A stretch of 42,448 bases of DNA from Paracholeplasma morum (GTDB taxonomy: Bacteria > Bacillota_I > Bacilli_A > Acholeplasmatales > UBA5453): positions 1-42,448 of the forward strand of contig NZ_JAFBBG010000014.1 in the NCBI RefSeq assembly GCF_016907055.1, written 5' to 3'. The position numbers were made by a program, and so were the translations under genes. Shown in pieces: positions 1-42,448 of the stretch. The stretch's first letter is position 1. Every line of letters begins with the position of its first letter. Under the pieces are notes generated by a model. The model saw nothing but the letters and a program-made list of their open reading frames with translations, was not told where the DNA came from and made no database searches.

Positions 1-173
1 ACGTACGGACGGGATAAACGCTGAAAGCATCTAAGCGTGAAGCCCCCCTTAAGATGAGATTTCCCATTAGCAATAAGTAAGTTCCCTTATAGACGATGAG
101 GTTGATAGGCTAGGTGTGGAAGTGCGGTGACGCATGAAGCTGACTAGTACTAATAGAACGAGGACTTAACCTT
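1..173 (+). rRNA. rrl: 23S ribosomal RNA, 3' end (partial)
   Basis: The window opens inside the last part of domain VI of 23S rRNA. The conserved segment around the sarcin-ricin side is already upstream; the stretch ending in the usual 'gactagtactaatag...cttaacc' 3' terminus is clear. It is followed after about 30 bases by 5S rRNA and then tRNA-Asn, a normal order for a Firmicutes/mollicute rRNA operon. The exact 3' end is placed by analogy with other 23S genes. Confidence 0.95.
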
Positions 174-201
174 ACAATGAATTTATCTAGTTTTGAGAGA
201 T

Positions 202-314
202 GTCTGGTGACGATGGCGAAGTGGACACACCTGTTCCCATCCCGAACACAGAAGTTAAGCACTTCAGCGCCGAAAATAGTAGAAGTATCTGCGAAGATAG
301 GACGTTGCCAGGCA
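202..314 (+). rRNA. rrf: 5S ribosomal RNA
   Basis: The sequence has the 5S hallmarks: a 5' 'tctggtgac' strand pairing with the 3' 'gttgccaggca' strand, and the highly conserved 'cccatcccgaacacagaagttaa' loop region in the middle (shown here only by its position, about 236-258). Length is about 113 bases, typical for 5S. The ends are set by the terminal helix and may be off by one or two bases. Confidence 0.95.
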
Positions 315-328
315 AATCTTAATAAAAC

Positions 329-405
329 GCCTAAATAGCTCAGTCGGTTAGAGCACCTGACTGTTAATCAGGGGGTCCTAGGTTCGAGTCCTAGTTTGGG
401 CGCCA
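329..405 (+). tRNA. tRNA-Asn (GTT)
   Basis: A full cloverleaf folds: acceptor strands gcctaaa and tttgggc, anticodon loop with GTT inside the stem ctg...cag, T arm ctagg-ttcgagt-cctag, and an encoded CCA at 403-405. It lies 14 bases after 5S rRNA and is probably co-transcribed with the rRNA operon. Confidence 0.97.
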
Positions 406-407
406 CG

Positions 408-445
408 ATAAAAAACAAAAATCCAGTTTACGGGTTGTTTTTTTT
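408..445 (+). terminator. Probable terminator of the rRNA-tRNA-Asn operon
   Basis: An A-rich arm (aaaaacaa, 411-418) can pair with ttgttttt (435-442), and the right arm runs into a T tract. The inner loop is large and weakly paired, so this is less convincing than other terminators in the window. Confidence 0.5.
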
Positions 446-517
446 CGAAGAAAGTAACTAAAAATCCTAATATGTATGCACTTTCATCGAAAAACCCCAA
501 CTGATAATGATGTAGAA

Positions 518-526
518 TGTTATAAT
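518..526 (+). promoter_or_regulatory. Extended -10 promoter element
   Basis: TGTTATAAT is an extended -10 with a perfect TATAAT at 521-526. No good -35 is seen. Transcription would begin near 533, which rules out the upstream ATG at 476 and supports the start at 551. Confidence 0.7.
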
Positions 527-550
527 TTATGTAAGGAAAGAAGGGATGTC

Positions 551-997
551 ATGCAAGCTTTGAAAAAGATTACACGCTATTTCGTTACTTTCTTTAAAGC
601 TATATTCAGATTGATTATTGGATTAAAGACACCCAAAGGACTATTAGCACTTTTTATATCATTTTCTTTATTCTATGGATGGGGTATCGCATTCATTATC
701 TATGGTATGATTACTTCACAAGGACGGTTTGTAACCATAGGGACTGGCGTTATGGTGTTTTGGTTAGCACCAGGTACACCGTTTTGGGCGATTGTGATTA
801 TTTCAACCTTATTCATTCAACGGGTCATCTTGAGAGATGCTAAAACACAGTCTTTCAGAAAAATCTATAATGAATATCTTGGGGCTTCAAAAGAACCATC
901 AGATGATAAGATTATCCGTCTTGTTGAAGATAAAACAGACTTTGCAGATCCAAAACCGGAAGAACTTGAAGAGTCAAATAAGCCCACTAAAAAATGA
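551..997 (+). CDS. Small membrane protein of unknown function
   Basis: I do not recognise this 148-residue protein. It starts with a short basic region, then shows two or three hydrophobic segments (roughly residues 14-25, 33-52 and 61-90) and a charged, acidic C-terminal tail of about 50 residues that is probably cytoplasmic. The ATG at 551 follows a purine-rich site (aagaaggg) by a few bases. An in-frame ATG at 476 lies upstream of a perfect -10 box, so it would not be on the transcript. It sits between the rRNA operon and two acetyltransferase genes on the same strand, 33 bases before the next start, so it may share a transcript with them. No catalytic motif is visible. Confidence 0.75.
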   Translation: MQALKKITRYFVTFFKAIFRLIIGLKTPKGLLALFISFSLFYGWGIAFIIYGMITSQGRFVTIGTGVMVFWLAPGTPFWAIVIISTLFIQRVILRDAKTQSFRKIYNEYLGASKEPSDDKIIRLVEDKTDFADPKPEELEESNKPTKK

Positions 998-1030
998 TTA
1001 TATGATACAATCTTTTTGGAGGAATATATT

Positions 1031-1345
1031 ATGAACTTTATTAAAACTAAGGAACACATTTATTTGAATGACAACCATAATGAGATGATTGCTGAAGTAA
1101 GATTTCCACTCGTAGGAGATCACTTAGTAGAAATCAATCGTACTTACGTAGATTCATCATTAAGAGGCCAAGGGGTTGCTAATAAACTATTAGAAGCTGC
1201 CTATCAACAACTAAAAGAACAAAACTACAAGGTCATTCCAACTTGTTCATACGCGCTAGCGTGGTTTAAAAGGAATATAGATAAACAAGATATTTTGAAA
1301 CCTGGACTAGATTTGGACAAACTTAAAGAGGAATGTGCCATCTAA
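1031..1345 (+). CDS. GNAT-like N-acetyltransferase, YjdJ type (copy 1)
   Basis: The 104-residue product matches the short YjdJ/GCN5-related family (COG2388 type). The acetyl-CoA binding signature RGQGVANKLL lies near residues 45-54, preceded by the strand 'LVEINRTYV' and followed by the typical 'PTCSYALAWFKRN' region near residues 76-88. Family members of this length are single compact domains; substrates are mostly unknown. The start at 1031 has GGAGG at 1017-1021; a longer reading from TTG at 1016 would overlap this ribosome site and is unlikely. The next gene encodes a close paralogue, 11 bases downstream, so the two form a tandem duplication and probably one transcript. Confidence 0.85.
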   Translation: MNFIKTKEHIYLNDNHNEMIAEVRFPLVGDHLVEINRTYVDSSLRGQGVANKLLEAAYQQLKEQNYKVIPTCSYALAWFKRNIDKQDILKPGLDLDKLKEECAI

Positions 1346-1356
1346 AGGAGACAACT

Positions 1357-1626
1357 ATGGACTTTATAACAGAAAAGAATCGAATCTTTGTGTGTGAAGA
1401 GAATCAAATGATTGGAGAAGCTACTTTCCCAGAAATCGGTGATCATCTAGTAGACATTAATCACGTTGAAGTGAATCCTGACTATCGTGGTCAAGGCATC
1501 GCGAATAAACTGATGTTACTCTGTGTAGAAGAACTAACAAGACAGGGGTTTAAAGCAGTTGTAAGCTGTCCATATGCAATCAAATTTTTTAAGGACAATG
1601 AAATTTATCGTTACATACTAAAATGA
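1357..1626 (+). CDS. GNAT-like N-acetyltransferase, YjdJ type (copy 2)
   Basis: This 89-residue protein is a shorter paralogue of the gene just upstream. It keeps the RGQGIANKLM acetyl-CoA loop (about residues 45-54) and the 'SCPYAIKFFKDN' region near its end. The ATG at 1357 follows AAGGAG at 1345-1350, which overlaps the stop of copy 1, so translation is probably coupled. It ends in TGA at 1624-1626, and that stop lies inside the left arm of the terminator hairpin. The two copies differ enough that the duplication is not recent. Substrate unknown. Confidence 0.85.
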   Translation: MDFITEKNRIFVCEENQMIGEATFPEIGDHLVDINHVEVNPDYRGQGIANKLMLLCVEELTRQGFKAVVSCPYAIKFFKDNEIYRYILK

Positions 1627-1649
1627 GAACTTAACCGTTCTCATTTTTA
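1621..1649 (+). terminator. Intrinsic terminator after the tandem acetyltransferases
   Basis: Stem atgagaac / gttctcat with a 6-base loop (ttaacc), followed by TTTTT. It overlaps the last codon and stop of the upstream gene. Confidence 0.9.
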
Positions 1650-1678
1650 TTTGGATTGAAAGTTATAAGGGTTTATTA

Positions 1679-1687
1679 TGGTATAAT
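1679..1687 (+). promoter_or_regulatory. Extended -10 promoter for the MATE-udk-mtnN operon
   Basis: TGGTATAAT with perfect TATAAT at 1682-1687, 25 bases before the MATE start codon. A TTGAAA at 1656-1661 is 20 bases away, longer than usual. Confidence 0.7.
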
Positions 1688-1711
1688 AAATCCGTTATTG
1701 AGGTTATAGTA

Positions 1712-3058
1712 ATGAAGACAAAACTACAGAAAAATATATTTATTCTCACCTTACCAATATTCATCGAACTGGCATTCTTCATTTTGATGGGATCAGTAGA
1801 TACCATCATGATTTCAGCCTATGAAAAAACGTTCAGTTATGCTCTTGGAAGCGTTGCAGCAGTGGGGAATGCATCTACAGTCATTAACCTATTTGGCGTG
1901 CTCTTAAACGTTGTTTCGACAGGAATTGCGGTGGTGGTCTCACAATACTTGGGTGCACAAAAAGAAGATGAAGCAAAGAAAACCATTTATACAGGTATAT
2001 TCATCCAATTCTTCATTGGCCTTGGGATTGCAGCACTCTTATTATTTTTGGGAAACACATTATTTATACTAATTGGAACACCAAAAGAAATTGTTGGATT
2101 GTCCTATGATTATTTATTCTATACAGCGATATCCCTATTATTTGTCTCGATTACCAATGCAATTTCGGCTAGTTTAAGAAGTTATGGCCATGCGAAGGAA
2201 GTTACGAAAACGGTTATCGTTGCGAATGTTTTTAACGTAATTTTCAACTATATCCTAATCTATGGGTATGGATTTTTCCCAGAAATGGGGGTTGCGGGTG
2301 CAGCCTTATCGACCATGTTGATGCGCTTTTTTACGATGATGGTATCGTTTGTTTTATTAAAGAGAATCATCGGATTAAATATCTTTAAAGTATCCTATAA
2401 TGGAGATTACGCCAGAAAAATCTTTAAAGTCGGCCTACCTTCTGCCCTAGAAAGTATGACTTATAACACGATGCAATTTGTGATTCTATCGTTTGTTAAT
2501 AAACTAGGAACAGAGATGATTACAGCCAGAACCTATGTGAATACAATGCTTAGTTACATCTACTTATTCAGTGGAGCTTTTGCCTCAGGAAATGCGATTA
2601 TAACGGGTTATTATATTGGAGAAGAAGATATTGAGGGGGCCTATAAAAACACGTTAAAAACGGTCTTATACACGCTTTCTATCGTGGGATCAGTAGTGTT
2701 GTTAGTGAATTTGTTTGCAACCCCAATAGCAAAATTCTTCACCGATGATCCACTCATTATCAAAACCATTAGACAAGTATTGTGGTTTGCGATATTATTA
2801 GAGGTGGGAAGGGCATTGAACCTTGTTGTTATTCAAGCACTAAGAGCAACAGGCGATACGACATTTCCGCTCGTCATGGCTGTATTTTCAATGCTTGGTG
2901 TTGGAATTACATGTGCGTATTTATTCAGTCAAACACTTGGACTTGGGTTATTAGGAGTCTATTTAGGCATATCAGTCGATGAGCTATTTAGGGGCTTTAC
3001 AATGCTTACTAGATGGCTAAAGAAAACGTGGGTTAATAAGTCACTTGTTAGGGGGTAA
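1712..3058 (+). CDS. MATE family efflux transporter
   Basis: The 448-residue product is a multidrug and toxic compound extrusion (MATE) antiporter: about twelve hydrophobic segments in two similar halves. The N-terminal half has 'LPIFIELAFFILMGSVDTIMI' -like TM1 with the conserved Asp of the VD(T/S) motif near residue 31, and 'VVSQYLGAQ' near residues 77-85. The C-terminal half has the matching 'SGNAIITGYYIG' stretch. Such proteins export cationic drugs or dyes using Na+ or H+ gradients. The stop is only 2 bases before uridine kinase, so it begins an operon of four genes. It is unlike the second MATE gene at 12079. Substrate not inferable. Confidence 0.92.
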   Translation: MKTKLQKNIFILTLPIFIELAFFILMGSVDTIMISAYEKTFSYALGSVAAVGNASTVINLFGVLLNVVSTGIAVVVSQYLGAQKEDEAKKTIYTGIFIQFFIGLGIAALLLFLGNTLFILIGTPKEIVGLSYDYLFYTAISLLFVSITNAISASLRSYGHAKEVTKTVIVANVFNVIFNYILIYGYGFFPEMGVAGAALSTMLMRFFTMMVSFVLLKRIIGLNIFKVSYNGDYARKIFKVGLPSALESMTYNTMQFVILSFVNKLGTEMITARTYVNTMLSYIYLFSGAFASGNAIITGYYIGEEDIEGAYKNTLKTVLYTLSIVGSVVLLVNLFATPIAKFFTDDPLIIKTIRQVLWFAILLEVGRALNLVVIQALRATGDTTFPLVMAVFSMLGVGITCAYLFSQTLGLGLLGVYLGISVDELFRGFTMLTRWLKKTWVNKSLVRG

Positions 3059-3060
3059 CT

Positions 3061-3684
3061 ATGAAACCAGTCATTATTGCAGTAGCCGGTGGATCCGCTT
3101 CAGGAAAAACAACGGTCGTAAACGAAATACTAAGTAAACTCGACTTGACGAGTGTGGCAATCATCAAACATGATGACTACTACAAAGACCAAGAAGATAT
3201 GTCTTTAGAAGAACGCTATAAAGTGAACTATGACCATCCAGATTCATTGGATAACGATCTACTCGTTAAACACATTCAAATGCTTTTGGAAGGCAAATCT
3301 GTCTTAAAACCGGTGTATGATTTTGAACAGTATACAAGAAGTAAGAACACAGAAACTGTGGAACCAAGAAAAGTCATTATTTTAGAAGGTATCTTGATTT
3401 TGACAGATGAACGAATCCGTAATTTATCCTCCATTAAACTATTTGTTGAGTTGGATGAAGACACCAGATTCATCAGACGTTTACAAAGAGACTTAAAAGA
3501 ACGCGGAAGAAGTGTCGATTCTGTGATTGCTCAATACCAGTCTACCGTGAAACCAATGCATCACAAATACGTTAAGCCAACTAAGCGCTATGCCGATGTA
3601 ATCATACCAAATGATTATAATCATGATGTCGCAGTAGATATTATCGTATCGAAAATAAAAATGATTTTAGAGGAGCACAAATGA
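3061..3684 (+). CDS. udk: Uridine kinase
   Basis: The 207-residue length and the sequence match bacterial uridine kinase, which phosphorylates uridine and cytidine with ATP or GTP in pyrimidine salvage. The P-loop GGSASGKTT is at residues 10-18; the 'KHDDYYKD' motif at about residues 36-43 carries the catalytic Asp; 'YDHPDSLD' and 'DFEQYTRS' are the nucleoside-binding segments; and 'ILEGILIL' then 'RRLQRDLKERGR' are the lid and phosphate-binding regions. It sits 2 bases after the MATE gene and overlaps mtnN by 4 bases (ATGA), showing translational coupling. Salvage is expected to matter in organisms with reduced biosynthesis. Confidence 0.95.
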   Translation: MKPVIIAVAGGSASGKTTVVNEILSKLDLTSVAIIKHDDYYKDQEDMSLEERYKVNYDHPDSLDNDLLVKHIQMLLEGKSVLKPVYDFEQYTRSKNTETVEPRKVIILEGILILTDERIRNLSSIKLFVELDEDTRFIRRLQRDLKERGRSVDSVIAQYQSTVKPMHHKYVKPTKRYADVIIPNDYNHDVAVDIIVSKIKMILEEHK

Positions 3685-4316
3685 TCTTAATAATCGGCGC
3701 AATGGCATCAGAAACAGTAGCCATTGAAACACTCATTCAAAATAAAGAATACATCAGTATTGCAAGCAAACCAATTGTGATTGGACGAATAAATCAAACC
3801 CCAGTTATGCTAGCTACCACAGGAGTTGGCAAAGTTAATGCAGGGTTACTACTATCGGCTATTCTTGCCAAATACAAAATCGAATCAATTATTAATGTTG
3901 GCTTAGTAGGTGGTTTTAATCCACTAAAACAAGGCGAAATGGTCATTATCAACCTAGCAACCTACCATGATTTTGATTTAAGCATCTTTGGATATGAAAA
4001 AGGCCAAGTGCCTCAAATGCCTACATATTACGAAAGTGATCAAGCGATGCTTGCTAAAGCCACTAGCGTTTTGAAACTTAGTCATGTTACACTATATACA
4101 GGCGATACATTTACTACAAGTGAAATCGAACAAGGCGCATGTTGTGACATGGAAGGGGCAGCACTCTATCAAGTTGCCCATTTATATAACAAACCTATTC
4201 TTTCAATTAAGGTAATATCCGATGTGATTGGACATGCCTCTCAAATTGAAGATTACGAAGCATTTGAACACTCTTGTAGCGAGCGATTTAAAACACTAAT
4301 AGGGTTAATCCTTTAA
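3681..4316 (+). CDS. mtnN: 5'-methylthioadenosine/S-adenosylhomocysteine nucleosidase
   Basis: This enzyme cleaves the adenine from MTA and SAH, feeding adenine salvage and removing inhibitory products of methyl transfer and polyamine synthesis. Motifs seen: N-terminal 'IGAMASE' with the catalytic Glu, 'TGVGKVNAG' (about residues 47-55), 'NVGLVGGF', the substrate-binding 'CDMEGAALYQVA', and 'KVISDV' with the catalytic Asp. At 211 residues it is about 15-20 shorter than usual; the gap is just before CDMEGAA, where other members have an extra loop. All active-site positions remain, so it is probably functional. It overlaps udk by 4 bases and precedes the DJ-1 gene by 14 bases. Confidence 0.9.
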   Translation: MILIIGAMASETVAIETLIQNKEYISIASKPIVIGRINQTPVMLATTGVGKVNAGLLLSAILAKYKIESIINVGLVGGFNPLKQGEMVIINLATYHDFDLSIFGYEKGQVPQMPTYYESDQAMLAKATSVLKLSHVTLYTGDTFTTSEIEQGACCDMEGAALYQVAHLYNKPILSIKVISDVIGHASQIEDYEAFEHSCSERFKTLIGLIL

Positions 4317-4330
4317 GGAGGCAGGCATTT

Positions 4331-4879
4331 ATGCGTGGTTTAATGGTCTTATCTGATTATTGTGAAGATACTGAAGCTCTTTCTACTAGAGCACTTTTAG
4401 TACGTTCAGGCATTCATATTGATACTGTAACCATCAATGAATCTAAGCGTATCACTACTGCGTATGGTCTAGAAGTGAAAGTCGATTATCATAAAGATGA
4501 AATCGATCTAGATGATTATCAGTTTTTAGTCATTCCAGGAGGCAAGTATGTTTCCATGATAATTGATAAAGATACCTACATTAAATCCTTATCAGCATCC
4601 TTTAAATTAGAAAATAAACTGATTGCTGCTATATGTGCAGGTCCTCGTTTTTTAGGTGAAATGGGTCTACTTAAAAACACCAAGTATGTGATTTATCCAG
4701 GCTTAGCGGAAGATACTTTTGAAGGGTTTTACCAACCCCACCTTAAAGCGGTCACTGACGGCCTTATAATCACAGGAAGAGGCGCTGGTTGTACAGTTGA
4801 TTTTGCCTATGAAATCATCAAATTTATTAAGGGTGAAGCCTTCGCTAAATCAATTTTAAAACAGATTGCTTTGGATTGA
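4331..4879 (+). CDS. DJ-1/PfpI family protein
   Basis: The 182-residue protein has the DJ-1/PfpI class I glutamine-amidotransferase-like fold. The nucleophile Cys is C102 in 'AAICAGPRFLGE', preceded by 'FLVIPGGKYV' (residues 65-74). Family members act as deglycases, glyoxalases, chaperones or stress proteins; which applies here cannot be told. Start ATG at 4331 follows AAGGAGG at 4315-4321. It is the last gene of the MATE-udk-mtnN operon and ends in TGA. No terminator is evident before the tRNA promoter 20 bases on. Confidence 0.88.
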   Translation: MRGLMVLSDYCEDTEALSTRALLVRSGIHIDTVTINESKRITTAYGLEVKVDYHKDEIDLDDYQFLVIPGGKYVSMIIDKDTYIKSLSASFKLENKLIAAICAGPRFLGEMGLLKNTKYVIYPGLAEDTFEGFYQPHLKAVTDGLIITGRGAGCTVDFAYEIIKFIKGEAFAKSILKQIALD

Positions 4880-4898
4880 AAAAAGTTATCAAAAAATA

Positions 4899-4926
4899 TT
4901 GACAAACGTATTTTTGATGGTATAAT
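4899..4926 (+). promoter_or_regulatory. Near-consensus promoter of the tRNA operon
   Basis: TTGACA (4899-4904), 16-base spacer, TATAAT (4921-4926) with the extended TGG just before it. The strongest promoter in the window, as expected for stable RNA. Confidence 0.92.
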
Positions 4927-4949
4927 TATAAATGCGCTTGTTCAAATAT

Positions 4950-5025
4950 GGCCCGTTGGAGAAACGGTTAACTCACATGCCTTTCACGCATGCATTCACG
5001 GGTTCGAATCCCGTACGGGTCACCA
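4950..5025 (+). tRNA. tRNA-Glu (TTC)
   Basis: Cloverleaf with acceptor ggcccgt / acgggtc, anticodon loop cTTCac inside catgc...gcatg, T arm with ttcgaat, and encoded CCA (5023-5025). First gene of a four-tRNA operon. Confidence 0.97.
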
Positions 5026-5031
5026 TTAGTT

Positions 5032-5108
5032 GTACTCATAGCTCAATTGGATAGAGCGTTTGACTACGGATCAAAAGGTTGGGGGTTCAAGTCCTCCTGG
5101 GTACGCCA
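5032..5108 (+). tRNA. tRNA-Arg (ACG)
   Basis: Acceptor gtactca / tgggtac, anticodon ACG inside ttga...tcaa, T arm with ttcaagt, encoded CCA. The A at position 34 is expected to be deaminated to inosine, as in other tRNA-Arg(ACG). Confidence 0.96.
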
Positions 5109-5117
5109 TTATTTTTT

Positions 5118-5194
5118 CGGGAAGTAGCTTAGCTTGGTAGAGCGCCTGGTTTGGGACCAGGAGGTCGCAGGTTCAAATCCTGTTTTCCCGACCA
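5118..5194 (+). tRNA. tRNA-Pro (TGG)
   Basis: Acceptor cgggaag / tttcccg, anticodon loop ttTGGga inside ctggt...accag, T arm with ttcaaat, encoded CCA. Confidence 0.97.
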
Positions 5195-5200
5195 TCTTTT

Positions 5201-5274
<74 letters not shown>

Positions 5275-5285
5275 ATTGATGATAT

Positions 5286-5320
5286 AAAAGTCTGTCTATA
5301 TTAGATGGACTTTTTTTTAT
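5286..5320 (+). terminator. Terminator of the tRNA operon
   Basis: An 11-bp stem (aagtctgtcta / tagatggactt, two G-U pairs) with a 3-base loop, followed by eight T. Confidence 0.9.
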
Positions 5321-5365
5321 AATTACACTATAATCCTTGTAGAGACTTATAAAGTAGGTGATGAC

Positions 5366-5896
5366 GTGTTTAATGAAACAAAACTGGAAATCTTTGAAGC
5401 TTGTGACAAAGATGGTAACAAACTTGGCCTGGATATGGTTAGAGGTGAAGACCATGAAGATGGGCATTATCATGAGGTAGTAGAAATACTCGTAGTCAAC
5501 CATTTAAATCAAGTGTTAGTTACGAAACGAGATGATAAAAAGCTTTTCCCTTTATACTGGGAAATTACTTGTGGGTCTGTCATCAAGGGCGAAACCACTT
5601 TAGAAGGTGCTAAGCGTGAGCTTCTAGAGGAAACTGGGCTGAATGCTATAAACCTTACTTTAATTTACCGTTCTGTTGAAGGGGATGCTTTATTTAGAGG
5701 ATTCATTACCCAAGTAGATTCAGATAAAATCACCTTACAAAAAGGGGAAACCATTGACTACAAATGGCTAAATCCTTGTGACTTTATCGAGTTCATTAAT
5801 CGTGAGGACTTTATACCACACGCCCGTAGACGTATCCTTTGTGCTTGGTACTTAATAGAACCGATATTGTTTAAAAACGAAGATCCTGAATGTTAA
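5366..5896 (+). CDS. Nudix hydrolase, isopentenyl-diphosphate-isomerase-like
   Basis: A complete Nudix box (G-x5-E-x7-REUxEExGU) spans residues 70-92: the Gly, the Glu after five residues, then RELLEETGL. The 176-residue protein and its N-terminal 'DKDGNKLGLDMVRGE...HEVVEILVVN' layout resemble the YfcD/Idi-like Nudix branch, whose members hydrolyse nucleotide-type pyrophosphates; true isomerase activity is not implied. The start is GTG at 5366, because AGGTGATG at 5356-5363 lies just before it. A -10 box (tataat, 5329-5334) lies upstream within the tRNA terminator spacer. Single-gene unit closed by a strong terminator. Confidence 0.88.
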   Translation: MFNETKLEIFEACDKDGNKLGLDMVRGEDHEDGHYHEVVEILVVNHLNQVLVTKRDDKKLFPLYWEITCGSVIKGETTLEGAKRELLEETGLNAINLTLIYRSVEGDALFRGFITQVDSDKITLQKGETIDYKWLNPCDFIEFINREDFIPHARRRILCAWYLIEPILFKNEDPEC

Positions 5897-5897
5897 T

Positions 5898-5923
5898 AAG
5901 AAGTGCGAAAGCACTTTTTTTTC
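5898..5923 (+). terminator. Terminator after the Nudix gene
   Basis: Stem aagtgc / gcactt closed by a GAAA tetraloop, followed by eight T. Confidence 0.93.
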
Positions 5924-6004
5924 ATATAAATGCATAAAAATCCTTAAAAAGTTGCATTTAAAGCTAAAATGTGCAAGAATAAATATAAAAGGGGGATGTC
6001 AAAT

Positions 6005-6589
6005 ATGTCAGATGTATTAGAGTATATTCAAGATAACTTATGGATTGTTGCGATAGCAGCTGTTGCTTTAATTGGGTTGTTAATATTAGCTTTTAGAAAG
6101 AGACCAAAACAGACAAAAGTAGAACCTGTTAAAGTCGAATCACCTGTAGAGACATTTAAAGAACCTGTTAAAGAAGAAGCCTTAAAACCTATTGCTGAAA
6201 AAGAACCAGTAAAAGAACCAAAACCGGTTGTTGAAAAGGAAAAAGAAGAGATACCTTCTAAACCAGTTGAACCTAAGAAGGCAAAACCAGTTAAAGAGGC
6301 GTCTAAAGCTAATGAGAATGAATCTAATGAAGACGATGACCCTTCCAAGGATGTTGTTACACTAGATAAACCTGCGAAATACCACGTCTCACAAAACAAG
6401 GATGAAAAGAGTCCTCATTATAAGAAATGGCGTGTGCGTAAAGAAGGGTCTAAAAAGACCATTAAGTTCTATGAGACTCAGAAAGAAGCGATTGAAGTTG
6501 CTGAAGATTTAGCATTTAAAGCAGGAACAACCATTGTTATCCATAAGGTGGATGGATCCATCCGTAAACAAGACTATACTAAGAAATAG
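6005..6589 (+). CDS. Membrane-anchored DUF2188 domain protein
   Basis: The 194-residue product has an N-terminal membrane helix (about residues 9-32), a long low-complexity linker rich in Lys, Glu, Pro and Val (residues 35-115, repeats of KEPVK-like units), and a C-terminal DUF2188 domain (about 125-190: 'YHVSQNKD...WRVRKEGSKKTIKFYETQKEAIEVAEDLA'). DUF2188 is a small fold of unknown function whose sequence evokes nucleic-acid or surface binding but is uncharacterised. The ATG at 6005 has AAGGGGGATG just upstream; an ATG at 5996 is nearly on top of the ribosome site. Ends before a clear terminator; monocistronic. Confidence 0.82.
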   Translation: MSDVLEYIQDNLWIVAIAAVALIGLLILAFRKRPKQTKVEPVKVESPVETFKEPVKEEALKPIAEKEPVKEPKPVVEKEKEEIPSKPVEPKKAKPVKEASKANENESNEDDDPSKDVVTLDKPAKYHVSQNKDEKSPHYKKWRVRKEGSKKTIKFYETQKEAIEVAEDLAFKAGTTIVIHKVDGSIRKQDYTKK

Positions 6590-6618
6590 TCCTTCATTTT
6601 ATCAATAGAAATATACAT

Positions 6619-6650
6619 AAAGGTGGTCTAGTAATAGACCATCTTTTTTT
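6619..6650 (+). terminator. Terminator after the DUF2188 gene
   Basis: Stem aggtggtcta / tagaccatct (one G-U) with loop gtaa, followed by T7. Confidence 0.93.
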
Positions 6651-6686
6651 ACCTAAAGCAAATCATTAGATACTTCGAATTCGAAA

Positions 6687-6695
6687 TGATATACT
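6687..6695 (+). promoter_or_regulatory. Extended -10 element for the oxidoreductase gene
   Basis: TGATATACT, 15 bases before the start codon at 6711. It lies after the small palindrome ttcgaattcgaa (6674-6685). Confidence 0.6.
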
Positions 6696-6710
6696 GATTT
6701 TGGTGATAAT

Positions 6711-7757
6711 ATGGAGAAATTTGAATTAGGAATTACAACCTTTGCAGAGGTTATGATAGATCCAATTACAGGGTATAAACCTACATACGATGAACGCATT
6801 AGACAAATAGTAGAAGAGATCAAACTAGCAGATGAGGTTGGGCTAGATTATTTTGGTGTTGGTGAACATCATAGAAGCGATTATGCAGCATCAGCCCCAC
6901 ACATGATTCTAGCAGCTGCAGCCCCACTAACAAAACATATTAAATTAGGCAGTGCCGTAACAGTTTTATCCAGTGAAGACCCAGTTAGAGTCTATCAAAA
7001 CTTTGCAACATTAAATGCGCTTTCTAATGGGAGAGCAGAAATTATGGCTGGAAGGGGTTCATTTATCGAATCATTCCCGCTCTTTGGTTATAACTTAAGA
7101 GACTATGATTTACTATTTAAAGAAAAACTAGAGTTATTAATCAAAATACGTGATAACGAGAAAGTCTCATTTGATGGCAAAACAAGACATGCCATCCAGA
7201 ATTTAGGTGTGTACCCACGCACAAAAGACTTAACCATTAGCGTGGCTGTGGGGGGAACCCCTGAATCTGTGGTAAGAGCAGCAAACTATGGGTTACCATT
7301 GTTTTTAGCCATTATTGGTGGGTCTCCAAGAGCATTCAAAGGCTTAGTTAATCTTTATGATCAAGTCTATCAAGAAAAGGGACATGACCCTCTAAAACGC
7401 TTCGTTTCAGTACATTCCCATGGGTTTATTGCTGACACATTTGATGAAGCATTTGAAACTTATTATCCTTCTATGGAACAAGCAATGAATACCATTGGTA
7501 AAGAACGTGGCTGGTCAAGATACACAAAAGCTTCATATGAAGCATCCAACAGTATGGAGGGAGCACTATTTGTGGGCGACCCTGAATATGTTGCGAAAAA
7601 GATTCTCCATTTAAGAAAGACGCTTGGCATCAACCGATTTGCACTTCATGTACCTGTTGGGGCTCTCAGCCACGACAAAGTACTTCATGCGATTAGACTT
7701 TTGGGAACTAAGGTAAAACCGCTTATTGAAGACGCTATCAAGAAGGAATCCATATAA
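6711..7757 (+). CDS. LLM-class flavin-dependent oxidoreductase
   Basis: The 348-residue protein belongs to the bacterial-luciferase-like (TIM-barrel) flavin monooxygenases. Visible family marks are 'ADEVGLDYFGVGEHH' (residues 42-56), 'KLGSAVTVLSSEDPVRVYQNFATLNALSNGRAEIMAGRGSF' -like strand and phosphate region (about 83-122, key residues GRAE and GRGS), and 'VAVGGTPESVVRAA' near residue 180. These are typical of the single-component group that has not been assigned a substrate. Start ATG 6711 has GGTGAT at 6701-6706. Single gene; no clear terminator follows, but a new promoter for the symporter gene lies downstream. Confidence 0.88.
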   Translation: MEKFELGITTFAEVMIDPITGYKPTYDERIRQIVEEIKLADEVGLDYFGVGEHHRSDYAASAPHMILAAAAPLTKHIKLGSAVTVLSSEDPVRVYQNFATLNALSNGRAEIMAGRGSFIESFPLFGYNLRDYDLLFKEKLELLIKIRDNEKVSFDGKTRHAIQNLGVYPRTKDLTISVAVGGTPESVVRAANYGLPLFLAIIGGSPRAFKGLVNLYDQVYQEKGHDPLKRFVSVHSHGFIADTFDEAFETYYPSMEQAMNTIGKERGWSRYTKASYEASNSMEGALFVGDPEYVAKKILHLRKTLGINRFALHVPVGALSHDKVLHAIRLLGTKVKPLIEDAIKKESI

Positions 7758-7783
7758 AAGTCGATTCTTTATTTTGAATGATT

Positions 7784-7819
7784 AAATCATTTGATTTATA
7801 AAACATAACTTAATATAAT
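7784..7819 (+). promoter_or_regulatory. Promoter with overlapping palindrome, symporter gene
   Basis: TTGATT (7791-7796), 17-base spacer, TATAAT (7814-7819). A perfect inverted repeat AAATCA-tt-TGATTT (7784-7797) covers the -35 box and may be an operator. Confidence 0.75.
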
Positions 7820-7842
7820 TTGATAGACACAGGAGGATTATT

Positions 7843-9186
7843 ATGTTTGCAAATTTAAAAATTGATTCATGGCAAAAAGCCGTATTATACGTTATTACAG
7901 TGATTGCGATTGTTTTATTACATTATATGGCGAAAAAGAGAGTTAAGTTCTCTTATAGAGTACTAGTTGCACTTGGACTTGGTTTATTAACAGGTCTTGC
8001 ATTAGGTAGTGTTTCAACAACCATTAGACCTATTGGACAACTATACGTTAGATTGATTTCTATGGTGGTTATTCCACTCGTATTTGTATCAATCCTAAGA
8101 AGTTTTACTCAATTAGGAACAGAAGATAAACTAAGCCGTATTTCGGTTAAAGCATTGTTTTGGCTATTATTTACAACAGCGATTGCAACCATTTTAGGGT
8201 TAGTTGCTGCACTTGTGTTTGAACTTGGCAAAGGCTTTGATGTATCAGATATTGTCTATACTCCAAGAGAAGTAACCCCAATTGAGACGGTTATTTTAAA
8301 CTTATTCCCAAATAACATTGTGGCGCATATGGTTAACAACCAAATGATTCCAGTGATTATTTTCGCAGTATTTATTGCGATTGCGATTAATTATGAATCC
8401 AAGAAGAGAAAAGAAACCGTTAAACCTGTACAAGACTTAATTGAAGCTTCTTCAAGAATCATGGTCGGTGTTACAAAGATGGTTATTAAGTTTACCCCTT
8501 ATGGCGTATTTGCTTTAATGGCAAATGCTGCTGGTAGAAACAACCTTGAAACGCTTAAATCATTAGGTGTCTATATCATCTTAATGTATGCAGTGATGCT
8601 CATTCATTTTATCGTAGTACAACTTGGCTTAATTACATTTGTAGGCAAGTTAAGTCCTGTTCAATTTGTTAAGAACATTTACCCTGCTCAAGTGGTTGCC
8701 TTTACTTCTCAAAGTTCATATGGCACACTGCCAGTAACAGTTAAATCTCTTACTGATAGAGTAGGGGTATCTGAAAACATATCATCCTTTGTTGCTCCAC
8801 TTGGCGCAAACATCGGGATGAATGCTTGTGGAGGAATATTCCCTGCAATGGTGGCAATATTTACCGCAAACGCATTTGGCATTAACTTACAGTTTACAGA
8901 CTACGCATTAATCGTATTAACAACCACGATTGCATCGATTGGTATTGCTGGGGTTCCGGGTATTGCGACCATCGCAGCAACCGTTGTTCTTGCAACTCTA
9001 GGGCTACCAATTGAAGGTATTGCATTAGTTGCTGGTGTCGATGCATTAATCGATATGGGTAGAACAATGATTAACGTTACCGGTACTGCAGTAGCAGCTA
9101 CACTGACAGCCAAGTCAGAAAAAGAACTTGATTTAGAAGTATTTTACAAAGATAAACGTGAAGCAGAAGTCATTGTAGAAGACTAA
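7843..9186 (+). CDS. Dicarboxylate/amino acid:cation symporter, L-cystine (TcyP)-like
   Basis: This 447-residue membrane protein is a member of the DAACS (Glt) family. It shows about eight membrane segments, the two hairpin loops, 'RLISMVVIPLVFVSI' (about 70-84), the serine-containing re-entrant loop 'TSQSSYGTLPVT' (about 288-299), and the substrate/cation region 'APLGANIGMNACGGIFPAMVA' (key residues GANIGMNACG, near 319-329). Cys in place of the usual dicarboxylate-binding sequence, and the SSYGTLPVT stretch, are more like the cystine carrier TcyP/YhcL than GltP. Strong ribosome site AGGAGG at 7832-7837. Cystine uptake would supply sulphur; that substrate is my inference. Confidence 0.85.
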   Translation: MFANLKIDSWQKAVLYVITVIAIVLLHYMAKKRVKFSYRVLVALGLGLLTGLALGSVSTTIRPIGQLYVRLISMVVIPLVFVSILRSFTQLGTEDKLSRISVKALFWLLFTTAIATILGLVAALVFELGKGFDVSDIVYTPREVTPIETVILNLFPNNIVAHMVNNQMIPVIIFAVFIAIAINYESKKRKETVKPVQDLIEASSRIMVGVTKMVIKFTPYGVFALMANAAGRNNLETLKSLGVYIILMYAVMLIHFIVVQLGLITFVGKLSPVQFVKNIYPAQVVAFTSQSSYGTLPVTVKSLTDRVGVSENISSFVAPLGANIGMNACGGIFPAMVAIFTANAFGINLQFTDYALIVLTTTIASIGIAGVPGIATIAATVVLATLGLPIEGIALVAGVDALIDMGRTMINVTGTAVAATLTAKSEKELDLEVFYKDKREAEVIVED

Positions 9187-9210
9187 CCACAATTAAACCG
9201 AAGAATAAAT

Positions 9211-9245
9211 AAAGATGATGTCTAAAAAAACATCATTTTTTTCTT
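9211..9245 (+). terminator. Terminator after the symporter gene
   Basis: Stem gatgatgt / acatcatt with a loop of about 7 bases, followed by T7. Confidence 0.9.
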
Positions 9246-9305
9246 TATTTTATAATTTAAACGTGTATAATTAAACCGTATACGACGTGTCTAAAAGGAG
9301 ATAAT

Positions 9306-9854
9306 ATGGGATCTTTATTAAGTCTGCCAAATGATTATGATTTAAAGGAAGAGATTAACTTAATGACCAATAAGAGACAGTTTTTCTATGTTAACTTATG
9401 GTCTGTGTTGGTTATTTTACCAGTATTATTGTTGTTGTTTTTTGTGGATTTTGATCACTTTGAGATTTTTGATTTATTTATTGGGTTTGGATTATTCTTC
9501 CTAATAATCATTATTCACGAATGGATACATGGTCTATTTTTTAAGCACTATTCTAAACAAAAGGTTAAGTACAAATTTCATGGGTGGGCTGCAAGTGCCT
9601 CAACGCCCGGTGTCTTTTATTACAAGAAAAGCTATATCGTAATTGGCTTATCACCAGCTGTTATTATCAATGGCATTTTACTGATTATTTTCTTTCTAGT
9701 AGAGCCTGCAAGAGTCATGACTTTTATTTTACTCGCAATGCATTTTTCTGGTTGTGCAGGGGATTTCTATGTTGTTTATAAATTGCGTAAATATTCAAAA
9801 GAGACACTTATAGAGGATACTGGTGTCGGGATGAATCTATTTACCAAACAATAA
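9306..9854 (+). CDS. DUF3267 membrane protein, putative metalloprotease
   Basis: The 182-residue protein has four hydrophobic segments and the zinc-protease-like motif HEWIH at residues 71-75, at the end of the second segment ('FFLIIIIHEWIHG'). This arrangement fits DUF3267, a family proposed to be integral membrane zincins related to site-2 proteases. The later 'GLSPAVIINGILL' and 'HFSGCAGDFYVV' regions are also family-like; an Asp in the latter could be the third ligand. Start ATG 9306 has AAGGAGAT at 9295-9302. A TATAAT at 9266-9271 serves as -10. The protein may act in stress or signalling proteolysis; no substrate is evident. Confidence 0.8.
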   Translation: MGSLLSLPNDYDLKEEINLMTNKRQFFYVNLWSVLVILPVLLLLFFVDFDHFEIFDLFIGFGLFFLIIIIHEWIHGLFFKHYSKQKVKYKFHGWAASASTPGVFYYKKSYIVIGLSPAVIINGILLIIFFLVEPARVMTFILLAMHFSGCAGDFYVVYKLRKYSKETLIEDTGVGMNLFTKQ

Positions 9855-9927
9855 TCTATATAAAGGTATTTCTCGTTTACTACAAGGTATACAATAGGTT
9901 TTTATAAAATAAGTGAGGTGTGTTTCA

Positions 9928-10833
9928 ATGGATGTTATTTTAAGTGTTTCACATCTAAAGAAAAGTTTCGGAGATATTAAAGCCGTTGACGATATTTCTT
10001 TTGATGTAAGAAGGGGCAGTTTATTTGCCTTCTTAGGTCCAAATGGTGCTGGGAAATCAACTACAATCAATATGATATCTACATTACTTCAAAAAGATGA
10101 AGGCGATATCTTGTTGAACAATCAAAAGGGAGAAAACTATTTCCGTAATAAAATCGGGGTTGTTTTTCAATCGAATATTTTGGACAATGATTTAACCGTA
10201 AAAGAAAACTTATTATATAGAGGCGCTCTATATATTAATGACAGAGCGGGTGTTTTGAAACGTTATGAAGAGTTGAAGAAATATTTAAAATTGGATGAGT
10301 TTGAAAACCAAAGATTTAAGACATTATCAGGCGGACAAAAGCGTCGCAGTGAGATTGCGAGAGCCCTTTTCTCTAACCCAGAAATTCTCTTTTTAGATGA
10401 ACCCACAACCGGGTTAGATCCTGAGACACGTAAAGTGGTATGGAAAGTCATTGATGATTTAAGAAAAGAAAAGAATATGACTATTTTCTTAACGACACAC
10501 TACATGGAAGAAGCTGCGATTGCGGATCATGTTGTCATTATTAATAAAGGTAAAATCGTTGCTGAGGGCACACCTAATGAGCTTAAGGATAAATACTCAT
10601 ACGACAGACTTAAGATTGTGCCTAATGATAAGAAGGAACTTGTAGCCTATTTGGATAAGATTAATAAACCATTTATCAAAGTAAGCGATGAATACATTAT
10701 GCAAGTAGATGAAGCCGTTGAAACCATCGACATCATCTGCCATCAAAAGAGTAATATTAAACAACTAGAGGTCATCAAAGGGACAATGGATGATGTCTTT
10801 ATTAGAGTCATTGGGGGTGAAGAACATGTATGA
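9928..10833 (+). CDS. ABC-2 type exporter, ATP-binding subunit
   Basis: The 301-residue subunit has Walker A GPNGAGKST (residues 37-45), Q-loop 'VVFQSN', signature LSGGQKRR, Walker B 'ILFLDEPTTGLDP', and the switch His in 'LTTHYMEEA'. The C-terminal ~70 residues form the extra domain of DrrA/NatA-type drug or lipid exporters. ATG 9928 is chosen because GTGAGGTG lies at 9913-9920; the GTG at 9913 is part of that site. Its end overlaps the permease start by 8 bases, so the two make one exporter. Substrate unknown. Confidence 0.92.
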   Translation: MDVILSVSHLKKSFGDIKAVDDISFDVRRGSLFAFLGPNGAGKSTTINMISTLLQKDEGDILLNNQKGENYFRNKIGVVFQSNILDNDLTVKENLLYRGALYINDRAGVLKRYEELKKYLKLDEFENQRFKTLSGGQKRRSEIARALFSNPEILFLDEPTTGLDPETRKVVWKVIDDLRKEKNMTIFLTTHYMEEAAIADHVVIINKGKIVAEGTPNELKDKYSYDRLKIVPNDKKELVAYLDKINKPFIKVSDEYIMQVDEAVETIDIICHQKSNIKQLEVIKGTMDDVFIRVIGGEEHV

Positions 10834-11695
10834 TTTACAAGGGTTAATTCTTAGAAACATTAAAACGTTTATAAGAGATAAAACAGCTGTGTTCTTTTCA
10901 TTTCTTAGTGTAATTATACTATTGGCTTTATATTTCTTATTCATTGGAAAACAATACACTTCAGGGGCTGAGTTTGATGCCATGGATGGTAATCTTAAAA
11001 CATTTTTATCTACCGGTGTCATCATGGGTGGCGTACTCGTCGTTAACTCGATCAGTTTATCACTAGGTGTTATGGGAAATATGATTACTGACATTGAACA
11101 AAGAAAACTAGAAGGGTTCTTAGTGACCCCAATAAAGAGATATAAAATCGTATTATCTTACTTCATTTCATCGATTTTAGTCACATTTGTTCTTACTTTA
11201 GTAATGTGGTTCTTAACCATCCTATATGTCGGAGTGATTACTGGCTATTGGTATTCTATTGGAACGATTCTATCTATATCGTTATTAGTCTTCTTATATA
11301 CATTTGTGTCATCCAGCTTTATGATATTCATCGTGTCTATGTTAAAGACAGTGAATGCATTTAGTACCGTTGCAGGTGTGCTTGGAACGGTTGTCGGATT
11401 CATATGCGGTATTTACATGCCACTTGAAGTATTAGGAAAAGGTGTAGCGAAGTTCTCTTCACTCGTGCCTTTCACACATATGACTATTTGGTTAAAACAG
11501 ATTATTTTGAGCGAACCTTATGGTGAACTTAATCCATTGCTCGTTAAAGAACTAGAAGTCTTCTATGGCACTTTAGAAATTGGTGTACTTGGTTATGAAG
11601 TTAACCCGATTTGGATTGCCATTGGCATTACAGTTTTCTCTATTGGCTTATTAGCGATTTCATATCGTAACATGAGTAAAAAACTTGTTAAATAG
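10826..11695 (+). CDS. ABC-2 type exporter, membrane subunit
   Basis: This 289-residue partner of the upstream ATPase has six membrane segments with the typical ABC-2 layout: an N-terminal helix after a short cytoplasmic tail, an extracellular loop (about 40-60), four packed helices, the 'FICGIYMPLEVLGKGVAKFSSLVPFTHM' -like region (key residues PLE and P-F-T-H, about 195-220), and a final helix. The start overlaps the ATPase stop (ATGTATGA) and has GGGGTGAAG at 10813-10821; longer upstream readings lie within the ATPase gene and are not needed. Followed by a terminator. Confidence 0.9.
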   Translation: MYDLQGLILRNIKTFIRDKTAVFFSFLSVIILLALYFLFIGKQYTSGAEFDAMDGNLKTFLSTGVIMGGVLVVNSISLSLGVMGNMITDIEQRKLEGFLVTPIKRYKIVLSYFISSILVTFVLTLVMWFLTILYVGVITGYWYSIGTILSISLLVFLYTFVSSSFMIFIVSMLKTVNAFSTVAGVLGTVVGFICGIYMPLEVLGKGVAKFSSLVPFTHMTIWLKQIILSEPYGELNPLLVKELEVFYGTLEIGVLGYEVNPIWIAIGITVFSIGLLAISYRNMSKKLVK

Positions 11696-11722
11696 AACCG
11701 GTCAAACGGTTCTTTCTTTTTT
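11691..11722 (+). terminator. Terminator of the ABC-2 exporter operon
   Basis: Stem agaaccg / cggttct with loop gtcaaa, then a T-rich tract interrupted by one C (tttctttttt). Confidence 0.85.
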
Positions 11723-11829
11723 GGTCGTATGATTGCAATTCAGTTGGGCTTCACCTTCGAATTTGATACAATTAATAAGAATAATTAAAGAATACACTTT
11801 CATTCAAACACGTAAAAGGGTCAAATATT

Positions 11830-11940
11830 TTGAATGAGATCTTTATACCACTTTCTACGATGGTGTTCTTTCCAGCATTCTTAATAATAAACTTACTAAT
11901 AATCCCATTTCATGCGATTAGAGTCTTTAATCGTAAGTAG
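11830..11940 (+). CDS. Possible 36-residue membrane peptide
   Basis: A short reading frame begins with TTG at 11830, nine bases after AAAAGGG (11814-11820), and ends at TAG 11938-11940. The peptide starts NEIFIPLSTMVFF, continues through a hydrophobic stretch of about 22 residues with a Pro at each side, and ends with a basic tail (HAIRVFNRK), the pattern of a single-pass membrane peptide with a cytosolic C terminus. It ends just before the promoter of the riboswitch-MATE unit. It is too short for coding statistics and the start is TTG, so it could be chance. No family recognised. Confidence 0.4.
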   Translation: MNEIFIPLSTMVFFPAFLIINLLIIPFHAIRVFNRK

Positions 11941-11946
11941 GGTTTG

Positions 11947-11955
11947 TGTTATAAT
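11947..11955 (+). promoter_or_regulatory. Extended -10 promoter of the riboswitch-MATE unit
   Basis: TGTTATAAT with perfect TATAAT at 11950-11955. Transcription would begin about 11962, some 20 bases before the first hairpin of the riboswitch. Confidence 0.75.
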
Positions 11956-11977
11956 ACAGTTAATGATTAATAAGAAA

Positions 11978-12061
11978 AACGTGGGGTTTGCCACCGGGTA
12001 AACTTCAGGTGATAACCATATTCCGTTAGGTCTAAGAAGGAATATGATTATCACCTTTTTT
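11978..12061 (+). promoter_or_regulatory. Probable guanidine-IV (mepA motif) riboswitch with terminator
   Basis: Two adjacent hairpins precede a MATE gene. Hairpin 1 (11983-12006) has stem ggggttt / aaacttc and a 10-base loop gccaccgggt. Hairpin 2 (12007-12056) has 17 base pairs with a single C-A mismatch (12016/12047), a 14-base loop gttaggtctaagaa, and runs straight into T6, so it is also an intrinsic terminator. The loops share a short complement (acc with ggt), fitting a loop-loop contact. This architecture, the conserved-looking loop sequence and the MATE gene downstream match what I recall of the mepA RNA motif, which binds guanidine. I could not compare it with a covariance model. Confidence 0.7.
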
Positions 12062-12078
12062 AGGATTGGAGCGGTAAA

Positions 12079-13356
12079 ATGATAAAACAAGTTTTAAAAT
12101 ATACCAGTTTGAGTGTTATTGGGATGTTATCGATCTCTGTTTATATATTGGTAGATACCTTATTTGTCTCAAATGTTATTGGCCCATTAGGCCTAGCGTC
12201 ACTCAATTTAGCGATTGTTGTTTTCAGTTTGATTACTGGGATTGGTCTAATGATAGGAATTGGTGGGGCTACCCTATTCATTCAAAAGAAGGACAATAAG
12301 TTTTTCATGCTATCACTTATCTTAGGGATCCTATTTGGTCTAGTATTTCTTGTGATTGGAGTATTCTTTCCTGATCTGGTTGTAAGACTACTACAAGCAG
12401 ATAATGAAACGTATCAGTTCACCTATGATTATGTTAGAACAATTATGATTTTTACACCAGTATTTATGACAAATAATGTCTTAATATCATTTGTAAGGCA
12501 CGACAAGAATCCTAGACTTGCGATGACAGCGATGGTAGTTAGTAGCGCGGCAAACATTTTTCTAGATTATCTGTTTATGGTGCCACTTGGAATGGGAATG
12601 TTTGGAGCAAGTTTTGCAACCTCGCTGTCATCACTATCCTCAATTGGACTATTGATGACACATTTCTATAAAAATAAATCAAGAACCCTTAGTCTAGTCA
12701 AAGCCAAAATAGTGGTTAAAGATTTCTTAATGATTCTTAAAAATGGTATTGCCTCATTTGTTAATGAGTTTTCTCAATCCATAACGCTATATTTATTTAA
12801 TATAGTGATTCTTTCCATCCACGGTAATTTAGGCCTTAGTGCTTATGGTATTATTGCCAATATCTCATTAATTGTGTTTGCGGTTATGACAGGCATAGGA
12901 CAGGGATTACAACCAATCATTGGCAGGTACTATCGCAAAAACGATCATGTTAATCTATATAAGACGATTAGAGCTGGCTTATGGATGGCATTTGGATTTA
13001 GTCTAATCATGTATTTATCCCTAAGTTTATCTAGCGAATCTGTTATTAGGTTGTTTGTAAACGATGATGTTGTCATCGGCCTTTCTAAAAACGCATTGAG
13101 AATCTACTTTATAGGGTTTTTATTTGCTTCTGTGAATGTGATTGTTGGATTGTCTTTAAATGTCTTAAATGACGCAAAAAAAGCCTTCTCGATATCTATT
13201 CTAAGAGGCTTTCTGTTAAGTATTCCGTTTTTATTGATCTTCAGTAAGTTTTTTGGATTTGAGGGCGTATTTCTCTCTTTCGTTATTACTGAATTAGTCG
13301 TTTCAGTGATTTCTTTAGTTGCAATTAAGTTGAAAGAAAGACAAATCACTCAGTAG
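12079..13356 (+). CDS. MATE efflux transporter, MepA-like
   Basis: The 425-residue protein is a second MATE antiporter, with twelve hydrophobic segments, an N-terminal 'SISVYILVDTLFVSNVIG' carrying the conserved Asp (about residue 25), 'IGIGGATLFIQKKD' near residues 62-75, and the C-half 'FVNEFSQSITLYLFN' and 'GIGQGLQPIIGRYY' motifs. The VDTLFV and GQGLQPIIG features are those of the MepA branch. The gene is controlled by the leader RNA just upstream, so it may export guanidine or related cations; MepA in Staphylococcus exports drugs. ATG 12079 follows GGATTGGAG. It runs 11 bases past the stop of the minus-strand epimerase remnant. Confidence 0.9.
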   Translation: MIKQVLKYTSLSVIGMLSISVYILVDTLFVSNVIGPLGLASLNLAIVVFSLITGIGLMIGIGGATLFIQKKDNKFFMLSLILGILFGLVFLVIGVFFPDLVVRLLQADNETYQFTYDYVRTIMIFTPVFMTNNVLISFVRHDKNPRLAMTAMVVSSAANIFLDYLFMVPLGMGMFGASFATSLSSLSSIGLLMTHFYKNKSRTLSLVKAKIVVKDFLMILKNGIASFVNEFSQSITLYLFNIVILSIHGNLGLSAYGIIANISLIVFAVMTGIGQGLQPIIGRYYRKNDHVNLYKTIRAGLWMAFGFSLIMYLSLSLSSESVIRLFVNDDVVIGLSKNALRIYFIGFLFASVNVIVGLSLNVLNDAKKAFSISILRGFLLSIPFLLIFSKFFGFEGVFLSFVITELVVSVISLVAIKLKERQITQ

Positions 13357-13651
13357 TATTAAACTCAAATTGGATGAACGCATTATAGCGTTCATCTTTT
13401 TTTAACAGTGGAAGTGGGGTTTTTAGATTATGAATCCCATTTGGTGCGTATTGAAACTCTAATGCGACACCGGCAAATAACCCATTTTCTGGGTAGTTTG
13501 GTAGTAGTTTGGATGGAAGGTTATGTGTATACAACACCATTGAAATTAAGCATTCAGATACTAAAGGCATATATTTAGATGGTGTCCGTATAGTAGGCAG
13601 TGTAATTCCCCACAAAGATGATAAGAACCCTGTTAGGGTACAAGTTTTCAT
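13346..13651 (-). pseudogene. Aldose 1-epimerase (galM/lacX-like), C-terminal remnant
   Basis: A 101-codon minus-strand frame encodes only the last third of a galactose mutarotase-like protein. From about residue 38 it reads 'MVLYTHNLPSK...GVALEFQYAPNGIH...LLKKDERYNAFIQFEF', matching the end of the family: the YTHN strand, the ALE stretch with the catalytic base Glu (about residue 66) and the PNGIH region. Normal members are about 300-340 residues, and the catalytic His residues of the missing part are absent. A ribosome-like AGGAG lies 8 bases before its ATG, so a short protein could still be made, but it cannot be an active epimerase. It is squeezed between the MATE terminator and the acetyltransferase promoter. 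Confidence 0.7.
13373..13402 (+). terminator. Terminator of the mepA-like gene
   Basis: Perfect 9-bp stem gatgaacgc / gcgttcatc with loop attata, then T7. It lies inside the opposite-strand epimerase remnant, where it corresponds to codons for DERYNAFI. Confidence 0.92.
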
Positions 13652-13698
13652 CTAATTCTCCTGTGAAGAAGGCTAACTTAGCCTTTTTCTTTTGTTGA

Positions 13699-13707
13699 TG
13701 ATATAAT
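13699..13707 (+). promoter_or_regulatory. Extended -10 element, O-acetyltransferase gene
   Basis: TGATATAAT with perfect TATAAT at 13702-13707, 20 bases before the start codon. Confidence 0.7.
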
Positions 13708-13727
13708 TATTAAGAAATGAGGTCACT

Positions 13728-14336
13728 ATGAAAACAGAAAAAGAACGAATGTTAGAAGGTAAACTCTATAAATCATCAGATCCGGAACTAGTAAAAATCA
13801 GTCGTAAATCTCGACAATTACTAGATGACTTTAATGCGACTTCACACACTGATTTTGACGCTAGATCTTCAATTATTAAAGATGTATTTGGGTCTGTTGG
13901 GAAGAACCCTACAGTCAATAAACCCTTTTACTGTGATTATGGGATTAATATCCATGTAGGTGATAATTTCTATGCTAACTTTGACTGCATTATCCTAGAT
14001 GTGAATAAAGTCACAATTGGGAATAACGTGATGTTTGCGCCAAGAGTAGCTATTTATACCGCAACACATCCAATCGATGCCGTTATTCGAAATGAATACT
14101 ATGAACTAGGACTGCCAGTTAAAATCGGTGATAATGTTTGGATAGGTGGAAGTGTTGTGATCAATCCAGGTGTTACCATTGGCGATAATACAGTGATTGG
14201 CTCAGGGTCAGTGGTCACGAAAGATATTCCCGCAAATGTGGTTGCAGCCGGTAATCCTTGCAGGGTGTTAAGACCAATAACAGATGAAGATAAACGCTAT
14301 TGGACAGAAATGAAAAAAGAGTATGAAAACACATAA
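13728..14336 (+). CDS. maa: Sugar O-acetyltransferase (maltose/galactoside type)
   Basis: The 202-residue protein is a hexapeptide-repeat (left-handed beta-helix) acetyltransferase. The N-terminal helical 'Mac' region ('KTEKERMLEGKLYKSSDPEL') is followed by the catalytic His114 in 'IYTATHPIDA', repeats such as 'VKIGDNVWIGG', 'VTIGDNTVIGSG', and the C-terminal 'AAGNPCRVLRPITDEDKRYW'. It transfers acetyl from acetyl-CoA to the 6-OH of maltose, glucose or a galactoside; which one is uncertain. Length matches Maa/LacA. Ribosome site GAGGT at 13719-13723. Monocistronic, ending in a bidirectional terminator. Confidence 0.93.
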   Translation: MKTEKERMLEGKLYKSSDPELVKISRKSRQLLDDFNATSHTDFDARSSIIKDVFGSVGKNPTVNKPFYCDYGINIHVGDNFYANFDCIILDVNKVTIGNNVMFAPRVAIYTATHPIDAVIRNEYYELGLPVKIGDNVWIGGSVVINPGVTIGDNTVIGSGSVVTKDIPANVVAAGNPCRVLRPITDEDKRYWTEMKKEYENT

Positions 14337-14362
14337 AAAAAAGGTCATTTGACCTTTTTTTG
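14333..14362. terminator. Bidirectional terminator between convergent genes
   Basis: Near-perfect palindrome: A-run, aggtca-tt-tgacct, T-run (T7 to the right; A7 to the left gives T on the minus strand). It serves both the acetyltransferase (plus) and the YwaF-like gene (minus). Confidence 0.93.
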
Positions 14363-15163
14363 TTAGTTTAATTCAGATTTGGGTCTTAATACAATCAGTT
14401 TTGAGACATTTGTAATGATTAACACGGTTAAATAACTTGCGAAGCTAAAACCAGCAATGTATACAATCATATATACAAAGTGTGGAACGTGAGGTTCAAC
14501 AATGGATAACACAGGTAGGTTACCTTCAAACCTCGGATTGATGAAAAACATATTAAACGTCCCATCATGAATGAAGAGATTAAACATAAAGTTTAAGAAG
14601 ATAGCGATTATAACCAAAGCAGTGAAAGTCATTCCCGCTTTGATGAAAGTCTCTTGATTGAATCGAATCTTTGTAAGCATTAAGCTGACACCAATGATTG
14701 CCATGAAGCCGTGATGAACCATTGTTTGGATGTTAATACCAATGGTTGAAACAAATACTGTAGATGGATATAACATGACTGCCAAACCGGCAAATGCCCC
14801 ATAAGTTGCTAAAAACGCAACGATATAACGATCTAGTTTCTTATTCTTAGATAAACCATATAATGTATATAAATACATAGGCGTAGAGCAAAACTGGAAT
14901 GGGAAGGCATACCATTGATACTCACTGGCTTGATAAGTGAAAATAACTTGCTTATAGACTTCAAGCAGAAGCATAATAATGCCCGCGATTAATAAGACTT
15001 TTTTGGTTTGATGAACGTTTGATTTTTTGAAGTAGCGTACTAATAGTATGATACCAATAACCATTAAAACCAAAGATATGTATTGAAACCAACTCTCGGA
15101 CCATGAACCATACAACTGTGGTTCATTCATCTCAGAGTCAAGAAATTTTAAAATAGATTTCAT
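14363..15163 (-). CDS. YwaF/TMEM164-type integral membrane protein
   Basis: The 266-residue protein has seven or eight membrane segments and the features of the YwaF (TIGR02206) family: 'EVYKQVIFTYQ' after TM2, then 'WYAFPFQFCSTPMYLYTL' (about residues 81-98), 'MVHHGFMAIIGVSL' and 'NFMFNLFIHDGTFNMFFINPR'. The family is related to eukaryotic TMEM164, a lipid acyltransferase; in bacteria the function is unproven. The conserved Cys and His residues of that fold are present (C in FQFCS, HH in MVHHG). The start at 15163 has GGAGG six bases upstream on the minus strand; an upstream in-frame ATG at 15184 lacks one. Single-gene unit. Confidence 0.82.
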   Translation of the reverse strand: MKSILKFLDSEMNEPQLYGSWSESWFQYISLVLMVIGIILLVRYFKKSNVHQTKKVLLIAGIIMLLLEVYKQVIFTYQASEYQWYAFPFQFCSTPMYLYTLYGLSKNKKLDRYIVAFLATYGAFAGLAVMLYPSTVFVSTIGINIQTMVHHGFMAIIGVSLMLTKIRFNQETFIKAGMTFTALVIIAIFLNFMFNLFIHDGTFNMFFINPRFEGNLPVLSIVEPHVPHFVYMIVYIAGFSFASYLTVLIITNVSKLIVLRPKSELN

Positions 15164-15233
15164 AGAGACCTCCAACGATAACAATCAAAAATAATTATAT
15201 CATATCTAGTTTTATTCGCGATCACAATGTAAT

Positions 15234-15272
15234 TAAAAAAACACATAAAACTATAGTTAGTAATATGTGTTT
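15234..15272 (-). terminator. Terminator of the metal ATPase operon (minus strand)
   Basis: On the minus strand, AAACACATA pairs with TATGTGTTT (9 bp, plus-strand arms 15239-15247 and 15264-15272) and is followed by T7. Confidence 0.85.
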
Positions 15273-15283
15273 CATGAATTTGG

Positions 15284-17206
15284 TTATTTGATGGTTTTGA
15301 GCAGTCTTAACGCATTTAGTATTACAACCAATGTACTTCCTTCATGGATGAAAACTGTAAAACCGATATTATTGAGTTCAAATAGATTTAAAACCAATAA
15401 TAATAGAACAACCCCCATAGAAAATAGGATATTCTGCCAAACAATTCTTCTTAATTTTAATGACACTTTGTGTGCATAACTTAGTTTCGATAGGTCATCT
15501 TTAAGGAGGATTATGTCTGAAACATCCATCGCAATGTCTGTCCCTCTACCCATAGATACGCCTATATCTGCGCTCATTAATGCAACAGAATCGTTAATCC
15601 CATCCCCTGTCATTAATACAGTCTTAGATTCTTTTTGATACGCCTTGATTAAGTCATTTTTATCAATCGGAGATAATTGGCTCTTGATTTCATCAATCCC
15701 AACCATTTCCCCTACTTTCTTAGAGACACTGTAAGTATCTCCAGTAAGCATAACGGTTTTGATGTTTTTTTGTTTAAAGTATGAGATTGCGTCTTTTGAG
15801 TCTTCTTTGATCGAATCTTCTAAAGCAATCATCATTTTAACTATTGGGTTTCCAAAGAAGAATACCGTTTTGGATTCATTTAAGTATTGTTCTTTTAGAA
15901 CCTTAAATGCCTCAGGCATTATACTAAATAACGATTCATTACCGATGATATAAGGCGTTTCATCTATAATAGTAGATAATCCGCTACCTACTTCATTTTG
16001 GATGGTTAAAGAACGGATAGAATCAACCTTAAAATGAGCAACAATCGATTTTGCAATCGGATGAGTTGAGTACGATTCCATAGAAACAAGTATTTGAGTG
16101 AGTTCATTTTTCTCTTTTAGAGTTAAAGAGGCATCATAATATACATCAGTGACAACTGGTTGTCCAGTTGTAATCGTCCCAGTTTTATCCAAAGCAACTA
16201 TATCTACATCTGCTAAATTGGATAAGTACGACCCACCTTTGATGAGTACGCCCTTCTTGGCTAGGTTTGACATCCCTGATAAAGTGGCTGGAATGTCTGT
16301 TACTGCAAGCGCACAAGGCGATGAACCGATGATGAAAATCATGGTTCGGTAAAAACTGTCCATTAAGTTCAAATCAAATAAAAACCGCATTACTAAAAAG
16401 AATACTGGCGCTAACAGTAAAATGATTGTTACATAGATGGGTTCGAATTTTTTGATCAGTTTCGCTTTCTTGGATATGTCTTTTTGAGCGCTTGTAACGA
16501 GTTCTGTAATCTTATTATAAATAGAGTCTTTTGGATCTTTAGTAATCCTAACTTGAATCTGACCGTTATGATTGATGGTTGAACCATAGACAGTATCTCC
16601 AATAGACTTATCCTTTGGCATGGATTCTCCAGTAATACTGGATTCATTTACTGAACTATGACCGAAGACAACAACACCATCAGAAGGAATTTGATCGCCA
16701 TCAAGAACCAATACGATATCATCCAGTTTGAGGCTTTCTGCATCAATAATTTCAGTTGAACCTTCTTTAACTAATCTGGCCATTTTAGGTTTCAGTTTTA
16801 TCAAGTTTGAAAGTTCCTTATGGCTCTTGCTATCTGCATAATCTTCTAATATATGCGAAAAAGCAAATATAAGGATTAATAAAGCAGCTTCATCAAAGGC
16901 ATTGATGATGATTGCCCCAATTGCCCCAAGAACCATCAATAGATGGATGTTTGGAATGAACCGTTTATGGTGAATGCTATGTAGGAGTGTTTCAACCAAA
17001 CCCTCATAAATTACATGGTGTCCACTGATAAGGATTGCGAGTGTAAGTATAGTGTTTTGGACTAAAGTATCCTTAATCCAAAAACTCACTATATAGAGAA
17101 TAAACCCAATAATTAGCCCGTATATAGGGTTTAACTTGTGATGACCGTGACTATGATTGCCATGACCTTGATGGTCATGGTTTTGATTGTCGTGATGATG
17201 TCCCAT
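15284..17206 (-). CDS. P1B-type heavy-metal ATPase, SPC/HEGST (P1B-4-like) subgroup
   Basis: The 640-residue ATPase carries the P-type motifs TGES (about residue 190), DKTGT with the phosphorylated Asp (about 338) and GDGIND (about 532). Instead of CPC the metal-site helix has SPC in 'GSSPCALAV' (about 294), and the last membrane helix has HEGST (about 622). SPC plus HEG(G/S)T marks subgroup P1B-4, whose members export Co2+, Fe2+ or Zn2+ (CoaT, PfeT, CtpD). It has no folded N-terminal metal domain, but the first 24 residues hold about 10 His, a likely metal-binding tail. Its ATG is 3 bases after the regulator's stop, with AAGGAG inside the regulator's last codons. Confidence 0.93.
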   Translation of the reverse strand: MGHHHDNQNHDHQGHGNHSHGHHKLNPIYGLIIGFILYIVSFWIKDTLVQNTILTLAILISGHHVIYEGLVETLLHSIHHKRFIPNIHLLMVLGAIGAIIINAFDEAALLILIFAFSHILEDYADSKSHKELSNLIKLKPKMARLVKEGSTEIIDAESLKLDDIVLVLDGDQIPSDGVVVFGHSSVNESSITGESMPKDKSIGDTVYGSTINHNGQIQVRITKDPKDSIYNKITELVTSAQKDISKKAKLIKKFEPIYVTIILLLAPVFFLVMRFLFDLNLMDSFYRTMIFIIGSSPCALAVTDIPATLSGMSNLAKKGVLIKGGSYLSNLADVDIVALDKTGTITTGQPVVTDVYYDASLTLKEKNELTQILVSMESYSTHPIAKSIVAHFKVDSIRSLTIQNEVGSGLSTIIDETPYIIGNESLFSIMPEAFKVLKEQYLNESKTVFFFGNPIVKMMIALEDSIKEDSKDAISYFKQKNIKTVMLTGDTYSVSKKVGEMVGIDEIKSQLSPIDKNDLIKAYQKESKTVLMTGDGINDSVALMSADIGVSMGRGTDIAMDVSDIILLKDDLSKLSYAHKVSLKLRRIVWQNILFSMGVVLLLLVLNLFELNNIGFTVFIHEGSTLVVILNALRLLKTIK

Positions 17207-17209
17207 AGG

Positions 17210-17548
17210 TTACTCCTTCACGTGTTCTAGTGCCTGGTTGAAGATATCATAAATATGATGGTCAACCAAAGAGTAGAAGATGGTTTGTTTCTCGCGTCTG
17301 CCCTTGATTAGATTCATATCTTTAAGTTGAGCTAATTGGTGTGATATCGCACTTTGAGTCATGTTTAGAATAGAGGCAATGTCATTAACGCAAACCTCAT
17401 GGGATTTAATTGCGTATAAGATTTTGATGCGTGTTTCATCAGCAAACACTTTAAACAGTTTAACCATTAAAGTTAAATCTTTAGTATCTTTCATGTTGTC
17501 TTTGATGGATTCAATGATTTCTTCGTGTTTATTACATGTTTCGTGCAT
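17210..17548 (-). CDS. ArsR/SmtB-family metal-responsive repressor
   Basis: The 112-residue winged-helix protein ends with D96-x-H98-x10-H109-x2-E112, the alpha-5 metal site of SmtB/CzrA-type sensors (Zn, Co or Ni). The alpha-3 position has EVCVND, lacking the second Cys of the CadC/ArsR CxC site, so it is an alpha-5 sensor. DNA-recognition helix: 'MTQSAISHQLAQLKD' (63-77). The N terminus (HETCNKH) could add ligands. It precedes the P1B-4 ATPase gene by 3 bases and probably represses its own operon through the palindrome at 17568-17589. ATG 17548 has AAGGAGA upstream. Confidence 0.93.
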   Translation of the reverse strand: MHETCNKHEEIIESIKDNMKDTKDLTLMVKLFKVFADETRIKILYAIKSHEVCVNDIASILNMTQSAISHQLAQLKDMNLIKGRREKQTIFYSLVDHHIYDIFNQALEHVKE

Positions 17549-17567
17549 AAGAATTCTCCTTTATGAG

Positions 17568-17589
17568 TATATGAGCATATATTCATACA
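17568..17589. promoter_or_regulatory. Putative SmtB/CzrA-type operator
   Basis: Imperfect inverted repeat TATATGAgcATATattCATACA, centred between 17578 and 17579, with the TGA...TCA half-sites usual for SmtB-family operators. It lies between the -10 box and the ribosome site of the regulator gene. Confidence 0.7.
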
Positions 17590-17615
17590 ATATACTTTTG
17601 ATTTAATATTGTCAA
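17589..17615 (-). promoter_or_regulatory. Promoter of the metal ATPase operon
   Basis: Minus-strand TTGACA (plus 17610-17615) and TATATT (plus 17589-17594), spacer 15. The operator follows directly. Confidence 0.6.
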
Positions 17616-17640
17616 TCGTTAGAAGAAAAATTAATAGGTA

Positions 17641-17669
17641 TTTCAATTTATCGGAAAGTATGTTACTAT
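17641..17669 (+). promoter_or_regulatory. Promoter of the GAF-GGDEF gene
   Basis: Extended -10 TGTTACTAT (17661-17669) with a weak -35 (tttcaa, 17641-17646) at 17-base spacing. It implies a 5' leader of about 135 bases. Confidence 0.55.
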
Positions 17670-17675
17670 TTAAAG

Positions 17676-17812
17676 ATAAATTGAGCAGTCGTGCTCGATA
17701 TAGCTTCTTGTAGATAAAAACAGGGTTTTATCGATTTTGTGGTCTATTTGTCCAAAAGGCCAGCGTATAACCAATAATGCTGTTGGATAATTATTAAAAG
17801 GAGAGGATCTAT
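17676..17812 (+). other. Long, apparently structured 5' leader of unknown class
   Basis: Between the promoter and the GGDEF gene lie several possible hairpins: ttgagca-gtcg-tgctcga (17681-17698), gataaaa...ttttatc (17713-17732), tggtc...ggcca (about 17740-17762), and ccagc...gctgttgg (17760-17786), the last ending close to the ribosome site AAGGAGAGG. There is no U tract, so it would act on translation if it is regulatory. It does not match the cyclic-di-GMP riboswitch consensus that I know. Confidence 0.4.
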
Positions 17813-18763
17813 ATGTCGTTATTAAATGAGTTAAAGTATTTCCGCAATTTTAAACTTTTGGCTTCAGATTTTATTAGTTTAGCTCAAGAGATCATTCCTG
17901 ATAAAGTCATTTTCATTAATTATCTTGATAACATCAGACAAGTTACTCTCAAGGTATCCAATCATGATCAGGCAGTAAACGTCATTGAGTCGACTTTAAT
18001 TCCTGTTGACCAAGCAATCTGTAATCAAATTGATTATCAAAATAGAACCCCACTGATATTAGAAGACATCAAAAACGCAAACTTACCGGAAAAAGTCATG
18101 TCAACCGTTGAGAATCTTAACATTGGGTCTTACTTAGGTATTCCTATTGTCTTAGAAAACGGACAAAAATTTGGTGCGCTTTGTGTTGTTGATGAGGGTA
18201 CTTCTAAGTTTAATGAAAGAGAGATTAGTCTCTTAGAAAAACTCGTTAGACTATTTAGCTATTATATTGAACTTGAAAGCATCGCTTATAAAGACACTTT
18301 AACAGGACTTTATAACGCAACCTTTTTTAAGAATTACTATAAAAACCAAAGACCAGAAAATGGCGCTTTATTTATGATTGACTTAGATGATTTTAAAACA
18401 GTTAATGATACACATGGACATCATTTTGGTAATAAAATACTGAAAACACTCGGACAAAAACTGCTAAGTGTTTCAAATAAATACCCTGATAGTGTAGCGA
18501 TTAGATTAGGTGGAGATGAGTTTTTACTGATCATACCGAACTTGTCAAAAAGAACTGAGTTAGAGCGTCTTGCCAATCAACTGGTTAATCTATTAAGTGT
18601 ATGGACGCCACTCTTAGAAGCGAATACCCTAACGGCGAGTATCGGTGTTATAAGATACGATAATGTGGACTATGATGGATTCGTGTCACTAATGAATAAT
18701 GTTGATGTCGCATTGTATAATGCGAAAAAACAAGGTAAAAATAGAGCTTCCATATTTGAATAA
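17813..18763 (+). CDS. GAF-GGDEF diguanylate cyclase
   Basis: The 316-residue soluble protein has an N-terminal GAF-type sensor (about residues 15-150, ending 'GALCVVDEG') and a C-terminal GGDEF domain (about 155-315). The active site RLGGDEF is intact near residue 232, and the 'DLDDFKTVNDTHGHHFGN' segment carries the Mg and substrate residues. The inhibitory RxxD site is degenerate (KYPD), so feedback inhibition by product may be lost. It should make cyclic di-GMP from GTP in response to a small ligand or redox signal. It is one of three cyclic-di-GMP enzymes in this window. ATG 17813 follows AAGGAGAGG. Confidence 0.92.
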   Translation: MSLLNELKYFRNFKLLASDFISLAQEIIPDKVIFINYLDNIRQVTLKVSNHDQAVNVIESTLIPVDQAICNQIDYQNRTPLILEDIKNANLPEKVMSTVENLNIGSYLGIPIVLENGQKFGALCVVDEGTSKFNEREISLLEKLVRLFSYYIELESIAYKDTLTGLYNATFFKNYYKNQRPENGALFMIDLDDFKTVNDTHGHHFGNKILKTLGQKLLSVSNKYPDSVAIRLGGDEFLLIIPNLSKRTELERLANQLVNLLSVWTPLLEANTLTASIGVIRYDNVDYDGFVSLMNNVDVALYNAKKQGKNRASIFE

Positions 18764-18772
18764 CATGATCAA

Positions 18773-18804
18773 AAAATGCCTCCACTATGGGAGGCTTTTT
18801 TTTG
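18773..18804 (+). terminator. Terminator after the GAF-GGDEF gene
   Basis: GC-rich stem gcctcc / ggaggc with loop actatg, followed by T8; A6 precedes it. Confidence 0.94.
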
Positions 18805-18805
18805 G

Positions 18806-18834
18806 TTGACTTAATTTTGATTGCGCGTTATCAT
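18806..18834 (+). promoter_or_regulatory. Promoter of the arsR-permease-thioredoxin operon
   Basis: TTGACT (18806-18811), 17-base spacer, TATCAT (18829-18834). Confidence 0.8.
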
Positions 18835-18870
18835 ATAGATAGATATCAATATAGATAAATATCAATATAG
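18835..18870 (+). repeat. Tandem 16-bp repeat, putative ArsR operator
   Basis: Two copies of ATAGATA(g/a)ATATCAAT (18835-18850 and 18851-18866) differ by one base, and a third begins (ATAG). They sit between the -10 box and the ribosome site, covering the transcription start, where a repressor would act. Confidence 0.75.
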
Positions 18871-18878
18871 GAGTAACT

Positions 18879-19163
18879 ATGAAAGAATATGCGATGCTAT
18901 TTAAAGCTTTATCTGATGAAAACCGTATAAAGATTGTTCAAATGATTCAAAATGGAGAAACATGTGCGTGTACGTTAATAGAAGGGTTGGATATTACTCA
19001 GCCTACACTGTCCTATCATATGAAATATTTAACAGATTCAGGATTAATAGAATCTCGTAAAGATGGCAACTGGACTAAGTATAAGCTAAAAGAACATAGT
19101 ATTTTGTTATTAAGAGAGTTCATTGAAGGGTTTAATCCAAAAGGTAACAGAGAGAATGATTAA
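18879..19163 (+). CDS. arsR: ArsR-family repressor, CxC type
   Basis: The 94-residue winged-helix protein has C29-x-C31 in 'NGETCACTLIE', the alpha-3 thiol site used by ArsR-type sensors for As(III)/Sb(III), and recognition helix 'ITQPTLSYHMKYLTDSGL' (about 39-56). The alpha-5 metal site of SmtB is absent, so this differs from the regulator at 17210. It begins an operon with a DUF318 (ArsP-like) permease and a thioredoxin-like protein; its stop overlaps the permease start. Autoregulation is likely through the tandem repeats just upstream. Ribosome site AGGAG at 18868-18873. Confidence 0.92.
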   Translation: MKEYAMLFKALSDENRIKIVQMIQNGETCACTLIEGLDITQPTLSYHMKYLTDSGLIESRKDGNWTKYKLKEHSILLLREFIEGFNPKGNREND

Positions 19164-20175
19164 CAAGGTATTTTTGGGTCTGAATGATATATTTTTAAAG
19201 ATGACTTGGTTAGAAGAATTGGTGAATCGATTCTTTATAGATCTAATTAAGCTAGAAGAAGACAGTGCACTATTCAAAGGGATTAGTTTTTTCTTTTACG
19301 ATGTGATTAAGATCTTTATTCTACTTACGGTTCTTATTTTCATCTCTTCATACATTCAGTCTTTCTTCACACCTCTACGTACAAGAAAGATATTATCGAA
19401 ATTAAACGGGTTTTGGGCAAACGTGGTTGGCGCATTATTAGGCACAGTAACTCCCTTTTGTTCATGTAGTTCAATTCCGATCTTTATTGGGTTTACTAAG
19501 GCTGGCTTGCCAATTGGGGTCACATTTTCATTTCTGATATCTTCACCACTGGTTGACTTAGCATCCATTATTTTATTAGCAAGCATCTTTGGTGTCAAAG
19601 TGGCGTTAGCCTATGTGATAACAGGCGTATTAATCGCAATCATTGGTGGGTCTTTGATTTCGGTATTCAAAATGGATCGTTATGTAGAAGACTTCGTTAA
19701 ACCGGATGAAAATGAACCGATTAATAACACAGAAGAATCTAGTTTAACTAGAAAAGACCGAATCGACTATGCATTGAGTGAGATAAAAACAATCATTAAA
19801 AAAGTATGGGCATACATTATCATAGGGGTAATGATAGGCGCATTTATTCATGGGTATATTCCAAGAAGTTTTATTATTACAGTACTAGGCGATAAGAATC
19901 CATTCTCTGTTTTAATCGCAACTCTAGTAGGTATTCCAATGTATGCAGATATATTTGGAACCCTTCCGATCGCTGAAGCCCTCTTAGATAAAGGGGTTGG
20001 ATTAGGGACGATACTCTCCTTTATGATGGCAGTAACAGCTCTTTCATTCCCGTCTCTAATTATGCTAAAAAAGGTTGTCAAAAAAGAACTTTTATTCCTT
20101 TTTCTTGGAATCGTATCGGTTAGTATTATTATCATGGGTTATCTATTTAATGTTGTTGGATATTTATTTATATAG
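19156..20175 (+). CDS. DUF318/ArsP-like permease
   Basis: The 339-residue membrane protein belongs to the UPF0718/DUF318 permeases, which include ArsP, an exporter of trivalent organoarsenicals. Family motifs seen are 'TPFCSCSSIPIFIGF' with the CSCSS thiol cluster (about residues 93-107), 'FLISSPLVDLASI' and, in the second half, 'GIPMYADIFGTLPIAEALL' and 'MAVTALSFPSLIMLKK'. Eight membrane segments in two halves are joined by an acidic loop (about 175-200). ATG 19156 overlaps the arsR stop; the upstream TTG/ATG readings lie deeper in arsR. With its regulator and redox partner it probably exports an arsenical or similar thiol-reactive compound. Confidence 0.85.
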   Translation: MINKVFLGLNDIFLKMTWLEELVNRFFIDLIKLEEDSALFKGISFFFYDVIKIFILLTVLIFISSYIQSFFTPLRTRKILSKLNGFWANVVGALLGTVTPFCSCSSIPIFIGFTKAGLPIGVTFSFLISSPLVDLASIILLASIFGVKVALAYVITGVLIAIIGGSLISVFKMDRYVEDFVKPDENEPINNTEESSLTRKDRIDYALSEIKTIIKKVWAYIIIGVMIGAFIHGYIPRSFIITVLGDKNPFSVLIATLVGIPMYADIFGTLPIAEALLDKGVGLGTILSFMMAVTALSFPSLIMLKKVVKKELLFLFLGIVSVSIIIMGYLFNVVGYLFI

Positions 20176-20184
20176 GAGGGTAAC

Positions 20185-20430
20185 ATGGAAATCAAAGTAT
20201 TAGGATCGGGTTGTGCAAATTGTAAAAGACTATTAGAACACGTAGAAAAGGCAGTAGAAGAACTAAATTTAAAGGCCACCATAACTTATGTGACTGATCT
20301 GGTGGAAATTGCGAAATCAGGACTTATGCGAACGCCAGGATTAATCATCGATGGTAAGATCGTATCCTCAGGAAAAGTCCTATCGATTAACGAAATAGAG
20401 ACATTATTTAAAAACTCATCAAACGGATGA
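20185..20430 (+). CDS. Thioredoxin-fold small redox protein (MTH895/TM0996 type)
   Basis: This 81-residue protein has a C10-x-x-C13 pair in 'GSGCANCKRLL' and the 'MRTPGLIIDGKIVSSGKV' stretch with the cis-Pro (about 48-65), the signature of 'redox-active disulfide protein 2'. These small glutaredoxin-like proteins often accompany DUF318 permeases and ArsR regulators, probably to reduce or pass on a thiol-bound metalloid; that role is inferred. Nine bases after the permease, with GGAGG before its ATG. Its TGA stop lies inside the operon terminator. Confidence 0.9.
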   Translation: MEIKVLGSGCANCKRLLEHVEKAVEELNLKATITYVTDLVEIAKSGLMRTPGLIIDGKIVSSGKVLSINEIETLFKNSSNG

Positions 20431-20438
20431 GTTTTTTC
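20411..20438 (+). terminator. Terminator of the arsR operon
   Basis: Stem aaactcatc / gatgagttt with loop aaacg, then T6. It overlaps the last codons and stop of the thioredoxin-like gene. Confidence 0.9.
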
Positions 20439-20468
20439 TTTAATAAACTTTAGATATTAATTAATATA

Positions 20469-20477
20469 TGATATAAT
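20469..20477 (+). promoter_or_regulatory. Extended -10 element
   Basis: TGATATAAT with perfect TATAAT at 20472-20477, 24 bases before the start codon at 20501. Confidence 0.65.
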
Positions 20478-20500
20478 TTAGTTAAATATGGGGTGATTTC

Positions 20501-21205
20501 ATGGAAGACTTACTAGGATTATGGTTTGGGTTTATTGGAATTGTCGTCGGAGCGATTATTACGTTTATTACGGAGATGATTCTAAGAAGAAATCAGATGC
20601 ACTTTGACATCTCTGTTAAGGTTAGAGAAACCCTTATGGTACTTAATGATCAACTAACAAGTACACAATCAAAGGTGTTAAAGTCTAATGAACTATCACA
20701 AAACAAAGACTTGAAAGAGGGTTTAATTTCTCTAAAAGACACCCACTATGAATTAATGAATGCCTATAAGACATTTAGAATTCATATGGGAGATTTAAAG
20801 GCATATGAGCTTAATTCAGCCATTTATCAGTATTACTTTGATCTTGCGAAAGAGAAAAATACGCTTTCTGAATTAGAATATAGGCACGGTTATATGGCAT
20901 TAAGACACGCATGCGGGTTACTCATTAATCAAACAAGATTTGAACTTGTCAAAATCAATTCAATCAAGAAAATCACCAAAAGTGATAAAACTTATCAGCT
21001 TAAAGAATATAGACGGTATGCAGAAACGATTTCTAAATGGATTAATCAAAACGAAGAGTGGATTACAAATTTTGAAGTAGAAAAAGATAACTCAAAACCG
21101 CTCTATAAAGCAAAAGAAACACTTATTAAGCGCATAAATCCTTTTTATCAAGAACTTAAAAAAATTGATCCAAAAATAACGATTAAAGTAAGACCAAATT
21201 ACTAA
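20501..21205 (+). CDS. Membrane-anchored helical protein of unknown function
   Basis: I do not recognise this 234-residue protein. It has one membrane helix at residues 4-26 ('LLGLWFGFIGIVVGAIITF') followed by a charged, mostly helical region of about 200 residues with few hydrophobic stretches and repeated Lys/Glu. No catalytic motif is visible. The layout suggests a cytoplasmic domain tethered to the membrane, or the reverse. It is followed 10 bases later by a small lipoprotein gene, with which it is probably co-transcribed. Ribosome site GGGGTGAT at 20490-20497. Confidence 0.75.
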   Translation: MEDLLGLWFGFIGIVVGAIITFITEMILRRNQMHFDISVKVRETLMVLNDQLTSTQSKVLKSNELSQNKDLKEGLISLKDTHYELMNAYKTFRIHMGDLKAYELNSAIYQYYFDLAKEKNTLSELEYRHGYMALRHACGLLINQTRFELVKINSIKKITKSDKTYQLKEYRRYAETISKWINQNEEWITNFEVEKDNSKPLYKAKETLIKRINPFYQELKKIDPKITIKVRPNY

Positions 21206-21215
21206 GGAGAACGAC

Positions 21216-21401
21216 ATGAAAAAATGCTTATGGCTTTTACTGTGCTTATTCCTCGTGGGATGTAAAGACAAGAAAGATGAAAAAGAAGATACATCTACTG
21301 AAGCCACTTATCACCTAACAACCGGGAATTATATCGTGCTTTTACAATATCAAGATTATTCAACTGGCATCAACCCAACATTAGCCTTATCTTATAATTA
21401 G
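21216..21401 (+). CDS. Small predicted lipoprotein
   Basis: This 61-residue product begins with a classical lipoprotein signal: a basic start, a hydrophobic core (residues 3-14) and the lipobox LVGC with Cys16. After the lipid attachment come a charged segment (DKKDEKEDTS) and about 30 residues ending '...GINPTLALSYN'. The mature part is very short; it could be a truncated form of a longer lipoprotein, but I see no continuing frame. Ribosome site AAGGAGA at 21204-21210, just after the stop of the upstream gene, suggests the two are one operon. No function assigned. Confidence 0.75.
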   Translation: MKKCLWLLLCLFLVGCKDKKDEKEDTSTEATYHLTTGNYIVLLQYQDYSTGINPTLALSYN

Positions 21402-21404
21402 TAA

Positions 21405-21438
21405 TAAAGCGACACTCATAATGGGCGTCGCTTCTTTT
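21405..21438. terminator. Terminator between convergent genes
   Basis: Arms aagcgac / gtcgctt around a loop of about 13 bases, followed by T6 on the plus strand; on the minus strand the T tract is weaker. Confidence 0.75.
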
Positions 21439-23247
21439 TTATTCAAATAGCCTTAACAACATTTCAATTAAACTGAAACGGTAATCCTCTAATACAATTT
21501 CTAGTGCAAGTAATGGGTCATCAGTAATGATGCCATCAACGTCTAGATTAGACATAAGTCTTATGTCTTCTTTGCTATTGGTTGTCCAAACATAAATACG
21601 CTTTTCCTTTTGATGGATAATGTCTATATAAGAACTATTCGACTTGAGAATATCTACGGATAACCCGAAATAATCGTACGTTGGACTATTGATGACATCC
21701 ATAATATCTCCATAAAACACCGGTAACAACAACATCGTCTTAATTCTATTATCAGACAAGTCTTTGATGGTTTTTAGTTGAGTTCGGTTAAATGACATAA
21801 TGATGACTTTGTCTTCTAGATTGTAAAGTTCAATCAACTCAAAGAGTTTTTCTTCGATTGGACTCGCAATGGATTTAAGCTCAAGATAGAGTTTTTGATT
21901 TCCTTCAGTTAGTATGAATACATCTTCTAAACTTGGGATTTTTTCGCCTTGATAGACTGGGTTAAACCAACTGCCAGTATCGAGAGTAGATAGTTCTTCA
22001 TAGGTCAATGATTCGACCGTTTTATGCTCTTTCAAATTGGTTGTCCTAGAAACGATACTATCATGAAATACAACAAGAACCCCGTCTTTCGTCATTCTAA
22101 TATCGAGTTCGATACCATCTGAATTTTGTTTCATGGCCTCTTCAAAAGCACTTAAGGTGTTTTCAGGCGCATAGTTTGAAGCGCCTCTATGCGCGATTAC
22201 GAGTGGTCTATTGAATAATTCTACCCTAGACCTTTCCTGTTCAATTAAGTTTTTAAATGTTTGAAAGTTGATAATTGGCACGATTATGCCTAGAAGTACC
22301 AGGGATAGAATGAAACGTTTCTTATTAAAGGAAGAAGGTTTATAAGATTCTTTAGGAATCTCATAATTAGTCTTCTTGATGTAGTCTGAGAATATGTAAG
22401 CAAAGTGTATTGGAATGATGAACATTGATGAAATGAACGTTATCCCTATATAAAGACTATAGATGATGCTTAATAACACACTTTTAACGTAAATACTACC
22501 TTGTAAAATGCTAACCAATCCCCCAATAAGAATCAATAAAAGTGCATTGACAATGAAGATGATTAGATTGATTATCAGATTGATAGAAATAATCCCAAAG
22601 ACGGTTTTATAGGGTTTGGATTGAATCATTTTGAATGATTTCATTAGAGCTTTTTTGGAGGATATACCTTCAAACTCAATGATCGGTGTAACATAAAAAC
22701 TCAATATGAAAAGAATGAAGATGATGACAAGCGCTACAGTCAGACCTGTTTGAACAATTCTAAGTTCAATGATGCTTTGAAATAGGGTTGGAATACTTTT
22801 GTTTTGAAAGAACCCCAATAACTGAATGGCCTCAACCAAAATAAAGAACACAAAGGCTCTACTAATCAGTAAGAAGAAGTTGTTTCTAAACGCACTATGA
22901 AGCCTTCTTACACCATTTAATAAAAGGGTTTTCAAAGGGATAAAAGATTCTGTAAAACTGTGTTTAAATAGCTCTCCGAGGGTTAACATTTCATATAGTA
23001 TGTATAAGGAAAAAATTAATAATACGATTAAGAATACTAAAATGGTATAAGGAGATTTTAGGTAGGCAATAAGACCGTTGTTTGTTAGGTATGTGATCCC
23101 GTTTAACCTGAGAGATAATATGAATAAGAGTCTCAGTATCGGGAATAATAGAAATACCCCAAATAAGCGGTAGATGATTTCAAATTGAATTAAGGTTTTG
23201 AGGTTAAAGGATAATCCCTTTTTTATTAAAGTGACTGTTTTAGTCAT
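21439..23247 (-). CDS. Membrane-linked glycerophosphodiester phosphodiesterase
   Basis: The 602-residue protein has an N-terminal domain with six to eight membrane segments (about residues 1-330, GPDPase_memb type) and a C-terminal GDPD domain. The catalytic residues are all visible: 'VIAHRGASNYAPENTL' (about residue 348) and 'ELDIRMTKDGVLVVFHD' (about 375-391), with later 'LELKS' and 'FGLSVD'. GDPD enzymes cut glycerophosphodiesters to glycerol-3-phosphate and an alcohol; the membrane form may act on lipid head groups or lipoglycan chains, which matters in a wall-less cell. The start at 23247 has AGGTGATG just upstream; a start at 23301 lacks such a site. Confidence 0.9.
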   Translation of the reverse strand: MTKTVTLIKKGLSFNLKTLIQFEIIYRLFGVFLLFPILRLLFILSLRLNGITYLTNNGLIAYLKSPYTILVFLIVLLIFSLYILYEMLTLGELFKHSFTESFIPLKTLLLNGVRRLHSAFRNNFFLLISRAFVFFILVEAIQLLGFFQNKSIPTLFQSIIELRIVQTGLTVALVIIFILFILSFYVTPIIEFEGISSKKALMKSFKMIQSKPYKTVFGIISINLIINLIIFIVNALLLILIGGLVSILQGSIYVKSVLLSIIYSLYIGITFISSMFIIPIHFAYIFSDYIKKTNYEIPKESYKPSSFNKKRFILSLVLLGIIVPIINFQTFKNLIEQERSRVELFNRPLVIAHRGASNYAPENTLSAFEEAMKQNSDGIELDIRMTKDGVLVVFHDSIVSRTTNLKEHKTVESLTYEELSTLDTGSWFNPVYQGEKIPSLEDVFILTEGNQKLYLELKSIASPIEEKLFELIELYNLEDKVIIMSFNRTQLKTIKDLSDNRIKTMLLLPVFYGDIMDVINSPTYDYFGLSVDILKSNSSYIDIIHQKEKRIYVWTTNSKEDIRLMSNLDVDGIITDDPLLALEIVLEDYRFSLIEMLLRLFE

Positions 23248-23348
23248 AGCATCACCTACTATTATTCTACCACTTAATGAAGAATCCCTCAATTTATTCA
23301 CCTAGTTAAAACACACATGAAGTATAATAGAAATAGGAGGCGGTTAGT

Positions 23349-24347
23349 ATGAAAATCAAAGACTATTTTACCCCTAAATCCTTAGTCTATACCGGCGAGG
23401 TTCAAAGAGAAACACAAATTAAGCATTACCATTATGAGAATAAATTAACCATTACGAACGATTTTTCCAAACTGGATAAAAAGAGTTATATTCAAGTAAT
23501 TGGGCTTAAAGACGTTTCATCAATCGAAGCAATTAAGAATCATTTTAAGATTGACTCTTTAGTCTTAGAAGATGTATTAAACGTTGAACAACGTGTCAAG
23601 ATTGAGGATAAGAGGGACTATTTATTCTCGGTCTTTCACGTGATCTATAAAGATAAAGAAAAAGTCAAAGAAGACTATTTAAGCATTTTATTGCTGAAAG
23701 ACACGTTAATATCTTTTCATGAATCTGAGCCTTTATTCTTAGAACCTCTATATGGATTATTAGATCAATATAAAGAATTAAAAGAACACGGCATAGACTA
23801 CCTGCACTATCAAATATTAGACATTATTACAGACTTACATCTAGATTTTATTGATTATTCTAGTGTTTTACTTGAATCATTTGAGGAAGACATTCTCGAA
23901 CTGAAAAAACTAGACCAAGAAGATTTCTATACCATTCGTAAGCAATTACTAAGACTAAAAGGCATTAGTTCTCCTTTATACAAAGAACTAACAAAAGCCC
24001 TTAAGAATCCGATTTTTCAGGAAGATACGAAGCCTTACTACGATGACCTTCTTGACCATTTAAATAGACTTGAGGAACGTCTAAATGAACAACGTGAACT
24101 TACAAGACATTTATTAGACTTGTATATGAACAATCAGTCTAATCAGATGAATCAAATCATGAAGACATTAACCCTATTTTCAGCCATCTTCATCCCTTTA
24201 TCATTCTTAACAGGATTCTTCGGGATGAACTTCAAGTACTTTGAAGCACTTGAACAAAAGTATGGTTTGGAAGTATTTATCCTTGGATCTTTATCATTAG
24301 TATTACTAATGCTCTATTTCTTTAAACGCAATAATTATTTCAAGTAA
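23349..24347 (+). CDS. corA: CorA-family Mg2+ (divalent cation) transporter
   Basis: The 332-residue protein ends with two membrane helices joined by the CorA loop; the pore motif GMN is at residues 292-294 ('LTGFFGMNFKYFE'). The long N-terminal cytoplasmic domain includes the helical stalk with 'YDDLLDHLNRLEERLNEQRELTRHLLDLYMNNQSNQMNQIMK' -like heptads (key residues N and Q at about 257-277). The family forms pentameric channels taking up Mg2+ or Co2+/Ni2+. Strong ribosome site AGGAGG at 23335-23341; TATAAT at 23323-23328. It is divergent from the GDPD gene. Confidence 0.92.
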   Translation: MKIKDYFTPKSLVYTGEVQRETQIKHYHYENKLTITNDFSKLDKKSYIQVIGLKDVSSIEAIKNHFKIDSLVLEDVLNVEQRVKIEDKRDYLFSVFHVIYKDKEKVKEDYLSILLLKDTLISFHESEPLFLEPLYGLLDQYKELKEHGIDYLHYQILDIITDLHLDFIDYSSVLLESFEEDILELKKLDQEDFYTIRKQLLRLKGISSPLYKELTKALKNPIFQEDTKPYYDDLLDHLNRLEERLNEQRELTRHLLDLYMNNQSNQMNQIMKTLTLFSAIFIPLSFLTGFFGMNFKYFEALEQKYGLEVFILGSLSLVLLMLYFFKRNNYFK

Positions 24348-24349
24348 CC

Positions 24350-24378
24350 TTGTGAAACGTTTCAAATCCATTTATAAT
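24350..24378 (+). promoter_or_regulatory. Promoter with embedded palindrome, GGDEF/HD-GYP gene
   Basis: TTGTGA (24350-24355), 17-base spacer, TATAAT (24373-24378). The perfect palindrome TGAAACGTTTCA (24353-24364) overlaps the -35 and spacer and is a candidate operator. Confidence 0.7.
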
Positions 24379-24406
24379 AGAGTTAAAGCAGGTGGGGACA
24401 TTGACT

Positions 24407-26407
24407 TTGAATGATTTTATTAACGTCAGTATTGAGCTAATTAACAACGCGATTATTTTGTTGGCCGTTGTGTTTCTGTATACAGCTACAGACTACGACA
24501 CAGAAACCAAATCTTTGGGTAAAAAAAGCCTTGTTGGGGTTCTTTTAGGACTTTCAGTCATATTCGTTATGAGCAATCCTTGGGAGCTTACAACAGGGTT
24601 ATTTTTTGATTCTAGAAGTATTCTTTATGTAATTACTGCACAGTTTTTTGGATGGATACCAACTTTGATTAGTATGTCTATAGGTATGGGATATCGTATC
24701 TATGTCGGTGGAACAGGGGTTTACTCAGGCGTGCTGACGATTATTTTTTCAAGTGCTGTAGGGATTATATTTAGATACACAAAGCTTAAAGAGCATTTTA
24801 GTAAGTCCTATTTATCCTATTATGCGATGGGGTTATTCACACATATTCTTACCCTACTAGCGTTTTTCGCGCTTGATAATCCACTTTCAATCATTAGATC
24901 GACAATCATTCCTTACTTGGTCGTATACCCGATTATCACCATGCTTATTGGTATCGCAATTGATAATCAACGTCATAGACTAGACTTAAACATCTTAATC
25001 GAAAAACAACGTACACTTCTTAAAGCATCATTAGACTCAACGACAACGATGGAGATGTATGCGCTAGATCAGAATATTTGTTACTTGAACTTTAATGAGT
25101 TTCACAAAAATCAAATGGAATTGTTTTATGGCGTAAAGATTAAAGAAGGCGACGACTTCTTGATAAACATCAGAGAACCTAAAATGCGCCTAAGACTTCA
25201 ACAAAACATTCAAAAGACGCTTAAAGGTGAAGTGGTCATCGACTCAAGTGAAGTTGAAGACACTCCGGGAAAGTTCTTAGAAGAAAGATTTTCGCCTATT
25301 TATTATCAAGGATCGATTGTCGGTTGTATGGTTTTCTCAAGCGAAATCACAGACCGCAAAAAGTATGAAGCATCCATTTTATACCTAAGCTACAATGATG
25401 CCTTAACTGGTCTTTATAATAGAAGATATTATCAAGAAAAGATTTTATCCATTGACTCTGAAAAGAATCAACCAATCTCCGTTGTCATCTGTGATATTAA
25501 CGGACTAAAAATCATGAACGATGCTTTCGGTCATGACGCAGGTGACGAACTCCTGAAAGAAGTATCCTTTCAACTGAAACAAACATTCCAAACCAAAGGA
25601 TTCGTTTGTCGTACTGGTGGTGATGAGTTTGCAGCTATCCTCTCCAATACCACATACGAACAAGCCTCCTTTATGGCAGACAAACTGAAACAATCTTTAG
25701 AAAAGAAAAACATTCGTGGCATGATTGTCTCCGTGTCATTTGGGATTGCTACTAAGCAGCAAGACGAACCTATTGAGGTTGCGTTAAGAACAGCTGAAGA
25801 AGCGATGTATAAAAACAAGCTCTTCGAAATATCCAGTCACCGAAATGAATCGATTAAAACGATTCTCAATACACTATATGAAAAAAATCCAAGAGAACAC
25901 AAACACTCAAAAAGAGTATCTGAACTGTGTATTTTAATGGGTAAAAAACTAGGCTTTAAAAATGATGATCTTAATCAGCTAAAAGCGATATCCAATCTTC
26001 ATGACATTGGAAAGATTGCCATTGATGATTCGATTTTGAATAAACCAGGTAAACTCACAGAAGACGAGTGGGAAATCATCAAACGCCATCCAGAGATTGG
26101 TTATAGAATCATTTCAACCTCGCCTGAATATGCAGAGATTGCCAATGACATTTTATCTCACCATGAGAAATACGATGGCACAGGCTATCCTCGTGGCCTT
26201 AAAGGTGAAAATATCCCAATTCGTGCGAGAATTATCGCGATTGCGGATGCCTTTGATGCCATGGTCTCAAGAAGACCTTATAGAGAACCACGTTCGATAG
26301 AAGATGCTAAAAAAGAAATCCTAAGATGTTCAGGCACACAATTTGATCCTAAACTTGTGAAGATATTCTTAGATATTCTTGAGAAAAATCCAAGTGTAAT
26401 AGAATAA
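24407..26407 (+). CDS. Membrane sensor with GGDEF and HD-GYP domains
   Basis: The 666-residue protein has four parts. Residues 1-185 are six membrane segments of the 5TM-5TMR_LYT type, with the marks FFDSRS and RIYVGGTGVYSG. A PAS-like domain follows (about 190-320). A GGDEF domain (about 325-475) has an intact RTGGDEF near residue 403 but no visible RxxD inhibitory site. The C-terminal HD-GYP domain (about 490-660) has HDIGK (about 531), HHEKYDGTGYP (about 584) and the full metal set. It can in principle both make and degrade cyclic di-GMP. The start is uncertain: TTG 24407 follows AGGTGGGG by 9 bases; TTG 24401 and GTG 24392 are alternatives. Confidence 0.9.
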   Translation: MNDFINVSIELINNAIILLAVVFLYTATDYDTETKSLGKKSLVGVLLGLSVIFVMSNPWELTTGLFFDSRSILYVITAQFFGWIPTLISMSIGMGYRIYVGGTGVYSGVLTIIFSSAVGIIFRYTKLKEHFSKSYLSYYAMGLFTHILTLLAFFALDNPLSIIRSTIIPYLVVYPIITMLIGIAIDNQRHRLDLNILIEKQRTLLKASLDSTTTMEMYALDQNICYLNFNEFHKNQMELFYGVKIKEGDDFLINIREPKMRLRLQQNIQKTLKGEVVIDSSEVEDTPGKFLEERFSPIYYQGSIVGCMVFSSEITDRKKYEASILYLSYNDALTGLYNRRYYQEKILSIDSEKNQPISVVICDINGLKIMNDAFGHDAGDELLKEVSFQLKQTFQTKGFVCRTGGDEFAAILSNTTYEQASFMADKLKQSLEKKNIRGMIVSVSFGIATKQQDEPIEVALRTAEEAMYKNKLFEISSHRNESIKTILNTLYEKNPREHKHSKRVSELCILMGKKLGFKNDDLNQLKAISNLHDIGKIAIDDSILNKPGKLTEDEWEIIKRHPEIGYRIISTSPEYAEIANDILSHHEKYDGTGYPRGLKGENIPIRARIIAIADAFDAMVSRRPYREPRSIEDAKKEILRCSGTQFDPKLVKIFLDILEKNPSVIE

Positions 26408-26410
26408 TAA

Positions 26411-26445
26411 ATGCCAGCAATCCTACGAGGTTGCTGGCAATTTTG
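26411..26445. terminator. Terminator between convergent genes
   Basis: Stem tgccagcaa / ttgctggca plus an inner cc/gg pair, followed by ATTTTG on the plus strand and TTTATTATT on the minus strand; probably works in both directions. Confidence 0.8.
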
Positions 26446-28044
26446 TTAACTTAAGTCAATGAGTTTTGTATAGTTTGATAGAGGTCTATGTGAAATAAAT
26501 AGGATGGTTTTATCCTTTAACTTGTGAAGGTTATCGATTATTGCTTTCTCAAGTGCCGGATCAAGTGCACTTGTGACCTCATCTAAAAGTAAGATCTTAG
26601 AATCTCTAAGCAGTGCTCTTGCGATCGAAAGTCGTTGAAGTTGTCCAATAGAAAGGCCTGCATTTTCGGTTAGAATTGTATGATAACCTTGTGGTTTTGT
26701 ATTAATCTCTTCATCGATTAGACACAACCTACAAACTCTTTTAACTTCTTCGATCGGTATATTTTTTCCAAGGGTTAAATTCCTGTAAATAGTATCTGAT
26801 AAGATGTAAGGCGTTTGTGGGACGTAACTAAAGTATTTTCTCGTTGTCTCATTGATATTCATATAGTTGTCTTTAGCATAAAACCTAATATTACCATTAT
26901 AAGGTCTGATGAATCCCAACAACAGCCTAAATAATGTGGTCTTGCCTAAACCAGAGTCTCCTTTAATCCAGACAAAGTCGCCTTTATTGATTTCTAGATC
27001 AAGTTTATCTAATACCCATTTTTCATCATACCTGAAGGATACATCCTTAAATACAATCCGTTCAAATTCAAAATCGGTTTCTTTTTTTGAACCTTCTTGT
27101 TGAATGTCTTTGATAAAGCTTAGATGGGTAATCGATTGAATCATTTGATAATACTTAGGAAGTATGTTCGATAATCCAGAGAATGGGGATTGAATGTTTT
27201 GGACTAATTGAATGATTGCGGTAAGCGCACCAATTGAAAGAAGTCCAAGACTGATTTGATAAGCACCGAAGATGATTGAAAATGCGTATCCAAATCCGAA
27301 GAATAGGTTTAATCCAAAACTGGAAGCCACGGAAATCTTCGTTTTACTCATGCGGGTCTTAATTAGTCTGTTGGTGTTTTCATTCAAGTTATTGAGTGTG
27401 AAATCTTCCCCCTCAAAAGCTTTAATCACCTCTAAATGGGATAAAGAATCCGTCATTTCTGTATACATGATGTTTTCAGCCTCAATAGCTTTTTTATGTG
27501 TCTTTTGAAGTGGTTTCTTTAAGAACCTTGAAATTCCAAGTAGAATGAGCCCTAGACCTAAGAAGAGTAATGCGAATATTGGGCTTAATAAATAAAGCAC
27601 AACAAAAGCTAATAGGAATCTTAAAATATAGAAGATCAATTTAGGAATTAAGTCTAACAACCCTTCTGTAACAATACTCAAATCACTCTTAAACAAATGA
27701 GTTAGACTGCTAGAATGCGTTTTTTTCACCTGTTGGTAAGCCCCATTTAATAAAAGGTGAAAATAGTCTTGTTGGATCGCACCATATAGCTTATTTTGAT
27801 AATAGACTTTTAAGTAGTGATTAACCATTTGACCAACTAATTGTAGGAGAAGTAGTCCAACTAGAATACTTGCATATAAAGGAAAATCCTTGTGATTGAT
27901 GATGGCATAGTCAATGGTGATTTTCGAATAATAGGCGAATAAAACGGCAGTTGAAGATAGAACCACTGAAAGTATCGATAAAATAACTAACGGAAATCGT
28001 AGATATTTTTGGTAAGGTAAACTAAATCCTTTTAATGTATTCAT
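26446..28044 (-). CDS. ABC exporter, fused membrane and ATPase domains
   Basis: The 532-residue half-transporter has a six-helix type I exporter domain (about residues 15-310) and an ATPase domain (about 335-532). The ATPase has Walker A GDSGLGKTT (about 360), Q-loop 'YVPQTPYIL', signature LSIGQLQR, Walker B 'ILLLDEVTSALD' and switch His in 'FISHR'. No C39 peptidase domain is present, so it cannot trim a double-Gly leader itself. It is divergent from, and 104 bases away from, the kinase-PqqD operon, which suggests it exports the product of that locus. Ribosome site GGGAG upstream of ATG 28044. As an alternative it might be a general lipid or drug exporter. Confidence 0.88.
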   Translation of the reverse strand: MNTLKGFSLPYQKYLRFPLVILSILSVVLSSTAVLFAYYSKITIDYAIINHKDFPLYASILVGLLLLQLVGQMVNHYLKVYYQNKLYGAIQQDYFHLLLNGAYQQVKKTHSSSLTHLFKSDLSIVTEGLLDLIPKLIFYILRFLLAFVVLYLLSPIFALLFLGLGLILLGISRFLKKPLQKTHKKAIEAENIMYTEMTDSLSHLEVIKAFEGEDFTLNNLNENTNRLIKTRMSKTKISVASSFGLNLFFGFGYAFSIIFGAYQISLGLLSIGALTAIIQLVQNIQSPFSGLSNILPKYYQMIQSITHLSFIKDIQQEGSKKETDFEFERIVFKDVSFRYDEKWVLDKLDLEINKGDFVWIKGDSGLGKTTLFRLLLGFIRPYNGNIRFYAKDNYMNINETTRKYFSYVPQTPYILSDTIYRNLTLGKNIPIEEVKRVCRLCLIDEEINTKPQGYHTILTENAGLSIGQLQRLSIARALLRDSKILLLDEVTSALDPALEKAIIDNLHKLKDKTILFISHRPLSNYTKLIDLS

Positions 28045-28116
28045 AAGTGACGCTCCCTAATTTATAGTTATTTTATCATATGTTTGCTATTTTTTTACAT
28101 ATGATATGCGCTTACA

Positions 28117-28125
28117 TGGTATAAT
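28117..28125 (+). promoter_or_regulatory. Extended -10 promoter of the kinase-PqqD operon
   Basis: TGGTATAAT with perfect TATAAT at 28120-28125, 23 bases before the GTG start. Confidence 0.75.
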
Positions 28126-28148
28126 ATATTAAAAGACGGGGTATCAAC

Positions 28149-29243
28149 GTGAGTACTTATTCAATCGCTGGAATTAATATTCTATTAAAACCTATTCATA
28201 AGGATTATTTTTCTATGACTTTAGAGCCCTATAAGTCTAATGGGCCTTTTGATTATGCAATAACATCAAAGCTTGTTGATGTGATTAAACCTATTGACAT
28301 GACGCCAATTATGCATGAAAAGTATCGCTTTTTTTATGAAGTCGATGGGGTTTCTATCATGCAAGTCAAACATCAATCTGGATTGATTAAGTATGAATTA
28401 AGAACCTCTAAAGACTATAAGACTCAAGCATTATTCTTTGTCAAAGATCTTATTAAGGATATGGAATCTATTGAGTACATTTTATACTCTATGTCATTTT
28501 TAGAGGTTGCAATGCGCGAAGGATTTTTACCTATTCATGCATCAAGCCTTGTATTAAATGATGAGGTTATTTTGTTTTCTGCGCCCTCCAAAACAGGTAA
28601 AAGTACGCATGTTAGATACTATCAGGAAGTATTTCCTCACGCCTTTAACCTGAATGACGATAAACCCCTAATCAAAGATGGTTATGTCTATGGGACGCCA
28701 TTTTCTGGTAAGTCGAAACACAACCTCAATGCCAAATACCCACTTAAAGCGCTTTGTTTTATTAAACAAGGAGATACCACGAGCATCTCAAGACTATCTA
28801 AAGATGAAAGTACCATTTATCTACTTAAGAATATGTTAAGACCTAGTCAGGAATCTATATGGGATAAAATGATTCCAATCATGAATGAGGTATTAACGGT
28901 TGATACGTATTTAGCTTACTTAACAAATGAACAAAAAAGTGTATTTACCACTTATCATGGATTTTATAGGGAGAAAATTATGAAACTAAAAGATGGTTTT
29001 AAATTAAAAGAAATAGGTTCAAAAATCATGGTTTTACCAACTGATAATGAAGCCCTAAACTTTAATGGGATTATGACACTTAATCAAAGTGGAAAGGTCT
29101 TATTTGAGGCGCTAGAAAGTGATCAAACCATCGATTCATTAGTAACCATCCTAACGAATCGTTATGAGATTTCCGAAGAAGAAGCGTTAAAAGACGTGGT
29201 GTTATTCATCGAGACGCTTAAAAAACATAACGTTCTATTATGA
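28149..29243 (+). CDS. HprK-like serine kinase fused to a PqqD (RRE-type) domain
   Basis: The 364-residue protein has two recognisable parts. Residues 115-270 resemble the HPr kinase-like peptide kinases found in some RiPP (lasso) clusters: 'FLPIHASSL' with His130, P-loop APSKTGKST (145-153), and DD at 170-171 in 'NLNDDKPLI'. Residues about 278-364 form a PqqD domain ('LKDGFKLKEIGSKIMVLP...MTLNQSGKVLFEAL...DVVLFIETLKKHNVLL'), which in other systems binds the leader peptide and guides the modifying enzyme. A single protein thus joins leader recognition and phosphorylation. GTG start at 28149. Stop overlaps the next ATG (ATGA). The N-terminal 110 residues match nothing I know. Confidence 0.85.
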   Translation: MSTYSIAGINILLKPIHKDYFSMTLEPYKSNGPFDYAITSKLVDVIKPIDMTPIMHEKYRFFYEVDGVSIMQVKHQSGLIKYELRTSKDYKTQALFFVKDLIKDMESIEYILYSMSFLEVAMREGFLPIHASSLVLNDEVILFSAPSKTGKSTHVRYYQEVFPHAFNLNDDKPLIKDGYVYGTPFSGKSKHNLNAKYPLKALCFIKQGDTTSISRLSKDESTIYLLKNMLRPSQESIWDKMIPIMNEVLTVDTYLAYLTNEQKSVFTTYHGFYREKIMKLKDGFKLKEIGSKIMVLPTDNEALNFNGIMTLNQSGKVLFEALESDQTIDSLVTILTNRYEISEEEALKDVVLFIETLKKHNVLL

Positions 29244-29644
29244 AACTAAACTCAGAGACGTTATTACCCATTGTCATTGAAGAACTCAATCTAGGGAAAA
29301 AAGTTACATTCAAAGTAAAAGGACATTCCATGTGGCCATTTTTTAAGGACTCTATTACAGACGTCACATTAAAGAAATCTACATATAGAAAATGGGATGT
29401 TGTCTTGGCTAAATACCAAAATCAATTTGTATTACACCGCATTATAAAAGTATATGATGATGGTTTTATCTTAAGAGGCGATGGTGCGGTTCGTAAAGAG
29501 TTTGTCTTAATTGAAAACGTCTATGGGAAAGTCGTTTTTTATAAGACTAAAAAACAAATCATTGAATCTAGCAAGTTTAACCGACTTAAGGTAAAACTCT
29601 GGGTTCTAAACCCATTTAGACGTCTACTATTGAGGTTCAAATAA
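29240..29644 (+). CDS. S24/S26-type peptidase, signal-peptidase-like
   Basis: The 134-residue protein has the S26 fold marks: 'VKGHSMWPFF' with nucleophile Ser30, 'KWDVVLAKY' and 'FVLHRIIKV' with His66, and 'ILRGDGA' with Asp81. The His in place of Lys is the SipW/ER-type signal-peptidase arrangement. Unlike ordinary signal peptidases it has no N-terminal membrane helix; a hydrophobic/basic C-terminal stretch (115-134) could attach it peripherally. Translation is coupled to both neighbours (ATGA and TAATG overlaps). In this locus it is the obvious candidate to remove a leader from a modified peptide before export; that is inference. Confidence 0.82.
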   Translation: MKLNSETLLPIVIEELNLGKKVTFKVKGHSMWPFFKDSITDVTLKKSTYRKWDVVLAKYQNQFVLHRIIKVYDDGFILRGDGAVRKEFVLIENVYGKVVFYKTKKQIIESSKFNRLKVKLWVLNPFRRLLLRFK

Positions 29645-30795
29645 TGGATACGATTTTAAAGGCAACCCGTTATGCCCTAGAAAAAAAGTTAATCGATTTT
29701 AAAATTGAAGATGAAAAGTCTTTTGTCATATCATTAAGAGAAAATGGGTTATCTGGCTTAATCTTTACCTATATTCAAGATGGCCTAGGCTCATCCAAAC
29801 TCGATCAATATAAAACTCAAATTCTTTATGACTATGCTTTAAGAGATGAAAAACAACTAAAGTTAATTGATAAATTAAGAGAGATCTTAAATGAAAACGC
29901 GTTTAAACATGTCTTCTTAAAAGGGTCTAGACTTAAATCATTGTATGAGAAAAGCTATATGAGAGGCATGGGGGATATTGACATTCTAGTTGAGTCTTTT
30001 GAAATGAAGCGTATTGAAGCTGTCTTGTCAAATCACGGCTTTAAAGTAGAACAAAAAAGCCCAGCACATGATGCCTATAGTTACGAGGGGTTAGAAGTAG
30101 AGATTCACCCTACGTTAATGAATGATTTTAACCCTAAATACGAACTCTTTAAAGATGCGTTTAGTCACGCAATCCAAAAAGAGTTATACGAGTATGTGTT
30201 TGAACCAAATTTTGAAACGTTATATTTGATGTATCATTTAGCAAAACACTTCGAATCCAGTGGTGTCGGTTTAAGAAGCATTTTAGATATAGGATTATAC
30301 GTTAAGGCTTATGCGAGTATACTCGATAAAAGCACTTTAGAATCCTATTTAACAAGTATGTCTATGACGCGATTTTATAATGTAATGCTCGAATTAAATA
30401 AACGATATTTTGGGATTGAATCTGATCTTCAAATAGGCGCATTTACATTCACTGAAGAAGAGTATACTAATGTTTCAAATTACATAATGACTTCTGGAAT
30501 ACATGGCAGTGGACACAGTTTTAACCAGATGGCACCTAGACTTGTGAACACACAAAACAAGAAACAATCCAAATGGTTTGTTTTAGTAAAAGTTTTGTTT
30601 CCAAGTTATAAGAACATGAGAATTATGCATCCCAAGTTAAAAACAAGATTACTTTTGCCTGTTTTCTACTTGATTAGGTTTTTCAATCTAACGATCAAAA
30701 GAGGTAAGGATTCAAGAATGAAACTTAGACAATTAGAGGATAGTTCTAAAAACAAAGAGGCAGTCAAACAAGTGTTTAAGACGCTGGGATTATAA
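29644..30795 (+). CDS. Nucleotidyltransferase family protein (NTP_transf_5 type)
   Basis: The 383-residue protein has the NTP_transf_5 (PF14907-like) core: 'VFLKGSRLKSLYEKSYMRGMGDIDILV', with KGS at 93-95 and the metal-binding Asp111 and Asp113 in GDID, then 'EVEIHPTL' carrying a third acidic residue. Members of this family occur next to peptide kinases in some RiPP clusters. They could transfer a nucleotidyl or sugar-phosphate group onto a phosphorylated peptide. Its ATG overlaps the previous stop (TAATG). It ends the operon at 30795; no strong terminator is seen, and a new promoter lies about 60 bases on. Substrate unproven. Confidence 0.82.
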   Translation: MDTILKATRYALEKKLIDFKIEDEKSFVISLRENGLSGLIFTYIQDGLGSSKLDQYKTQILYDYALRDEKQLKLIDKLREILNENAFKHVFLKGSRLKSLYEKSYMRGMGDIDILVESFEMKRIEAVLSNHGFKVEQKSPAHDAYSYEGLEVEIHPTLMNDFNPKYELFKDAFSHAIQKELYEYVFEPNFETLYLMYHLAKHFESSGVGLRSILDIGLYVKAYASILDKSTLESYLTSMSMTRFYNVMLELNKRYFGIESDLQIGAFTFTEEEYTNVSNYIMTSGIHGSGHSFNQMAPRLVNTQNKKQSKWFVLVKVLFPSYKNMRIMHPKLKTRLLLPVFYLIRFFNLTIKRGKDSRMKLRQLEDSSKNKEAVKQVFKTLGL

Positions 30796-30856
30796 AAAAA
30801 ATAGGAATTATTAGATAGCGTTTACATAAATTTTACTAAATCATGACAATGTAGCA

Positions 30857-30885
30857 TTGATATATGTATATATATGTGATACTAT
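30857..30885 (+). promoter_or_regulatory. Promoter of the 43-codon peptide gene and nuclease
   Basis: TTGATA (30857-30862), 17-base spacer ending in TGA, TACTAT (30880-30885). The start of transcription would be about 30892, giving a leader of about 29 bases. A separate promoter lets the peptide gene be expressed apart from the modification genes. Confidence 0.8.
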
Positions 30886-30920
30886 CTATATAAAATATTA
30901 GATACATGGGAGGTATTTAA

Positions 30921-31052
30921 ATGTTTGAAAAAGAGAAGTACGAAAAACCCACGGTAGAAGTGGTAGAATTTGAACTATCAGATTCAATTGCCGAAAGTGG
31001 ACTTAATGCAAAAGGTCTATTTGGGTTTGAAGAGATTTGGGGGGACGAATAA
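30921..31052 (+). CDS. 43-residue putative RiPP-like precursor peptide
   Basis: A short gene with a strong ribosome site (GGGAGG, 30908-30913) 7 bases before its ATG. The peptide begins MFEKEKYEKPTVEVVEF; Y7-x-x-P10-x-V12 resembles the YxxPxL leader motif read by PqqD-like domains in lasso-type RiPPs. Residues 13-26 are acidic with three Ser (20, 22, 26), possible targets of the HprK-like kinase. After Gly27 a small, Gly- and aromatic-rich tail follows (LNAKGLFGFEEIWGDE), a plausible core. It directly follows the kinase-PqqD, peptidase and nucleotidyltransferase operon. Its TAA overlaps the ATG of the secreted nuclease by one base, so those two are translated together. It is not annotated by length-based callers. 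Confidence 0.75.
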   Translation: MFEKEKYEKPTVEVVEFELSDSIAESGLNAKGLFGFEEIWGDE

Positions 31053-32546
31053 TGAAAAAAACTACTATTAGTAATTAGCTTAATCTTAGCATTATTCGGT
31101 TCAAGTGTTATCGTTAATGCGGCAGAACTAGATTCAGTTACAGTTGCTATTTCTTCATCAGTAGACGATGGAGCAATCATAAATGCTGATCCGCAGACTA
31201 AAAATGTGGGTGATACCCTTAGTTTCAACGCATCAACACTTGATGGTGTTAACCAATTTGCGTTCTGGGTTATTAATGGATTCGTAAGAACTGACCTAGC
31301 TGCAAACCTTAGTGTTCGTGTTCAATCTTCGATGAGTGTATTTGGTTTATTCCATACAGAAGGTAAACATGCTGTCCTATTTGTCGATTCTAATGGGAAA
31401 TTAATTGATCAAGTTAGTGTATTAGACAATGGTACTGCTGGTGCCCCTGATGTTGAGGGTTATACAAAACCTGGTGGATTGCTGGTAGATTCAGTTAATC
31501 CTTGGAAATCATTAGAAGGTGAAACTTCATTGGAGAACATCGATTCTTCAAGAGTGTATGTATTACAATATACTGAAGCAACTGGTGACATTAACATTCT
31601 TATTGAGGGTGGTCTTGTAGGATCCATTGATGCAGTTAGGAACCAAGTAGTTGTCGCGGTTGCAGCTAATTCAAGCACATTCACACATTGGGCAGATGAA
31701 GAAGGAAACGTGTTATCATACAAACCAACTTATGCATTCACTGCACTTGAAGATACTAAGTTATTTGCAAAAACAACTGCAGTTACACCAACTTCATTTG
31801 TCTCTATGAAAGATTTGACAGGTATTCGTGATGGATATGAATCATATATGGGTCGCGTTGAACTTCAAGGCGATGATTATTTGGTAGAGTATGGATTTAT
31901 CTATTCAGACACAACAGAAGATATCACACTCGATACAACTGGTGTCGTTATAGCAAAATCTAACGTAGCTAATGCACAAACAAAAGAGTTTTTAATGAGC
32001 TTTGTTTCTGAACACCATGTTACAACAAGAGCTTATGCTATAGTAGATACTGGCACAGAAATAGTAACCATCTATAGTGACTTAATCGTTAAGAATCCTG
32101 TAGAAGTTGAACCGGTAGTTTACACGGCTACTATAGATACAAGTGGATCTTATGGTAGTAATATTGCAGATGGAGTTATTTCCGCTGATCGTTTAGCCAT
32201 TACTAATCCAGGTACTTCGAGTATTAGCGTAAGTTTTCGTAAAAATTCCTCAAGCACAACCTCGATTTTTAATAATAGTGGTGGGCAAATTAGATTGTAT
32301 AATGGCTCTTCTAGTAATGGAGGACAACTTACGATTAGTTTATCATCTGAGTATATTTTAACGAGCATTACAGTTGAAACTGACACAAACACTGGTTATT
32401 CAATAAATGGCAGTAGTTCTATTAGTTCAAAAAACCAAACAACACAGTTAACTGAAGCATCATCAAGTTCAGTTGTAATTAAGAATGTTGGATCAGGTCA
32501 AGTTAGAATAGAATTAATTACTATAACATATACTTTAAAAAAATAG
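31052..32546 (+). CDS. Secreted endonuclease I, N-terminal part (frame broken twice)
   Basis: The ATG at 31052 (overlapping the peptide gene's stop) reads only MKKTTISN before a stop. Shifting by one base in the A7 run 31055-31061 gives a textbook signal peptide (KLLLVISLILALFGSSVIVNA, written here only as a motif: positive start, hydrophobic core, ANA-type cleavage) and then an open frame to TAG 32544-32546. The protein contains repeated beta-rich regions, with Ig-like and sandwich-like stretches, the last (about 32110-32530) resembling the domain that precedes endonuclease I in other secreted nucleases. A GTG at 31206 is the first in-frame start without a shift and would lack the signal. 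The frame continues in the next entry if the A7 run at 32537-32543 had one more A. Confidence 0.75.
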
Positions 32547-32605
32547 CCCCTACAACAGATGAAACACCACCACAGATAACAAGTTATTACCCTAGTAAGT
32601 TATCT

Positions 32606-33595
32606 ATGGTTGTAGGGGATGATATAATCATTCCATCTTGTAATGCAATAGATAATAAAGATCCCTACCCTGAATGTGGTTATAGAGGTACTTTCGATAA
32701 CACAAGGGTAGGGTCTTATACAATTACATTTTTTGCAGCAGATGAGATGGGTAATCAATCAACCTTAGTATTAACCTATATCGTAACTGAAGAAGAAATT
32801 GTTCAACCTTTAGACCCAAATATTCCAAGTGGATATTATGCAAATGCAGAAGGAAAAAATGGCAGTCAATTATTTACTTCATTAAAAACAATTATTTCCG
32901 GTCATACGATATATTCATATTCAAGTACGAGTGATAAACTTAGTTATATAGATGCTGACTTAAATAATCCATCAAAGGTATACACGATTTATACAGGAAC
33001 TGCTGTTAACGGCACTTGGGATAGTGGCAATACTTGGAATAAGGAACACGTTTGGCCTCAATCTTCTTATGATGAGGCATCGCCTATGGTATCTGATATG
33101 CACCAGTTAAGAGCTGCAATTCCAAATGTTAACTCTCAAAGGAGTAATTATTACTTTAATACAACAAGTAGTACTTCTGGAAGTTACCATTATGAAAGTA
33201 GTAAGTTCTATCCAGGTGATGATCATAGAGGTGACGTTGCGAGAATATTGCTATATATGGCAACTAGGTATTATGATGAGAGATTAAGACTTACAAAAGA
33301 TAACTCAGGTTCTACAACAAGAAATGCAAGAGAGATTGGTGATATTGATCAACTTCTTGCTTGGCATATTGCTGACCCAGTGGATGAATTTGAAGTCCAA
33401 AGGAATAATAGAATTTATGGATATCAAAAAAATCGAAATCCATATATCGATAGACCTGAATTCTATGAATCTGTATATTATTACTTATTAGATATTGCTG
33501 GAAGCATACGATCGAATAGTTATAAAGAAACAATAGAGATTTACCAAACGATTCAAGTCCTATATGTACCTGAATATCAAAAAATAGAACTATAG
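32606..33595 (+). CDS. Secreted endonuclease I, C-terminal part (frame broken from N part)
   Basis: In this frame, open from about 32540, an Ig-like DUF5011-type domain ('DNKDPYPECGYRG...GSYTITFFAADEMGNQS') is followed by an Endonuclease_1 (PF04231-type) domain: 'TWNKEHVWPQSSY' with the catalytic His, 'SDMHQLRAAIPNVNSQRSNYYF' and 'PGDDHRGDVARILLYMATRY'. These enzymes cut DNA outside the cell, giving nucleotides for salvage. The ATG at 32606 is only the first Met and does not have a ribosome site, so the part is probably made from the upstream gene by frameshift, or the stop is an error. From ATG 31052 to this stop is exactly 848 codons, so the two shifts cancel. Confidence 0.8.
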   Translation: MVVGDDIIIPSCNAIDNKDPYPECGYRGTFDNTRVGSYTITFFAADEMGNQSTLVLTYIVTEEEIVQPLDPNIPSGYYANAEGKNGSQLFTSLKTIISGHTIYSYSSTSDKLSYIDADLNNPSKVYTIYTGTAVNGTWDSGNTWNKEHVWPQSSYDEASPMVSDMHQLRAAIPNVNSQRSNYYFNTTSSTSGSYHYESSKFYPGDDHRGDVARILLYMATRYYDERLRLTKDNSGSTTRNAREIGDIDQLLAWHIADPVDEFEVQRNNRIYGYQKNRNPYIDRPEFYESVYYYLLDIAGSIRSNSYKETIEIYQTIQVLYVPEYQKIEL

Positions 33596-33598
33596 ATA

Positions 33599-33640
33599 TT
33601 AGGCACAACCTCTCTTGGTTGTGCCTTCAGTTTAGTTTTA
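33599..33640 (+). terminator. Terminator after the nuclease gene
   Basis: Perfect 10-bp stem aggcacaacc / ggttgtgcct with loop tctctt, followed by an imperfect T-rich stretch. Confidence 0.8.
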
Positions 33641-33659
33641 TTAGTAAAGGAGGATTAGT

Positions 33660-34697
33660 TTGAAGAAATTTACACTTATATTAGCGCTTATACTAAGCTT
33701 AGCTGGGTGTAGTAAAAAACAAGTAATATATGATCCACCTAAGGATTTAAGATATCATGAAGACACTTTTAAGGTTTCTTGGACAAGTGTCAAAGATGCG
33801 ATTTCCTATGAAGTATCGATTAATGATGAAACGTATCACACAACCGATACGTATTATGATATGAGTACATTTGATACAGGCATATATGCAGTCAAAGTAA
33901 AAACTATATTTAAAGACAACAGTTCAAGATATAGTTTGGCTATCAATATTACGATTATTAAGACGGTTGCTGTTTCGGTATCTTTACAAGGGGATACATT
34001 AACATTTGAATCAGACACAAAAGACATTATCTATCAAGTTACGAATTATGATTATCTAGGTAACGTAATAGGTAAAGACACTGTAGATAAAAACACATAC
34101 AAGATTAATTCAGATATTGGGTTTAAACGCTTGGATGTTAAAGGGTTTTTAAACAATTTAGTCATATATGATAAAACCCTTAGAGTTAATGTAGATGGGT
34201 ATACGTATTTTAGTGGAGATGATTACCTATTAATTAGCCAAGTAATAGGTAATGAGGTTTACTTAAATGGTCTTTTGTTAGCAAGTTCAAACTATATTGA
34301 TGATGAGAACGGGTTATCTTTAACCAAAGCTTATTTGGAAACACTAGATTATGGTAGTTATGAGTTAAGAGTAGAAGGCGAAGATACCTATTTGACCACC
34401 TTAGTTCTTTCTGAAACACAAAAACCAAAACTCACCTCAAATCCTTCGGTAATTTATGAAGGGTCTGATGTCACATTCGAGTTTGAACTATATACTGGAT
34501 CATTCAGAGGTGTTTATACCAATCCAACTTTAGAAGAAGGAGATTATTCCTTCACAGATGGTGTATTAACAATCAATAAGTCGTATATTGATGCGGTAGT
34601 TCTTAATGAACCAGACCGCAAACAAATATTTTTCCAATATGAACTGACTAATAATGAAGTGACTGTAATTGGATATTTAACCATTCGCTTGAGCTAA
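33660..34697 (+). CDS. Surface lipoprotein with FN3-like and X2-like domains
   Basis: The start is TTG at 33660, seven bases after the near-perfect site AAAGGAGG (33646-33653). The signal ends in a lipobox LAGC with Cys17. The mature 329-residue protein looks beta-rich: an FN3-like domain (about 24-105), a middle beta region, an X2-like Ig domain (about 180-250: 'DYLLISQVIGNEVYLNG...LSLTKAYLE') and a second X2-like domain at the end ('NPSVIYEGSDVTFEFEL...GDYSFTDGVLTINKSYI'). X2 domains bind or space carbohydrate- or surface-associated modules. No enzyme motif is visible. It follows the secreted nuclease and may act with it at the cell surface, but its own ribosome site and upstream terminator suggest separate expression. 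Confidence 0.78.
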   Translation: MKKFTLILALILSLAGCSKKQVIYDPPKDLRYHEDTFKVSWTSVKDAISYEVSINDETYHTTDTYYDMSTFDTGIYAVKVKTIFKDNSSRYSLAINITIIKTVAVSVSLQGDTLTFESDTKDIIYQVTNYDYLGNVIGKDTVDKNTYKINSDIGFKRLDVKGFLNNLVIYDKTLRVNVDGYTYFSGDDYLLISQVIGNEVYLNGLLLASSNYIDDENGLSLTKAYLETLDYGSYELRVEGEDTYLTTLVLSETQKPKLTSNPSVIYEGSDVTFEFELYTGSFRGVYTNPTLEEGDYSFTDGVLTINKSYIDAVVLNEPDRKQIFFQYELTNNEVTVIGYLTIRLS

Positions 34698-34722
34698 GGA
34701 CTCAAGAGAATGGTTTTTTTTA
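34676..34722 (+). terminator. Terminator overlapping the lipoprotein stop
   Basis: Long stem aaccattc-g-cttgag / ctcaag-a-gaatggtt with loop ctaagga, then T8. The left arm is the end of the coding region. Confidence 0.93.
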
Positions 34723-34729
34723 ACGGATT

Positions 34730-34738
34730 TGATATAAT
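34730..34738 (+). promoter_or_regulatory. Extended -10 element, GGDEF-EAL gene
   Basis: TGATATAAT with perfect TATAAT at 34733-34738, 25 bases before the start codon. Confidence 0.7.
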
Positions 34739-34762
34739 ATTAGTATAAAGTGGGGTGTTTAT

Positions 34763-36397
34763 ATGTTTAAAAAGTATTTTCACCGTGTATCAACCGAGTT
34801 GAACCGTGATAAAAGTCCGCTCAAGAACTCACTATTCATCATTACACAATACCTTATAATTGGGATCCTGTGGATATTTTTTTCAGACCTCTTTTTGAAA
34901 TTATTTGTTACAGATATCGAAAAACTAGATGAACTCCAAACGCTAAAAGGCATTTTATATGTATTAATCACAGGATTGATGTTTTATTTGATCATTAAAA
35001 AACGTATGGATTTATACGCAGACACAATTGACGAATTAAGAATATCCATTACTGAACTTGAAAAAACCAACCACACTTTATCCGTACTTGAGTCACAGCT
35101 CTATGATTTAGCTTATTATGATGAACTTACAGGGTTATTATCGAGAAACATGATTGCCCGTAAAGTACTTGAACATATTGAACATAGCCCAAATGATATT
35201 CTTGGGTTTGTATACCTCGATATTGATGATTTTAAACATGTTAATGAACTGAAAGGTCATGATGTAGGAGACCAATTATTAATTCAAATTGCCAATGAAC
35301 TTAAAGAGATTGCTGGAGAGCCACATATTGTTGGAAGATTAGGTGGGGATGAGTTCGTTGTCATATTAAAGAATAACCTTCACAGAGACTTATTACTAGA
35401 TATGATTAAGTCTCATGCATCGAAAATTCATAAATCATTCATTTTGGATGGGGATGAATACTTTGTCAGTGTCTCGGCAGGTGTAGCCTCTTATCCACAC
35501 GATGGGAAAGACTATAAAACGCTTTTAAAGTGCGCAGATATGGCTTTAAGTATTGCAAAACAAAGGGGTAAAAACCAAATCATCCTATATAGTGAAGTGT
35601 TTGGTTCTGAACTCCAAAAACAAACAGATTTATCCAACCTATTAAATCATTCGATTACAAAAAAGGAATTGGTTGTTTATTATCAACCGGTCTATAATCT
35701 TGAAAGTAATAAGGTTAGATCCGTAGAAGCTTTGATTAGATGGAACCATCCGACGAGAGGGCTAATTCCACCTATGGAATTTATCCCGGTTGCTGAAAGA
35801 ACTGGCTTTATTAAAGACCTTACTTGGTTTGTATTAAAAGAGTCATTATCTCAAATTAGAGCTTGGGAAAAAGAAGGCTATGACATGATGATTTCAGTTA
35901 ATCTATCGGCAAGAGTCCTAAACGATGCCTCATTCTTATCTAAGTTAAAAAGAGTTGTTGCGGAAGATAAGATTCTTACCCATAAATGCATATTTGAAAT
36001 TACTGAATCCTCAATATTAGAACATATTGAAGAATCCATCATAACCCTTAATGAATTAAGAGCTATGGGCTTTAAACTGTCTCTAGATGACTTTGGGACA
36101 GGGTATTCATCCCTAACTTACCTTCAACGGTTACCGCTTCATGTTGTAAAAATAGACCGAGGTTTCACAAGACAAGTTAAGTTTGATAATGATCAAAATC
36201 CCCTAATCAAATATACGATAGAACTCGCACATGCGTTAGGACTTAAAGTGGTTGTCGAAGGGGTAGAAGAAGTATATCAACTTAAAGCACTAAAATCGAT
36301 GAATGCGGACTTCATTCAAGGGTATCATATCGCAAGACCGAGCCTTCCAGATGAATTAGACAAAACCCTATTCAATAAAACAGAAAACCCTTCTTAA
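34763..36397 (+). CDS. GGDEF-EAL cyclic-di-GMP enzyme
   Basis: The 544-residue protein has two N-terminal membrane helices (about residues 22-45 and 60-78), a short coiled stretch, a GGDEF domain (about 115-280) with intact RLGGDEF near residue 193, and an EAL domain (about 290-535). The EAL catalytic set is complete: VEALIRW (about 320), 'EITESS', 'LDDFGTGYSSL' (about 442), 'KIDRGF', 'VVEGVEE' and 'QGYHIARP'. The RxxD inhibitory site is not seen. It can therefore both synthesise and hydrolyse cyclic di-GMP, the balance depending on signals at its membrane part. ATG 34763 follows GTGGGGTG. Single gene between two terminators. Confidence 0.95.
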   Translation: MFKKYFHRVSTELNRDKSPLKNSLFIITQYLIIGILWIFFSDLFLKLFVTDIEKLDELQTLKGILYVLITGLMFYLIIKKRMDLYADTIDELRISITELEKTNHTLSVLESQLYDLAYYDELTGLLSRNMIARKVLEHIEHSPNDILGFVYLDIDDFKHVNELKGHDVGDQLLIQIANELKEIAGEPHIVGRLGGDEFVVILKNNLHRDLLLDMIKSHASKIHKSFILDGDEYFVSVSAGVASYPHDGKDYKTLLKCADMALSIAKQRGKNQIILYSEVFGSELQKQTDLSNLLNHSITKKELVVYYQPVYNLESNKVRSVEALIRWNHPTRGLIPPMEFIPVAERTGFIKDLTWFVLKESLSQIRAWEKEGYDMMISVNLSARVLNDASFLSKLKRVVAEDKILTHKCIFEITESSILEHIEESIITLNELRAMGFKLSLDDFGTGYSSLTYLQRLPLHVVKIDRGFTRQVKFDNDQNPLIKYTIELAHALGLKVVVEGVEEVYQLKALKSMNADFIQGYHIARPSLPDELDKTLFNKTENPS

Positions 36398-36428
36398 TGT
36401 GGTGTGTGTAAAACACACCATTTTTTTC
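36398..36428 (+). terminator. Terminator after the GGDEF-EAL gene
   Basis: Stem ggtgtgt / acacacc with a short loop (gtaaa), then ATTTTTTT. Confidence 0.93.
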
Positions 36429-36455
36429 GATTTTCTTCCTAATTTATGGTAAGTT

Positions 36456-36464
36456 TGTTATAAT
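36456..36464 (+). promoter_or_regulatory. Extended -10 element, aminopeptidase gene
   Basis: TGTTATAAT with perfect TATAAT at 36459-36464, 20 bases before the start codon. Confidence 0.75.
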
Positions 36465-36484
36465 ACTTTTTAAGGAGTGATAGT

Positions 36485-37720
36485 ATGCCAAAATTATCGT
36501 TATTAGAAAAATACGCAAAACTAGCTGTAAAAGTTGGTGTCAACGTACAAAAAGACCAAGTGGTGGTCGTTAGAGCAACCACAGAAACCAAAGAACTTAC
36601 ACGTTTAATCGTGAAAGAAGCTTATGAAGCAGGTGCTAAAAAAGTAATTACTCAATGGAGTGATGACTATTTAACCCGTTATGCTTATGATTATCAATCG
36701 GTTGAAACCTTGGAAGAAGTTCCAGGCTATGCTATTGAAACAAACCGTTATTATGTAGATAACAACGCTTGTTTCATTAATGTTATTTCGCCTATGATTG
36801 GAGTTAATCAAGGCGTAGATCCAGTTAAGATGGCAAAATCATTAACAGCTACACAAAAAGCATTGCCATTCTTAAGAGAATACACCATGGGTAACAAAGG
36901 TCAATGGACCATTGTTGCTGCATCCAACACCGTTTGGGCTGAAGCAGTGTATCCAAACCTAAAAGGGGAAGAAGCTAAAGAAGCATTATGGACAGCTATT
37001 CTTAACGCTTGCCGCGTGTATGAGGATTCAGATCCAATTGAAAACTGGGCTAAACACAATGCAGAATTAAGCAAGCATAATGTAATCTTAAACGAACTAA
37101 ACTTCAAAGAACTTCGTTTCAAAAACAGTTTAGGGACTGACTTAACCGTTGGTCTAGTTGAAAACCATGTATGGAGTGGTGGTGGAGAAAAAACAACTTC
37201 CGGGGTTTATTTCAATCCAAACATTCCAACAGAAGAAACCTTCACAATGCCTTATAAATGGGCAACTTCTGGTAAAGTAGTTGCAACCAAACCGCTTAAC
37301 TATCAAGGCACACTTATTGAAGATTTCTACCTAGTGTTTGAAGAAGGTAAAGTCGTTGAGTTTGATGCTAAGAAAGAAAAGAAGACGTTAGAAGAATTAC
37401 TTAACACAGATGCTAATGCTAGATATATTGGTGAAATTGCTTTAATTAGCCATGACTCGCCAATTTCTAACACGAACCTTTTATTCCTAAATACGTTATA
37501 TGATGAAAATGCTTCATGTCATATGGCTTTAGGAAGAGCTTATCCAATGAACATTAAAGGTGGACTTAATGCACCAATCGAAGAGCTTGAAAAGAAAGGG
37601 TATAACAATTCACTTATTCACGTAGACTTCATGTTTGGTTCTAAAGATATGTCCATTGTTGGGGTTAAGCATGATGGTTCTGAAGTAGTAGTATTTAAAG
37701 ACGGAAACTTCGTAATCTAG
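36485..37720 (+). CDS. M29-family (AmpS/PepS) metallo-aminopeptidase
   Basis: The 411-residue protein matches the M29 (thermophilic) aminopeptidases, which use two metal ions to remove N-terminal residues from peptides. Motifs with the metal ligands are visible: 'PNIPTEETFTMPYK' (about residue 252), 'IGEIALISHDS' (about 320), 'LYDENASCHMALGRAYP' with the His (about 340-356), and near the end 'HVDFMFGSKDM'. Length is normal for the family (about 410). It is a peptide-salvage enzyme of the cytoplasm. Ribosome site AAGGAGTG at 36472-36479. Single gene with its own promoter and terminator. Confidence 0.93.
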   Translation: MPKLSLLEKYAKLAVKVGVNVQKDQVVVVRATTETKELTRLIVKEAYEAGAKKVITQWSDDYLTRYAYDYQSVETLEEVPGYAIETNRYYVDNNACFINVISPMIGVNQGVDPVKMAKSLTATQKALPFLREYTMGNKGQWTIVAASNTVWAEAVYPNLKGEEAKEALWTAILNACRVYEDSDPIENWAKHNAELSKHNVILNELNFKELRFKNSLGTDLTVGLVENHVWSGGGEKTTSGVYFNPNIPTEETFTMPYKWATSGKVVATKPLNYQGTLIEDFYLVFEEGKVVEFDAKKEKKTLEELLNTDANARYIGEIALISHDSPISNTNLLFLNTLYDENASCHMALGRAYPMNIKGGLNAPIEELEKKGYNNSLIHVDFMFGSKDMSIVGVKHDGSEVVVFKDGNFVI

Positions 37721-37748
37721 TAAAAATGCCTTCGGGCATTTTTTTTAT
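37721..37748 (+). terminator. Terminator after the aminopeptidase gene
   Basis: Stem aaaatgcc / ggcatttt closed by a TTCG tetraloop, then T6. Confidence 0.95.
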
Positions 37749-37789
37749 AGTTTCTAGAGGCTAAGTAATTATTATACTCTTAATATATG

Positions 37790-37806
37790 CCGTAAAAAAA
37801 ATACGG
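37790..37806. repeat. Inverted repeat near the defence-like promoter
   Basis: CCGTA - A7 - TACGG: a perfect 5-bp inverted repeat with a pure A loop, six bases upstream of the -35 box. Its sequence TTACGG recurs in the promoter spacer (37823-37828). Confidence 0.5.
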
Positions 37807-37811
37807 ATAAT

Positions 37812-37840
37812 TTGACAACTAGTTACGGAAGTGGTAAAAT
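37812..37840 (+). promoter_or_regulatory. Strong promoter of the ATPase/TOPRIM-like pair
   Basis: TTGACA (37812-37817), 17-base spacer, TAAAAT (37835-37840) with TGG just before. Confidence 0.85.
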
Positions 37841-37864
37841 ATCTCATAAAGTGAGGCTAATAAT

Positions 37865-38968
37865 ATGTTAAAAAAGTTTACAGTTCAAAATTACAAAGGG
37901 TTTAAAGATGCTATTTCAATTGATTTCTCTAAATACAGAGATTATAAATTCAATAGTCATGTGATTAATAACGGACTTTTGACAAAGGCTGTCATTTATG
38001 GAAAAAATGCTACTGGAAAGACGAACTTTGGGTTGGCTTTGTTTGATATCACTTTGCATTTAGTAGATAAACAACAATCTCCTCATGAATACATTAATTA
38101 TTTGAATGCTGCTAGTGTTGAATCATCAGCAAGTTTTGAGTACATTTTTTTACTAGACAATACGGAAGTATCTTATAGATATAAGAAAAAGAACGCCAAT
38201 AAGCTAGATTTTGAGGAACTCTATATTGGAGAAAATAAAGTATATAGCTACAGTTATACAGCAAAAAGAGGCGACTTTGAAAACTTAGAACTAGTTGATG
38301 CTAGTTCCCTCCAAGTTCCAACTGATGAGATGAGTATATCAGTATTAAGATACATTAAGAACAATACAGTTCAAGAAAAAAAGAGTATTCTAAGTCAGCT
38401 GTTCTATTTTGTGGAACATATGCTATGGTTTAGGTCTTTGGGTGATAATGAGTACATCGGGTATAAAAATGGAATTGACTTTATCATGGAAAGAATTATT
38501 AAAGATGACAAACTATCTGATTACGAGAGATTCTTGAATGATATGGAAATCCCCTTAAAACTTGAGTTAAGGACGGATATTACCGGTAAGGGAACCATTT
38601 ATGCGAAGTTTTCTGATAAATACTTAAACTTTTGGGAGATTGCGTCTAATGGGACTAAGGCTCTAACATTGTTTTATTATTGGAGTCAAAAGTTTTCAGA
38701 TATTTCTTTCTTATTTATTGATGAGTTTGATGCCTTTTATCATACGGAGATTTCAGAAGTTATCTTAAAAAAACTCACCGAATCAAAATTAGGTCAAGCA
38801 CTAGTGACTACGCACAATACTGGGATTATGTCTAACAATTTTATGAGACCAGACAGTTATTTTATTTTGTCTAAGAATAAGCTGACACCTCTTTCAGACT
38901 GTACCGAAAGAGAATTGAGAGAAGGACATAATTTAGAAAAGATGTATCGAAATGGCGAATTTCTCTAA
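37865..38968 (+). CDS. AAA/ABC-type ATPase of a putative phage-defence pair
   Basis: The 367-residue protein is an SMC/ABC-like ATPase of the AAA_15/AAA_21 type. It starts 'LKKFTVQNYKGFKDAISIDF', typical of the first strand, followed by Walker A GKNATGKT (46-53), a signature-like 'SNGTKAL' (about 260), Walker B 'FLFIDEFDAFYH' (about 281-292) and switch His in 'VTTHNTG' (about 313-319). Proteins of this layout are ATPase partners in RloAB, AbiL, PARIS and OLD/Gabija-like defence systems. The next gene overlaps it by 17 bases. No restriction or methylase gene is nearby. The exact family cannot be decided by eye. Confidence 0.82.
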   Translation: MLKKFTVQNYKGFKDAISIDFSKYRDYKFNSHVINNGLLTKAVIYGKNATGKTNFGLALFDITLHLVDKQQSPHEYINYLNAASVESSASFEYIFLLDNTEVSYRYKKKNANKLDFEELYIGENKVYSYSYTAKRGDFENLELVDASSLQVPTDEMSISVLRYIKNNTVQEKKSILSQLFYFVEHMLWFRSLGDNEYIGYKNGIDFIMERIIKDDKLSDYERFLNDMEIPLKLELRTDITGKGTIYAKFSDKYLNFWEIASNGTKALTLFYYWSQKFSDISFLFIDEFDAFYHTEISEVILKKLTESKLGQALVTTHNTGIMSNNFMRPDSYFILSKNKLTPLSDCTERELREGHNLEKMYRNGEFL

Positions 38969-39716
38969 TACTCAAAATATTCTATTTATTGTAGAGGGGA
39001 CTTCAGCAGAACCCAATTTAATATATCATTTACAACGTGTATTTGACAAAGACAGAACGTACAGTATTTATTCATATGAAACTTCGATTTATGAACTCTA
39101 TGAAGAGTTATCTGAAGACGAAAACTTAGATATAGTTTTACTTGCGAAGGAGTTAGCAAAGACAGAGGAAGAACGAAAAAAGCTTTCTAATAAGTTTTCA
39201 AAAATATACTTGTTATTTGATTATGATCCTCATTATCAAAAGTTTTGCAATGAAAAACTTCATAAAATGCTTACACTTTTCAATGACTCAACTGATGGTG
39301 GAAAGCTGTACGTTAACTATCCAATGATCGAGTGTTTTAGACATATAAAGCAAATGCCGGATCAACAATTTATAGGTAGGACGATTAGTCAAAATGACTT
39401 GCTTGAATACAAAAAAATAGTTGGGAACTTTAATCGCTATACTAATTATGGTAAGTTGAAATATAGTGACTTTAGAGACATTATCATCCATCATTTATCA
39501 AAATTAGGGTACTTATTGCACAATCAAAAGAAGATTTTTGTAGAGGACTGTTTCGATATCGACTCGTCTGTTTCAATCGCACTTTTAGATAAGCAGTATA
39601 AGTCGTATATAAATGATGGTTTATACGTCATCAACACTTCAATACTCTACTTAATAGACCTAAAACAAGGTAAATTTGTTCATTCGCTCATGAAACATCA
39701 GCTAAAATTTCAATAG
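38952..39716 (+). CDS. TOPRIM-like putative effector paired with the ATPase
   Basis: The 254-residue protein has near its start 'ILFIVEGTSAEPNLI' with Glu15 and Glu20, and later 'IYLLFDYDPHY' with Asp90 and Asp92. An early Glu followed by a DxD is the layout of a TOPRIM nuclease or primase-like domain, as in OLD nucleases, PARIS AriB and RloB. The rest (about 100-254) is not recognised. The 17-base overlap with the ATPase gene shows the two act together, the ATPase probably as sensor and this protein as the toxic effector. No terminator is clear after it. The function is inferred from arrangement, not from a full family match. Confidence 0.7.
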   Translation: MANFSNTQNILFIVEGTSAEPNLIYHLQRVFDKDRTYSIYSYETSIYELYEELSEDENLDIVLLAKELAKTEEERKKLSNKFSKIYLLFDYDPHYQKFCNEKLHKMLTLFNDSTDGGKLYVNYPMIECFRHIKQMPDQQFIGRTISQNDLLEYKKIVGNFNRYTNYGKLKYSDFRDIIIHHLSKLGYLLHNQKKIFVEDCFDIDSSVSIALLDKQYKSYINDGLYVINTSILYLIDLKQGKFVHSLMKHQLKFQ

Positions 39717-39818
39717 TAAGTGTGCTTTCTTAGATTAAGAACTAAAATGATTTTTCACATATGAATTATCAGTATACTTGTATTATCCAATTAAGACGTT
39801 TTATTACGGTTTGATTGA

Positions 39819-39827
39819 TGTTATAAT
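39819..39827 (+). promoter_or_regulatory. Extended -10 element, SecB-like gene
   Basis: TGTTATAAT with perfect TATAAT at 39822-39827, 18 bases before the start codon at 39846. Confidence 0.7.
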
Positions 39828-39845
39828 GAACATGAGGTGTTAATC

Positions 39846-40244
39846 ATGTTACCAATGAAACGAACGAATATCGTTATTACCAGAATGGAACTTGTTAATA
39901 AGCATATAGCAGGGACTTTTCAACTGAATCATAAACTGACAAGGCACACTGGTAAACTATCAGACCAAGTTTATTACACAGAACTTAGGTTTGAAGTCCT
40001 AGATCATGCCGATACGGTTTATCCTATTAACATTGTCGTTCATATGAGAGGGATTTTTGAGTTTCATGTGGCGGAAACAGAAGATGCGATTGAAACATTC
40101 TTAAAGAAAGATGCGGTTACGTTTTTGTACCCATACTTAAGGGCAACGATCACACAGATGACCACACTTGCGATGATTCCACCTATCGTTATTCCGATAT
40201 TAGATACGAGTGTTTTATTTCCAGATGAACAAACCATGAATTAA
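39846..40244 (+). CDS. SecB-like (DUF1149-like) protein
   Basis: The 132-residue protein ends with a stretch very like the export chaperone SecB: 'HMRGIFEFHV' (strand), 'FLYPYLRATITQMTTLAMIPPIVIP' (key residues LYPYLR and PP, about 96-120) and 'ILDTSVLF'. SecB itself is a proteobacterial protein; SecB-fold proteins in Firmicutes are partly called DUF1149 and have no proved role. No toxin-antitoxin genes accompany it, so it is not a SecBTA module. The start at 39846 has GAGGTG just upstream; a GTG at 39837 lies in that site. Single gene. Confidence 0.65.
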   Translation: MLPMKRTNIVITRMELVNKHIAGTFQLNHKLTRHTGKLSDQVYYTELRFEVLDHADTVYPINIVVHMRGIFEFHVAETEDAIETFLKKDAVTFLYPYLRATITQMTTLAMIPPIVIPILDTSVLFPDEQTMN

Positions 40245-40271
40245 ACAGCCAGCTGTTTAATTCTTTTTTAG
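40236..40271 (+). terminator. Terminator overlapping the SecB-like gene's stop
   Basis: Perfect 11-bp stem gaattaaacag / ctgtttaattc with loop ccag, then T6. The stop codon TAA is within the left arm. Confidence 0.94.
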
Positions 40272-40283
40272 AAGGGGTAGTAT

Positions 40284-40835
40284 ATGAAGAAAAATGAATA
40301 CTTAGATATCTTCTTCACATTCTTCAAAATCGGATTATTTACCTTTGGGGGTGGATATGCCATGATTGGAGTTATGCAAAGAGATATTGTTGAAAAGAAA
40401 AAATGGATTGATGAAGAAACGATGTTAGAACTCATTACCATTAGTGAAGCAACCCCAGGACCATTTGCGATTAATGGGGCAACTTATATTGGTTATCAAC
40501 ATAAGAAGTTCTTAGGGTCTTTGTTTGCAACTCTAGGCGTCGTATTACCGAGCTTTATTGTGATTTTAATAATCTCACTATTTCTAGAAGCCTTTAGTGA
40601 GAATGTCTATATTGCAAACGCCTTAAAAGGAATCTCTGCTGGTGTATCTGTATTGATCTTTAATGCTTTATTCAAATTATCAAAAAAAGTGAAAATGAAT
40701 GTCATTAACATACTTTTAATTTTAATGGCGTTTGGGGTATCGTTTTTTACCAATTTCTCAATTATCCTTTTATTACTGATTACAGGGATATTTGGGTTTA
40801 TCGTATCTTTTATTCAAAGAGGTAAGAAGATATGA
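40284..40835 (+). CDS. Chromate transporter family protein, subunit 1
   Basis: The 183-residue protein is a short CHR domain: 'FFKIGLFTFGGGYAMIG' (13-29), 'ISEATPGPFAINGATYIGY' (about 53-71) and 'SLFATLGVVLPSFIVI', with five or six membrane segments. In Gram-positive bacteria two such half-size proteins encoded side by side replace the fused ChrA and form a heterodimer. They export chromate or similar oxyanions by exchange. It overlaps subunit 2 by 4 bases (ATGA). Ribosome site AAGGGG at 40271-40276. Confidence 0.92.
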   Translation: MKKNEYLDIFFTFFKIGLFTFGGGYAMIGVMQRDIVEKKKWIDEETMLELITISEATPGPFAINGATYIGYQHKKFLGSLFATLGVVLPSFIVILIISLFLEAFSENVYIANALKGISAGVSVLIFNALFKLSKKVKMNVINILLILMAFGVSFFTNFSIILLLLITGIFGFIVSFIQRGKKI

Positions 40836-41386
40836 TGGCACTCTTAAAGTTTTTTTTCGTATTCTTTAGAATCGGTTTATTCACCTTTGGCGGTGGGTAT
40901 GCGATGATCCCGATGATCAGACAAGAAATGACCCTAGGGGGTTATTTGACTGTCGATCAAGTCAATCAGTTTATTGGGATTGCAGAATCTACCCCAGGAC
41001 CATTCGCAATCAATATGGCAACCTTTGCTGGGTACCATAGTTATGGCATTTGGGGTTCCGTATTCGCAACCCTAGGCGTAGTACTCCCTAGTTTTATCAT
41101 CATCCTTTTAATTGCTTATTTTAGCGATAAGTTCATTAAGACTAGACCAGTTCAAACCATTCTAAGTTACTTAAAACCTGTTATTCTTGGGTTAATTCTA
41201 AGTGCGGGGATTGGGGTATTGTTACATGCTATATTAGGTGATTACTTTGAAGAAATCACATTTGATTATAAAGCATTAATCATATTCTTATGTGTATTTA
41301 TCTCATCAAAGGTTTTTAAAAAGTTATCTCCTATTCACTTAGTACTGTTATCGGCTTTGTTGGGGCTAATTGTATACGCTTTATAG
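40832..41386 (+). CDS. Chromate transporter family protein, subunit 2
   Basis: The 184-residue partner of the upstream gene repeats the same motifs: 'FFRIGLFTFGGGYAMIPM' (about 9-26), 'IAESTPGPFAINMATFAGY' (about 50-68) and 'SVFATLGVVLPSFIIILL'. It is a paralogue, not a copy; the two differ in the second half. Both halves are needed for activity in studied pairs. In a mollicute the natural substrate may be another anion rather than chromate. No regulator gene is adjacent. Confidence 0.92.
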   Translation: MMALLKFFFVFFRIGLFTFGGGYAMIPMIRQEMTLGGYLTVDQVNQFIGIAESTPGPFAINMATFAGYHSYGIWGSVFATLGVVLPSFIIILLIAYFSDKFIKTRPVQTILSYLKPVILGLILSAGIGVLLHAILGDYFEEITFDYKALIIFLCVFISSKVFKKLSPIHLVLLSALLGLIVYAL

Positions 41387-41395
41387 GTGTTTTCA

Positions 41396-41424
41396 TTGAC
41401 TATAAGCGTGCCTTTTATTATAAT
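41396..41424 (+). promoter_or_regulatory. Promoter of the acetate transporter gene
   Basis: TTGACT (41396-41401), 17-base spacer, TATAAT (41419-41424). Transcription starts about 41431, so the TTG at 41433 is not a usable start. Confidence 0.88.
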
Positions 41425-41430
41425 TGGAAT

Positions 41431-41447
41431 AGTTGGCTAGACCAACT
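41431..41447. promoter_or_regulatory. Palindrome at the transcription start, possible operator
   Basis: AGTTGG-ctaga-CCAACT, a perfect 6-bp inverted repeat with a 5-base spacer, directly at the predicted start of transcription, well upstream of the ribosome site. It may be a repressor site or an RNA hairpin. Confidence 0.55.
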
Positions 41448-41477
41448 AAAAAAATAGATAATAGGAGACATTACTTC

Positions 41478-42029
41478 ATGCAAAAAGAATTAAAATTAGC
41501 TAATCCAGGACCACTAGGTTTATTAGGGTTTGGATTAACAACCGTATTACTGAATTTACACAATGCAGGCTTAATCCCACTATCGATGGTAATCATCGCT
41601 ATGGGTATCGCAATGGGGGGATTCGCACAAATCATTGCCGGTGTTTTAGAGTTTAAAACAGGCAACACTTTCGGTGGAACGGCTTTTACTAGCTATGGTT
41701 TCTTCTGGTTAAGCTTAGTGATTATTTGGTTATTCCCTAAAGCTGGCTTAGAAGCTGACAAGGTTTCAATGGGCTTTTACTTATTGTTGTGGGGCTTATA
41801 TACAGCATTCATGTTTATTGGCACATTAAAACACAATAGAACAACCCAAATCATCTTTGGATCATTAGCGTTATTATTCTTCTTACTTGCCTTAGGAGAT
41901 TTCACTAAAGTAGAATTAATCACAACCATTGCTGGTTATGTTGGTATCTTCTCAGGGTTAAGCGCATTTTATGGTGCTGTTGCTCAAGTGGTAAATAACG
42001 AGTTTGGAAAAAAAGTATTGCCTCTATAA
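41478..42029 (+). CDS. Acetate uptake transporter (SatP/YaaH, GPR1/FUN34 family)
   Basis: The 183-residue membrane protein shows six hydrophobic segments and the family signature [14 protein letters not shown] near its start (residues 8-21), then '[16 protein letters not shown]' and '[15 protein letters not shown]'. GPR1/FUN34/YaaH proteins carry acetate (and succinate) across the membrane, often together with protons. ATG 41478 has AGGAGA at 41463-41468; a longer reading would begin at the transcription start. In a fermenting mollicute it might export or take up acetate according to conditions. Single gene. Confidence 0.92.
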
Positions 42030-42036
42030 AAAAATA

Positions 42037-42070
42037 TAAGAATCTCTTTCGTTAGAGATTCTTTTTTTCT
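42037..42070 (+). terminator. Terminator after the acetate transporter gene
   Basis: Perfect 9-bp stem agaatctct / agagattct with loop ttcgtt, followed by T7. Confidence 0.94.
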
Positions 42071-42081
42071 AAATAAAAACG

Positions 42082-42090
42082 TGTTATACT
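42082..42090 (+). promoter_or_regulatory. Extended -10 element, last gene
   Basis: TGTTATACT, 20 bases before the ATG at 42111. Confidence 0.6.
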
Positions 42091-42110
42091 AACTAAAAAG
42101 GATTGATACT

Positions 42111-42395
42111 ATGACAAAAGCTCAAAAAACACTTGTATGGGTTTTATTATGTACAAGTAGTATAGGATTTTTTGGAAGTCTAATTGACAATGGACTCAGT
42201 ACATTTTTATACTTTACCCACCAATCTAACCTCATGGTATGGATTACCTCTATTTTAGTTATAAAAGGAAATCAGAAGTATCTACCGTGGCTTTCCATGA
42301 TAACGTTAGTAAGCATCTTAATGACTGGGATCATATTCAACACCTTATTGATTGAATATGAAGCAAGCATGGCACCTCATCATCTTTTTTATTGA
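42111..42395 (+). CDS. Pr6Pr-like membrane protein, frame-broken or partial at the edge
   Basis: The 94-codon frame encodes three membrane segments with 'TFLYFTHQSNLMVWI' (about 31-45) and 'MTGIIFNTLLIEYEA' (about 71-85), resembling the Pr6Pr family of small membrane proteins of unknown function (normally about 200 residues). It stops at TGA 42393 just after 'APHHLF'. With one additional T in the T6 run at 42385-42390, the frame stays open to the window edge and reads 'HHLFLLTRKVHPLLFYHLT', which fits the family's H...HP(L)L pattern better. So the gene is probably longer, with a frameshift or a base error, and continues beyond the window. Confidence 0.6.
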   Translation: MTKAQKTLVWVLLCTSSIGFFGSLIDNGLSTFLYFTHQSNLMVWITSILVIKGNQKYLPWLSMITLVSILMTGIIFNTLLIEYEASMAPHHLFY

Positions 42396-42448
42396 CTAGG
42401 AAAGTTCATCCTTTATTGTTCTATCATCTAACAACCACACAGTTTTTT

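Follow-up and report, generated by a model that had tools for sequence, protein, structure and literature searches.

A Paracholeplasma locus related to linear polyphosphorylated peptide clusters, with a precursor gene next to that of a surface protein and a candidate -1-frame nuclease tail

Linear polyphosphorylated peptides (LPP) were described in May 2026 from the lpp cluster of Paenibacillus alginolyticus (Popov et al. 2026, PMC13381572). The gene set comprises a kinase, an RRE, a SpI-like protease, an MsbA-like exporter, an NTP transferase and a YxxP precursor, without a lasso cyclase. A core serine is multi-phosphorylated and SpI cleavage is RRE-dependent. The precursor motif is YxxPxVLxHQxIxFET/xxS, i.e. 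Px9Fx[T/A], and in the RRE protein LppB, N33 and D70 provide leader hydrogen bonds while Y60 and F74 form the pocket. LppN had no activity in B. subtilis, the SSN cluster 1 of SpI proteins was built from homologues of WP_029196374.1, and the biological role is stated to be unknown (all PMC13381572). Among phosphorylated lasso peptides, the NTP transferase of pseudomycoidin attaches hexoses to phosphate (PMC8498205). Bacterial -1 frameshifting has been described for IS3/IS1, dnaX and copA (PMC4066793, PMC5009743), and C_CCG acts as a weak slippery motif in E. coli (PMC4066793).

The window, a 42,448-nt stretch of Paracholeplasma morum DNA, carries a locus at 26446-33595 in which all genes listed in the initial annotation were recovered at their positions. 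HMM matches and conserved neighbourhoods also support the RiPP-like pathway proposed there, in which a leader is recognised and trimmed, a kinase takes part and the product is exported. The claim that such a modified-peptide class had not been described is not supported, as the same gene set has been published as LPP (PMC13381572), and the Paracholeplasma locus is a variant of the LPP kind.

The ABC exporter gene (26446..28044, minus strand; ABC_membrane 2.3e-27, ABC_tran 1e-23 in Pfam) encodes an LppD/MsbA-like protein and is transcribed divergently from the kinase gene. No C39 peptidase domain was seen in a Pfam domain search. A divergent homologue of this exporter adjoins the kinase gene in eight other loci.

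The kinase gene (28149-29243, plus strand, as are all following genes) encodes an HprK-like part (residues 1-277, 28149..28980) fused to a C-terminal PqqD/RRE domain (28989..29243; PqqD 1.6e-11 at residues 295-362). In the alignment, the Walker A sequence (APSKTGKST, 145-153) is accompanied by an invariant NDDK motif (169-172). No Pfam match above the cut-off was obtained for the kinase part and sequence matches of this half to named families are weak; direct phmmer searches of the PDB with kinase and protease yielded chance matches only, or none. Using an AlphaFold model (pLDDT 80), Foldseek matched PEP carboxykinase (PEPCK; 1e-6) and HPr kinase (1knx; 7.5e-4), with low whole-chain TM scores. 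Kinase homologues are widespread. The fusion to the RRE, among the genomes searched, was found in Paracholeplasma only; in LPP the two proteins are discrete.

Profile comparison of the RRE domain gave matches to LppB (9x8z; 1.9e-5), PbaB1 (9x90) and TfuB1. Residues N312, Y339, D349 and F353 are the counterparts of LppB N33, Y60, D70 and F74, a likeness to LPP to be read with the occurrence of residues of this type in many lasso and PQQ RREs too. Over about 54 shared residues, overall identity to LppB (12/54) does not exceed that to PbaB1 (13/54).

The kinase gene overlaps by 4 nt with a gene for a SpI/SipW-type, LppS-like peptidase (29240..29644; TIGR02228 25 bits, 1.1e-5; PF00717 sub-threshold), which in turn overlaps by 1 nt with the gene of an LppN-like NTP_transf_5 protein of nucleotidyltransferase fold (29644..30795; PF14907 2.8e-40), confirming the overlapping trio noted earlier. 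TIGR02228 represents the archaeal-type signal peptidase I, and the peptidase profile matched signal peptidase I/LexA chains. Ser30, His66 and Asp81 are invariant in 13 aligned sequences, histidine replacing the lysine of the bacterial type; LPP likewise has a SpI-like Ser-His-Asp leader peptidase. In the NTP_transf_5 protein, K93, G94, G110, D111, D113, E153 and H155 are invariant, leaving the KG...GDID...E/H residues intact. The modifying chemistry had been put down to kinase plus nucleotidyl transfer. Of that proposal, the kinase is supported but nucleotidyl transfer is not: the enzyme type in question attaches hexoses in pseudomycoidin (PMC8498205), and LppN was inactive in B. subtilis.

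Of the lasso clusters, those of paeninodin and pseudomycoidin are closest in content, sharing an HprK-like kinase, an NTP transferase, a discrete RRE and an ABC exporter. The Paracholeplasma locus could thus be a lasso-peptide cluster after loss or relocation of B2 peptidase and cyclase, a reading to which the YxxP leader common to phosphorylated lasso clusters (PMC8498205) would lend itself. However, neither PF13471, for the transglutaminase-like B2 leader peptidase, nor PF00733, for the Asn-synthetase-like cyclase, was matched anywhere in the genome, which is 99.2% complete, as the initial annotation had anticipated for the locus, while the same PF00733 search was positive in 11 of 14 control genomes. 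Moreover, the leader motif carries Tyr instead of Trp, and the RRE has Asn and Asp where paeninodin RREs have Gly (N33 position) and PbaB1 has Gln (D70 position). With neither B2 nor cyclase in the genome, a lasso origin was rejected as extremely improbable.

The precursor gene (30921..31052) encodes 43 amino acids and is preceded by a strong SD sequence, GGGAGG, at 30908-30913. The peptide was analysed by a family alignment and a 44-peptide comparison. Its leader motif is YEKPTVEVVEFELSDSIA, and the family follows YxxPx[IV]EVxEFxxxxSIA/xS, where the slash marks the predicted cut. Among Acholeplasmatales peptides, 21/22 have an A or T at Y+17 and 21/22 a Ser at Y+19; in peptides of other Bacilli each of these is found in 10/10. 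Cleavage is predicted after Ala24, leaving the core ESGLNAKGLFGFEEIWGDE; its placement at SIA/xS is a guess, the precursor having no HQxIxFET part as in LPP. Since a conserved Ser follows two residues past the predicted cut, Ser26 is the likely phospho-site. The peptide gene had been credited with a promoter of its own. A promoter-like site is present (TTGATA-17-TACTAT with TG before the -10, an extended -10; 30857..30885) as a consensus match only, and the number of sites of this kind in the region does not exceed chance expectation.

The peptide gene was found in 26 of 160 genomes of the order. Kinase homologues, for which a single-sequence scan of genome contigs returned nothing and an alignment-based scan gave matches, were present in 24 of these 26 genomes versus 30 of the 134 others (p=1.4e-11), an association that is therefore not due to chance. 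A tblastn search of plasmids yielded weak, partial kinase matches only. Relatives had been proposed as a check, a missing small peptide gene counting against the pathway; when this check was run, the conserved neighbourhoods were found to keep the peptide.

Taken with the observed gene set, motifs and conserved residues, this points to a linear phosphopeptide as the likely product of the locus, made through a pathway of the LPP type whose enzymatic steps we infer from LPP and paeninodin. The RRE domain would bind the YxxPxV motif of the 43-aa precursor, and the fused HprK-like kinase would phosphorylate a core serine, most likely Ser26. The SipW-type protease would remove the leader after Ala24 (SIA/ES) and the NTP_transf_5 protein would probably add a further group to the phosphate, comparable to the hexoses on pseudomycoidin. 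The divergent ABC transporter would export the product.

Kinase, PqqD/RRE, SipW-like SpI, NTP transferase, MsbA-like exporter and YxxPxV leader are all shared with LPP, as is the lack of a macrolactam cyclase. In contrast, the Paracholeplasma precursor has EVxEFxxxxSIAxS, without LxHQxIxFET, and agrees with the published precursor motif only in YxxPxV and a following Ser. Precursors of the FET type (Px9Fx[TA]) were absent from the 20 Bacilli loci neighbourhoods checked. In addition, the flanks examined contained no capsule genes, and the precursor gene is coupled to a surface-protein gene. The deviating precursor motif, the kinase-RRE fusion and the surface-protein linkage, none of them in the text of the LPP paper (PMC13381572), together with the lack of FET-type precursors, might suggest a RiPP class that is entirely undescribed, its chemistry consisting of kinase action plus nucleotidylation. 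This is very unlikely, as the enzyme set, the RRE-leader logic and the protease type are those of LPP, for which multi-phosphorylation has been demonstrated. The LPP-type reading brings the wall-less Acholeplasmatales, along with other Bacilli, into a months-old RiPP family and supplies a distinct precursor family as a search target.

Beyond published LPP are the linkage of precursor and surface protein, and the -1-frame nuclease ORF. The start codon of the secreted protein gene (SEC; 31052..32546) and the stop codon of the peptide gene overlap in TAATG. A gene for a signal-peptide protein comes directly after virtually all such peptide genes of Acholeplasmatales and other Bacilli, at a distance of -25 to +15 nt. 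In this assembly the signal-peptide frame of SEC is broken at an A7 tract (31055-31061), and the strain of the window may make no SEC protein; SEC homologues in relatives are intact and directly follow the peptide gene.

The tight spacing, as well as a C-terminus (EExWG) that is conserved in the order and not hypervariable, would also fit a small peptide that is retained by the cell, inside or at its surface, and either regulates the downstream surface protein or becomes joined to it as a tag. The presence of a leader protease and of an exporter gene dedicated to the locus instead favours export of the peptide, and in Clostridia the peptide is mostly found beside the kinase, without such a signal-peptide protein, which makes a regulator or tag unlikely. 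An exported, LPP-type peptide remains the preferred product, and its tight linkage to the surface nuclease suggests that both may act in one process.

The initial annotation had listed a secreted nuclease downstream of the peptide. The nuclease assignment was borne out, whereas the ORF at 32606-33595 lacks a signal peptide of its own and is the -1-frame tail of SEC. This extension (32508..33595; Endonuclease_1 6.4e-41), open across the SEC stop, encodes a linker, an Ig-like domain and the Endonuclease I domain. At 18 of 18 overlapping Acholeplasmatales junctions, and at 4 from other Bacilli, the nuclease is encoded in the -1 frame relative to SEC. It is likely from these comparisons that the SEC family is extended by programmed -1 ribosomal frameshifting into the Ig-like and Endonuclease I tail, which would yield a short secreted product and a longer one that bears the nuclease.

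A candidate slippery site in the window, ACT TTA AAA AAA TAG (32532..32546), contains T_TTA_AAA and A_AAA_AAA and ends in the SEC stop. Across the order, C_CCN or G_GGN occurs in the last two codons at 11/18 junctions versus 10/358 controls (p=2e-11). When the last four codons are considered, 14/18 junctions have a Z_ZZN versus 47% of controls (p=0.014), leaving 4 junctions without. Directly downstream, a candidate stimulating stem (32547..32618) pairs CCCCTACAAC (32547-32556) with GTTGTAGGGG (32609-32618) around a 52-nt loop, and none of 300 shuffles was as good. Stems of 7-12 bp just 3' of the SEC stop were detected at 17/18 order junctions, and a stem also at the 4 from other Bacilli, the stem at junction L142 being imperfect. 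Covariation of the stem across loci was significant (p=0.0003; anchored permutation, L142 left out). An overlapping -1-frame ORF, a candidate Z_ZZN or X_XXZ_ZZN site in most cases and a stem about 6-10 nt downstream are shared with IS3/IS1, dnaX and copA. Here, however, a chromosomal secreted protein gains a nuclease tail, for which no case was found in the literature searched, and the stem has a long loop (36-63 nt) that itself encodes the linker and the start of the Ig domain.

The nuclease ORF might instead be an independent or degenerate gene, arising from an indel or sequencing artefact or translated by re-initiation. The window junction indeed coincides with an A7 tract, the kind of sequence where indels typically arise, and another A7, close to the start of SEC, is broken. 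Yet 22 junctions, drawn from several orders, show the -1 arrangement, mostly at non-homopolymer sequences. A -1-frame start codon near the SEC stop is absent in most junctions, and the tail has no signal peptide. By contrast, the order contains about 20 nuclease paralogues encoded as single ORFs, most of which carry a signal or lipobox of their own. Differences at the junctions by -1-frame codon position (157/159/255) indicate that this frame is constrained up to the SEC stop, and the Val-Thr-Pro linker spanning that stop is conserved. An independent or degenerate gene is therefore quite improbable. Re-initiation was rejected because start codons near the stop are mostly missing and the frame is conserved, and translational bypassing because the stretch that it would leave out shows conservation at the protein level. 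Confirmation of the frameshift junction would make it a chromosomal example of -1 recoding, conserved widely, that decides whether a secreted protein carries a nuclease.

As a tentative reading, phospho-modified peptide and surface protein may form a conserved two-part unit of Bacilli, with the nuclease form dosed by -1 frameshifting and both parts co-expressed for one purpose. If true, this could be, for instance, the scavenging of nucleic acids or an attack on neighbours in which the peptide serves as signal or tag. Neither the two-part unit nor the frameshifted nuclease was found described in the literature searched, and the fixed neighbour, a surface protein with nuclease tail, offers a first concrete lead on the role of LPP. 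Downstream of the nuclease tail, a lipoprotein gene (33660..34697; weak LPAM_1) forms the conserved end of the locus in relatives, homologues being located there in nine loci.

The locus spans 26446-34697 of the window, from an exporter through a lipoprotein. The window is from the genus that includes Paracholeplasma vituli (L053). The ABC exporter is divergent to an operon of three overlapping genes. The first of these encodes an HprK-like kinase fused to a PqqD-type leader-binding domain (RRE); the other two encode a protease resembling signal peptidases and a protein of the NTP_transf_5 family. The peptide gene, 43 codons long, stands apart from the operon and has a strong Shine-Dalgarno sequence. 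It is followed by the coding sequence of a secreted protein, then of a nuclease domain and finally of the lipoprotein. The gene set claimed in the initial annotation is real and mostly as described there. On its two sides (24392-26407 and 34763-36397) are genes for GGDEF/HD-GYP and GGDEF/EAL proteins; since these have counterparts in relatives, control by cyclic-di-GMP is possible.

The kinase-RRE fusion was modeled with AlphaFold (pLDDT 80, pTM 0.65). Structure matches were obtained with PEP carboxykinases and HPr kinase 1knx for the kinase part, and with the lasso RREs TbiB1 and TfuB1 and with PqqD for the C-terminal part. In alignments, the Walker A and NDDK residues of the kinase (n=14 sequences) and Ser30, His66 and Asp81 of the protease, whose nearest family is archaeal-type signal peptidase I, are invariant; the GDxD and E/H residues of the NTP_transf_5 protein are retained. 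Neighbourhoods with kinase, RRE and protease are widespread across Clostridia and Bacilli. Of the loci seen, only those of Paracholeplasma have kinase and RRE in one protein; elsewhere they are separate genes. Another fusion layout of the same gene set occurs in some Clostridia, where kinase and SpI-like protease form a single protein (L104, 8758-9924; L130, 8821-9963).

The modifying chemistry had initially been taken for an undescribed class, which is in fact already known as the linear polyphosphorylated peptides (LPP; Popov et al. 2026, PMC13381572). LPP loci lack a cyclase and combine a YxxP precursor with a kinase, RRE, SpI-like protease, NTP transferase and MsbA-like exporter; the kinase LppK is needed for multi-phosphorylation of core Ser3 and cleavage by the protease LppS is RRE-dependent (PMC13381572). 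The locus shares the kinase, RRE, SpI-like protease, NTP transferase and ABC exporter, also without a cyclase. As the initial annotation had held for lasso B2/C enzymes, a genome-wide family search found no B2 leader peptidase or cyclase. The locus is filed as working like LPP. It is not filed as a full member, because the peptide was compared with the published precursor motif and does not match it. An RRE profile built here matched LppB (9x8z, E=1.9e-5). The window RRE carries Asn and Asp at the positions of LppB Asn33 and Asp70, which are Gly in paeninodin-type RREs and Gln in PbaB1, respectively (PMC13381572); because these residues are common to many lasso RREs, they serve to exclude the paeninodin type and do not prove that the locus is an LPP member. 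In related lasso systems, a C-terminal serine is phosphorylated by the kinase, and the pseudomycoidin N enzyme joins hexoses to the phosphate (PMC8498205).

Neighbourhood comparison, as initially proposed, found the peptide gene retained in relatives. Related peptides were found in the order Acholeplasmatales (26 of 160 genomes) and in other Bacilli. The family aligns as Y..P.[IV]E[IV].EF....SIA.S, with a C-terminal EE.WG conserved within the order. Ala or Thr at Y+17 and Ser at Y+19 are each found in 21/22 peptides of the order and 10/10 of other Bacilli, and in looser forms in Clostridia. SIA|xS is compatible with the signal-peptidase -3/-1 rule. This predicted cut parallels FET|AQS of the LPP precursor LppA; as its sequence is different and its position is offset by two residues, both the cut site and the phospho-site are putative.

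Directly 3′ of the peptide gene, Acholeplasmatales carry a secreted-protein gene, often with overlapping stop and start codons; the same holds for the other Bacilli examined. In Clostridia, the peptide is usually beside the kinase, not beside a secreted-protein gene. Pfam domains of these secreted proteins include List_Bact repeats, LTD and Ig-like domains. In the window, the frame of this gene is broken just past its start codon at A7 (31055-31061), whereas it is open there in relatives. Only after removal of one A is 31052-31206 open, giving a plausible signal peptide; the break may be an assembly error, a phase-variable tract or pseudogene decay.

The least expected part of the locus is the surface nuclease, probably reached by frameshifting and linked to the precursor gene; no such case was found in the literature searched. 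The conserved nuclease tail (32508-33595) lies in the -1 frame, and the junction (32532-32618) has a candidate slippery site and, after the surface-protein stop, a covarying stem. Among 18 distinct Acholeplasmatales junctions with an Endonuclease I frame overlapping the surface protein, all were -1, as were 4 in other Bacilli (22 in total). Approximately 20 other Endonuclease I genes of the order, used as internal control, each consist of a single ORF, and most of them encode a signal peptide or lipobox of their own; in the relative L043, surface protein and nuclease form one continuous ORF. Most junctions have no -1-frame start codon near the stop. A Val-Thr-Pro-type linker is kept across the stop, where substitutions between relatives fall mostly on third -1-frame codon positions (157/159/255; pairs not independent).

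C_CCN or G_GGN lies within the last two codons in 11/18 junctions versus 10/358 ORF ends taken as controls (p=2e-11; related junctions not fully independent), and A_AAC_CCG in 3/4 junctions of other Bacilli. Immediately 3′ of the stop, an inverted repeat (CCCCTAC...GTAGGGG) is able to pair. Stems measure 7-12 bp in 17/18 junctions, that of L142 being imperfect. Across 14 distinct arm pairs (L142 left out), cognate arms pair better than swapped ones (p=0.0003); some single stems were no better than shuffles. Bacterial -1 motifs are of the form Z_ZZN or X_XXZ_ZZN (PMC4066793). As C_CCG by itself is weak in E. coli (PMC4066793) and 4 junctions lack a codon of either type, programmed -1 frameshifting is considered probable, not proven. 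In L040 and L047, the surface-protein stop lies within the loop of a hairpin with perfect pairing, GGGGGAG-TAA-CTCCCCC; this hairpin and the conserved stem downstream would be in competition, in a switch-like manner.
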